Source: Lepisosteus oculatus
Lineage: Eukaryota > Chordata > Actinopteri > Semionotiformes > Lepisosteidae
NCBI RefSeq assembly: GCF_040954835.1
Contig: NC_090698.1
Span: 39,857,501 to 39,921,500 of the forward strand
Reading direction: 5' to 3'
Length of the DNA stretch: 64,000 bases
Part shown: one piece after another, positions 1-64,000 of the stretch
Layout: every line of letters begins with the position of its first letter
How positions within the stretch are numbered: position 1 is the stretch's first letter
Position numbers and translations under genes: made by a program
Notes under the pieces: generated by a model
What the model was told of the DNA's origin: nothing
Database searches by the model: none
Seen by the model: the letters and a program-made list of their open reading frames with translations, nothing else

Positions 1-329
1 ATATTACTTTTTATTCAATGGTGCAATCCAACAATTGGAAAACAGATGGAATGCTATTTTTTGTTGTCTTTTTTGCTCATGGGTATCTGGATATCTTTTC
101 CAAAGCATGAAAGGCTTTTCCAAAATTAAATTCCAGCAATCAATATCAGTAGAAAAAAACACAATAGGTGAATGGATCTTGGAATATAAAATATCATCAT
201 ATGAAAGGATTAAATGTTTTTCAAGATTGTGTAGGATAATTAGTTTCAGTTTGGGAGTTTTATTTCAGGATATAAAATTCCATAAAATTCAAAATTTCTT
301 TCAGTGGCAAGACTGAGGATATGGTACCT

Positions 330-1074
330 CCCATCATCTATGTAAAGCCAGTGCAGTAACCCTCTCTGTGGATGGCAGTGTACAATCTACATTGAAGAAT
401 TTGGGGTTGATAATTTGATCCAGGCTTGAGTTTTGACCCACAAATATACAAAATATTGTAAAAGCATTCTTCCATCTCAAAAATATGGCCAGACTACATC
501 CTATGTGGTCTCTGATTATAATTGAAAAGCTGATCAACACATCCATCTTTTCTTGAATTGATGACTGTAATGCCCTACTCATTGGCATATCTAAATCCAC
601 ACTAAACAAACTTCAGTATGTCCAGAATTTGACAGCCAGAATCCTGACCAGGTTGCATGCAAGTCATCACTGGCACCTCAGTACCTATCTGCCTTATCTT
701 CCTGCTCCGCATCTCACAACATTTGTTCGTTTGATTCTGGTCTCCCGTTTGTCCTCCAAGCTCGCTTACACTTTATGGAAGACAAGGCTCCAGTTCTCTG
801 GAATTCCATCCCCAAGAATATCAAGAGTCACCTACTGTGAGCGCATTCAAATCCAGACTCAAAACCGTCGTCTTCAGAAAGACTTTAATTTAATTGTGGT
901 CTGTGTCTGAACTTTGCATCTTCTGCTACATTCCTAATCTTCTTTGCATCTTCTACTACATGTCTAAAATACAATCTAATCTTGTATTTCTTTGTGCTAA
1001 ATTGACCATTCATTTTCTTACTTTTCCTTTAAAGTGCTTTGAGACTATTTTTTAATGCACTTTATAAAATCGTG

Positions 1075-1075
<1 letters not shown>
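330..1075 (+). mobile_element. L2-like LINE, decayed 3' end of ORF2 and tail
   Basis: Reading through stops and frameshifts on the plus strand gives the end of an L2-type reverse transcriptase ORF: a LGVIFDP-like motif (about 400-430), IDDCNALLIGIS (about 560-590), and KLQYVQNLTARILTRL (about 608-655). Then come LWNSIP-like and SRLKTVVFRK-like pieces near 800-880. The tail AAAGTGCTTTGAGAC near 1,032 followed by a trinucleotide run is typical of fish L2 3' ends. No intact frame remains. Confidence 0.75.
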
Positions 1076-1159
<84 letters not shown>

Positions 1160-1161
1160 AT
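1076..1161. repeat. Self-complementary (AAT)n/(ATT)n microsatellite
   Basis: About sixteen AAT units are followed without a spacer by about eleven ATT units, so one half is the reverse complement of the other. It forms the tail of the L2-like LINE. Translated in one frame it makes a spurious poly-Asn/poly-Tyr peptide. Confidence 0.95.
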
Positions 1162-1178
1162 ACAATGACCAGTGCTTA

Positions 1179-3290
1179 TACTTGCTGTGTGATCACAGGG
1201 CTCAACACCATAGTCACAAATGATTGGAAGACCACAACATAACAGGATAGAAGGGAAGTCAAAAGTATTGTCTGTCTTTGAGGAAAGCTAGCGCTATTAT
1301 ACAGTACAAATGCATGTACTGTACAGTAGGTAACAGTAAATTCTGATGGTGTTAACAGTAAATTTACAGTTTTCCAGTTAGTATGGAAACAGCAACTCTT
1401 ATTAGTGCTTACAGAGAAGGATACCATATAGAATTGTTGTGATACTGTATAGAATGTAGACTTAAGCAATAATGAGTAAACCATAAACCCATTGTACTGT
1501 ATATAAGAGAAGATTGACATTTTCTTTTTTTCAACTAAAAATATTGCAGCTTGACAAGCACATCTCTTCAAGCCTAATGTCAAATCCATAACTGACCTTT
1601 TCAGTTTTAATAAGCAAAGAACTGTTGTTTTGGTAGTTGCTTGTAACCACTAGTGTGCAATGTTTACATTTGTGATTTTTCAGTCTCATCAGACTGAGAT
1701 GTGTTTGATGTGGATTTTTCTGAAAAGCCCTCATACTTGTTAGAGCGTGTTCCACATACCTACACTGACAGCAAGGTCAAGAAGACATTCAGTCCAGTGA
1801 TTCTCACTCTCAGACCTGCAGGTTTTATAGATAACACGAACCCTTCAATAAGTACAAACGTAGAAAAAAAAGTCAGTTATTGATTAAATAGAGTCATTAG
1901 GGGCTCAGAAGAAAGGAAGAATAGAAAACCCTATGCCTTTCTAGAACCAGGAGTGAGGATCACTGATTTAGTCAAAAAAGAAGCAGCTCTTCCAACTGGA
2001 CACTTGGTCCACAATTGAAATAGTTCCCAAACTGGAGAAGTTCTCCTGAAAGACTTGGTTTCATTCCCAGGTTGGCTATAAAATTGTCTTTATTAAAAAA
2101 TAAGCCAGGGCAACATCCATAACTCCTGCCTCTGTCATATAGTGGCCAACCCTAGGCTTTTTGTTGTTGTGGAAGACAACGCTATCATACTACTCTACTT
2201 CTTTCATCTTGAATTCTGGCACTTATTCGGTTCTCATGTCATTTCATGTCCTGGAGAAAATGTTGTGAATGATTAATGTTTAAAAACGTTTGCCTGAAGA
2301 GGAAGATCTACAATGCTATTCTTTTGATCCTCTCATGTGTGGTTATTTGGCTCTCACATAGGGGAGCACCTATCTGTCAGATGTAATAATGTAATAAGCA
2401 GGCACTAAAATATAAACTGGATCTAAAATAAATGCAAATGTAATTCTCTGGTGGTTGAAATCATTGTCAGAAAATATGTAAATATTTTATATAAATAACT
2501 CAGAAATTCAAGTTCATGTTGAGGAGGACTGTCCTTTACACTACAATTACAGTAACTACGTAGCAGGATACAGTATGTCATGCATAAAGAAAGACAACTG
2601 GTTTGATCCTTACACATTTAAACAGCACCTAACTCATTTGCAGGGTATCACAAAACCAAGGAATGTATCAGGGAATCAACAGTAAACAAACACATGAAAT
2701 AAATCTGTTTGATAAAAAAAAACACTTAGTCCAACCACATATAAAACAGCAAGTCTACAAAATCGTGACTGTAGCTATTTAGATTCACTACCTCTATTCC
2801 ACTATATTGAATAGTTGCAGATCATTTACTCTTCCGAGAGCTTTGCAATTTAACATTCTGAAATCATCTGTAGCAAAAGAACTATTCCAATTTTAAGACC
2901 TTTAGAATATAACATAATGATGCATTACCCAGTGATTTCATATCATCCATCAGCCAGATTCCTGTCACACCAATAACCAATGAACCAATAGGATCCATAA
3001 ACCAAAGGACATTTTAAAAGCACTCGCAATATTGCTTCCGAGTCTGTAAAACCTACTGAAATGTATTCATTCTTAACTCACAGTTTTAAATGATTGTATT
3101 ACTTTTTTAATAAATTATATTAAAATCTAAAAAATAGTCCTTGTTGTTGAATGTCAATGTTAAAGTTAAATTCAAGCTGTAAGCTGTTATTTGCAAGAGA
3201 AACCAACTTTGATTAGTTTAAAACTAGTTGTATTTGTGGGACTGGTACAGTATTGTAAATCTGAATAAATATTTAGAAAAATAATTTATA
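1179..3290. other. Intergenic, nothing recognised except a possible MITE edge
   Basis: AT-rich sequence with only short chance ORFs. Around 1,940-1,970 a phrase like 'aaccaggagtgaggatcactgattt' in shortened form resembles the end of a hAT-type MITE, but no partner end was found. Confidence 0.5.
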
Positions 3291-3292
3291 AA

Positions 3293-3815
3293 CAGTGCCT
3301 ATAGCAAGAAAGTCTGCACCCCCCTTGGACTTTTTCAAATTTTATTGTGTTACAGCATGGAACCATGATGTATTTAACTGAGAATTTTTGCCACTCATCA
3401 ACACAACACAAAGTACTCCAGACATTTTACTAAATTAAATAAAATTAAAAAACAGCAAATAATTGAATGCAAGAAGAACTACAGGAAAGGAGGCTACAAA
3501 AAGGCCTAAGGCAACTCTAAAGGAGTTACAGTCCTCCATGACAGAGGAGGGAGAAACTGTGTATGAGACAATAGCACACACACTTCATAAATCTGGCTTG
3601 TATGGAAGGGCGGCAAGAAGAAAGCCTTTGTTGAAAAAAACTCATATCACATCTAGGCTGGAGTTTGCCCAAAGGCATGTGAGAGACTCAACAATTTGGA
3701 GGAAGACTCTATGGTCTGATGAGACCAAAATTGAACTTTATGTTTGGTGTCATAGCTGATAGAGATCCAAAGAGACTTACAGCTGCCAAAGGTGGTCTTA
3801 CCAAGTATTACTTAC
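3293..3815 (+). mobile_element. Tc1-like transposon relic, internally deleted
   Basis: The left end reads CAGTGCCTATAGCAAG, a Tc1-type terminus. A frame at 3,463-3,759 encodes ATKRPKATLKELQSSMTEEG, HKSGLYGRAARRKPLLKK and LWSDETKIEL. It then jumps to a piece matching the transposase C-terminus (TAAKGGLTKYY-like, about 3,772-3,812). The DNA between the first catalytic Asp and the C-terminus is missing, and no right inverted repeat is evident. Confidence 0.85.
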
Positions 3816-4318
3816 TATGGTGAAAAAGCACCCAACAGCAATTATAAATCATTTGTACCTAAACAAAATACAAATATTAAAATCAGAATTTCATCAAGTA
3901 TTTTCAGGATTCTTACTTCCAAGATTACTGGCAATAAATGCATGAGAAGACTCAGCAGATGAGTATAGCATAAGAATTGCTACTAGGTGTCAGGTTGTAA
4001 GAAAGTAAAGTCTAATTGCAGGTATACTCAGTTAAGCTACAAAACTAACATGGAGAGGACATGCGTAGGAGACAGGAAGCAAACTGACAGTTTTAAAGAT
4101 TAAACTAAGTGGATCCTCAGTTACAGTTTGGTATAAACTGAAAGTATTTAGAATATAGCAGAGATATTGTCAAGAAACTATTTCCAAGGCCTGCAAACAA
4201 GAGAGCATGTTTTGAGTTTAAGAGAGAACGTGCAGATTGGAACATCTGCCTGGGGTAAAAACTTCTAATGGGATATTTAAATTAGAAATATTTGACAGTA
4301 ACATAAAACATAATTGGT

Positions 4319-4664
4319 ATGGTGGCACAGTTGTTAGCATTGCCGTCTTGCTGTGCTGGGGCCCTGGGTTCAATTCTCAACCTGGGGTGCTGTCTGTGTG
4401 GAGTTTGTATGTTCTCCCCATGATTGTGTTGTTTTTCTCCAGGTGCTTCAGTTTCCTTCCACAGTCCAGAGACATACTTGTAGGTTAATTGGCGTCTGGG
4501 AAATCCGGCTCTTGTGTGAGTCCGTTTGTATCTGTGCGTGCCCTGTGATGGACTAGCGTCCTGTTCAGGGGTACCCCTCCTTGTGCCTACTGCTTGCCAG
4601 GTTAGGCTTCGACTCCCCCCCTCAACCCTGAATATGATGAAGCAGTCAGAAAACGGATGAATGG
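4319..4664 (+). repeat. tRNA-headed dispersed repeat, family A
   Basis: The left end GGTGGCACAGTTGTTAGCA and GGGTTCAATTC look like pol III A and B boxes. The body follows a fish repeat containing 'gtgtggagtttg', 'ccacagtcca' and 'tgatggactagcgtcctg', ending near AAACGGATGAATGG. The two overlapping ORFs here are repeat-derived and not genes. Confidence 0.8.
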
Positions 4665-4923
4665 AAAAGACTTTGTTTTGTGTTACAAAGGAAATTAGAT
4701 CCAATAAATTTTATGTTCACTAGGGAAATATAGCTGAAGGATCCATTAACATTTGAAGTGGATATTTTCCCCATGGTGTTGAAAAAGTACTATAAAGTGG
4801 GAGTTATGCCTACAAGAAAAGATTTAACAACACCATGTTATACCCTAGTCATGATCTCTTTCCAGAAGGTAGGTTTTAAAACAAAGGACTAGCTGTCAGA
4901 AAATCAAAACTAAGATCAATTTT

Positions 4924-5208
4924 AAGATAAGATCAATTCATTGGCCATATACAATTTCTTGTACAGGTAATTGGAATTTGTCTTTTTGCATACCCTAACT
5001 TCCTCTCCATTAGACACACAGAAAGGGAGAGAGAAGCTTGGCATCAGAGTGCAGGGTCAGCCATTTATACAGCGCCCCTGGAGCAGTTGGGGTTAAGGGA
5101 CTTGCTCAGGGGCCCAACGGAGTAGGATTCCTCTGCCAGCCACAAGATATGAACCGACAACCTTCCAGCCACAGGCACAGATCCTTAGCCACAGAGCCAC
5201 CACACCAA
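4924..5208 (-). repeat. tRNA-headed SINE, family B
   Basis: On the minus strand it begins with GTGGCTCTGTGGCTAAGG (A box-like), then GGTTCATATC (B box-like), then GGGCCCCTGAGCAAG, and ends with a CCAATGAATTGATCTTATC tail. The family recurs at 11,348 and 24,192. Confidence 0.8.
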
Positions 5209-5211
5209 CTC

Positions 5212-7365
5212 TAATGCAAGCCTGCTGAAAAATTAATTAGTCTTTCTTTTTTTATTATGTTTTTCAATATAATGAAGACACTATAACTGTAAACATTTTC
5301 AACATTTCAGCCCTATTTTTTAGCCACTGAGTGCAACTGAGTGTTCTCTTAATACTAACTCTTTACAAATTTCTTTCTACAAAAATTATCCTACAATGTT
5401 CTAAAAACATTCACATCGAAAGCCACATTATACAAACGTGAATCCATTTGCAAATAAAGTCCAATAAATGTAAATATAAGCTTTAAATTTTAAAGTAACT
5501 GAACAAAGAAAATAAATAGCTGTAATCACTGGTCAGAATTTATTACAAAAAGGATTTTTAAGTTTCAAATGCACAGAAACAGAAAAAAAAACAAATTTCT
5601 CACTTTAATTTCAAGATCAGAAATACGTAATAACAGCATTCAACATCAGCGGTTAAAATAAAAAAATTAAGTTAAATTATATCCTTCACCTTCAATATCA
5701 TGAAGTAACTTTCCTCAATATAGATCACATTTCAATACATTTAATTGCATCCCTGTTTACAGTATAAAACAGTAATTTCAGTGTGTCACTGTCTGACAGG
5801 GAACAGCAGGGCACAAGATAGATAAAATTAAAAGAGCTATAAGAAAATGTAGAGTAACAGCTTATTTTGTCATAATACCAGTGCCAAACATAAATACATT
5901 TAATCCTCATTTTGTTGCAGTGCTCTAAGAATTAAGGCTACATCATTAAATTACAAATATGTAACAGACATAAAATCAGCTAAAAAGACACCACAACTTT
6001 AAAGAAATATTGATTGTGCATCGCAATTAAGTGCATCAACCTTGGTAATTAGGTAGCTGCATCCTCCAGTAGTAAGACAGCTGAAATTTTCCGTACAGTG
6101 TTTTGACAGTAAGATGGCAATTAAGCTTTGGTTCCCTGCTAATGTCGTGTTTCCTACTACATATGAAAAAAGTAACATTACACCATAAATGTATTTTTTA
6201 CAACATTTACCCCAGAGGATTTGAAGTCTTATTGCAGATTTCAGCGTAAACATTTGGAGGAGTATGAAAATAAACCTGAAACAATGAACAACAAAAATAA
6301 AAACAATTCTTAAGAGGGCATTTTCCACCCAAGGGAATGACCAGACATTATTTGGAACAATTCAGTGCAAAATGTTTAGTTTGCTGGAGACAAATGGTAC
6401 AAATATCAATTTATTTAAACCTCCTTTTGCAATATATGTTTGAGTTTGAACACCAGTTAAAATCTCCTGAACAAAGTTACCTCCTTTAACTTTAAATTTT
6501 AGCAGTTCACAATAACAACCAGTAGATGGCACAACAGGAACTACAGGATGTAAAAAAGGTAGCCACTATATTCTAGCTCCATTCACTGGAAAAGGAGCAG
6601 AAGAGAGTCTATTCTATTTCTTCTTTTTCAACTCCCATAAATATACATTAATATTTAATATACGCAACAGCCACGTTATTTTCATATTTATTCAAGAAAG
6701 ATGTGAAAATCAAGACACTTTATATAAATAAAAAGTACTCTCAATACATTAAGCTTCTTTATCAGCTTCTTTAGGATCAAAAACCTTATTAGACAATATT
6801 TAAATGCACTGTAAATACTTGTTTGATCCATGCTATACAGTAAGAAATCTCACAGATTGGACTAGTTTGTCAAGAGATTTATTTTACTTAAAACAACTTT
6901 AGGAAAGGGTGAAAGTTTTATGCATCAATTTAATCTGCTTGCAGCTGCCTGCAACCGCTCTACATAGTATTACATTCAGTATTACAAATAAGCATTATTA
7001 TAAATAAGTATGGAATAGTTTGTGGATATGGTGTAATTTCTTCTTAGACCACTTCTTTCAAAGCAACAATGATCGCCTCTTCCCTGCAAGTTAACATTTA
7101 AAGAAAAAAAAAATGTTTTTTTTTTATCACGGTTATATATTTATCTGCTTTGCAATGTATGTCACTTAGGCTCAGCTTTTGCTTTGCACACTTACATGAC
7201 GAGAACATATCTGCTTCTAATGAAAGAATGTAGGTAAAAACCAGGTAAAACCAGAGCTCATATAAAGTTAAAAAAGGTAGTAATGAAGCATGTTGGTCAA
7301 TTATCTTCTTTCCTGATTGTCAGCACCAGAAAACAATTGAATATCTCCAAGAGTTATAAAAAACA
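5212..7365. other. Intergenic, mostly unrecognised
   Basis: AT-rich DNA with no recognised repeat. Two short minus-strand segments resemble terminal coding exons (6,750-6,789 and 7,044-7,083) but have no identified homologue; see findings. Confidence 0.45.
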
Positions 7366-7375
7366 TTTCAAATTG

Positions 7376-7734
7376 GAGGGCAGCACAGTGGCACAGAGGT
7401 TAGCATTGCAGCCTTGCAGCACTAGGGCCCAGGGTTCGATTCTGGACCTGGAGTGCTGTCTGCAAGGAATCTGCATGTTCTCTCCCCATTCGCATGGGTT
7501 TTAGCTTGGTGCTGCGGTTTCCTCACAGAGTCTAAAGACATACTGGTATATTCATTGGCTTCTAGGAAAGTTAGCCCAGGTGTGAGTGTCTGCATGTCTG
7601 TGTCTGTGTCTGTGAGGTGGACGGGCTTTCCACCCAGGGTGTATCCTGCCTTGCTCTCGCTGCTTGCCAGGATGTTGCTCAGGCTCCCTCAAGATCCTGA
7701 TTTTGACAAAGCAGTTAGAAAATGGATGATGGAC
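7376..7734 (+). repeat. Family A dispersed repeat with target-site duplication
   Basis: Same family as 4,319-4,664, from GGCAGCACAGTGGCACAG to AAAATGGATGATGG. It is flanked by a perfect 9-bp direct repeat TTCAAATTG (7,367-7,375 and 7,735-7,743). This shows that the family inserts as a unit, as retroposed SINEs do. Confidence 0.85.
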
Positions 7735-8278
7735 TTCAAATTGCCTTTGAACTAAGTATGCTGAAAAAAGTGTTGCAGTTAAGAGATTGTGGAGTATTTT
7801 GTAATGGTTTAATGCAAGAGTCTCTATCCTGGTCATAACATCATAACATCCTGGTCAAACAGGTGGTAGCTTACCCCAAATCACCTGTTTTTTAAGATGA
7901 GGTACACTTGTAGGTTATTGATATATTATCAAGAAATTTGTTAAGGGAACTTTAGACCCCTAGGGAACAAGGGTCTTAAGGGTCTTGTTTTGTTTTAATT
8001 GGTGCTGAAATTACTGTAAAAACCATCTCTACTGTAAAAACCACTCAACTTTGTGAGATTACAGTTAAATTGTTCCAGGTCTTCAGACATTTCTGATTTA
8101 ATGGCTACCAATAAAACTAGCTGGGATAGGGGCTCTGCAGGAGCAGTGTTTGAGAGCCCTGGTTATACAAGATTCTACTGATCTTAGAGAACTGCCATTT
8201 TTACTAAAATAATATCTGAATTTTCTACTGACACATTTTTGGTAAATCTTTTAGTTGACAATCAAGACAAAGATTTAC

Positions 8279-8508
8279 TTTATTTCTGAAAAAGTATAGC
8301 AAAGAAGGCCTAGAAATTAAGATTTTTTTGTTTTATGAATTTAAAATATTAATGCTTGCATCTGTGGTTTCAAACCTCATTTCTGTACAGCAGGGTACAA
8401 ACTGCATATCCAGTACAAAGAATTCCTATAGATAACACCTTTTAGAGATAAAAACCTATTGAGGCGATTGTCACAATGGTTGAATAACACAGGATTCACA
8501 TGTTCGTC
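8279..8508 (-). other. MTMR12: MTMR12 3' UTR, with candidate poly(A) signal
   Basis: Non-coding sequence downstream of the MTMR12 stop. The first clear minus-strand AATAAA is at 8,279-8,284, about 225 bases past the stop. This end is provisional, since other signals could lie further on. Confidence 0.4.
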
Positions 8509-9081
8509 CTAAACAACTCCTAAAAACTCGGTGTCTTCATCCTCCTTATCAACCAAGGTCCCCCCAATCATCATGCTCTGGAGAAGGCTTGTGGGAATGA
8601 CAGGCTTGAAGGACCTGTTGTGTGAAGAAAAAAATGGAAAAGAGGAGGACATACGGGCAGAAAACTTAGGGCACACCTCTCTCTTCTGGTTGCTGAATTG
8701 CAAGTTAGAAGTACACCAGTCTAACTCATCCCGCAGGACCTGGATCTCAGTTACTAGATCCCAGATTTTGGTCATGATGGACACTGAGCCTCCTCCAAAT
8801 ATCTGCAAGTCAGGAATCCAGCGCAGGTATCTCTGCATCCAGACTCTGATGGCAGGACCATCCAGACATGGGAGCAGGAGGCCATGGTAGTCAAGAGGCT
8901 TCCTCTGCCATGATTGGTAGAAGTCTCTGGCTGTCAGTGCAGATGCCTCAGGGGAATGTATCCATTTGGTGATCCTCTTTCCTAGCAGTATCTTTTTCAG
9001 GCTGTCAGTTTCTTCTTTAAAGAAACCTCTTCTTGGAGAGGACTTGAAAGGCGTAGCTGGCAAAGACAGTTGTCTCTGGTG
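8509..9081 (-). CDS. MTMR12: MTMR12 last exon (C-terminal tail, stop)
   Basis: 573 nt including the stop codon; acceptor CCTATAAAG after a pyrimidine tract. It encodes HQRQLSLP, KSSPRRGFFKEETD, LLGKRI, DYHGLLLPCLDGP, VWMQRYLRWIP, a Gly-rich turn, and an acidic end (DKEDEDTEFLGVV). Matches run the whole length of the human tail, including the final acidic stretch; the segment between the YLRWIP motif and the SSSFPF motif is the least conserved. Confidence 0.96.
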   Translation of the reverse strand, partial: HQRQLSLPATPFKSSPRRGFFKEETDSLKKILLGKRITKWIHSPEASALTARDFYQSWQRKPLDYHGLLLPCLDGPAIRVWMQRYLRWIPDLQIFGGGSVSIMTKIWDLVTEIQVLRDELDWCTSNLQFSNQKREVCPKFSARMSSSFPFFSSHNRSFKPVIPTSLLQSMMIGGTLVDKEDEDTEFLGVV

Positions 9082-12000
9082 CTTTATAGGCAAAAGCAAA
9101 AGGAGAAAGAATTAAAGAGCTCATACATTTGTTATCCAACCACTATGAATACATGTTTTGAGATTACATTTTTATTTCTCACCAGGGAGTAACAGAGTGC
9201 AAACAATTCACAGGAATATTTTCTCATAATTTCTCAGACAGGGCAAAGGATTTTTAATAATCAGAAGCAAGGAATTAAAGTCCACCAGTGGTGTCTGGAG
9301 TTCCAGTACATACTTTCAAATCTTGTCTAAAGAGATTCTGTTATAAAAACTATTCAAACCAAATAGTGCTACTATTAATAAAATGTCACAAGCAAAACAA
9401 AGACCAAAAGCCCAATTCAAATGGTCACAGCAGATGCAGAGTTACTAGATCTAGAGATGTAGCGATGTAGTTTCCCTATTTCAGCAGGCTCCCTAAACTG
9501 GATTTAAAAATCCCAGGCTGAAAAGTCCTGTCATTTAAAAATACAACTTAACTACTTACTACTAACAATATTGAAGTATACTGTATGCAGAGCAGCAGGA
9601 TATTAGGAGCCTTTTACGTGCTGCTGGGCAATAGCTAGCTCCCCTGAGTAGATCAGATTCTCTAACTCATGTTTTAACAAGGAACACTAGAGTCTCTGAT
9701 TTGGAGAACAGAGGAGGTATTAGCAGTGATCAGGATGGTATCTGAACAGTGCAGAGTGTTCCTGAAGAATCACACTGCAGACATGAACACCCCAATGGGC
9801 CTGACTTCTGTTTCACTGCTGGAGAGACTGTAAAAGGATTGCAGCATCAGTCTAAAGTAAAGTTATCCTCCCTGAATTTACAAGTAGAGGTTATATCCTC
9901 AGTTTTGCTGAGTGGCTTCTGATTCGGGGGGGAAGTATAATGGGAAACGTATGCTCTGTCTGCCACACTTGGAAAATGTTTGAAAATCCCTCAAAATAAA
10001 CATTTAGCTTCCAAAGTGTTACGGTATACTAAACATTATTTGAAAAATAAAGGAAAAAACAGAGTAATCTAAAGGAACTGAGCCAAATAACACTCATTAA
10101 AATGTTTAGCACTACTGCTTATTTTCACTGCAATTTTAAGTTTCTAACCACAGATGTACTAAAGTGTAGCAGTCAGAAATATATACAGTACAAGATACTG
10201 TATTTAGTAATGACAAATATATTAGTGAAAGTAATTAAAGATTTGAGATACACATACTTAATGTAGAAGGGCAGATTATTCTTATTTATTTAGATCAAAT
10301 TTGATTAAGCTGGACCTTTATACAAACACTAAGCAATAAATTAGTGATTTAAACAAAATCAGAACTTCACTGTAATGCTCCTATGGCGCACTACTACATT
10401 AAGTCAACCTGACTGGATTCCTGAAAAACACACATTATTGTTGTAACATTTACCTTCGGGCGATGCGTTTTCCTAGATGCTTTCTCTTGCTTTGGCTTCT
10501 CCACATAAAGAGGGTTAGTGAAGAAATCCTGGGCTTTGCAATCAAACTGCAGTGACCAATCCCATACTGTGGGAAATGTCAAGGGGTTCCTTTGTGCTTC
10601 TGGAGACTCAAACTGCCAAAACAAGCAGAGACTGTAAACTGGCAAGCAGGGTTTGCCAGGCAGCTCACTCCAAACATCTGCACAACATAGACAAATTAGC
10701 CTTAAAATAAGCAAGTATTCATTCACAGGCTGCACAGCAGCATCCAATGGAAAGTTTAAAAAAATGTCCAAAACTTTAGTAGAGAAGTCCAGATAAATGA
10801 TTGCGCTTACATGAAAAAAAAAAACAATTTCCAAATACAATCATATAGTCAGTAAACTGTCGTTGACAGTTTTCATTTTTTTCTGTTGATTTACAGAAAA
10901 GGCCTGTATAATGTATCTTGAGTGTATGGCACTTAAAAAGCTATTCATTTTAATGGAATACTTGAGGAAAAAAAATCACTAAGTGTGACAGCAGTTAAAG
11001 ATTGTAACTTTTCAGCGTTAAACATTTAGTAGAGCAGTCATTAATATGTAGTTGTTTTACCAAAAGGTTATTGCTTCCAGTTATTTCTCAAGGCAGCTTT
11101 TCCATTTTATGTTTGATCATTTGATGGGAGATGTGTTTTCTTCTGTAACTGCACAATAGTGAAACTGTAGACATTATACAGAGCAACTTAAATCTAAGAT
11201 TTTATGAAGCACTAGATTTCCAGGAACACTTTTCCCTCATTACTCAAGGGAGCATTTTAACCACTACAACCAGGATCCATACCCGCTACTTTGACAGAGA
11301 GAGTGGACTGCAAGTACATTAAGGGAAAACTAGAATGATACCTATCATGGGGGCAGTGCGGTGACTCTGTGCCTGTGGCTGGAAAGTTGTCGGTTCATAT
11401 CTCGCAACCAGCAGAGGAATCCTACTCTGTTGGGCCCCTGAGCAAGGCCCTTAACACCGACTGCTCCAGCCGTATAAATGGCTGAACCTGAGCTCTGACC
11501 CCAAGCTTCTCTCCCTGTCTCATGTAATTCCTCATACAAGAAATTGTATATGGCCAATAAAGTGATCTTATCTTATGTTTACAGCTGATTGGCCAAACAA
11601 TTTCTGGAGAGTAGTTAGCAGTATGGGGAGTGTTTTGCCGAGTGTGCGATGACTCATTGTGAGTGTTAAAACTGTGGGTTGCAATATGCAAAATGCAAGT
11701 CTGAAGTCACATACAGGAATCTAAATCAGTGACAGTCAGAATCTTGAGAAAAAAATAGCAGTTGTGGAGACATTTTTAAGAAAGATCAATGTAGATATGT
11801 ATTAACTGGTGAAAGAAAATGTGGTTGACGGGAACTTTCACTATATTGTCATTGCAGTGTCATTAGAATGACACCTGTCAAACTTAATTCAAGCTTGTCA
11901 AAGTTAATTGGCTAAACAGCTTTTGTAGAACAGTTAACATCACATAGTGTTTCATCTAGCACATGGTGACTTGGTCTGGACATGTGCAATATTTCGGCAG

Positions 12001-15000
12001 CCTGTGGGATGCAGTTCTGAAGCAGATCTGCAGTAGGTGTAATGAAAACCTGTGTAATGTCAGTCAGTGTAATGGCAGTTTGAACTCTATAAACACTTGG
12101 CGGCCTGTCAACACTGGTATGTCCAGGGGGTCACCAGAAACTACTACATTTGGAATTAACTGATCAATAAGTCCTTAACAGGTGCCTTTTGCATAACAGC
12201 TCCCATCTGAGGATGTGCTATAGGTGGAAAATTTATTACAACAGATTTTTAGGTGAGAATTCTAAGCAGCTCTACACATTAATTAAATCTGATCACTTTC
12301 ATATCATTGAGTGTTGTGTAGTGGCTGCCAAGACAGAAACACCTTGAAGTGTCAGAACAAAATGTCTTCCAATGTGCAGAGGCATCTCAACATACTCAGG
12401 AACGGAAGTGCATCAGATAATAATGGCATTCTTCCCAGAGAGAAATGTAACCATATTTGAAAGGAATTGGGCAAGTGCATTTTTTACAGCAGGAACTACA
12501 GTAGTACTACAAAACACATATCAATAATGAAATAAAAAAGCAGCCAGGTGGCCATCTGCAGTCTATGATATTCATCATGTTGACACCAGAGTGACACCTT
12601 GAAAACTTGGAGTTAACAGACCCCACAGTGTTTGAGCAGAATTAGTTTGCTTAATGGGCCATATTTCACACAACTTTATGACGTGCAGTCAGCATAAAAA
12701 TTAAAATCATTTCAGGTGCAAGTCTTTGGCTGTTGTTGAAGTGTGCCAATTTTCAATTCAGGTGATGTGGCAGTTCACAAGAGTTTGAAAGGTGTTTTGA
12801 AAACACCTTAGGCCACTATCATGGTTTTGACAGAAATTCAAGGATTTGAATTTCTGTCAAGACTATACAGTCTTTGAACAGCAGCTGTTCCAAAACCAGA
12901 AAGAAAATGATCCTCAAAATTGGAATATTTTTCCAGTCACTGCCGCATAATTAAAATCCTTACAACTGTAAAGACTTCTATCTATTGCTTGGAACCTTAA
13001 CTAAGGTATGTAACCAAAAGCTGGTTAATTAATAATTAAGTGACAAAACTTTTAAAACACAGTTTTCACATTCAAGTTAACATTATACATTTACATTCCG
13101 GACACAGATACAACAAATTCCACATTTACAAATAAAATACTGAAAGTATGCCAATGTCCAAGAAACTCAATGAAACAGAAAAGCTGTTATGAAGGTAAAT
13201 GTCCCTGCTGACTGAAGGCTTGCTAATGGCTAAAGATTTGAGAAGGCAGCACAGGAAGCTGGACAGCAGTGACTACACTTACAGTGCCTTGCGAAAGTAT
13301 TCGGCCCCCTTGAACTTTTCAACCTTTTGCCACATTTCAGGCTTCAAACATAAAGATATAAATTTTTTATTTTATGTGAAGAATCACCAAAAAGTGGGAC
13401 ACAATTGTGAAGTGGAACGAAATCTATTGGATTTTTGAAACTTTTTTAACTAATAAAAAAATGAAAAGTGGGGCGTGCAAAATTATTCGGCCCCCTTGCG
13501 TTAATACTTTGTAGAGCCACCTTTTGCTGCGATTACAGCTGCAAGTCGCTTGGGGTATGTCTCTATCAGTTTTGCACATCGAGAGACTGAAAATCTTGCC
13601 CATTCTTCCTTGCAAAACAGCTCGAGCTCAGTGAGGTTGGATGGAGAGCGTTTGTGAACAGCAGTTTTCAGCTCTTTCCACAGATTCTCGATTGGATTCA
13701 GGTCTGGACTTTGACTTGGCCATTCAAACACCTGGATACGTTTATTTGTGAACCATTCCTTTGTAGATTTTGCTGTATGTTTGGGATCATTGTCTTGTTG
13801 GAAGATAAATCTCCGTCCCAGTTTCAGGTCTTTTGCAGACTCCAACAGGTTTTCATCCAGAATGGTCCTGTATTTGGCTGCATCCATCTTCCCCTCAATT
13901 TTAACCATCTTCCCTGTCCCTGCTGAAGAAAAGCAGGCCCAAACCATGATGCTGCCACCACCATGTTTGACAGTGGGGATGGTGTGTTGAGGGTGATGAG
14001 CTGTGTTGCTTTTACGCCAAACATATCGTTTTGCATTGTGGCCAAAAAGTTCGATTTTGGTTTCATCTGACCAGAGCACCTTCTTCCACATGTTTGGGGT
14101 GTCTCCCAGGTGGCTTGTGGCAAACTTTAGACGAGACTTTTTAGGGATATCTTTGAGAAATGGCTTTCTTCTTGCCACTCTTCCATAAAGGCCAGATTTG
14201 TGCAGTGTAAGACTGATTGTTGTCCTATGGACAGACTCTCCCACCTCAGCTGTAGTTCTCTGCAGTTCATCCAGAGTGATCATGGGCCTCTTGGCTGCAT
14301 CTCTGATCAGTCTTCTCCTTGTCTGAGCTGAAAGTTTAGAGGGACGGCCAGGTCTTGGTAGATTTGCAGTGGTCTGATACTCCTTCCATTTCAAGATGAT
14401 CGCTTGCACAGTGCTCCTTGGGATGTTTGAAGCTTGGGAAATCTTTTTGTATCCAAATCCGGCTTTAAACTTCTCCACAACAGTATTACGGACCTGCCTG
14501 GTGTGTTCCTTGGTCTTCATGATGCTCTCTGCGCTTTCAACAGAACCTTGAGACTATCACAGAGCAGGTGCATTTAAACAGAGACTTGATTACACACAGG
14601 TGGATTCTATTTATCACCATCAGTCATTTAGGACAACATTGGATCATTCAGAGATCCTCGCTGAACTTCTGGAGTGAGTTTGCTGCACTGAAAGTAAAGG
14701 GGCCGAATAATTTTGCACGCCCCACTTTTCATTTTTTTATTAGTTAAAAAAGTTTCAAAAATCCAATAGATTTCGTTCCACTTCACAATTGTGTCCCACT
14801 TGTTGGTGATTCTTCACATAAAATAAAAAAATTATATCTTTATGTTTGAAGCCTGAAATGTGGCAAAAGGTTGAAAAGTTCAAGGGGGCCGAATACTTTC
14901 GCAAGGCACTGTATATTGTTGGCTGCAGACAAAGAGAGCTGGTTAATTCCAGCTTCTCTTCTAGTCTGGTTCTGTAATGGCTTTGAAAACAGGCTTTGCA

Positions 15001-18000
15001 CATACTGTCACCAGGGGTCACTGCTGCTTGTATTTTTCAAGAATAGAGGTCAAACGCAATTAGACATTCAGTGAGTGCTTATAGGAGTTTTTTAGAATAA
15101 TCTTAGGAAGACAGCAGTTGGCCATCCACTTTACATTTCATGCCCAACACATCTGGATTCCCCAAAGACTGGTTTCTCAGCTGCTGACATTGGCTTGTTT
15201 CTCCACATTGCCGACCAGTTCTTGCAGCTGATGTTCAGGATGATAACAGTAAGTGAAGAATGCAGCATACAGGACAAAAAGTAAAACTTCAGTACCTACT
15301 TCTACAGTACCTGTATCTTAAATCACTGAAGTAAAGCTGTCCAGGTATGTGAACCACTCAACTTTGTTCCCTCAATGGCTAATTTGTGGGTGGTTTGCAG
15401 TTCTGCCACAGCACTGGCAGGTGCATAATTTCATGTTTTCCTTAGGGTGACTGTGAAGTTGGAAAGCTCTGCTCCGAGTATAATCCCTCAGGACTGAAAT
15501 GTCCACAAACGGTAGTTCATGGACGAGCTGTTAGGTTGTCTTTGAGTTATAAGGTTACTTCTTCCAGCATCACATTGAAGAAAACTGTCAGAAGAATTCA
15601 AATGGGCACATAGCCCTCTTTTTTATTACTTAATGACAAAAAAAGCCATCACTGTTTTATTGACCCTGTTCTGTTGCATTCATTTACTGGATGATGGCTA
15701 GGAATTTGGGCAGATATGTAGACTTCTGAAGAATCTTCTCAGGCTGTCGGGGCTTACAGTGCCATGGTGAGGTCTATGAAGGCGATATACATCTTTTCGT
15801 AACATTTTTCTTGTACTTTTATTGTATTTTGGCATACCACCAATTCCAGAAGATTTGTTTTTCTGCTATATATAGCAGTATGATAGTGTTAAAGATTTGT
15901 CTAGTATTTGCCTCTCCGTGAGCTGGGGTACATAAAAGATGGAAAACTTGTATCTGGTGTATTCTGTGCTGAAGAGTTCTGTGCTTACCAGCTTTCAGGA
16001 CCCATCAGAACTTTTCGGTTAGCTCTGGATTTCATGTCGGATCACAGACTATTCTGTAGAATCCAGAATTTTGCTCCATTGTCAATGTACAACTAGGTTA
16101 TTCTTGCAATAGATGTGCATCAGTCATTCTGGGTTATGGGCAATTTCTTTTATTCTAAAATGCTCAAGGGGCAAACTTTTTGTTTTCCCATAAGGCTTGG
16201 ACTTTTCGTTAAAAACAATCACAGTGTTTGTTGGACACCCAACAACCAAACCATGTTCACCATAGATGATTCCATAAATCATACAGATATGCTCTCAAAA
16301 CACAATGTGAAACGTCTCTGATACCTTATAAAGGCCTGGATTCTAGAACATTAAATTAATTCTAGAATCAAAACAACAACAACTTTAACTTACTGTCAAA
16401 TGGGAAAGGGGCCCTAATTAAGGACAAAATAGGATCACCACTTTTTTATTTCAACAGTGGCATTAAAACACTCATCACCCTGAGCTACACATTCAACCCA
16501 ATAATAGTAGGGTATGTTAAAAATCCAAGAGCTGATAAGGAGGGGAATGTTTTTTTCAGGATTTTAGCCAGCTGTAAATTTATTTCCATTTTTTAAAGCG
16601 CATCTCAGTCATGCTGAATGGCATTGATCACAAACAGCCTTGATGGCCTATCCATTTTACTATCTTTCTCTGTAAAAGCAGTTGGCCAGGCTAGCTAAAC
16701 AAGTCTGCTAAAATATTTGCACCAACAGATGTTGCAAAAAAGAATCACATCTTTCTACCCATCATTTGGATCTGAGTATAGTCACCCATGATTGCCCCAT
16801 TCATATAACAAAAGGTTGAAACACCTATATGAATTTATTTCAAATGCCACATTGAAGACCATGTTTCCTCCATCATTTTCCAAACTGCATCATGAGTCAT
16901 CACAGAAAAGAATAATGTTCTGCTATGCCAAGGTTGATTTTAGCTTAATAACCTAAGTCTTATGATGGTTTGCACATTAACTTCGAATGAGACTGCTTAA
17001 ATTCTTGCTGAAAGCTGTATTTCTCTGAAGATGAATAAGTAAAGTAGCATGGTACTTCAAATGGGTGAGAAAATGGATTTATTAATGTTGGTAATCCAGC
17101 TCTGTCTGGAACATCAGTTTTAAGGATATTAACTTTTAGCTCTTCTTACCTTCATGGCAGAGTCCTTCTGGCACAGAGAGTTGAAGAGGAATGTGCTGAA
17201 GAGAGGAACATGGATACTATCTGACAGGACAGTCAAGTAGGTTTCAGAAAACTGAAATGCTGGAGTATGTTGTTGCAGTAACTGCCAGACACACTCCAAA
17301 AACAACAGGAAAACAGGAGACTGTGACTGAAAAGAGATTAAAAAGTACATGTTGTGTTAAGAACATAACACCTATTAAACAACCTGTATAATAATGTAGG
17401 ACTATTAAAAAAAAATCATATTTTAAAAACATAAAATAACAGTCCATTTAATTATTTTAATGACTCATGGAGTGTGAATTGTGTGTCAGAAGAGTGAAAA
17501 ATCATTTTCTGAAAGAAATCAAAATAAGACTTTATTCCATCATCTGGTTGAAACATACAAATCAAGATTTAAGTTTGTAGCACAAAGGAGTGTCATACAT
17601 CTGATGGGTAAAACAAAATAGCTGTTTAGAGTAAACAGGAAAAATGTGATACTTTATTTCCTCATAGTAACTACTAGAGTCTCTTAAAGGGAAAATAAAC
17701 AACTTTTTCAGTTTTGCTGCAGAAGGTCTTTGGTACTTTAAAGGGGAACTGCTATTTTCATATTTTGGGGTTAGAAAGAATCAGTATTGATGAGTGCATT
17801 TCAAACCATAATAAAAGTAAAATGTATACAGTGACTTGTAAAACCTCCAATTTACATCACAAAATAGACAATTTCCAGGTATGAGCAGACCCACGTTCTA
17901 CAATTTAGAACGAGGCAACAAAACATTCGGTGACGTGTTGAGGCCTTTGTAAACAAACAGGCTTGTGAATACATCTCTTTAAATCAAACAGAAATATTGC

Positions 18001-21000
18001 TTTTGATTTCGAGACGTATTTGTTAACTCTGCCTGCAGATCACATTGGAACATTTCTGTGGTGAAACGTTTCCTGCACAACCTGTATTTATTCTCTCGTA
18101 CATCACATTGCACTAGTCATTACGTCATTAGTAATTCATGTCAATGAATGTATTTTGTTACTGAGATTTAATAACTGGTCTGAGAAATTGGGACTGTAGT
18201 TTCCCTTTAAGTTTAAACGTGTAGAATAAGAGTGGCAGCAGAAGGAGGCTCTAAGATAGCTGGTCCTATGGTCGCCCAGCAAGAGGGTCCCATTACATGA
18301 GCCAAAGATTTCTTCATGTCAGAAGATGCAGTTAGAGCACAAAACAAAAAAGAAATAACAGATGAATCAGAATGATGGATATATGTGTTTAGAAAACTTT
18401 GTACAAGTGACGATGTCACTCGCTACCCTGCCCAACTGCACAAAGGTGCTGCTCACCATGTAGAACGGGGGGTTTCCCCACTCCTGGTCCTGGAGGATCA
18501 CAAACGCCTGTTGTTTTTTGCTCCAGCCAAGCTCTCAGGTACACAGCTGAGCTTTTAATCGACATAACTGGATTACTTTGAACTGTGATGGTTTACATTT
18601 CTTCATTTTTACTTATTTAAATGTAATAATTTACAAAATCCCACTTTTCAGTAGAAAGAAAATTGCAAGTGTTCCAATCAAGCATCTTGTTTGTTTAATT
18701 AGGCTGCAATTAGGTAATTAAACTTAGCGGAAATGAAAACCTGCAGGTGTGTGGGCCTCCAAGGACTGTGATTGGGAACCCCTGATATAGAGGACTGCTG
18801 AGACTAATACACTTTAGTGTAGGCCAGTTAGTATTTCCAACTGTCAAGATCTATGTATCTCAGTGTTGTACAAGATAGAAGCTGTATCCCAAGATACAAC
18901 CAACCCCACACTTGTTGGCCTGACGTACCTCCTTGTCCCTCTGGTGAAGATGGTTGCAGCGATCGAGAAAGCTGTGGCAGCCAGCCACCCATTCCTTCTG
19001 CACTAAACTCTGGAAACCTGAGAGAGTTCTGAAAAAGGGATCCATCATCAGCTGTACCAGGCTGGTGATTATGCAGCTAAGGTCAGAACCATCCTCCTCT
19101 GCAGCAGAGCAAAACCAACAAGTGTTGCACTGTATCAATGTTAAACAAGCAATTCAATTTAATAACCAGATGCTCATCAATTAAACAAAAGGTACAAAAG
19201 GTAATATGAATACAAAAATGGAAAAAGGTACAGATTTATGCCACTAAATTAATATGAATTTTCGTAGTCATTGAAAAACATGCAGTATGAAGTTGTACTC
19301 GAATACTATACAACCTGAAATAAAATACTACCATTCTGATATTTTGATCAATAAAATCCAAAATCTGTACACTTACCCATCATAAGAACATTTGTGTTTT
19401 CTTTTTCCAAGCACTCTACTATCTCCACTGCTTTTGTAAGACACTGTCTGCAATCGGGAACATACAGTAGATCTGTTCATTTAAGTTTGAACTGACTTAT
19501 TAGTAACATACTGTAATCAACGAATCATTCATGCATATATTTTAAAACTTTTATTTTTTAAAAACTAACCTGATATGGTCTAACCATCCAGAATTTTCCA
19601 AAGAAGAAAGCCATTTCATATCTGACATCCAAAATTCAGTAATATTATCTGTATAAAAAAATGCAGTGATGTCATTTTCACCATAACCCCAATTAAAAAG
19701 GTAAATGTAAATTGGCAACTGCAAAAGTGAACAAGCATCTGGTCAGAATTTTTTCTTATTTAAAAAGAAAAGAACAGGTGATGAAATTAGATCCTTTACA
19801 GCTTACATAATTATATTTCACAATCATTCCCACAACATGTTTAGTTTCTTATTTAACTTTCTCCTGAGCACTCACAGCAAACGCACTGTATCAAAGTTCT
19901 TTTCACAGGTTATAATCCACCACTTTGTCAGATTAGGAGATACCCCAAAGGCTTATGTTCACATACCATAAAACTTGTTCCAGGCAATTAACCTATTATG
20001 CATTACAATGTAAGAGGTCTATGTGAATATGTTTAGGAATTTATAGTAAGACCCATTAAATGCCTAAGTTGCCTTGTATGTCCCTATTTAAACTGTGGAG
20101 GTAAATTAGATTGGATGTGCATCATCATTTTGTACATTACATTTCAATATCCCATTGAATTCTAAGCATGCATCCTTGCAAATGACACTGTCGCATAAAT
20201 ATGAGAACAGTGCATAGGTTGTGATGATGGTTCCAGTCTAACTTGTGATACTATAAATTGTACATGGTGGCTCGGCAGCCACGAGGAGCAAAATACTGAC
20301 ATTTGTTGTTCCTCAAGAGGCAGAAAAGACATAATAAGCCCCTAGTTTTTTCGTTTAATGCCAGTTACAGCATTTTTGCTTCACTAAGGCTGTTGCCAAA
20401 CAGTGGAGTAAGTCACGCATTTTCAATTAAATGTATTTAGAATAATAGAATTAGAAGGCATTAAACAAGCAGCACTACAACAGCATCCTATTGTCTAAAG
20501 CAGGGGTTCCCAAACTATGTGCCTTGACTGTTCCAGGCAGTTCTCAGGCACAACTCATTCTGTGAAACCCACATATTCACATGTGTACAGAGTACACACA
20601 TACAGCAAGTTTATGAGAAGACAGACACTTAACATAACCTTGGTTACATAAATATCGGTCTCTTTCTCACTTTTTCCCCAATGTTATTTGGTTTACATTC
20701 CTAACACTGTCGTGTCCACACCCCTACCACGCTTGCTGCTCTCCAAGAGATACTGCCAGTTCCTTCTGTTCGAATCTTCACCATCTGCATTTTAAATTCA
20801 CTCAACACTACATTTGTATTATCTTTCCTTTAGAGGATGCCAAGAGCAAACTCTACAGAGAATTTGATCACAATGTGGATTACCAGACTCCTCTGGGACA
20901 GTAAGCCTTAAAACCCAGAATCTTCACTTCCACGACTTCAACTGGACAGTAACAATACCTCTATTCTGCCATTTCCAGTTTCGGTGTTCAGATAGTTTTA

Positions 21001-24000
21001 TTTAAATTGACTGCTAGAAATACATTATAAACTTAAAAATAAATATAAATGTTGTCCATGTTTGAGAAACAACCCAAACAGAGGCAAGCCTATGTTGTTT
21101 TCCCTTTACAGCTTTAAGACTGACTGATGGATTTATATACATTCAGCTCACACCTCTGCGGGCATCCATCACTTTGCATGATCCCTCTTCAACTGCTACA
21201 TTTGACAACCTTTGTTCCTGCTGTTTTTTCCTTCTTTTTCCATTCCACAGTTTCTAAGATCTTTCTAGATCATAATATTCTTCAAAGTCTAGTAGTTTCT
21301 CTTCAACTGCTTTGTTCAGGTATCTATCTCACTGTCTCGGTGGTCCGAGCATGATTTTGAATTGACAGTTTATGCTCTCTTCTAATTTGTCTTCTAAGGT
21401 GTCCATGCATCCTTTTTAACTTGGATTCCATTTTAAACCCCCACACATCAATAAGCTATGCTTTGTGATCTGTGTTGTTCTGACCCCTTCAGTCTCTACA
21501 GTACTTCGGTACTACAAATCCAGCAGGTATCTGCGTTACTTTTTGGAAAAGTAGGACTCCTTCCTTATGTTTTGTTTGTTTTTCTTCTTACTGGTTCCTC
21601 AGTGGTTTAGTGTCCTATCTGTACATTCACTCTAAGCGGCAGCCCTAGTTCTCTCAGTCACACTTTGGCCCTTCCACTTGCAGATGTGCCACCTGTAGCC
21701 CGACTTGGGTTCAGATCCAGGCAGGTGTTCTAAATGTCAGGTTTCCTTTTCCTACTATTCCTAATCTTCCTGCCTCATCTCCAGCAAGCCTAACATCTCT
21801 TGACATTTAGCATCCTAAATACTTCTAATCTTGTTTTCTAATCACAACAAATACCGTCTGCTCTTGCTGTCTTTCACATTCTCCTCCACTATCAAGATAC
21901 TCATGGTTCATGCCACTGGCCAAGCTCACGGACATTTGGCTCTTATATATGTCTCTGCATTAATTGGTTGGTGAATACAAATGAAAAGGAAAAGCAATTC
22001 AGGCTGCAAGTCACTACTGAATCTCTAACCTCATTTAGTGCTGAACTGTTTCAACTGCTTTTTGTTGAGTGCTTCCATATGCCCATGAACATTTGAACTT
22101 ATTCCAGATCTTGTGTGAAAAAGGGCCTCCTGTTATCAGCTTAAATGCCCTTCCCTGAGTTTTCCATGTGTCCTCTGATTCAGAAGTCTACTGGATTAAC
22201 TTTGACTAATTGTTCTTACTTGAATCAGGTCCCACCAGTATTTAGTGTTAACAATAAGTTTAATTTAACTCATTTAAAGGAGTGTATCTGGTTGCTCTTC
22301 TGTGGACAAAATGAGATCTTACTAGTTAATGCATTGTTATGTAGTTAGGGTAATATAACACCCTATGATGTTAATTTATATTTTTTAACTAAATATTCGC
22401 ACCTTGTTCGTGTTTTTATTGCTTCAAGATGAAAATGACATCACAGTCACCAACATCTTTTCCACAAGATGGAATTTTCCATCTTATATTTAGTTTATGC
22501 TTTTCGTCCTACAGAACATGTAACAATTCAAATTAGACTAGTGTACTAGGAATACCAGACTCCAGATAATTTATATAAATTATTAATTGAAATATATTTC
22601 AATAATGGGTAAAACCAGTCTAAAATCTGAAATTTATTTTCTTTTAACACATTCTCATCCACATACTTGTATTACCTAGAATGTCTACCATCCATAATTT
22701 AAGAATTGATCTTTTTTAGGAACTATATTAAATGCTTATAGGAAATTAAACCTTCCACATTATATTCTATATTTGTATTTATTACTACTGTAATTGCCAC
22801 TGGAGGTTAAGTGTTTCCTAATTTCTGGCAGTACATTAAATGCAAATACACACATAAATCCTGTCCTTTCCACATCATCACCTACTCTGAAATTATCTGA
22901 CCCTGCAGTTCATTATGTAATATTATTTTGTAATATGGTTATTTTAAATTTCAGGTCATAGACTATTTTGTTTTTTGCTATGGCAGTATATATCAATAAT
23001 TGCTGTATGTACGTATTATTAGATAGTCTGTAGAACAGAGATGAGCCAGTGTGTACTGTTTACACAAACTAATCAGACACTGATCATTTTTACAGCACAT
23101 CTCTCTTTTCTCAGGAATGCTGAAATATATTTTGTTCATTTGCTTTAATGATGCACATTTTATGTTTAATTGCTTTTGTAGCTTTCTATAATGAACGAGG
23201 CCTGACACCAGCATACCTCAAAGATAAGAGCTGGTACAAGGGTAAGGTAAAGGCTACCTACCAATTAGAAAGTACTGTTTGAATTTGTTGTAGGATTGTT
23301 GTATGTCTTGAACAGAAGGAAGTGTGGCAGAAAGGTCCTCTGTTTTCAGGGAGAAAAGGTGATTCTGAGCAACAGCATTGTACACTCTGAAACAGATCAC
23401 AAAACACAGAAGGAATCAAAACTCAAATATAAGATTAAAAATATTTCAGGGTTTCAAAGCAAATTAGGTGTTTATGCAAATTAACCATTTTATTATATAG
23501 AACAAGAATAAATGCCGTAGACTAGGTGCACATTTGAAAAAGGTTGCATTATGTTTAGTAAACGATAACTACATTTACAACTAAGTTACAATGACAGAAG
23601 TAAGAGTCAATACTTTTCACATCTTTTCAACACGGGGTCAATTTGTGTTTTATGTACCTTAGAATGTACGTCTAGCGTGATGTTTTTCATGTCAGCTTGA
23701 GACATTTTCAGACATGTTTCTTGACTAATTTGGCCATGTACAGACTACGGAACAGCTTCTACCTCCAGGCAATAAGACTGCTAAATAACCACCTGTGGCA
23801 CCTTAGCAAATCACCTGTAATGGCTACATGGACACACAATTCTCACTATATCCAGCATAACTGCACTACATGTATATATTGCATACACCATAGACACATA
23901 ACAGCTCTACTCACATTGAGTTTTATTCAATTTAAAAAATGTAGCCTCAATTTTGTGATTTTTGTGTTCTTGTGAATTTTTGTGATTGTTGTGATTCTTG

Positions 24001-27000
24001 TAATTTTTGTGAGCTCGCAGAAAAAGACATTTAATTGCCAGCAACTACTGCTGAACGCCGTATTGTTGTGCATTTGATAAATAAACTTTGATTTGATTTG
24101 ATGCGATTCTGTCCTGCTATTAGGAGAATATGAAGAAAGGTTAAACTACCACCAATTTCCTTTTTACTCCTATGAACCTACCCAATTATTAAGATAAGAT
24201 CACTTTATTGGACATATACAATTTTAGTATTAGGAATTTGTCTTTTCGCATACCCCAACTTGCTCTCCTTGAGGCACACAGACAGGGAGAGAAGCTTGGG
24301 GTCAGAGCGCAGGGTCATTTATATGGTGCCCCTGGAGGAGTTGGGGTTAAGGGCCTTGCTCAGGGGCCCAACGTATAGGATTCCTCTGCCAGCCTCAGGA
24401 TATGAACCGGCAACCTTCCAGCCACAGGCTCAGATCCTTAGCCACAGAGCCACTGCACCACCCCGCCTTATCTTATAAATAACATGTAATCATGTTTGAT
24501 CTATGCCAATTTTAAAAAGTATTATCAAAGGTTATTTAACAGGAATGAAAGACATACTGTTCTATTCAATATAAAGCACACAGAGCTGCTCAGCATTGTC
24601 ATCTTTTTAAAGTCATTCAACTGTTAACAAGTCATTTAGTCATTCATAAGTCATTTAACTGAAGCAATTTGTTTCAGATGGTTTGTATTACAGTGCAGAT
24701 AGCCATACCGATTCTTTTTGGGCTGTGTATCTGGTACAGTCATTCCTCTCATGTCTCCGTAAATACAAATAAACTCCAAAAACCTTTGCTTTGTAACACC
24801 ACAGAAGATTTGCACATTTTAAACCTTTTCATATAAAATCTGTGGAAAGGATGATTCAATTTATTGCTAACACAAGTGAGGCATTAAAGCCTTTTTGAGT
24901 TTCAAATTGATTTATTGTACTTGGATAATATTCACAAAAAGAGTCACCCATGCTGTCTGCATAATTTCCTAACAACTATCAACTACACTATTAAAACCTA
25001 AAATTGCTTAAAAGTGATTACAATAATAATAATAATAATTGCTTACACTTATATAGCACTTTTCTGGACACTCCACTCAAAGCGCTTTACAGGTAATGGG
25101 GACTCCCCTCCACCACCACCAATGTGCAGCATCCACCTGGATGATGCGAAGGCAGCCATAGTGCGCCAGAACGGTCACCACACACCAGCTATCAATGGGG
25201 AGGAGAGCAGAGTAATGAAGCCAATTCATAGATGGGGATTATTAGGAGGCCATGATTAGTAAGGGCCAATGGGAAATTTGTGTGGCCACAAAATACTGTG
25301 GTCTTTCTCACCCAGACAATAAACATACAGTTTGGTGAATCTGTATGGTCTGTGATCTGTACAGGATATTCTAAGAGACAGAATAACGGTAGTATAGTGG
25401 CATCTGGCTCTGATCATATCATTTTTCACACCAATAAAGGAAGGTGTAGAAATCGGGGGATGTGCCGATGAAGGTTTATTGTTGGGATTGAGTGTCAACA
25501 GGGTGCCAGGGTGTTATCACTTTTATCACAGTCCCAATGGTATCACAGTTCTTTCAGCATTCCCAGGTTCTCCCTAACTCCTCATTGTATCTAGCACTAA
25601 ACACACCCTGGCCTTTGTGCTTAAATATCTTTAGAACCCTTTAAACAAGCAGTTTTGTCACAGTACTTCTAATCATTTGACTACAAAGACCAAGAAATTG
25701 CAACATTTGTAAGCTTTCACTAAGTTAACTTCTCTTTTCTGCAAAGAAGACTTGGCTCTTAAAAGAGTTTGCTACACTTCCTGGAACTGAAAGACCTGTT
25801 CTCTGGTGAAATGACATAACTGGTATAATGACTGGAATATCATTTTCTCTTAAAATTGAGGGTTTAGATAACCTGTTTTTAGTCTGCAAAAAATCTAATG
25901 TGAAGTCAAAAGAAAATTATTGTACAGACATTCCTGCATTGGTCCTACTGTATGTCAGCAGCAAAACCACTAGCCTGAAAGGTGTGAGCAAATGCCACAG
26001 CACAAATATTTTGAAATGGACTACCAATGTCTCTGAGTGACAAAGCTGCTTCAGACATTCCCTCAATTGTGCAAACATATTTCAAGACTGCACTTTTGAA
26101 TATTATCATATTCTTTAAATTACTATTTTGAGTGAAAAACAAGAAATACAATTATAAACCAGGAGACTCAAATTGGGAAGCATACAGTACTGTACATGAG
26201 CATAGACTAAACTGATTTACAGCATGTGCTAAAAACACCTGAATTGTGAATAGTAGATTATTTGTCTCCTATGATTCATTATTTGACTATAGAAGATCAA
26301 TCTTCTCTTGGTAATGCATAATTCTCTTAGCTACAAAGTCTTGGGATATGCTGAGGTAGAATCACACCAGATATTACTTGTTACAGCCACCTGATCTACA
26401 TCAGCTGTTCCATTTTGCTTTCATTGATGTTTATGTTTAAAAGACTGTAAAAGAAAGTAAGATGATACAGTGTATCAATCAAATGTACCATCAATAAGTT
26501 ACAAGCACTAACATTTATCAAAGCAATAATAATGTTGATAATGTTTTAAATGTTGATAATATTGTAACTGTTTTAAAAAAGTCAATGTTAGCCTCTCGGA
26601 CTGCTTATCTTCTTTGAAAAATGCTCTCAGTGAGGCTTTACAAAACATGACCCAACAGTAATGAATTCAGCAATAAGTGCCATTAAAACAATTCTTAAAT
26701 ATAATAACTGTGGTCATGCTTTGATATTCAGTTGATTAGGTTACTAACAAACTCCATTTTCCAATAAGAAGCTTGTCAAAGAACACATACAGTAATAATA
26801 ATAATTAATTAATAATTGCTTACACTTATATAGCGCTTTTATAGACACTCCACTCAAAGGGCTTTACAGGTAATGGGGACTCCCCTCCACCACCACCAAT
26901 GTGCAGCATCCACCAGTAGTACACCACCACAGTATACCACCCAATAGTAAACGGTTAATCAAACTACATGCTAATTGATGAAAATTGAGTCATATTTTAT

Positions 27001-30000
27001 ATGAAGTTTAACTTGTTTGTATGGAAACTGCCAGCAAATGAAAAAAGGAAGAGGTGGCTCAACCATCATAAAAAACAATACTGATATAACTAAAAGGATA
27101 TCTACCAGTAATTAAATTGGCCTGGGTGTAATAAAAACAGAATATACTGTAGTTTCTTTAATGCAATGAGACTGTGAATGTGATTCCAGGTCGGCATCAT
27201 TCACTGAACATAAATAATTGAAGAAATTATCAGGCTATTTTGAATGTTTTTCCACCAAGAATTTCTGATCGGAGAGAAGAATTTAATCCAAGGTTCCAGA
27301 CATTAGGGATACACGTAGTATGATGGTACGGACTTGCTTTTCTTCCTTAGACAAAGGTGACCTTTATGTTGTTAAAAATATAATGAATGTTATAAAAATA
27401 TAAATACATTTTTATAACATAATATAAATTTTCATAAAATAATATAAATAGAAAAGTAAATAAATTATACTCACTTTACCAAGGGGTAAAATTTTAATGG
27501 AAAAAAATGTATTTTAATGGATATAAATGTTACAGTTGACTGAAAATAAACCATAGCACTACTTAACTACTTAATAACTCCTTTGAGTTTGTTTCTTAGG
27601 AATGCTGCAGTGATGGGATAAGATCAGAGAAGTAGGATGTACCGACTCTCTGATACAAATATAACATCATAGACTGGGTTCATTTTGACACCTCCAGCGA
27701 TGAATAGCCCACTTCAATGCCACATAGCTTGCAACTCTAAGAGGGATACACATCAGTATTTCCCTTAAACAGACGAAGAGGCCACAAGTCTGAAACTAAC
27801 CGATATGGCTAGAAAAAACACCCATGAGGAACTTGGCATGTGGAAAGGTCACTACACCTGACAACATCACAACATTGCACCCGTGACAACACAGCTTAAT
27901 GCTGTGTGTGCCCTCTGTAAAACCCTATTATCCATCTGTAGCTAATTAACCATGTGACCATAACCAACAGGCCCAAGACTAGCTCTGTTGGTAGAGCATG
28001 AGACTCATAATCTCATGGTAGTGGGTTCATGTCCCACGTCGGGCGCCAAGTCCTCCATGTTGAAGGTTGCGCACCCTGCCCTGTAAAATACTAATGTTAA
28101 GGAAACAGCAACAGGATGTTGCTGCCCCTACATGCCGGAAGGTATAACAGGCAAACATCCATCCATCCATGACCAACACTGTCAACCATAACTGAAATAA
28201 ATGTAGCTGAAAATAACTGCTACTGTATTGCCGAGAGACCATATAAAACAATAAATTGTGCTCAAGATTTCCTTTGAAGTTACTGTATATGATGAGCTCC
28301 CTAGGATACATCTTAGATGGGACACTAGTCCATCACAGGGCAGACACATACTGTAGAGACAAACAGACACACACACTCACATCTAGGGCCGCTTTCCCAG
28401 AAGCCAATTAACTTACCAGTACAGTATGTCTTTGGACTGTGGGAGAAAACCGGAGTACCTGAAGGAAACCCTCGCAAACACCAGAACATACAAATTCCGT
28501 GCAGACAGCACCCCGGATCTGGAATTGAACCCAGGGCCCCAGCACTGCGAGGCAGCAATACTAACCATTGTTTGACTGTGCCACCCATCACAGTAGATTG
28601 TTTAATATATATAGATTTATTCTTGTAATGATTTAGTTTGCATATTAATAAGATTGTATATTGGAGTCTTTGAATCTGTATGTCAATATTACCATTGTTC
28701 TAATTGATTCCTAGCAGCCTTCATGTACTCCCCTACAGTATATACAGCCTTAAATAATCAAATCACTATACAATTATGGGTTCTGCTTAAAAACTAAGAT
28801 TTTGCACTATCATCTCAGGAATCAAGGTCAACTGTGGCTCCTAAACCTGTACGTGTTGAAGACAAAGACAAAATATCACCAAAGGGATGCTATAAACATG
28901 TTTTAAGATATAAAAAAACTATGATTTATAAAGTAAAACATCTGAACAAAGCACAGAAGGAAGAGTGCATAAGTACTAAGTGTGAAATTAGCTTTACTTA
29001 TGTCTGTTTAATGTGTTATCTAATATTTTATCCAAGTCATGTCTGATTTAGATATACTTAAACAGCACAACTAGGATTTATTAAGTCACTTTCTTTGTAG
29101 TTCTTCTCATTTTACTGATCCCAATGCTTTTGTCTACAAATCCATATAATGATTTTCTGCCAGCACTGTACTAAAAAATTACAAAAACAATTAAAAACAA
29201 AGATCAATGTTTGTTTCATTAAACCAAGTGCAAATGCACACAAATACGTTTGTTTCAGGACCTGCAGTAATCTGCCTTCTTATGACTAAGCAAACACACC
29301 ATACCTCAACTCCAATGACCATGAAAAAGCTTTGTGGATAATGGAAGCAGACAGAAATCGGAAGCAGCAGGAAACTCAAACTTTTAGGAGGTCATCACTC
29401 CAAAGTGATGGATATTCTTTTGTTTGTAACTGTAAATTTGCCAATCAAATTGTGTGAAGAAATGGTCCATGTGTAACACCACTGCATCTTTGTCCAGTGT
29501 CATTTATATATTAACTTTCTACCTAAAGTAGAAAGACAATTCCTCTTATTCCCTCTTTCCCAGCATGTTTCCAGCTGCCAAACTGCTTAAAACATTAACA
29601 GTAGTTGTTCCTTCTAAAGTAACAGTTCCACAACAGCATTATAAATGCAATGGAAAACAGAAACATTAAACCCTTCAAAGACAACAGAACAAACACAAGT
29701 AAGAAAAACTGTGATCTATAAACTTATACCTTAAAATCAGAATTTAATCCCATCTAAATAGCACCACAGTAAATGCAGCACATAAAATCAGATTTTAGTG
29801 TTACGTGCCTTCCCATAAATAATCTGAAGAGCAGTTTGTACTCCACAGCTAGACACGACGACGCTGGTCATGCTACTCATTACTCTAACCCAGTTTTTCA
29901 GGGTTCAAGATGAGACATGGCAAACAAACTGAGAAACAACACTTACTTTGAGATGAACCATAGCACTAAACATTAGCTTAAAACCAATACTGACTTTTGT

Positions 30001-33000
30001 TATATATCATAATGAGTAAAGAACCATGCATGGAGTAGATGAATCAAATCATTTTAAATTATTTGAAAAGAAACTTACGTAAAAAGATACAATATTCCAA
30101 ACAGCATCTTAAGAGGAAAATGATAAACATACTCAAACAACTGGAAAATCTAGGTCATGATCCTATGACAAGATTTGTCATTTTAAATTGTGGTATTCCA
30201 ATGTGAATGCTGTGAATCATAAGTTGTATGAAGGGGTCTATTATTGAAAAATGTAATTTCATGCAGTTTTGCACTGAAGCAGTGTGAAATGGGGTCTCTT
30301 ACACAATAAGATGCACATTTAACAACAACATACTAACTAGAGATAATTAATATCCTTTCCCATAAGAGCATACGTTATACACCCTATCCTGGAAAGATGT
30401 CCATTCTTAGTAATGTGTAAATATAATGGAAATGTGAATACTAGCTTTATTAACTAGATTCACAATGTAGGAAAGCAGAACTAGTTTTGTTTTTGTGTAA
30501 ACAAAGTCAGTTACAAGCCACAGACAACTATTTTAGAGAGGTTTATACAGTATGTGTTGTTTAAATGGAACAGCTTTTAGACTTAGGGTCTTATCTTTTA
30601 AAATACTGTGAATAAAAAGAATGTGAATGATATTTACAGTGGCTATTAAAAGTATTCTCCCTCCTTGGACATTTACATTTTGTGTTTCAGTATGGAATCA
30701 ATGCATTTAACTAGGAGTCTTTGCCATTGATGGACAGAAAACAGTCTATAAAGTGTCAAAATGAAAAAACAATTCTACAGATCCTCCTAAATTAATTTGG
30801 TAGAGGCAGGTTTGGCAGAAATTACAGCCTTGAGTCTTTTTGGATAAGTTTCTACTCGATTTGCACATTTGGACACTGCAATTTTTGCCCATAACTTTCT
30901 CAAACTCCCTCAGGTCGGATGGAAAAAAAGGGTGAACAGCAATTTTGAACTTCTGCCACATTCTTAATTGGATTGGGGTCTAGGCTTGACTTGTTTTCAT
31001 TTTAATCCACTCCAGGGTGGCTTTGGCTGTATATTACAGGGTCATTGTCCTACTCGAAGATGAATCTTCTCCCAAGTCCCATGTCCCTTGCAGACTGCAG
31101 CAGGTCTTCCTCCAGGATTCCTCTGTACTTTGCTGCATCCATTTTTCCTTCTGTCTTCACAAGTCTTACAGGCCCTGATGCAACGAACCTTCCCCACATC
31201 ATGCTACTGCCCCCACCATGATTCACAGTAGTGATGGTGAACTCAGGATTATGTTAACTGTTAGCTTGCACCAATCGTAACGTTTACCATTAAGGCCAAA
31301 AAAGTCAATTTTGTTTCTCATCAGACCATAGAATCTTCAACGTGGTCTCAGTGTCTTCTGCATGCCTTCTGGTAAAGTATCGTCAAGATTTCATGTGTTT
31401 TTTGTCGCTCTCCCATGAAACTCAAATTTGTAAAGCACTGTCAAATGCACTTTCTCCATCATAGCCAGGGAAGACTAATTCCTTTACAGTAGTCACTAGC
31501 CTCTTTGCAGCCTCCCTGACTAGTGCACATCTTGCCTGGATTCTCAGTTTCTGAGGACACCTTGTTCTTCACAGGTTCCCAGTTGTGCTATATTTTCTAC
31601 ATGTATTTATAATGGACTTTATTGAGCTTTGGGGGACATGTATTACCTTGGAAATTTTCTTATGCGCTTCCCCTGATTAGTGCTTTTCAATAACCCCAGA
31701 TTTACTTTGTAAGCTGGGTTGTCTTTGTGATGTAGTTTTTGTTGGGACCTGTACTAATCAACTGTGGGATGTCCCAGAGATAGGCATATTTATCCTGACT
31801 TCATTTGAAACACCATAACTGCACACAGGTGGACTCCATTCAACAAATTATGTCTTCTAAAGACCTTTGGTCGCAGCAGAGCCAATTTAGGTAGGTCATA
31901 GAAAAAGGGGGTGAATACTTATGCAATCACATATTTTGTTTTATATTTTTAATTAATTTAGGATGATGTGTAGAATTGAAGCCTTTCTTTCTTTAATTTG
32001 ACATTAAAGAATATTTTCAGTTGACCAATGCCAAAAACATTCCCAAATAAATACATGGTGATTTTACATTGTAACACCGTAAAATGTGAAAGTCCAAGGG
32101 GGTGAATATTTTTTATAGCCACTGTAGCTTTGGACATTTGTCAACAGTAGAAAATCAACAAAACAGATTTCTAATTCTGCTTTTAGAACATGTTTAAATT
32201 AGCATCTACGGACAGCTGATGATCTGACTGCTTACTATTAAAACACACAAACATGGAAAGGCATTTCCTGTAAGATGCAGTGCTTTGCAGAAGTACTCTG
32301 AACCTTGCACAGTTTTTACAACAAAAAAATAATATGAAAGTAATGATTGTACAAGTACAAACATCCTTGCTGTGGCAATCCTAAATTATGGAACAAGTAA
32401 AGGTTTATTCCATGCTGAAAAGAGAAGAAAAGAAACACAACCTTTCGTCTGTGGAGCCTTCTTCTCGAACTACTTCAATCCTAAATCATGTACACTAAAT
32501 TACCATAATGACCTACACAAATAGTTGAGTAGCCTCTGTGTGCAATATCAGTAGCCAGCAGAATTTCAGAGTAAATACAGCCATCTCTGTAAGGTCTCTT
32601 GGTCTGAAGTGATTTTCAGGCATACAGTTGTATGTAGATTCAACCATCAAAAATAATGAGCTTTCAAAACAACTCCTTGTATAAAGCTATAGACAAGGGT
32701 ATAAAAATATTTCAGAGCCCCTTAATATCTCTTTAAGAGTGGCGAAGGCAATCATTAAGAAATAGAAGGCATCGAGACACAGCCTGGATCAGGCTGTCCC
32801 CCCAAACGTACAGTAGTACCTGGGCAAGAGGCAAACTGGTAAGGATGCCACTATACAGTAAGGCTAACTTTGAAAGAGTTGCAGTGGCTACGATTGGAGA
32901 AAGTGTCCATGGGCCAACCACTTCCCAATCATGACACAAAGGGGGCTTATATGGAATTGGAAGCCAAAATTGAAAGTTTTTGACCTAGTGCAAAGTGTTA

Positions 33001-36000
33001 CACCCGTAACAAATCCAAATGTAAAGGTACTTCTAACAAATAGCGTTCATGTCTGACTACTTATGCAGTCTCATACAGACTTTGTGTTAGAAGCAAGTCT
33101 TTAACACTTTGGGTTTGTATTTATCACACTGAAAACCAAACTTTTTCACAGTGAAAATGTATAGAAATAATATTACATCTTTTAAGATACAATAACAGAT
33201 ACTGTACATTACAGATTTTTTTCAAGTTTAGCAGCATGACCTTTACTACAATAGGCTAAAATTAAGTTAAACCACAGGTTGTACCTGAATATTTGATATG
33301 CATTTTAGGTCCTCATAATATTGCCTTAAAAATTAATTTCTAGATTGTCTACTAACCTTTCCATGTACTTTTTGTGCAATTGTGCAACACTGTCATCCTG
33401 AGGCAAAGGTAAAGATGCCATTTTAAAGAGTGCGCAGCCACTATGATGGGACCAGCACCAGATCTGCAAAACGGAAGATGATTCAAAATCAGAAATTACC
33501 ATTCTGAGTCTACATTTAGCATGAATAATTTCCCACAAAATAAAGGCTATCCTTCTATGTCAGACTTTTAGTTACCATTAGTTAAGGATCCATTCATTTT
33601 CCAACTGTTTTATCAAATATATGGTCATGGGGTAGCCAGAGCCTATCCCAGCAAGCAACGGGAGCAAGGCAGAATACACTCTTAACAGGACGCCAGTCCT
33701 TTGCAGGACACAGTTGCAAGGGACAGTTTTCCAGAATGCAATTAACCCACCAGTAAGCCAGAAAACCCACGTGAACATGAGGAGAACACACAGGGCCCAA
33801 GCACTGCAAGGCAGCAATGCTAACCACTGCGCCACCATACCACCCTCCAGCTCTCTTACACAGCCATTACATATACTTTGTTTTGTTTTGGATTTCAAAG
33901 CACTACATACTTTACACTTCAAAGCTTTTCCTTCAAATGGAGGAACATATGTGCTGTTGGCTGCCTCTCTGACGGTAAAGTCTTGACACCACTGAACGAT
34001 GTACAAGAAATATGGAAAGATGGAAATCTTCTGGCATAAGTTTTAAAATATATTCTTTTTGACAGAGTATTAACACAGCCATGTGAATCTGAAGTTGCAT
34101 CTCTTGCTCCAGAGGAGGACACAGACCAACCTGCTTAATGCAGGGAAAGGCATGGAACTAGTGTCTTTAATAGGCATCAGGGGGACAAATTATTTCAGTG
34201 AGCCAAGAACCAAGATCTCCTTGAGAAAAGATTATCTTATCAAAACAACTGAAGCTTGACCAAAAACCTTATCAACATACATGGAAGATGATCAAGATAT
34301 TATTAATACAACATTTAAATACGTACTGGTATTCCTTTCCCATGGGAATTTACAATGTCTTCCTCCGATACAGCTGAAGGGACGATGAAAAACTGTGGCA
34401 GCCTATGGAACAGAGAACATAATCTTTATAAGGTCTTTATAGTTCTTGTGTTAAAAATACAAACTTGTTTATGCAAAATTAAACTATTCCCCTTCAACAA
34501 TACAACATACTCTACATTATGGTCAGAAAATGCATGTTAGACAAAGGACTGTAGCTGGGGTGCCACCACTCATTTCTAACAATCTGCACAACACAAGTTG
34601 GTCCATTTGCTGCTATGTCATACTGTCTCAGTGGCAGAAAGTTTTATTTTCTAAGTTGAATATACCGTAACCAGGTGATCTTTTTTACTTTTTCATAATA
34701 TCCGTCTTATTCCAGGAATCAACTACTGAAATGTAACCTGTAGCAGGGACATTTCTGAACAACTGTAAGTGAAAATGGGTCAGCATGATGACCAGTGGTT
34801 AGCATTGAGTCCTCGCAGCACTGGGGCCCTATGGTTCACATCCGGACCTGTGGTGCTATCTACGTGGAGTCAGTATGTTCGCCCTGTGTTCACATGGCAG
34901 TCTGACAGTCCAAAAATGTACTGCTAGGTTAACTGGCTTCTGAGAGAATTGGTCTTAGGTGTGAGTAAGTTTGTGTCTGTATGTCTGCCTTGCGAGGGAC
35001 TGGCATCCTGTCCAGGGTGTACTCTGCCTCACACCCATTGCTTTCTGGGATAGACTTTGGTTCCCAAATGACCCTAAATTGAAAGAAGCAATTAGAAAAT
35101 CAATGGGTGGTTATAAGCAAAAAGGACATGTTTACCAAGCTGCAAAAACATGGTCAACCTGAGTACACAACCCTGGAATACAGTAGCCTCAAAGCAAAAG
35201 CAATACATTTGTGCTTCCAATATTCATTCCCATTAAGAAACAAAACCATAAGAATAAAAAACTGAACATACTTTTCAGAGATGCTATAATTTTCATTGGC
35301 AGTCGCTAATCGACAATTTCCTTTAGTACGTTTCATTTCCATCTCCCACTCATCTTTACTTTCAAACATTATGGTTTTCTGGTTTGTTGGTTGCTCTAGA
35401 AAACAAAAGTGTGAGAAGCACAACAGAAAACAGTATTTGAAGAACACTGTAATAATTAAATGTTTTACATTTTAAAACCTTCTAATAAGAACCTCTTTCA
35501 GCAGTAAACCTTGTATGCTTCTTTGACATAGTAATGTAAACTTTAAGAAACATAGTAATGTACAGCAGAATTTACAAAAAACGCTCAAACCCAGTTACTA
35601 CAAATGGTCACATTTTAGGCAAAAAAGTGTCAATTTTATTTGTGGGATATTATTTTAATGTAAATTATAACATATATACTGAACATCTGAATAAATTACA
35701 TAATTTACAGTACATCAGGAAAATGACTTTTTGAAGGAGGTGCACTGACTTTGTATTGAACTGAAATGGCACAGGTAAATTACACAAATGAACATTTTGC
35801 CAATCAGCAAACTGACACGCTTTCTGATTCTGTCTTGAATGATTCCGTAACATTAGTCTTGTACCATATGCTATAGAATAGTATTTCCTGTTCACTGGTC
35901 GCTGAGCCCTAACTGGTACAAGTCTCCCCGGCTCATCCCACAAATGTTCAATGGGTTCAAGTCTGGTGAGTAGGCAATCTACCCTAACTCTGCCACATTC

Positions 36001-39000
36001 TCATCATGCAAGAAAGCCATGGTTCTCTAGAGTCTAATCACTCCTGTCCAGATGAACCTTGGACCTCACCATTAATAGTCCATAAAATGACTTCCATAAA
36101 GGTGACATATGGTGAATCATTGATAAACGGGACTTTACTGCTAGTAAGTCTCAGTCTACTGGTGCCAAGCAAGGTTCCTTTCTGTGTTTTTCCATTGTGA
36201 TTTTCAGCAGACTTATACATTCATCAAGTTAAATCACCAGATGAACTATGCCTAATCAACTTAAGAGGTGATTCTGTACATATTGTAACGCAACGGGGGC
36301 TCAGGCGGGCACCCTTGCCGCATCTGGTCGGCCCCATCCCGACTGGAGGCTCGAACCCGGGACTCCCGCGTCTCTCTGCAGCGACCTAGCCCCGTGAGCT
36401 AAAGAGAGATCTCTCTACAGCCCAGTAGCTGTAGTCCTGCTATCACAGGGAAGGGCGGTGACGTCACCTGCTCTGGTACGCCGGCTCTTACACAGTGCCT
36501 GTCGGCCATAAGCGTTACACTCTCCACCACTTAAATCGCCGTCCCTGGCGAAGGGCTATCCCACCCCGCTCTGACACCAATGTAACGCAACGGGGGCTCA
36601 GGCGGGCGCCCTTGCCGCATCTGGTCGGCCCCATCCCGACTGGAGGCTCGAACCCGGGACTCCCGCGTCTCTCTGCAGCGACCTAGCCCCGTGAGCTAAA
36701 GAGAAATCTCTCTACAGCCCAGTAGCTGTAGTCCTGCTATCACAGGGAAGGGCGGTGACGTCACCTGCTCTGGTACGCCGGCTCTTACACAGTGCCTGTC
36801 GGCCGTAAGCGTTACAATATGAAACAGTCAAAGACACTCAAGAGTATCAGAATCCCAGACTCAATTAATCAAAATAAGGACAAAACATGTAATCAGTATC
36901 CATAAATCTGTAAACTATTTTCACGAAAAGCATGCATGTTTATTCTAATGCTCAGTTTACTGTACATTTAACATTCTTAGTGCATTATATTATTTTTTAT
37001 AAATCCCCCTTTGTAAAGGAAGCTCAAATAAAGCACAAGCCTGCACTTATATGGATTCACCTTCTTTTCAGTGAGTTCCCAGTGAAATTCTATTACAACC
37101 ATAACCATTTCTGCAAATCAAATCTCTTTGTAGCTTCTTACCTGGAGCTGCTGCTGTCATTTCACAATAGGAAAAGGCAAATATACATTTTAGTGACTTG
37201 GGCTCAAGACTGTGGTGAACAATTCCCTGAAAGATCTAAAACAAAGCAGTAAAATAATTACATTCATTCATTTTAATTTCTGGACATAGAATTGCAATAA
37301 TTACAAAAATGGGGAAGTGATTTAAAAAAGATGTAATACACCAGTGAAGCATATAAGGCACAGTAAGAAAACAAACCGTGGTCAGCAGTTGAATAAATAC
37401 CTTTTTAGCTTCCTCTTCTTTTGCATACGTCAAACAGAACTGAAAGACTCGCAGGTCTTTGCAGTAAATAACAAGCTTTGATGGGCTCTTGTTCTTTACT
37501 TGGCCACCAATTACCAGCTTTTTCTTTTCATCATTCACTGAAAAAAGACAAGGGCACAAAGTGAAGCTCAGATTTCCTTCATTAGGAAATCATGAAACTC
37601 CTGAAAAAATGATTCAGCCTTTAACTATGCTCAAAATCACTGAAACGTTTTGATATAGTATACACCCATCTCTTGATTTACAGCTGTAATTTGTCCCTTG
37701 AAAACTATTCATAAGGTGAAAATTTGTAAAAACAAAATGCTCATTACCTTACACATAAAACCATTACCACCATTACTTGGATTAAACCAATGAGCGAAAT
37801 CGTCAGAATACGAACCCCTTTGCTTTTTTGTAATTATTATTTACCCTAGTAAAGTAGATCAAATGTACAACAATTCTAAGAAAACAGATGCACCAAAAAC
37901 CCGTGTTGTGAAAGCTTATGCTATGAAAAGGACAAAGGACATGTCTTCATTGTAGTGAAAAACACTGTAACAAAGAAGAACAGGTAATGACAAGCTTGCT
38001 TTGTTATAGCAAAACATATGAATGTTTGTAAACTCGGGGTGGGTGTTTTGAGTTTTAAGCAGGTAAAAATTACATCTGCCAATAATAAGAAGGACCAAAG
38101 CATTAAATGGATAGACATAAGTAATGATTTTGGGCAACATTTAGACAGACCTCCATATATTTGGTCCACACATGTCAGAGGGATGTCGTTTTCTCCATAA
38201 AGTTTATTCTTGAAGAGCTGAGGCTAGAAAATAAAATTATATTTGATATTATCCACTTTTTACCTAAACATTGAGAGAAAAAACTAATTACAAAAAGCAT
38301 CCATTTGGCTCTCAACCTCTAAGAAGAACCCCTGAGAAGAAAAGAAATGCTATTAGAATCTCTAGCATGGTGGTGCATGCTCTCATTTACAACTCACTGT
38401 AATCACTGTGGGCTTGCCTTTCATTTTATAGTGTTTTCAGACACACTTCAAACTTTACCAAACCACAGAGGGAGGAAAGTGAAGTCTGTCCTCAAACCCC
38501 ATTTCCCAGATGTGCCACCTTTTCATCGACAGAAAAATTACGTCAGAATCTTTGTTCTCAGAAGAAAATCAGTCAGAGCAATCTCACTTAACTACCCGCT
38601 GTGGCGCTGTGGTGAAGTCTATCACAGTGGACTCAGGAACTGTTGGCTCTTTTTTATGTTCTGCATTTTATTTGGTACAAACTATAACTCTTTTGTCAGG
38701 TTCCTTAAACTCCCAAAAATAGTAAAGCAAGCCAGCCTTTCCAAAAGTTGACAGAAAAGGAACCTGTGAGATTTACTAAGTTTCTGTGCTCAATTACAGA
38801 ACTATGACATGTCAATGACCCAACCATGTCAAAATTAGAATTTAATCCTGTTCTATTCAGCTGCAGCAAAAATTATAGTACTAAAATAGAAGGCTTCAAT
38901 TCACACTACACTGTTGAGATGCTGACAGGAAACAAGAAGTCACAGAAATTAATTATATTTATTTATAAATGCTGTGTATCCACAGCAAAACAAATGGGTC

Positions 39001-42000
39001 TAGAGAGTAGCAGCTTCGTTGACCATTTGAGGAACCAGAAAATCCACATCCTGTCTGCTTTGGCTGAACGTAGAACATTATTCATTAAAATAGAAATTAA
39101 GCCCCTTAGAGCTGATATTTCAGCTAAAGAATAGTTAGTTCTGTTATTTTTTTGTTGTACACTGTAAATATGCATAAAGCTTGCATTTTAATATTTAAAT
39201 GTTAGATAGGCTATCAACAAGTTAAACAAGTATTAAATACAGTCATGATAATGCATCACCTGATCAAAAGATGTGGCATTGTGTTGTAGGCCCCAGGCTG
39301 CATAAGCTCTCATTATGATTCCTCACCTGTTTTCTGCCCTCATTTGCCAATGAATGAAAATGCTTTTCACATCAGTGGCATTGTTATCAAACGTAAGAAA
39401 AACATGCAAATGTGACATAAATGAATTGCAAGAGCAAAACTGAATTTTAGAATGCTGCAGTATAATCAGTTTATCAAAAGTATGTACTTAGCAAACCTGT
39501 CTTGCTGTCACCCCACCAAAACAGACAAATCCGATTCATACTACTGTCAAGCTGGTCATATCAGATGCTACAAGACTTGCATTGAAATAGGTGCAATTGC
39601 TACATCTCATCTAACAATTACAATGAATAGGCATGACTACACTATTGATATCATCATTGAATCTAGCCAGGATCTTCCCATACAAACAAAGTCATTGGAA
39701 ACCCAAAGTCTGCTCTTTCACAGAAACGCTGCGGCATTATAAGGATGTAATCTCTGATGAGCTAGCAGCTTTTTCGGCAGCAATCAATTGTAAAATCATA
39801 AAATAAAACAAGGTACAGTAGCTAAATAAAATGTCCAACTACTGTAAAACTATTAGCACCACAGTGAAAATGCAAAAGAAGCATGTGTTCTAAGAATACT
39901 CTTAACAAGGTGAAATACTGTACATGTGGTGTATACTGAGACAAAAACACATAACCTGGCAAATCCTTCAGGTACATCAAAATGTATCGCTTCATTCTAC
40001 CGAGTTTGTCACTAGCATCTGCATCCTGTTCCAAAGTTTGCATGTCAAGTTCCTAGGCCACTGTGAAGTTTCTTTTAAAAGGCTCACGAATATCAAAAAC
40101 ACATCATACTGGTAGACTTTAAAGATAAGCAGTTGGTCTTTACTGAGCATTGTCAGCATCAGACACTAATCTACTTCTATTATGCATGTGATTACATCGA
40201 AACAAAAATGTAATATGAGGCACTTCCCGTGGCATGAAAGCTGTCAAGAAGTGGAAGTTTCAGCAGTGTGCGCCATACTGCAACTGAGCTGAACATGTGA
40301 AAGAAATTTTGACACCATGTTTTTGACGATTTTAGTGTGTCAACAGGCCTCCTTTTCCTTCCTCTTAAATGCATAATGGTTCTATAAAATGACCGTTTGC
40401 AACCTTTGCTGGGTTGATAATACATAGGCTTCTAGAGAGATTTTTTCTATTCAGAAGTATGAATGAAGGTGTTTAAAAGAGGTAAAGATTCATTAAAACG
40501 CAAAAATCCATTTTAATTTAACAAATTACCTTTTCTCAGTAATATCCCAATGTAGCAGTAAAAATGACTATTTTATGATGGCCTAATTTAATATTTCCAA
40601 CGGTTGCTTTGTGAAGTTAGTTTTAATGTTCATTTGCATTTTGTAATTAATTGGAAGTAACTGGAGAGTTATGATGTCTCCACAGCCTGCGTTTGCAGAA
40701 TTCAGCACCACAAGCTAGCATATCTTGCAAAACCAATAAGCAAGTTCCGTTAAAACATCGAAACAATTTATAGTCTCTTCTGCAACGCTTTTTCAAAGAA
40801 AATATTTCCTAGTCTGTGACCACTGAGAGCTCTCGATCTGACCTATGCAGAATTTTAAAGGAAGTCATTTTAATTGGAAATGCTGCATTTTACAATGCAT
40901 TTTGTTCTTCACTCAGTATATTTGTACCTCTGAACAAATAACCTTTATTCTATTTATTCTATTGTATTTACATTTATACCCAGCCAATATGGAATCAATA
41001 ACAGTTCCTTTATGGCTCAGGCCACAGGATTAACCCTGTCCTGCACAGAGACATTAAGGAAGTGTAGAGAGCCTCCTCCAACCCCCAACCCATCAACCCT
41101 TTCATATTTTAACACAGTCAAAGCTCCATACTATCTGACAAAAGATTTGGAGTCAGGTACAGGAATGGTGCTTCTGACTGATATCACCCAAATCTGCAGG
41201 TGGCCAGAAACTTGCAGGATTTAAAGTTTCACGAATAACGGAGAGGTTTGGCCGACTAATCCCATTCGTACTCCGGGTGCCACTCTGCAAGTTGTGTGCT
41301 CCCAGTCACAGTCAGCTAGTGACATGACTCAGGCTCAAACTTGGCAACATCTGGGCTATAAAGCTGAGAAATCACTCTAAGCAAGTGCCTTTGCTGGTTG
41401 AGCCACTCAAGTGTCCCGATAACCCTTTATTCTAGGAATACATATACTGTATATACACAAAAGCGGTTTATGAGGAAGTTAACTGAATTGTGATGGCACA
41501 CTCATTTGTACACCTTTTACCAGGACAGTTGTGCAATGGCACATTAATTAATGAAAAGAGAGTTTACAGATAAGAACACAAAGATATTTGATCATATAGG
41601 ATTACCAGCTCTTTTCCTGAAGAGTACTTACCATCTCCTCCATGGGGGTCTCATCACTAACGAAGGAGATCTTGAAGTTGGTGCAGACGAGGGTCCCATA
41701 TACTCCTCGCTGTGATGCATCATCCTGTGTGTACTTCAAGACATGGGTGGCACTGCAGAAAACTACCTCTCCTGCAAGATCAAGAGTGATTGTTAAAAAG
41801 CAATTTAACCCTCATTTTCACTTCTATCTGTTCCCTTCTTTTGGTATTTTGTGTTTCTGTTTGTGAAGCTGAAAAAATGAATACTGTTAGCATCAACATT
41901 AACACAATACCAAATAAAAAAGAGTGTTTAAAACAAACAGAGCACGATTTTCCCATATATTCATCTGCAAAGATTGAAACATGCATCTTACTAAGATTCA

Positions 42001-45000
42001 CACAAAAAATAAGCTTGTATTAAAACACAGGAACACTAACAATGTAACATTTTTCAAATATTTACCTGGCAACAAGTCTGGATGTTTCTCTTTTCTTGAA
42101 GACTCTCTTTCTGGTTTAATTTCCTAGAAAATAAAGAAAAAAATCCTTTAACTCATATTAGTTACCCTGGAAAAGTCAAATGTTGACTCATACGGCTATC
42201 TCTCCTGCTCACTACTCTACATCACATCTAAATCTTAAATACATTCTAATAAGACACTAATGTGACTAACTTCATGTTAATTCATGTTTTCTGAATTAAG
42301 CTTCAAGTCTTAAATCACAAAAGGTTTGAGGTCTGAAATTCAAATTTATAAAAAAAAACACAAAAGGCTGCCTGACTGTACAATGCTTGAGTTTCATTCA
42401 GTCTTACTTTAATATGAATTATTTTGCCTTGCAGGTGAAAAATCTGGGACCTCACAAACCAGACCAAATAGATACAAGTTTAGAAGGACTGTGTAATCCC
42501 ATTCATATTATACATTTCAGTGCCCTATGAGTAATTGCAACGGTTAGTAAAAGATGGTCTTCTATGAAGAACACTATAACGTGTATCATTAGTCAGTTAG
42601 TTAAAAAAAGAATGAAGACAAAATTGAAGGAGGATTAAAATAAGCAGGTGTGAGCCTCTCCGGTACCTGGAAGGAAGACCTCCTGGGCAAAACATGCTGT
42701 TGGAAGTGGTGTTAGTGGGGCCAGTAGGGGACACTCACCCTGTGGCCTGTGTGGGTCATAATGCCCCAGTATAGTGACGAGGACACTATAATGTAAAAAG
42801 GCGCCACCCTTCGGATGAGACATAAAACCGAGGTCCTGACTTTCTGTGGTCATTTCTCCAAAAGAATAGGGGTGTAACCGCAGCATCCTGGCCCAATTTC
42901 CCATTGGCCCTTATCAATCATGGCCTCCTAATAATCCCTATCTAATAAACCCATCCCCATGAGTTCATCACTCTGCTCTCCTCCCCATTGATAGCTGATG
43001 TTTGGTGGGTGTACTGGCTCACTATGGCTGCTGTTGCATCATCCAGGTGGGTGTTGCACATTGGTGGTGGTGAAGGGGAGTCCCCATTACCTGTGATGCC
43101 CTAGGAGTGGAGTATCCAGAAAAGCACTATATAAGTGTAAGGAATTATTATTATAATCCAGAACATTTGTAAAACTACTACATTTGATTTTAGTTTATTC
43201 ATTCTTTCTTGGTGTTATACATATAGCAGAAACCTCAAAAACAGTAGTTCTCAATCCCAGCCAATTTCTTAATCACCTGACAACTGATTTGTCTGTTTAA
43301 GGTCCACATGAAAATGTAGCTTTAGGGTTTTAAAATGTTAAATGGGATGGGCCATTGGTATCAACCACATACTATTTAGTGAATTTCAAAAGTGCCCTCA
43401 TTCAGGTGTGTAAGCTGAAGTGTGGCCAATTAGACTTAAGCATAAAAAACCCCACTGTGGGAATGTCTGATACAGTATGTTGTCATTCCCATCTGTGTTT
43501 ATTCATCATGAATTGGTCACATATTAAGAGCTTTTAAGAGGGACTAAATTTTGATCTCCAATTTGTAGAGATACTGCATGAAGTTCTCAATATTGATATT
43601 TTTGGAAGTAATGTACTTTTTAAACATTTTTTTAGATTTGTACTTAATACTTTATAATGTACTTAGCAGATTACAATAACAAAAAACAAAGTATAACACA
43701 CTATGCTAGTAGAGAAATCTATCAGTGGATTGATTCAATGCACACAAGCAGAGAAGAAACAGATTAAAGAAGTTTATTAATAAATATACTTTAAGGCTGA
43801 GACAATAAAAACCTGGTTAAAGAAATTACTTCCTTATATTTTTTCAAGATACTACATTCCAGAGCCATGAAGCAAACTTTCATTTCTTGGGCATGACATT
43901 AAGAAAAATGTGTATTGGAAACAATACAGTACTGTGCAAAACTGTGAAAGACTCACACAACCATGTCTGAGGCCTAACCACCAAAGAAAAATCAATTCAC
44001 TTCCTAACAGAAAAGTGAAAAAATAGATTCTTACAGGCAGATGGTGGAAGCATCTTTAATGCTCCTTTTTTCAGTTACACAGAAGCAGCTAAAAATATAT
44101 CATTTTAAACAGTCTCTTCTGTGATTTTCACAAAATGCTGCATATACTGTATGTCTACAAGGATTCTAATGAGTCAATATGTGAAGTATTCTTGTGTATA
44201 AGAAGTACCTGAGACATTTGGCTAGAATACCAGATTCACTTTCAAATATCCCAATAAGTGTCAGGTGTCCAGCTTGGAGCAGTCAAAATGATTTGGAAAA
44301 TTTCACTTCACAAACTCTACAAAATCCCTGCAGCCTACAGTTCCAGTGAGCCTGCAGTACAGACAATACAGCCAATGTAATATGTCTATAAGAGAAATGG
44401 TAGGGAGAAGTCAAATCTGACAAGGAAGTGCTGTTTATGTGGTGGAAGAAGTGATTAGAATGGGACCATGCAAAGTGGTTCAGAATTCTCTGAAGAGGCT
44501 GAAAATTAATTTAAACTCCACTGCTGAGAGACATGTAGAGCACTGGGAAAAAGCTAGAGGAAACGTATGAGAAGTGTTCTAATTTTCTAACCATTGTGGC
44601 TGTTCTATTTTTTATATAAAATGACATTCCCCTCAGAAAAACAAATAAAGCTGTTAATTATTACAAGACCCCATGCTTTTAAGCTCCAGATCTTGCAAAA
44701 TCTCATTCAGCCATGCTATCAATTAACTGTCAAGTTGACAAATGGAATCTACTGTACTTTTGTTCATTTCACTCATTACCTTAAAGTCTCTAATTTAATT
44801 AAAAACACATTTCCTTGTTTTATTATTCAGAACAAACGTCAGCGAAGGTGCGCTAATGAAAATCCCCATGCATTGAATACAATCTTGAACATAGTTGGCA
44901 ACAAATCTTTTATCTTTGTAATGGAATCAGAGACAATCATTGATCAGTTTATAAAGGATTCACAGAACTTAGCAATTATACTAATTGACTTAACCTAAGA

Positions 45001-48000
45001 GGATAGAGATGAAAGAAAATGAAGTCTTCATCTCTGCCCATAGTTCAAAGCCATTTGTACAGTTGGATACTGTACAACAGTAAATTACAATTATATTTTC
45101 GATTTAACATCTACATGTAAATTCAATATATTCATTTAAGAATAATAATGCTATAGATAGTGTGCATGCACAAGGTACCATTCAAGACTATGGAAATTCT
45201 TATGTACAAAATATTTTTCACTGTATTCCCTAGATGAATGTCTCTGCATTGCTGGGCCAATCAATACCTTTCTTCTCTTTTATAATGTACAGCAGACACT
45301 TTGAAAATGGCAGTAATTTCAGGCAATGGCAGCCTGAAATGTTCTCCTTTTTTAGGAATGTTATACAACTGCAGTGGTGAACATTTCATCTATCAGGGTA
45401 CATGGATAATGCAAGTTACTTTCTAATTAGATGTAAAATTATGCATTTCCCACAGTTTACATCTTTAAATTTTTTTTAATTAATTTAAAAACATTTAAAA
45501 TATTAGAGTATATGAATACCCAGTCAACACACTGCACTCAGTAAAGCTTTCCACCTACAAGAAGGATATATTTTACTGCAAGCACATTTATAAGACAACT
45601 TAATTAACAATATCTGTACGTTGTTTTTAAATGGGCTGCAGTTTGTTCAGGGGAGCTGATGAGAAGATGTGAGTGAAGAACTGCCAACACTCCCACCAGT
45701 CTCTCTGTACAAACCCTTATATATAATAATTGTAAAGATTTTAAAGGAGGAAATGTTTTTAGTGAATTACAGTGAAAACAAATGAACGATATTAGTCTCT
45801 CATCTTCTCTTTGCACAGAGAACAATATTGTTTGGGATCGACGGATACATTCACATAGTTTCTGTAGGCATTACGAGTACAATATTACACAAAAATCTTT
45901 CATTATAGCTACAACTGACTGCGGAAAACTATGAACGTCATCAGATAACAAGGCTGGGTTTGGGCTCCTGATGTACAGATACTGGAATACAACATATTGT
46001 ATGAAGCCACACAGCAGCTGTAGCCACAGACAGGTCTGATTACGTGCCAAAGTGCAGTTCCAGCTGGACCCTCTCTGAATTGAGCCTACAGTACATTTAC
46101 ACACAACCAGAATAAGAGAGCTGTTTCTCTCAAACACAGAGCCTTATTTTAGCCGTCTAAATGTTTTCTAAAAGAAAAAAACACTCTCCTGAAATCACCA
46201 GCATCTGTTCACCAACAAGAGACCCTTCTTCTAATACGCCAAAAGGAGAAGTTGGGAAAGGCTTGCAGTAAAGCACTATACTAGGATATAAGACATAAGC
46301 AAGTTGTTAAAGCTTGTTATACATCAGCAATTTTTTCTACTGTATTGAGTGCTAATCTGAGCATGGGGCTGTCCTCCTAGAGAAAAAAAGATACAGTGAG
46401 TGCACTTCCTTCCTATCAAACTATTTAAAAACACAACACTTTTGCTGGCCAATACGTTCCAGCTCCTGCAAAGCAGAACCTTTGCCAACTTGACAGCAGC
46501 CAAGATGACAATTTCACCTACAGTAGTTGTAAACTCATTTGTTTTCTTCCAACAAAGTGTTCGTGAAATAACTCATAACAACACACAGAAACATAAAGAA
46601 CAAAATAAATCACAGGCTCCAAGACAATGCTCAAACCACTTCATTGACAAATACAGCTAATATATCAAAAGCACTTTGGTGTTCTTATTAAAGGATGCTT
46701 ATTTTTTAATCTTTATTCACTGTTGAAATCAAGACAAATGAATCAATTTCCTTGAAATGGACATTTTAAGCCAGTATAATTTTTTTTGCAGAAATATAAT
46801 GACAAAATGGAGGAGATTTAATCATATAAAAAATAACCTCCAACTGACAAGATATTCAGGTGCACCGATTCTCAGCGTTCTCAAATTTGTACCGTTCGTA
46901 ATCTTGATACTCTACAGTAAGATCATGCATTAGCAAAAGAAAAGTGTTAATTGGATGCCAAACACATCTAGCAATAAATGTTGAGAGACAAAAAACAAAT
47001 AGTTTCAAAACCACACAGAAAAGTGCATTTTAAGCCATACTTCAAAAAGTATAAGAGTACAAAATGTAAAACTTCACTAAGCACTGAAAAGACAAGCAAA
47101 GCTAAATGCCAACGCATCAAAAAGTTAATTATAAAGTTCTTTACCATGTGTTAGATAATTAAAATCACTGAGGATACAAATTCTATATGAAAATGCGAAA
47201 GAGGCTATTTTTAAAACTACTTTCATTTCTCCTGAGACTGCTGCCTGATAAGACTCATTCAGCTGGAAAATACATTGGGCAAAAGTATCAAGTCCATTAC
47301 TACCATAAATTAAAAAATGAAACTATTAAGTCCTAGAAATCAAAGAGGCTTAATCATTTTAATTATTTTTTCTACCAGACAGATCTTCTAGTGTGCACTC
47401 AGCATATTTCTAATTTCTATATTTCTGTAAGCAATTCAGATTGTTAAATTAAACTTTTTCTTGAAGCTCAGACACGTTTATTTACAGATTTCTCCATTTA
47501 GTGTATCTTCTAGGATTCACGTCTTTAATGAAAGGCATATTAGTAGAAGAGAAGTTGGGAAAGGCTTACAGAAAAGCACAATACTAGGATACACCACATA
47601 AGCAAGTTGTTAAAGCTTGTTATACTGTACATCAGCAATTCTTTCTACTGTATTGAGTGCTAATCTGAGCACGGGGCTGTCCTCCTAGAGAACAAAGATA
47701 CAGTAAGTGCACTTCTTTCCTATTACACTATTTAAAAACACATTACTTTTGCTGGCCAATACTTGCCAGTAAGTTAGAGTTTGGCTGTCTTTGCAAATAT
47801 TATGGGTCCTAGCAATACAAGCACATAACTGTAAATAAAGAATATCGAGAGAAAAGATAAAAGTTTCAGTGCTTTAATTGCCCCCTGTTTACCTAAACTA
47901 AAAAATTATTACAGGCAAAATAAAATATTTTTACACATCTTATTTCCAACTAAAACAAAGTTGACACACTTGAATGAAACTTAATATTAGTACGAAATTA

Positions 48001-51000
48001 GCTGCTACATAAAGAAACTTAACATATATTCCTAAAGAAACTTGAACCTTGCAAATAATGTATTAAGAGTGTAATGAACTCTCAGCTTATTACAAGGATT
48101 TAATGTTACTTGCAGCAAATAAATTACCAAGCATTAAATAACAATTACTGAGAGGAAATTATTACTTTCAGTGCTTTTGTTGCCCCTTGTTTATTTAAGC
48201 TAAGAGAGTGACTTAGTAACCATTCCTCTGTGCATTCTCCTAACTGAAAGCTTCCCATCTTGTGCTGCACTGTAGCAAATGGAGGGAAGAACTGAACAAA
48301 TTCAGCACTACCATACCAAGAATTAAATCTTTTTTATCTGTCCCTCACACATAAACCAAATAAGATGACAACTTACACTTCAGAACTCAGAAGGCAGACA
48401 ACAGCCACAGCAACACTGTGACAGGCAATGGTTATAATAAAAAGGTTACGAGTTAAAATCAAGACCATTTAGTACCAATCGGAACTTGGGAGTTCAATGT
48501 CATTGCATCTCTGCCTCCATAAGGCTACAAAGAAAAGCCTCTGCTTTGTTCAAGACAGAACAAGTTATTTTCTGACCCACTTTTGCACTTCGCCTTAGCT
48601 TTCGGGTGTCTGTGGAGATTCCAGTCTCTATATGTGGAACCACCCACAAGCAAACATCAGAGACTACATTTTCCCCACTGTCAAAATCGAACACAGCAAG
48701 CATTACCTGCTGCTTTAGAGACTTCCAAATAGCTTAATACTTTACCAATTGATTATTTTATGATGATGCTTCAGGTTGCCACTTGCACCAGTCAACATGA
48801 ACATTTTTTAGATAAACCTTAAAAAACACATTTATAGAATGTATTGATTGTTTTCATACTCCATGATACCAGTACAAATCCAGACTTTTTCTGGACTTTT
48901 TCTTGACTTTCATAGACATGTTTTTTAAGCCCTTAAAATCAGTGAGGCAGTTTTCCAAACTTATATATGACCCCTACAGTAAGCTTTGCTTTAGTTTTGG
49001 ATGTTCCACTTCACCAAGTAAAGGAGAAAATAATCCAAATTTCAGTAATTCAATACTCAAGATAATTAAAAATTGAAATGGCTCAACCACAGGGTTAATA
49101 TATTTTAAATGACAGTTCATGGAACACATTCACAGCAACATTCCCAACACCGCTGTGCTGGTCTTCTGTCCAAAAACCATACAAGAGCTTATATCCTGGT
49201 ATCCTGGAGATAACTGCAGTCAATTTAAAAACAAAAAACAAATTTGGCAACACAGAACACAAAATGAAATAGTCTAGTAGAAATTACAGTGCTTGGGCCT
49301 CCAGTGTGGCTAACCCACTAAAAGCACTCACCAGTCCAAATACAGTATGTGAGCCTGGGTCAGTATATGGCCTCACGAAGGTTTGCAGGCCTGTGGTGCT
49401 GATCAAGCCTTTCCTTAATTTTGACACTGAACCTCTGGTATGGGGCTGTAACCTGTGTGTTAGAGCAGACTGCCTGCACTTCCTCATTCTCCCCTGCCTG
49501 CAGTCATGAGTAACTGCAAGCTGAGACATGAAAAAAAACTGATTGGCTATTCCAAACCAGAGGACAGAGGGGGGTAATAATAACAATTTGCTATTCTCAA
49601 TTAGTTAAAAAACGCTGATAACACATTTAATTTCACATTGTACCTCCTTTGACTGATTAAGCCAGGAACAACCCTCACAGTACACAGTAAGCCAGTAGCC
49701 ATATCACTCTGCAACTTACAACTGGTAACCCACTGAAGTTAAGCAGGTGTGAGCCTGGTCAGTACCTGGATGAGAGACCTCCTGGGAAAAACTAAGGTTG
49801 CTGCTGGAGGAGGTGTTAGTGGGGCCAGCAGGGGGTGCTCACTCTGCGGTCCATTTGGGTCCTAATGCCCCAGCATAGTGATGGGGACACTGTACTGTAT
49901 ACTGTAGCCATTAAAAATCCCAGGGTGTTTCTCGAAAAGAGAAGGGGTGTAACTCTGGCGTCAATCATGTCCTCTTATAATCCCCATCTATGAATTGGGT
50001 TCATTACTCTGCTCTCCTCCCCACTGATAGTTGATGTGTGGTGAGCGTTCTGGCGCACTATGGCTGCCGTCTCATGATCCAGGTGGATGCTGCACATTGG
50101 TGGTAGTGGAGGGGAGTTTCCACTTTGAGTGGAGTGTCCAGAAAAGCGCTATATAAGTGTAAGCAATTATTATTAATTATTAAATAGCAGGATCAATAAA
50201 TAAATTTGATATAATTAAATTTATATTAAATTAAATTTATATTAAATTGTCTTTTTAATATAAAGAAAATTGATTCTTTATTAAATAACTGAGCTACAGT
50301 AGTTAATATTCCCTGAAGGGGAATAGAGGTTATAAGTGAAACCACGTCCATCCGCAGAGGAAAAAAAAACTACCTGGTGCTCAAACAGGTTTTCTTTATC
50401 GAGTGGGTGTAAAAAAAAGTAAAAAAAAAAGTTCTATATTTTTTTCAAAAGGAGAGACTTGAAGCACAATGAAGTTCAAAGCACCCTTTATGTCCCCATA
50501 TACTGTATGGCATGACAATCTCCCCTTTTCTGTCCCAGATAACAAAAACCTTTATCTAGCATTTCTAAATTCCTCTCAATATGCTCAGGGTCGATGTCAT
50601 ACCCTGAATGCACAAGTAAGGAAAAATAAACTCTTTTTAAGAAAACAATGCACCGAGAATGAATTCATTTCCTGCGTTTTCACTGGGCAGACTTTTTGTT
50701 TTTGGCAGCACATCCTTAGAGTCTGAGTTACTGATTAGGCCTAAAAAATGATTAAAAACTTGCAATGTCCCTGCCAACACGAGGACCAGAGTGGATGGGG
50801 AACTCCTCTGTTGAACGTTGCGACTATATTGAGAATTTCTCGAGAACAGAAGAAATGAAACATATACCCTCCAACACAGGTTACATGTTCATAAGACAAA
50901 GATCAGGTACATACACTGCTAATTATTTTCAGTCATTTAGCAGAACTGCAAAGGACACCCAGGACCTTCACAAGTCACATTTTAAAAAATTAAACCATAA

Positions 51001-52399
51001 TATTTCTATCTCAAGTTCTGATTGAACAGGATTATTTACAGATCTCAAACATTCAACTTTCGGGAAATGGAGGTTTTTAATCCCATGACTACAAATACAA
51101 TCTCACCACTCATTAAGAGCCCGTTTTACAGAGCATGCTCTTCAATTGAGTAAAGGGTGCCAGAGTGGAGTAGTGGTTAGGGTTCTTGGTTACTGCCCAG
51201 AACATTTTTGAGCTTCAAACAACTTACCATAAGTAAAATACACTCGATTTCTTTCCTCTATCAATTATATTTACTATTACTGTGTAGGTCAAGTCTTAAA
51301 CACTCTTAACTACTAAATGAACATAATTACATAACATAATAGAATGAATCTACCACACTTTAACAAACCGCAGGAAAGTATCCGACCAAAGCCATGATAA
51401 TCACATTTATGAGAATTCGCGTCCTCTTCTCCTGAACCCTTAAAAGATATGAATAAGAAACTGGTTTATTTCCATGAAGAATCTCTCGACCTACTTCCTT
51501 GAGAAACTTCCTATAGAAATGCTCGAATTCTGTGGAAATATTTTCCCTTAAGGTTAAACAACGTGAAAAATCTCTATACTTGTCCTTGAATAAGTATACA
51601 CTAATTAAGGCTCCGCAACGCACGCAGAACATACAGAAAAACACAGTACAAAAATTCAGTTGCAAAAAAAAGTTTCCTTTTTACATTACGGTTTCACTGT
51701 ACAACTTTACTGTACGTCCGGCTCACAACGAGAGAGACTAGTCAATCCCAAATTAAATACAAATATCACGTTTACACAGCCAGACGCTCAAGTCATCTTT
51801 ACACTATCCAACTTCATGATGACACAGTACAACCTGATTAACATTTTAATATTTAGGTTATGGGGGCATTTAATGTCTACAATTATACAATAATTTCAGT
51901 TTAACCTTACCTAAAAGATCTACAGTTGCGGTCATAAAGAGAGAACAGCACAAGGATAAACTAATTCACATTTTTATAAAAAGTATTAGATTAGGTAGTT
52001 TACAGTACGTATAGCCATGCAGTTTGACAAAAGCCATGTTGTGAGCAAACATCAAAACATGAGGGAAGTAACCTACTCTTGGGTTATTACGGGCGATGTA
52101 TCCCTGAGCTTTATATTTTGAATTTCGATATCGTAACTTTGAGTGCAGGTCTCAGTTTTTCTTAAAAAAACAACTGGCAGATGGTAACTTTATAATGCAG
52201 CCCCGCGCAAAAGTAGAATTTAACTATAATAAAATATCAATAAGACGAACGTTGTCTTATTTTGCCTCCCTTACAATCACATTTACAAATACAATCTAGA
52301 TACACGTATTTTTAAAGAATAAATGCATACCTCCGGGGTGACATATGAAACAAACGAAGGCTTTGAAGATTTTACACCTCCGCTTCCCAAACCCAACAT
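8509..52399 (-). CDS. MTMR12: MTMR12, myotubularin-related protein 12 (inactive phosphatase adaptor), 15 of about 16 exons found
   Basis: The spliced product follows vertebrate MTMR12 from the N-terminal KPSFVSYV motif to the C-terminus. Coding exons (minus strand, in gene order) are 52331-52399, 42066-42123, 41632-41771, 38151-38223, 37401-37537, 37142-37235, 35272-35395, 34327-34402, 33357-33463, [one missing], 19570-19648, 19377-19447, 18929-19098, 17150-17320, 10454-10612 and 8509-9081. All have AG/GT borders and the codon phases join, except across the missing exon. The placed exons encode about 699 residues; human MTMR12 has about 747, and one exon of roughly 40 codons would close the gap. 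Domain order is PH-GRAM (exons 2-6), inactive myotubularin phosphatase domain (exons 7-14) and C-terminal tail. Family knowledge: the protein has no phosphatase activity and binds MTM1 and MTMR2. MTMR10 is the nearest paralogue; the C-terminal tail and the PH-GRAM motifs fit MTMR12 better. Confidence 0.95.
9082..10453 (-). other. MTMR12: MTMR12 intron between last two exons
   Basis: About 1.4 kb. I recognise no repeat or other gene in it. Confidence 0.7.
10454..10612 (-). CDS. MTMR12: MTMR12 expected exon 15
   Basis: 159 nt, acceptor TTTTGGCAG, donor AAG|GTAAAT, both phase 0. It encodes TVWDWSLQFDCKAQ and NPLYVEKPKQEKASRK (human TVWDWSVQFEPKAQ, NPLYVEKPKLDKGQRK). The first ten residues are poorly conserved, as in other species. 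Confidence 0.94.
11348..11574 (+). repeat. tRNA-headed SINE, family B
   Basis: It runs from GGGGCAGTGCGGTGACTCTG through GGGCCCCTGAGCAAGGCCC to the tail CCAATAAAGTGATCTTATC. It is the plus-strand counterpart of the copies at 4,924 and 24,192. Confidence 0.82.
12789..12860. repeat. Two adjacent perfect palindromes
   Basis: 12,789-12,809 is AAGGTGTTTT, one base, then AAAACACCTT. 12,827-12,860 is TTGACAGAAATTCAA, a 4-base loop, then TTGAATTTCTGTCAA. Both are perfect inverted repeats and together could form two neighbouring hairpins. Confidence 0.9.
13282..13494. repeat. Tc1 left terminal inverted repeat
   Basis: 213 bp. The outer repeat begins CAGTGCCTTGCGAAAG, and the inner direct repeat GTGCAAAATTATTCGGCCCC lies at the inner edge. 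It pairs with 14,699-14,911. Confidence 0.95.
13501..14520 (-). CDS. Tc1 family transposase, full length (339 aa)
   Basis: A DDE/D transposase that cuts and pastes its own element at TA sites in the nucleus. The frame is uninterrupted. Residues 1-110 form the paired-like DNA-binding region: two helix-turn-helix units separated by a GRPSK AT-hook-like motif near residues 58-62. The catalytic triad is D152 in LWSDETKIELFGHN, D243 in FQQDNDPKHTA and E278 in SPDLNPIENLW. The 34 residues between the last two give the DD34E signature of Tc1. The end GGSTKY is the normal family C-terminus, and about 340 residues is the normal length. The MKTK start lies about 180 bp inside the right arm. Nothing looks broken; activity is inferred and not shown. 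Confidence 0.97.
   Translation of the reverse strand: MKTKEHTRQVRNTVVEKFKAGFGYKKISQASNIPRSTVQAIILKWKEYQTTANLPRPGRPSKLSAQTRRRLIRDAAKRPMITLDELQRTTAEVGESVHRTTISLTLHKSGLYGRVARRKPFLKDIPKKSRLKFATSHLGDTPNMWKKVLWSDETKIELFGHNAKRYVWRKSNTAHHPQHTIPTVKHGGGSIMVWACFSSAGTGKMVKIEGKMDAAKYRTILDENLLESAKDLKLGRRFIFQQDNDPKHTAKSTKEWFTNKRIQVFEWPSQSPDLNPIENLWKELKTAVHKRSPSNLTELELFCKEEWARFSVSRCAKLIETYPKRLAAVIAAKGGSTKY
14699..14911. repeat. Tc1 right terminal inverted repeat
   Basis: 213 bp, the reverse complement of the left arm apart from two substitutions (in the A/T-rich run and in the ACCAA[A/C]AAGTGGG stretch). Confidence 0.95.
17150..17320 (-). CDS. MTMR12: MTMR12 expected exon 14
   Basis: 171 nt encoding SPVFLLFLECVWQLLQQH, FSETYLTVLSDS and FSTFLFNS, the C-terminal part of the myotubularin fold. 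The donor is AAG|GTAAGA. Two in-frame acceptors lie six bases apart: CTTTTCAG (exon would start 17,326) and TCACAG (start 17,320). I use the latter because the paralogue MTMR10 reads KESPLFLL at this point. Confidence 0.94.
17321..18928 (-). other. MTMR12: MTMR12 intron 13 (expected numbering)
   Basis: About 1.6 kb. It contains the hAT-like MITE at 18,466-18,784; the rest is unrecognised AT-rich sequence. Confidence 0.65.
18466..18784. mobile_element. hAT-like MITE
   Basis: The left end reads GGGGTTTCCCCACTCCTGG and TCCTGGAGGATCAC. The right end reads GGGCCTCCAAGGACTGTGAT and then GGGAACCCCTG. The imperfect terminal inverted repeats (CAGGGGTTCCC type) and the 'tcctggtcctggag' phrase match a common non-autonomous fish repeat. 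No coding sequence is present. Confidence 0.65.
18929..19098 (-). CDS. MTMR12: MTMR12 expected exon 13 (degenerate active-site loop)
   Basis: 170 nt, acceptor CTGCTGCAG, donor GAG|GTACGT. It encodes EEDGSDLSCIITSLVQLMMD and then GFQSLVQKEWV and FLDRCNHL. In active myotubularins this loop reads CSDGWDRT; here it is EEDGSDLS, so the catalytic Cys becomes Glu and the Arg becomes Leu. That agrees with the pseudophosphatase status of MTMR12. Confidence 0.96.
19377..19447 (-). CDS. MTMR12: MTMR12 expected exon 12
   Basis: 71 nt, acceptor GATTGCAG, donor ATGG|GTAAGTG. It encodes QCLTKAVEIVECLEKENTNV ending LMM (human RCLKKAIEITECMEAQNMNV, LLL). It leads straight into the degenerate active-site loop. 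Confidence 0.93.
19570..19648 (-). CDS. MTMR12: MTMR12 exon after the missing one (expected exon 11)
   Basis: 79 nt, acceptor TTTTTTATACAG, donor CAG|GTTAGT. It encodes NITEFWMSDMKWLSSLENSG and then WLDHIR, matching human STEFWDTDIKWFSLLESSS and WLDIIR. The first two bases complete an Asp codon begun in the unlocated upstream exon. Confidence 0.94.
23725..24115 (+). mobile_element. LINE 3' end fragment
   Basis: A short frame encodes YRLRNSFYLQAIRLLNNH, the C-terminal end typical of a non-LTR retrotransposon ORF2. A 3' UTR with TTTTTGTGA-like short tandem repeats follows (about 23,940-24,010), then the tail AATAAACTTTGATTTGATTT. The family is CR1/L2-like by this ending; the exact clade is unclear. 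Confidence 0.65.
24192..24466 (-). repeat. tRNA-headed SINE, family B
   Basis: On the minus strand it has the GTGGCTCTGTGGCTAAGG head, GGGCCCCTGAGCAAGGCCC and the CCAATAAAGTGATCTTATC-type tail. It is the best preserved of the three copies. Confidence 0.82.
25018..25278 (-). repeat. 5S-SINE (SINE3-like), 5'-truncated
   Basis: It contains the tail module ATAGCACTTTTCTGGACACT and the CCACCACCACCAATGTGCAG phrase next to an AAT run. It stops before the 5S-derived head, as expected for incomplete reverse transcription. Confidence 0.85.
26795..26922 (-). repeat. 5S-SINE tail fragment
   Basis: Only the 3' module is present: an AAT-rich run, CACTTATATAGCGCTTTTAT, and the CCACCACCAATGTGCAGC phrase. 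It is strongly 5'-truncated. Confidence 0.85.
27966..28150 (+). repeat. tRNA-Lys-derived SINE or tRNA pseudogene with CAT anticodon
   Basis: 27,970-28,045 resembles tRNA-Lys(CTT) throughout: TAGCTC, GGTAGAGCATGAGACTC, TAATCTCA and GTGGGTTC. Three features argue against a working tRNA. The anticodon position reads CAT, the acceptor stem has extra bases and mismatches, and the B box reads GGTTCATGTCC. Sequence with GATGTTGCTGCCCCTACATG follows, and the end is an (ATCC)n run (about 28,137-28,150), which fits a SINE. Confidence 0.6.
28317..28588 (-). repeat. Family A dispersed repeat, partial
   Basis: The minus strand reads GGTGGCACAGTCAAACAATG, GGGTTCAATTCC, GTGCTGTCTGCACGGAATTT and a TGATGGACTAGTGTCCC end. 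The last third of the family consensus is missing. Confidence 0.8.
30637..32124 (-). mobile_element. Tc1-like transposon, complete ends, dead transposase
   Basis: The ends CAGTGGCTATTAAAAGTATT and its inverted counterpart (CAGTGGCTATAAAAAATATT) are flanked by TA. The minus strand contains recognisable pieces of transposase. LWKELKTAVH-like and SPSNLTELE-like motifs lie in the short frame at 30,746-30,961, and the rest is scattered through frameshifts and stops. It belongs to a different subfamily from the intact copy at 13,282 and is much older. Confidence 0.88.
32380..32500 (-). mobile_element. Possible Penelope-like element tail with hammerhead-like relic
   Basis: The minus strand reads GAAGAAGGCTCCACAGACGA, AAGGTTGTGTTTC and then CATGGAATAAACCT. 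It resembles the fish repeat ending GAAGAAGGCTCCACAGCCGA AACG, which I associate with Penelope-like elements. In the consensus, CTGAAGA, a short stem II and GAAA look like a hammerhead core; here the core is mutated. No coding part is present. Confidence 0.45.
33357..33463 (-). CDS. MTMR12: MTMR12 exon 9
   Basis: 107 nt, acceptor TTTGCAG, donor AAAG|GTTAGT. It encodes IWCWSHHSGCALFKMASLP and then QDD, a hallmark MTMR12 segment (human IWCWSCHNGSALLKMSALP). It ends in phase 2, so the next exon must supply one base to finish an Arg or Ser codon. Confidence 0.94.
33590..33846 (-). repeat. Family A dispersed repeat, partial
   Basis: The minus strand starts GGTGGTATGGTGGCGCAGTG, keeps TTAGCATTGCTGCCTTGCAG, and ends GGATAGGCTCTGGC-like plus AAATGAATGGATCC. 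The middle portion is shortened. Confidence 0.8.
34327..34402 (-). CDS. MTMR12: MTMR12 exon 8
   Basis: 76 nt, acceptor CTGTTCCATAG, donor CCA|GTACGT. It encodes LPQFFIVPSAVSEEDIV and ends GKGIP, matching human LPAYFVVPTPLPEENVQ and GHGIP. Confidence 0.92.
34779..35107 (+). repeat. Family A dispersed repeat
   Basis: It runs from CAGTGGTTAGCATTGAGTCC through GGCATCCTGTCCAGGGTGTA to AGAAGCAATTAGAAAATCAA. It is a diverged copy lying in the MTMR12 intron between exons 6 and 8. Confidence 0.75.
35272..35395 (-). CDS. MTMR12: MTMR12 exon 7
   Basis: 124 nt, acceptor TTTTCTAG, donor AA|GTATGT. It encodes IMFESKDEWEMEMKRTKGN and then NENYSISEK, corresponding to human VMFDTLKDWCWELERTKGN and NEGYKVCER. 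This begins the inactive phosphatase domain. Confidence 0.92.
35925..36010 (-). mobile_element. Tc1/mariner transposase fragment
   Basis: The minus strand encodes YSPDLNPLNICGM, matching the third catalytic motif SPDLNPIEHLW of Tc1-type transposases, with the Glu itself lost. Flanking DNA (35,870-36,230) may belong to the same dead element. Confidence 0.55.
36284..36519 (-). repeat. LTR copy 1 of the miniature LTR element
   Basis: 236 bp, ends TGTAACGC and GCGTTACA. It contains a palindromic CRE, TGACGTCA, at 36,459-36,466. On the minus strand it has TAGCTCACGGGG and GGTTCGAGCC, resembling pol III A and B boxes. Confidence 0.8.
36581..36816 (-). repeat. LTR copy 2 of the miniature LTR element
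   Basis: 236 bp, three substitutions from copy 1. The CRE at 36,756-36,763 and the A/B-box-like segments are unchanged. Confidence 0.8.
37142..37235 (-). CDS. MTMR12: MTMR12 exon 6
   Basis: 94 nt, acceptor TTTTAG, donor CAG|GTAAGAAG. It encodes IFQGIVHHSLEPKSLKC and FAFSY, matching human IVSGIIHHTQAPKLLKR and FLFSY at the junction of the GRAM and phosphatase-like domains. Confidence 0.92.
37401..37537 (-). CDS. MTMR12: MTMR12 exon 5 (PH-GRAM)
   Basis: 137 nt, acceptor TTTTTTCAG, donor AAG|GTATTT. It encodes NDEKKKLVIGG and YCKDLRVFQFCLTYAKEEE, near-identical in pattern to the human protein (DEKKKTLFG, HCKDLRVFQFCLRYTKEEE). Confidence 0.95.
38151..38223 (-). CDS. MTMR12: MTMR12 exon 4 (PH-GRAM)
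   Basis: 73 nt encoding FKNKLYGEND followed by TCVDQIYG, the conserved central GRAM segment. Two acceptors six bases apart keep frame (TTTTCTAG, then CCTCAG). The first has the better pyrimidine tract and is used here; the second would drop Pro-Gln. The donor GAG|GTCTGT is weaker than average. Confidence 0.92.
41225..41425 (-). repeat. tRNA-headed SINE, family C
   Basis: The minus strand reads ACTTGAGTGGCTCAACCAGC (A box-like), AAGTTTGAGCCTGAGTCATG (degenerate B box) and then CACTAGCTGACTGTGACTGG. This matches a tRNA-derived SINE common in fishes, here diverged. Confidence 0.6.
41632..41771 (-). CDS. MTMR12: MTMR12 exon 3 (PH-GRAM)
   Basis: 140 nt, acceptor CTTGCAG, donor ATG|GTAAGTA. It encodes the first GRAM strands, with motifs GEVVFCSATHVLKYTQ and GVYGTLVCTNFKISFV. 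These align closely to human MTMR12 (LKYVQ, GVYGRLVCTDFKIAF). Confidence 0.95.
42066..42123 (-). CDS. MTMR12: MTMR12 exon 2
   Basis: 58 nt, acceptor TTTTCTAG, donor G|GTAAAT. It encodes a charged Glu/Lys/Arg-rich linker ending in LLPG, the entry into the PH-GRAM domain. It starts in phase 0 and ends after one base of a Gly codon. Intron 1 upstream is about 10.2 kb, the second longest in the gene after the span holding the missing exon. Confidence 0.88.
42640..43155 (+). repeat. 5S-SINE (SINE3-like), slightly 5'-truncated
   Basis: It starts inside the 5S-derived head at TAAGCAGGTGTGAGCC, keeps GGTACCTGGA and AGACCTCCTGGG from the 5S C box, and runs to the tail AAGCACTATATAAGTGTAAG plus ATT units. 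It lies between MTMR12 exons 1 and 2. Confidence 0.88.
46245..46455. repeat. Intron 1 direct duplication, copy 1
   Basis: 211 bp from GAGAAGTTGGGAAAGGCTTG to GGCCAATAC, repeated at 47,549-47,763 with roughly 90% identity by eye. The minus strand holds an acceptor-like CTCTAG followed by a 19-codon frame (46,317-46,376). Confidence 0.9.
47549..47763. repeat. Intron 1 direct duplication, copy 2
   Basis: 215 bp, the partner of 46,245-46,455, about 1.3 kb away in the same orientation. The exon-like frame on the minus strand (47,610-47,684) stays open and is five codons longer than in copy 1. Confidence 0.9.
49693..50180 (+). repeat. 5S-SINE (SINE3-like), full length
   Basis: The head GCCATATCACTCTGCAACTT, then GAAGTTAAGCAGGTGTGAGC and AGTACCTGGATGAGAGACC, matches the 5S rRNA A box, intermediate element and C box. 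The body and the tail AAGCGCTATATAAGTGTAAG plus ATT units follow. There is a small internal deletion around 49,900-49,960. Confidence 0.92.
52331..52399 (-). CDS. MTMR12: MTMR12 exon 1 (start codon)
   Basis: This exon encodes 23 residues beginning MLGLGSGG and containing KPSFVSYV, the conserved MTMR12 N-terminus. I chose this ATG (52,397-52,399) because the next upstream in-frame ATG would add 27 residues unlike the family. The donor is GAG|GTATGC, phase 0. Confidence 0.9.
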
Positions 52400-52760
52400 G
52401 TTGATAACTTTGAGGAAATCTGTTCTCTTCAGCCAGGTGTAACCCTGGCCAAACACAGGAATAACCTGTACCGTGCTCAAACCGCGCCCCTCCAGCTGTC
52501 ACATTGGCTGCCTCGCTTGAGAGAACACTCCATTTTGCCATAGGGGCCACACTAGGTCGCGTACAGCTATTGGGTAGAAAAAGCGTCAATTATTTCAGCT
52601 GGACAGCCCCTTCTGTGCAGAAAACTTCCTTTTTTCCATATAGGGCGAACCTACTGTTACAATTGTTCTAATCGCAGAATTGCTTTTGTATCACTCACTC
52701 TGCTACGTAATCTTTCATTTTCCTTCGCTAGATAGGTAGCATTCCTCCTCCTCTGTTCTC
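52400..52760 (-). promoter_or_regulatory. Probable MTMR12 5' UTR and promoter region
   Basis: The sequence just upstream of the start codon is richer in CpG than the surrounding AT-rich DNA. I see no TATA box at a convincing position and cannot place the transcription start. The assignment rests on position alone. Confidence 0.35.
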
Positions 52761-53649
52761 GAAAGGGCTATTACGTTGAGAATCTGCGCTGGGGAATATC
52801 AACAGACAAAACGCCCTAAAGCGGTCTCAAGTAAATTCGGAGAAACAGTTGTGCCAAACCGGACGAGTAGCTCAAGACTCAAAAACAGCTTATGTCTGAC
52901 AAGTTTTTCGCCAGAGTTTACATTTCATTATAAAGAAGGACTCAGGGATAAATGTAGTTTTATACTTAAACAAGTAAAAATAATTTAAAAATTCCTTTCG
53001 CATCCGGTGAACGGTATGTAAAGTACCATTTCAGGAATTTATATTTCCTCTAAGTGCAAAAGGAGCTGATAAGCACATATTATCACGGCGACATTTCTTG
53101 CCATTTATGCGGAATGTAATTAACAAAATGTATTTCCAATATAATACATTAAAATGGAAAATAAAAGAACGTTAATAAACATGGTTACAATATTTGGTAT
53201 ATTTCATAACTTTAGCTGTATGTCTATTTTAAAAACATTATTTTTGTCTTAGACTTGGTGATGTGTTTTTTAAAGTATTGCATTGTTAAAAAATGTGGAA
53301 ACAAAAATCCTAGGGCTGTAGACTTTTCGTTTCTGAAAATAACCAATTAAATCATATATTTAAAAACAAACATCTGAAAATTTGTTTGCAAAAAAGTGGA
53401 GGCCAGACAGTGCACTTACATCATTCTTACAAAATATAAGGTGATGTAAGGTAAATTAGAGGCCCATTCTTTCATTCTAAGGTGAACTATCTATATACAA
53501 GTATGTTTTAATGGCAGATAAGCATATCTCAAAGGTTACTGTTGTTTTTTTTGTTTTCTCTGAGTTCAAGTAGTCCTAGAAACCTTGTTAAAAACACTGC
53601 AATATTTTCAAATCTCCATTCTCTGTCTATTGTAAAATTTAATTTAGCA

Positions 53650-53785
53650 TAAGGAATTCTCTGTGATGGACTGGCAACACGTCTGGGGCGTAAATCTTCT
53701 TACGCCTGTTGCTTGCTGGGATAGGACCTGACTCCCGCGCAACCCTGTACTGGATGGAAGTGGTTTGAAAATAGGAGGATGGGTC
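53650..53785 (+). repeat. Family A dispersed repeat, 3' fragment
   Basis: Only the last third remains: TGTGATGGACTGGCAACACG, TTGCTTGCTGGGATAGGACC, and a TGGATGGAAGTGGTTTGAAA end. Confidence 0.7.
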
Positions 53786-53875
53786 AGGAATTCCTGTGAG
53801 GTAAGGGTCCAATTATTATGTCCCAAAATGAATTAAATATATGAACTTGAATACAGATTGTTACTTTCTTCTTGA

Positions 53876-54150
53876 TATAATAATAATAATAATAATTAAT
53901 AATAATATAAACTTTATTTTATATAGTGCCTTTAAAGGTGGCTTCTCAAAGTGATTTACAGGATGACAAGAACAATAAATAAGAAGAATACACAAGATAA
54001 AACACAATTACTATATATAGAGGAGACTGTGGATGGTGGTACTAAGAAAAGCAGAGGGGTGAAGAATGGAACCAGTTAAGGCAAGTAAAGGCTTTTCTGA
54101 AGAAGAGGGTTTTGAGTCTGGATTTGAAGGAGTTTAGAGAATGTGGCATA
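53876..54150 (-). mobile_element. L2-like LINE tail fragment
   Basis: The minus strand ends with a module like AGGCACTATATAAAATAAAG followed by an ATT run, the same kind of tail as the LINE at 330-1,075. Upstream is a decayed segment reading GAGTCTGGATTTGAAGGAGT on the plus strand. No intact frame. Confidence 0.5.
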
Positions 54151-54659
54151 ACAGGAGATATGCCTTTATTACATATAAGGCCTCTAGAAACTCTCCAGCT
54201 CTCTTTTAATCGTGCATGTAATTATGTGGCTGTTTATTGTTTATCTGTTAACGTGGAGTTAATTTATCTTATTGATTTACCAGCCCTTAGTTTGGTTTCT
54301 GGATTGATCAGAAGCTTCCCCAGCACCTGTCCCAGATGAGTTGGATAAAAATGTGTACAAGAATGTACTTTATGATATTGATTTGGCTATATCATACTCT
54401 CAAGGTCATTAGTGCATAGGGAAGTTTAAAAAAATAAGGTCATAAGGCTGCCTTAAAAGCTTCAGGATGTCCAGAATTATGCAGCTTGTGTACTGAATAC
54501 TTTGTATCACTAAGTAACTCCTATACTAAATAAATTGCTTACATATAAAGCATAATCACTCAATAAATCAGACAAGAAAGTCAAAAGCGTAACTTTTGTG
54601 TTTCTTTCATGCTTATAGTTCAACTCCTAATCTGAAATTTGCTGATTCAGGTTTTCTAA

Positions 54660-55620
54660 CTCTGGTGTTGTAAGGTAGAGACTTCTCGAAAGACCAAAAT
54701 CCTTCTCTGAAATATACTTTTCAGCCTTTTCTTGAAAGACGTGAGGGAATCAGCCTCAATAACATCTCAGTAGCTTGTTTCACACATCCTCGACTCTTAT
54801 TTTTCTCCTGGGTAAAAGCTTGTGTTCTTTTTTAAATTCACTTTCAGGTGGTTTCCACCTGTGTCCTCTGGTTCATACAGGAGTTCACTGTTAATTCTCA
54901 AGAAGCCATATGGGTTGACTACTGTATGTCAATGCCTTTGTAGATTTGAACATTTGTCCCATCATAGTCATCTCTGTCTAAAGACTAAAAGGACATTTCT
55001 TTAAGCCCAGAAATGTGTCTGGTTGTTCTTTATCTGGAGAAAGCAACAAAATCTCTTTTTATAACACGGTCCTTAAAAGTGAGCACAATATTTTAAAGGA
55101 AGTCATAATAGTGATGTACAATTTTGCATACCATGCCTTGATTTAAATTCTATGATTTTCCCAGTATCTCCCATTTACCTTTTTATTTGCTTCTCCGCAT
55201 TATCTCAAAGTCAACATACTGTAAACAATTAAGTCTTTTAGAAGTAATTTACCCAGGTTTAATATTTTGTATTGAAGAAATATATATAATGAATAACTAT
55301 AAAGCTATAGTTTATGTTTTTTTCTAGTACTCTGTATTTTAAATGTTATGTTTTTGGTGTTTTTTGAGTCTTGAATTATTTTTAAATCTTAAATGTTTGA
55401 ATTTCCGTTTCAAGGTCTACTGCAATTGTTAATCCTTTTGTTTCTTGTATCATTTGCAAATGTCACATGTTTGTTAACTGTATTAGAATACAGATCACGT
55501 ATATAAATTAGGAAGAGCTGTGGTCCTAATACAGACGCCTGTTGTACTCCACTAATTGCATCTCTCCAATTTGAGCATTCTGTCCTTGTCTGTGAGATGG
55601 AAAATGTTTTAGGGTGCAAG
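54660..55620 (-). mobile_element. CR1-like LINE, decayed reverse transcriptase and 3' region
   Basis: On the minus strand, near 55,440-55,570, the frame reads GVQQASVLGPQLFLIYIRDL and TFANDT. These are mutated forms of the RT motifs GVPQGSVLGPLLFLIYINDL and FADDT. Lower coordinates continue to the C-terminal part: a HRWKPPESEF-like piece near 54,840-54,870, preceded in the gene by RPH..Y-like and RLI-like fragments. Several kilobases of 5' sequence are missing. Confidence 0.75.
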
Positions 55621-56259
55621 TACCCCTCGCAAGAAGAGGAAAGTGGTCTGAGATTTGTTTACTGGAGTCCGTGAGCAGTGGAACCCTTACCCCTTACCCC
55701 TTGCCCCCTTGAATGGCGAATACAGGCAAGCCTTCTTCTCTTCTCAGGGCTGGGGACGTCTGGTACTACTGCAGGCTGTCTTGAAGAAGTCATGGGGCAC
55801 TCCAGTCCCGCCACAGCAACTTCAACTCCACGCTATTCTGAATGCTTTTCAATTGCCTCAAACCAGTGACGAGCAAGACCCCTGCCCCTTTCACACAATA
55901 TCCAAAGGTCGTGGCAGTTTTATAGGGCACCCGATCTCCCAATGCACCGCCACATTGCTTGTGCTGCAGGGTTGGGTTCTAACGCATTAATGACTCTCTT
56001 TTCTTCTCCAAAGTGTCCCAGGATGTTTGGACAGCACTCAGGTTTTGTACCGTAATTTCCATCTTTGGCCAGAATTTGTCCATTGAGCAGTTTAAAAAAA
56101 ACACCCCTAAACTAAGCTGGCATTTTAACCTCAATACTTTCAACCCAACCAATACCCACATTTGCATATACTTACATTAACAAATCACTAATTAACCCCA
56201 TCTGAGAATGCTGTCATGGCTCTAACCGGTAATATAATAACAGACCATGAAAAGCTATT

Positions 56260-56640
56260 TTATCATTTTTTAGGCCCTTTGGAGGCCTCTAGTGGCAGGT
56301 CTGTTGATACTGCTTCCCCTCTATAGACCATCCTACCACAAAAACCTTTTCTTAACCTGCGTTGTATATCCCCCAGGATCCTACTTCCACATTGATTATC
56401 CTTTATTTTAATACTAATTATCATTTCCATAATGTTGTGCATAACAGAATTTTTCACTTTTGTTACCATTTTAATGAATGGGCCTATCATTAGCAATTTC
56501 TCAGTTAATGGGTACTGAATTACCACGGTCTTCAGTGACTTAAGAACTGCATCTCTTGTTTTCTTAAATATAATTGGTAGAATACCATAAGACCCTGGAG
56601 ATATATTCATCTTAAGAGCTTCTATTACCAACAGCACATC
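56260..56640 (-). mobile_element. Probable LINE ORF2 fragment (L1/Tx1-like)
   Basis: The 124-codon minus-strand frame begins EALKMNISPGSYGILPIIFK, resembling the L1-type RT motif (N.SPGPDG.P.EFYK). The rest is not clearly alignable. It could be an independent old insertion. Confidence 0.4.
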
Positions 56641-57459
56641 TGACGCATCTGCTAGTATTATTTGATATCGAGCTTTGTCCCATATCCTGAAAAAAATGTT
56701 GATTTCTTCTTGGTGAACATTACATCAATTTGTATTGCTTTTAAGCTCTGTTTCATTCCTTCATCACCTGGTTTTCTGAAACAAACTTGATTTTTACTCT
56801 GCTAATAAAATGTGACCTGTAAGTGACATTCTCTTAATGCCTTGTCATATCCACCCAATGTGGCATGGATTTTCTTTTTGCAACTGCCATTGTTATTGAC
56901 CTTGTTTAATTTTTACATTTCCTTTGTTTCAGAGTAAATACTTCATGAAATATCCTTCTGCAGACAGCTATTTGACCTCTGAGAATTCTGTATTTTATCA
57001 ACCCACAAAAATACTCTTTGTAATGAGATCTTGAATGTTGCTGCTCTTGTTGCACCCAAATAAAAGGAAACATGATACAATGGTTATATCCACAAGGTTC
57101 AGCTATGAGTTATTACAAACAATTGTTTTATTAAACGAAACACGTACAAGGAAATGGCCGATAGTGGATGTGTTGCCATCTGGTAGATCCAGAATTCCTC
57201 TGCTGCTGGAAAAAGTCACAGCAGCATGAAGCTCTGCAGTAAGAATTATGTTGTGTTAGTCAATGGAAAAGACTTTGAATCGGCTAAAAGGAGACAAAAT
57301 AGTTGGAAAGGTGGAACACAAGCCAGACCAAATGGGAAAAACAAGTCTGCATCACAAAATAAAAATAAGTGTTATCACCATTGCAAAACAATTTCCCACT
57401 GGTCTAGTAGAATGGCTTGTCAACTTTCTTGCAAACTGATTTTTCCAAATTAGTTTTAT

Positions 57460-59000
57460 ATGTTCAGTTTCCTACCTGTAATTTTACAAAAAACAAGGTT
57501 TGTTGCACCTTGTTTCTTTGGTGCTTTTTAAGATGTTTAATTCACTTTAAACTATTTGGGAACAAAGTTTGCACTGTAACATACAGTATAATTTGAAAAT
57601 TGTATCTGTGTTATCAAGTATTCTGCTTACATAAAATTTAGTTATTCTATTAAAGTGTTTAGGCTGTAGGGTTTTATCATAGTTTAAGCACTTAAACCCT
57701 CTTTAACTGTGTATGTATCTAGTTATGTAACTGGGTACGCATTTTACCATTACAACATGGTATACAGTTAATGATTTCTTGTATTTTCATCAATGTGTTA
57801 CATATACTTTTACATACACACACTATTTTACTGGTGCTTTACTCTCTCAGAATATCAGACAAGATGCAGCTTCACTAAGTAAAGGTTTATTTATACTGTC
57901 TTATATTGTTGATGTCCTTTTTGGGTTATTCTTTATGATTTGTTTCTGCTTCTACTACAATGTTCACTAACAAAAATAACTGTCAATTGATTGAAAAAAA
58001 CATTGAAAGGAAAGAAAGAGTCAAGAAGCCACTAGTCAAACTCTGGATAGTACAGCCCAAGTAATAGTGGTAAACATCCCTTTCCTCTCTTTCATAATCA
58101 GTTTAGGGGACCCTTTCAAAATGCTATTTCTGATTTGTGAGAATCGCAAACATCACAGTACATCTTAGCAGACACTGTCATCGGGGAATACCATAGAAAA
58201 CCCAGGAATTACATATTCCCTAGGCCAGAAATGAAATGTGAAGATAAAATGAAACCTTTTAAACACAACTGACTTTCCCAGGACAAGAGACCTTGCCAAA
58301 AGGAAGTTAGGGAAATCTCATCTGAAAGAAAACACTACGCATTCAGAATTACATCAGCTCCATTTCCTTTCCCTTTGTGCATCGTACCGATTGGAGTCGT
58401 ACTGAATAACATCCTGTGGTAACAGTGTGGACACATGGGAAATTAGTTTTATGCACAGTCTGTTCCAAAGTAAAGAGTTAGTTACTTTACTTATCAACTA
58501 TCAAAGTGCATTATCTGCACAAGACATTAATGCTGAATAAGCAGAAATAGAGTTAAAATAGTTACTGATCTCTTGTTCACTCAGTTTGTAAACACATTCT
58601 CTAGGAAAGACCTAATCTAACCTAATCTTTTCAGATAACCAAGATAAAAGTAAAAGAATAGACAGTATAGGACCGTTGAGCAATTTTGATAATCGTATAA
58701 CTGATTGAACTGTAGGCGATTTTACTCTTGACAGTGAGATACTACATAAGCTAGGGAATCTAAAAAACAATTGCTGGAGCCTGATGGCTTTTTCCCCAGT
58801 CACACTTAAGGAAATTAGGGATGGTATATTCATATCAAAACATGACATGACTACTTCAGTCATGACAGACTACCCAGACAAGCTGCAGACGTAACACTAA
58901 TTTAAAAAAAAACTACAGAACAATGCGTTACAGGTAATGTTTGGAAATAAAAGCACTAAATCGGGAGAATGCTTAGAACGGCAGTCAACGATGCCAACAC
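57460..59000. other. Intergenic, nothing recognised
   Basis: AT-rich DNA between the ZFR 3' end and the MTMR12 5' end. I see no exon, RNA gene or repeat family here. The same holds for 52,800-53,640. Confidence 0.55.
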
Positions 59001-59003
59001 CGA

Positions 59004-59520
59004 TTAATAATAATTACTTACACTTATATAGCGCTTTTCTGGACACTCCACTCAAAGCGCTTTACGGATAATGGGGACTCCCGTACACCACCACCACCAA
59101 TGTGCAGCATCCACCTGGATGATGCGATGGCAGCCATAGCGCACCAGAACACTCACCACACATCAGCTATCAGTGAAGAGGAGATCAGAGTAATGAAGCC
59201 AATTCAGAGGGGGATTATTAGGCCATGATTGGTAAGGGCCAATGGGAAATTTGGCCGGGACGCCAGGGTTACACACCTACTCGTTTCAAGAAACGCCCTG
59301 GGATTTTTAATGACCACAGAGAGTCAGGATCTCAGTTGGACCACATGGACTCACATGGACCGCAAGGTGAGCACCCCCTGCTGGCCCCACTAACACCTCC
59401 TCCAGCAGCAACCTTAGTTTTTCCCAGGTCTCCCATCCAGGGACTGACCAGGCTCACAACTGCTTAGCTTCAGTGGGATGCCAGTTGCAGGGTGATGTGG
59501 CTGATATGGCAGGGTGATAT
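59004..59520 (-). repeat. 5S-SINE (SINE3-like), full length
   Basis: In plus coordinates it runs from an AATAAT run and TATATAGCGCTTTTCTGGAC to the 5S head, read on the minus strand as GCCATATC, GAAGCTAAGCAG and the C-box region CAGTCCCTGGATGGGAGACC. The end shows a short duplication of the GCAGGGTGAT motif. Confidence 0.9.
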
Positions 59521-60302
59521 AGATTGTGAAAGGAAATTGAATGTTAAAATCCTTCAGCCATGCAACATGGGTAATGTATAAAATAAAGCACACATGATCT
59601 AAACAAAGGTTGATTTTCAAACTGAAAGTCATAGGAAATCAAGGAAGTACATGCACAGGGATCACAAGCATGAAGCACTAGAACTTCTAATTAAGCAGAT
59701 GTGAGCAGTGGAGTGCTGCAGAGATCAGTGTTATATTATTGTGCTTTATATCACCAATTTAGATTCTGATGTACTTGGCAAACTAGTTAAATGAGGAGAT
59801 ACAAAAACAGGGAGTGTGGCAAACGGACACAAATCAAGGCAATTACAAAATGTTATTTTAAAAAGTTAAACTTAAATGAAAAAAATCTCTTTACAATCCC
59901 CAGTAATGATCAAAAGGTGAAACACTGAATTAAGCAGAACTCAAAGAGACGCACCAAGCAAAACTATGAAATAGACCAAACTTAACATCCACTATCCATG
60001 GGTAAAAATTCTGTAATTTAAAATCATTCTATTGTGTCCTGACAAATTTTACTTTTTTTTTTAAAATGTGCCAATTCTGCTTAATGCATCACATGAAAAT
60101 AGGTATTCTTCATTGATTATAGCAAAGGTAACTGAATATACAAAAAAAAGCTTACAGTACATAGGAACCTGAAGAAACTCCCCCTTCCAGTTATTTTTCA
60201 TTTATAAACTTGCAACTATTTACCTACAGTATGTCTCAATCTTCTGGTAAATGTAATGCATGTTAGATCCAGAAAACAGAACTTTTCTTTGTTCTTTAAA
60301 TG

Positions 60303-61440
60303 TTTATTTGCCCATTGTAATGCAGTAGTACTTTGACAGTGACTGACAGGCATCAAAGAACAGAGGATGGATTTACATTTAAACCGCAATTACAATACTA
60401 CAGTGACAATTAAAATGTCACGGGCACACAAGCATTTGTTTTTTTCCTTTAATCTTTACATGAACTATGCAATATTTGAACCAAAGTAAGGAGCTAGGCA
60501 TTTAACTTCCATTAGTAAATAAAACCTTCAAACTTTAAAAGCCATAATACAACAAAACAAATTAACACAATCATGCATGTTATTTCCAAAATCATAAAAT
60601 GGACTGATGCACTATGCTTTTTAACAGCTATTGCAGGACTATATATATATAGTACATATAACTGAGATAACCTTGGAATAAATTTACCACTAACACAAAC
60701 TTCTCAGCAATCAGTGTCTTTTCAGAAATTTAAAAACAATGCCACAGGACCTATAGGTGCATTTGATGGTCCGGAATGAGGTCAGACCATGAGAATTTAA
60801 CCTTTTTCCTGTTTAACTGTAAAACAAGACCTTTAGCTTCACACCTTTTGCATTGTGGAATTAAAGAAAATCAATCTTTAAAATTACACTTTTGGAAACA
60901 ATAAATTGTGTATGATCAGTTGTGTGCTTTACATTGGCTACAGACTAAAGCTGACCCCCTAACCCTGCTGGATAAAAAAAAGTGATTGTAGCATCTATGG
61001 TTAGTTCTGGTTAAATTCTTGTGAGTTTTAACAGTATACCAGTTCACTTACTGTTCTGTATTAAACCTTGAGAAATACTTGTAAGGGGCATATCAAAATA
61101 AAAAGCATATTCAACAGAGTAAAGGGGGTTATAGCAGAGTTGCTGTTTACAAGAAAATCTACATGTAAGTGCAAGGTGAAAACTGCTTAGCTAACATAAG
61201 TCTAGACCTGAAGAACTCTTCAAGTCAACACTGAAGCTAAACAATACAGTACAGCACAGATACACCCTTTTGTAACTCAATTTAGCTGCTGTCTGACATG
61301 TACTTTCAATGATTACTGGACCAGAACTGAGGTCAGGCCTGTTACTAGACTACAGATATCACAAAAATATATTAAGAAAAACAAATAATGTAAAACACAA
61401 TATTTTAGTGTGTTGTCAGTAAGTAGGGTCATTGCAATCC
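60303..61440 (-). other. ZFR: ZFR 3' UTR (end provisional)
   Basis: AT-rich non-coding sequence downstream of the ZFR stop, without a recognised repeat. A minus-strand AATAAA at 60,303-60,308 would give a 3' UTR of about 1.1 kb. The real end could be nearer or further. Confidence 0.4.
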
Positions 61441-61623
61441 CTAATAGTTGTCATAATCCTTTTTGTCTTTTTTGCCTTCTCCTTCGAAGCCGTCCACACC
61501 GTCGCTGTTGTCTCTCCGTCTCTTGCGGTTGTTCCGTACGTTGAACCGGGGGTTCATCTGGGGCAAGGGGTCCATTCCCAAGACTTTGTGAATCTGACGG
61601 AAAGCCAGCAGCCTCAAAGCAAA
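61441..61623 (-). CDS. ZFR: ZFR, zinc finger RNA-binding protein, terminal coding exon
   Basis: The exon (acceptor GTCTTTAG) encodes 60 residues: [20 protein letters not shown], then a basic [20 protein letters not shown] stretch, ending [10 protein letters not shown] and stop. This is the end of the DZF domain and the lysine-rich tail of ZFR; human ends [13 protein letters not shown] binds RNA through C2H2 fingers and dimerises with ILF2 via the DZF domain; it acts in splicing. All earlier exons lie beyond 64,000 or were not seen. The gene sits just upstream of MTMR12 on the same strand, as in human. Confidence 0.95.
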
Positions 61624-64000
61624 CTAAAGACAGAGGAAGAAAAGAAAATAAACTGTGATCCCAAAAACTGGAACCAACTAACCGAGTTAGTTCATTCAGA
61701 ACTCATCCATACTAGTTAGTACAATGTGATGCGAACACTCAATAAGAAATGCATCGTATGACACCTTCTTCACTTTCTACAGTTGGCGAAGGTTTTGAAA
61801 TTATCTGAATTACACCAAATTATAATATTCTAAAGAAGACAGCTTCTTTATCATTTCAATTATTCAAAATGTGGGTAACAATTCACATGCTTCGCATGAT
61901 CAAAGTTTCATAAAAAGAACACTCATAAAAAGAAGAACAGGTGTGTATGAAAGATTTGTCTTGTCTTGTAACTCAACCTCAACTTAAGAACACACACAAC
62001 TCTTAAAACAGTGCTCCAGAGAAGGAGACATTTATCTATGCTTGATATACAAGGTTGCTCTTGGGTTATTGGAAATACCTCCAATAATGATGCACTTACA
62101 ATCATTTTAAAGCATTGTGTAAAGAAAAAAATAGTTACAACCAACATCAAAACGGACACTCCTTGGCCATCACATGCCCTAAGATGCAGATTATATCATC
62201 CCTACTGTTGCTTTACCCTGGCACTTTTCACTTAAAAGTGCATCTGTTTCCAGGGGGGTTAAAAGTTCACTTTAACAATCATGGCCAAAAACAACCATTT
62301 CCATGTGTAATCAAAATAATTTAACTTGACTTCATGCGTCAGTTTCTGTACATTCCCTTACAAACAATGTACAGTCACAAGTTGCACAGTGAAATGACAA
62401 ATTGACCATGAAGACAAAGGAGCTTTCAGACAAGACAAGGACAAAGTGGTTGAAAGAAACAGATCAGGGGGTAGTCACTAATCTCTTTACAGTGATGCCA
62501 ATCATCAGAAATTTGAACATGGCAGAATGTTTTATTGTCATCTACACAACAAAACTTAAACATTTTGCCTAAACGCAATGCTGAAGAAGCTGCCTAACAG
62601 CACATTATCCAGTTAGCATCATTACAGTGGTCAAGCAAGGTGGTGGCGGCATCATGTTATCAGACTCCTTTTAATGAGCAGGAACTATGAATTTAGTCAA
62701 GACAGAGGGGGAAAAACAGGTGGTACAAAGAACCCATGAAGGCCAAAGCCACACTGAAGTAAACTGACGAATAAAGTGAAGGACTCGGTCACTGAATGAC
62801 TGAGTTGACTCCAATTTAAAAGTTACAGTGATGCTTGACTGCAGTCTATTAAGTACCCAAATGAACTTGCCAGAACTAAAGCACATTTTGCCAGAAAGAC
62901 AAAAAAGCATTTGAGAAAAGCTGGTAGAAACTGGTATTTTCATTAGAAAACTAATGAAAATAGTGACAGCAATAAGTTCTGCCAAAGATGCTTTCACCAA
63001 GAACGGACTTAGTGGGATGAATACTTATATGAAGGGAAAATTGCACATCTTTGGAGGTTTTGCAGACATTTAACATCCTTCACATAAGTGTTTCACAAAA
63101 CAGAGTGAATACTTCTGCAATGACAGTTCTGCACTTTACATTGGCTACAGACTATAGCCAACCCTTTAACTAGTTTGTGTGTAATTCAGTATTAACACTA
63201 AACGTTGTGACGTGGTACGAGATTGTCTGTTTCCGTATATTTACTTTTCACTTGATGTGAAAAATCTGCAAATATCAATGCCATTAACTGTAACTGCATT
63301 AAAACAGCAGCCACAATTAAAACAATGCATGTCATTAAACAGTGGTCTTGCACGACAATTAAAATGGGGATTCGCAGCTGTGTTGTGACTTTCAATTGGT
63401 AGTAGCTGAACCCCACAAACCTTTGAGAGTGAACAAAAGAGTCTCACTTAAACTGAAGACCATTATTAAGATCCTTTCCACTATAACTTATACAGGACCA
63501 TTTAAATAACAGATAATTAACCATAATATAAATTAGAGATCCACATTAAAAATAAGAGATTCACATTCTTCCGATTCATATACTCACTTTAGGTCACTGG
63601 ATTCACACCAGTCACCTCCCCAGCTTGCATGGCAAGAGTAAAAAATTCCAATCTGATCATGAATCTTGAGAGAGATAGCCTGAAACTGCAAGCTTGCAAT
63701 CTCAAACCAAAGAACTATGAGAAAACCTTAACTTCTAATAGTGCATCTGTTTCCCAATTCTTCTTGGTCAATTTTACACCTGGCACTCTAGTCAGTGTTT
63801 GTACAAGCACCTCAATGTACAATGAGGCCAGCCTTCATCCTACTACATTATCGTAAAGTAAAGGGAGACCGTCTATACAAGAAAAGTTATTTAATGTTTA
63901 CAGCTGCAGCAATGAAAGAGTTACATTTCCTCACTTGTTGACGCTTCATTAAAAAAAATGGTGTACTCCACAAACTACCACCAGAATAATTTTTTTTAAA
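61624..64000 (-). other. ZFR: Last ZFR intron (partial)
   Basis: I found no further ZFR exon here on the minus strand. The stretch holds a decayed Tc1 element (about 62,390-63,125); the remainder is AT-rich with nothing recognised. Confidence 0.6.
62390..63125 (+). mobile_element. Tc1-like transposon relic in the last ZFR intron
   Basis: The plus strand keeps a VKQGGGGIML-like piece near 62,632-62,660 (TCAAGCAAGGTGGTGGCGGC), an AKDAFTKN-like C-terminus near 62,980-63,005, and a right end with GAGTGAATACTTCTGCAATG. The frame is destroyed by stops and frameshifts. Confidence 0.7.

Follow-up and report, generated by a model that had tools for sequence, protein, structure and literature searches.

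Essentially one wave? About 2,000 near-identical Tc1 insertions in a gar genome, viewed from an intact copy in an MTMR12-type intron

Introduction

A structurally complete Tc1 transposon with an uninterrupted transposase gene can be understood in several ways: as a chance survivor of an otherwise dead family, as one product of an amplification, recent or merely recent in appearance, or as a copy that its host has kept for its own purposes. The question is raised by a locus of Lepisosteus oculatus within the 64,000-nucleotide stretch examined here (contig NC_090698.1, positions 39,857,501 to 39,921,500 of the forward strand; 'the window', whose first letter is position 1 below). A preliminary description, made from the letters of the window, took the element to be young and suggested recent arrival or recent activity. 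The element itself, its site, its relatives elsewhere in the genome and the pattern of their decay are considered in turn, before the accounts of origin and age are weighed.

Structure of the element

The element is complete, occupying window positions 13,282-14,911 (1,630 bp); read directly, its first letters are CAGTG and its last CACTG. Its features are as follows.

13280..13281, no strand: left target-site TA (letters read directly)
13282..14911, minus strand: complete Tc1 (DD34E) element, 1,630 bp; the transposase is on the minus strand, as are the MTMR12-type exons
13282..13494, plus strand: left terminal inverted repeat, 213 nt, two mismatches against the right arm (repeat alignment)
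13290..13312, plus strand: left arm outer direct repeat of the IR/DR structure (repeat D1)
13476..13498, plus strand: left arm inner direct repeat, 186 nt from the outer (repeat D1)
13501..14520, minus strand: transposase open reading frame, 339 aa plus TAA stop, with paired helix-turn-helix (HTH) and DDE domains (translation, Pfam)
14696..14717, minus strand: right arm inner direct repeat (repeat D2)
14699..14911, minus strand: right terminal inverted repeat, 213 nt (repeat alignment)
14882..14903, minus strand: right arm outer direct repeat (repeat D2)
14912..14913, no strand: right target-site TA (letters read directly)

The earlier reading of the structure, with both ends and their TA flanks preserved, an IR/DR organization and 213-bp arms differing at about two sites, stands and can be sharpened. 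The boundaries are exact, with TA at 13,280-13,281 and 14,912-14,913. The inverted repeats pair across 223 nt at 98% identity; the arms differ at exactly two sites within the first 213 nt, arm positions 81 and 110, and four further mismatches follow beyond that point, at 214, 217, 219 and 222. In each arm a distance of 186 nt separates the outer direct repeat from the inner, and arms of about 200 nt carrying two direct repeats each are those of the IR/DR group, of Sleeping Beauty type.

The transposase likewise has the parts attributed to it, a preserved 339-residue DD34E protein: the reading frame is uninterrupted, and three Pfam domains are found, all above their cut-offs. HTH_SB (residues 1-51) and HTH_Tnp_Tc3_2 (68-138) make up the paired helix-turn-helix of Tc1 transposases; DDE_3 (E 6.4e-17) is the third. 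The catalytic triad is D152, D243 and E278, with 34 residues separating the last two, the DD34E spacing. Among NCBIfam models, the related bacterial IS630 family passes its cut-off, and IS481 falls far short of the one set for it. Of the solved structures, Sleeping Beauty matches best (5cr4, E 4.6e-88); its chain aligns, from residue 3 onward to the last, with transposase residues 112-339.

Sleeping Beauty is a reconstructed salmonid Tc1, with IR/DR arms and a ATATATAT-like target preference. The gar element shares its domain order (HTH_SB, a second HTH, DDE_3) and its TA target, and the sites of the gar family show a ATATATAT-like preference as well. It differs in its transposase protein, which is diverged from that of Sleeping Beauty in the structure alignment, and in its history: Sleeping Beauty was reconstructed, whereas the gar copies are native and near identical, 27 of 40 sampled copies still having the frame. 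By analogy with Sleeping Beauty and its kin, the transposase would bind the two direct repeats of each arm through its paired HTH domains; the DDE triad would cut the element out; the excised element would be joined into a ATATATAT-like TA site; and copies would be gained when the host repairs the gap left at the donor site.

Site of insertion and other repeats in the window

Pfam was run on five minus-strand open stretches of the window, of which three matched.

8512..9111, minus strand: open stretch with a 3-PAP domain, MTMR12-type, on the downstream side of the insertion (Pfam 3-PAP, E 2.4e-33)
17132..17356, minus strand: open stretch containing a myotubularin-related exon, on the upstream side (Pfam Myotub-related, E 5.6e-15)
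18,863-19,153, minus strand: open stretch with a second Myotub-related match (Pfam)

The other two, at 10,397-10,840 and 37,239-37,589 (both minus), gave no Pfam match; the former may hold a further exon of the MTMR12-type gene. With Pfam matches on both sides, the Tc1 is placed within an MTMR12-type gene and in one of its introns, downstream of the exon near 17.2 kb and upstream of that near 9.1 kb. The placement in an MTMR12 intron proposed at the outset is thus supported by 3-PAP and Myotub-related exons on either side.

DNA comparison reveals three other Tc1 stretches in the window. All are remnants of different and older Tc1 families, at 67-77% DNA identity to the intact element, in agreement with their earlier description as dead copies: those at 30792-31709 and 62585-62713 contain stops, and that at 3472-3808 is a fragment. 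Elsewhere in the window, at 36284-36832, a 252-nt sequence is present in two direct copies, 96% identical and 297 nt apart; Tandem Repeats Finder at score 120 lists nothing there. The 1-kb left flank of the intact copy has its only full match in the assembly at its own place, so that the assembly offers no second haplotype in which insertion polymorphism could show; the other matches to this flank are two short ones (75-80 nt, 76-78% identity).

Copy number in the genome

The genome-wide count of near-identical copies that the preliminary description called for has been made, and about 2,000 were found. A 52-nt pattern consisting of the TA and the element tip, which each element presents twice, matched exactly 1,822 times on the forward and 1,821 times on the reverse strand; its reversed control matched 0 + 0 times, so chance matching is excluded. 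An internal 30-mer matched exactly at 970 + 992 = 1,962 places, evenly on the two strands. Allowing up to three mismatches (10%) raised this only to 1,049 + 1,074 = 2,123 (control 0 and 0), and an older tail is therefore absent up to 10% divergence in the 30-mer stretch. Inexact matches make up 7.6% of these, against 10.2% expected if every copy stood at the sampled mean divergence, an expectation somewhat too high because the 30-mer contains no CpG. Such pattern counts are independent of any similarity ranking, and register exact or near-exact matches only. With 1,962 copies, each 1,630 bp long, about 0.27% of the 1.2-Gb assembly would belong to the family. These counts rule out a chance survivor, which would be accompanied by few copies, all of them diverged.

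Two sets of copies were examined individually. The first, the best 40 of 749 candidates from a similarity search, is biased toward the closest matches: every copy is full length, and none falls below 99.57% identity to the window copy, itself one of the 40; 36 of them keep the frame; any two differ on average by 4.1, and one matches the majority in all columns. The second was taken by position, from matches to the 52-nt tip. At least 59 elements were listed on one contig (C1): 41 have both tips exact, at a spacing of 1,533-1,586 nt, and in the other 18 a single tip is exact. The first 40 of the 59 form the sample, which lies within the first 28.3 Mb of the contig and favours younger copies, since at least one exact tip was required. 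Full length is retained by 37 of the 40. The remaining three, whose best stretches are 1163-1630, 1-422 and 445-1630, are truncated or rearranged derivatives, a small minority.

Transposition as the source of the copies

The 40 best and the 37 taken by position give 77 full-length entries, which represent 76 distinct sites, one having been fetched twice; an assembly artefact is thereby ruled out. TA stands on both sides in 77 of 77, as expected of a TA target duplication. The target consensus is A-T-A-TA-T-A-T-like (A 0.73 at -4, T 0.55 at -3, A 0.59 at -2). Some similarity between flanks, at E 1e-10 or better, was seen in about 25 pairs; similarity above 90% over more than 150 nt was confined to the site fetched twice. 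The copies thus point to transposition rather than duplication.

In the majority sequence the two arms are identical across 213 nt. Left and right arms have six variant types in common, whereas chance would produce about 1.1; this implies sequence exchange between the arms or recurrent mutation at shared sites, and arm divergence is ruled out as a clock. At arm positions 80 and 81 (window 13361-13362 and the mirror site), beside a T-run, the same variants recur on both arms: among the 37 copies, 80C is found 5 times on the left and 7 on the right, 81T 10 times on the left and 4 on the right. Either exchange between arms or a mutation-prone site could produce this.

Divergence and decay

The 37 full copies sampled by position differ from the column majority by 5.86 substitutions on average, or 0.36% (median 5, range 1-18); of 184 variant types, 169 are singletons. 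The exact 339-aa frame is kept in 27 of the 40 sampled copies; this figure leaves out two more full copies with open frames of 343 and 372 aa, and eight full copies have shorter frames. Were the fraction to apply to all 1,962, frame-keeping copies would number 1,000-1,600 genome-wide, an extrapolation from exact-tip copies on part of one contig. Relative to the majority, the 37 copies show 27 synonymous, 89 nonsynonymous and 5 stop changes; dN/dS is 1.01, so that copies decay neutrally once inserted. The spectrum of change (of 217 substitutions, 109 are transitions and half are transversions; 32 of 217 fall at CpG) is flatter than we would expect for neutral vertebrate decay.

Substitutions per copy are overdispersed (variance 9.9, mean 5.86), and the expression 'one wave' may therefore conceal a range of insertion ages. 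Copies with at most one substitution number 1 of 37, against a Poisson expectation of 0.72; as there is no excess of them, the wave may be over. There is no sign of a flood of brand-new copies; slow ongoing activity is compatible with these counts.

Against this background the window copy is an average member of its family, structurally intact and with an open frame. It carries 5 substitutions relative to the sample majority, exactly the sample median. Two of them replace amino acids (126 and 310), and at both positions Sleeping Beauty, in the structure alignment, has the residue of the majority; the window copy's own activity is thus unproven, and doubtful. That this particular copy has been specially preserved, or co-opted, in MTMR12 is very improbable. 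Its open reading frame and its intronic position in sense orientation are what such an idea could draw on, but a copy with the median number of changes, two of them amino-acid replacements, does not look favoured, and the frame is also kept in 27 of the 40 copies sampled elsewhere.

Origin and age of the family

The copy in the window very probably belongs to what was essentially one amplification wave of a cut-and-paste Tc1 (DD34E) transposon in the gar genome, comprising some 2,000 insertions, most of those sampled being still full length. The observations beneath this reading are the structure, the TA duplication, the target preference, the copy number, the lack of older copies up to 10% divergence in the 30-mer stretch and the neutral decay; the source of the wave would have been one or a few nearly identical copies. 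The recent activity suggested earlier is supported by about 2,000 near-identical copies and by full length in 37 of 40 sampled, with the reservation that low divergence alone does not prove a very recent date.

One way to account for such a wave is horizontal invasion: the element would have entered the gar lineage from another aquatic animal not long ago and amplified at once, and may still move. The chances of this seem about even. A newcomer would leave no older relatives, as is found up to 10% divergence in the 30-mer; the open 339-aa transposase in 27 of 40 sampled copies fits as well; and in the available text of PMC7070016, Tc1/mariner is the commonest horizontally transferred type in vertebrates, with ray-finned fishes involved in about 94% of inferred vertebrate transfers. 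Against this, a low-copy resident awakened from a single master would look identical from inside one genome; no excess of copies with 0-1 changes points to present activity; and no donor or second host was found in the collections searched, that is, no relatives among phages, plasmids, viral contigs or prokaryote genomes. The one specific link that had been proposed, to a sequence type widespread in fishes and lampreys, fails. The Group 1 Tc1 shared by lampreys and teleosts is another lineage by its primers, six of which (20-23 nt), at their best ungapped placement on the gar element, leave 8, 9, 8, 7, 8 and 3 mismatches, and Group 1 was PCR-negative in Florida spotted gar (PMC3516227). Membership in Group 1 is ruled out on the basis of this primer comparison.

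Another account supposes that the family is older than it looks: that the wave took place several to many million years ago, and that slow change of gar DNA keeps its copies young in appearance. This has a substantial chance of being right, though somewhat short of even. According to the available text of PMC13345097, gars rank among the vertebrates with the slowest substitution rates. At 2e-9 substitutions per site per year a divergence of 0.36% would place the wave 1.8 Myr ago, and at 2e-10 it would place it 18 Myr ago, both rates being illustrative. Decay is moreover under way, with dN/dS at 1.01 and 10 of 37 full copies lacking the exact 339-aa frame. On the other side, large indels are uncommon among the 59 listed elements (41 have both tips exact and separated by 1,533-1,586 nt), an argument weakened by the requirement for exact tips. 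Because gars evolve so slowly, low divergence does not by itself indicate a very recent date, and 'young' needs calibration; the older end of the age range must be taken seriously.

Relation to known families

The similarities to described families can be drawn from published accounts. Members of the ZB, ZB-like, SB and SB-like DD34E clades are, by description in the available text of PMC9777934, mostly 1.5-1.7 kb long, with a transposase of about 340 aa, arms mostly of 180-300 bp and a TA target, as here; for ZB-like elements, at least 100 intact copies are reported in 26 species, and Lepisosteus is absent from the main text of that paper. The salmonid long-arm Tc1 elements (DTSsa9, with 212-bp arms, and kin) have in common with the gar element a CAGT end, the TA site and arms near 200-213 bp, by description in the available text of PMC2198921. 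Group 1 Tc1, or DTSsa1, of lampreys and teleosts belongs to the same superfamily, is of similar length (1,610-nt consensus) and also reaches high copy number, with thousands in sea lamprey; its copies are 92.5-100% identical to their own consensus and, unlike those of the gar family, most have interrupted reading frames (PMC3516227).

For gars themselves, Tc1-IS630-Pogo elements are given as 2.65% in longnose gar in the available text of PMC10320754. No description of this particular family was found in the open-licence literature consulted. The end sequences of the element had no match in open-licence papers, which says little, since such sequences often sit in databases or supplements.

Significance

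Elements of this kind are familiar; what makes the case interesting is the host, a very slow-evolving lineage in which a DNA transposon has amplified in a sharp wave. Suppression of transposons is among the possible reasons proposed for very slow molecular evolution in gars (available text of PMC13345097, citing Braasch et al. 2016). About 2,000 near-identical insertions, with an open transposase in 27 of 40 sampled, show that any such control was incomplete in the gar lineage, at least one DNA transposon having evaded it. A stronger version, that a horizontally acquired Tc1 invaded the slow-evolving gar within the last few million years and is still transposing, is possible but on balance unlikely. 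If it were true, the gar would hold roughly 1,000-1,600 uninterrupted transposase genes, and its slow evolution could less readily be put down to a general suppression of transposable elements. The dispersed insertions, being of similar age, form a set of markers that, compared between gar species, could measure the neutral rate directly; the same markers could reveal whether the element came from outside.
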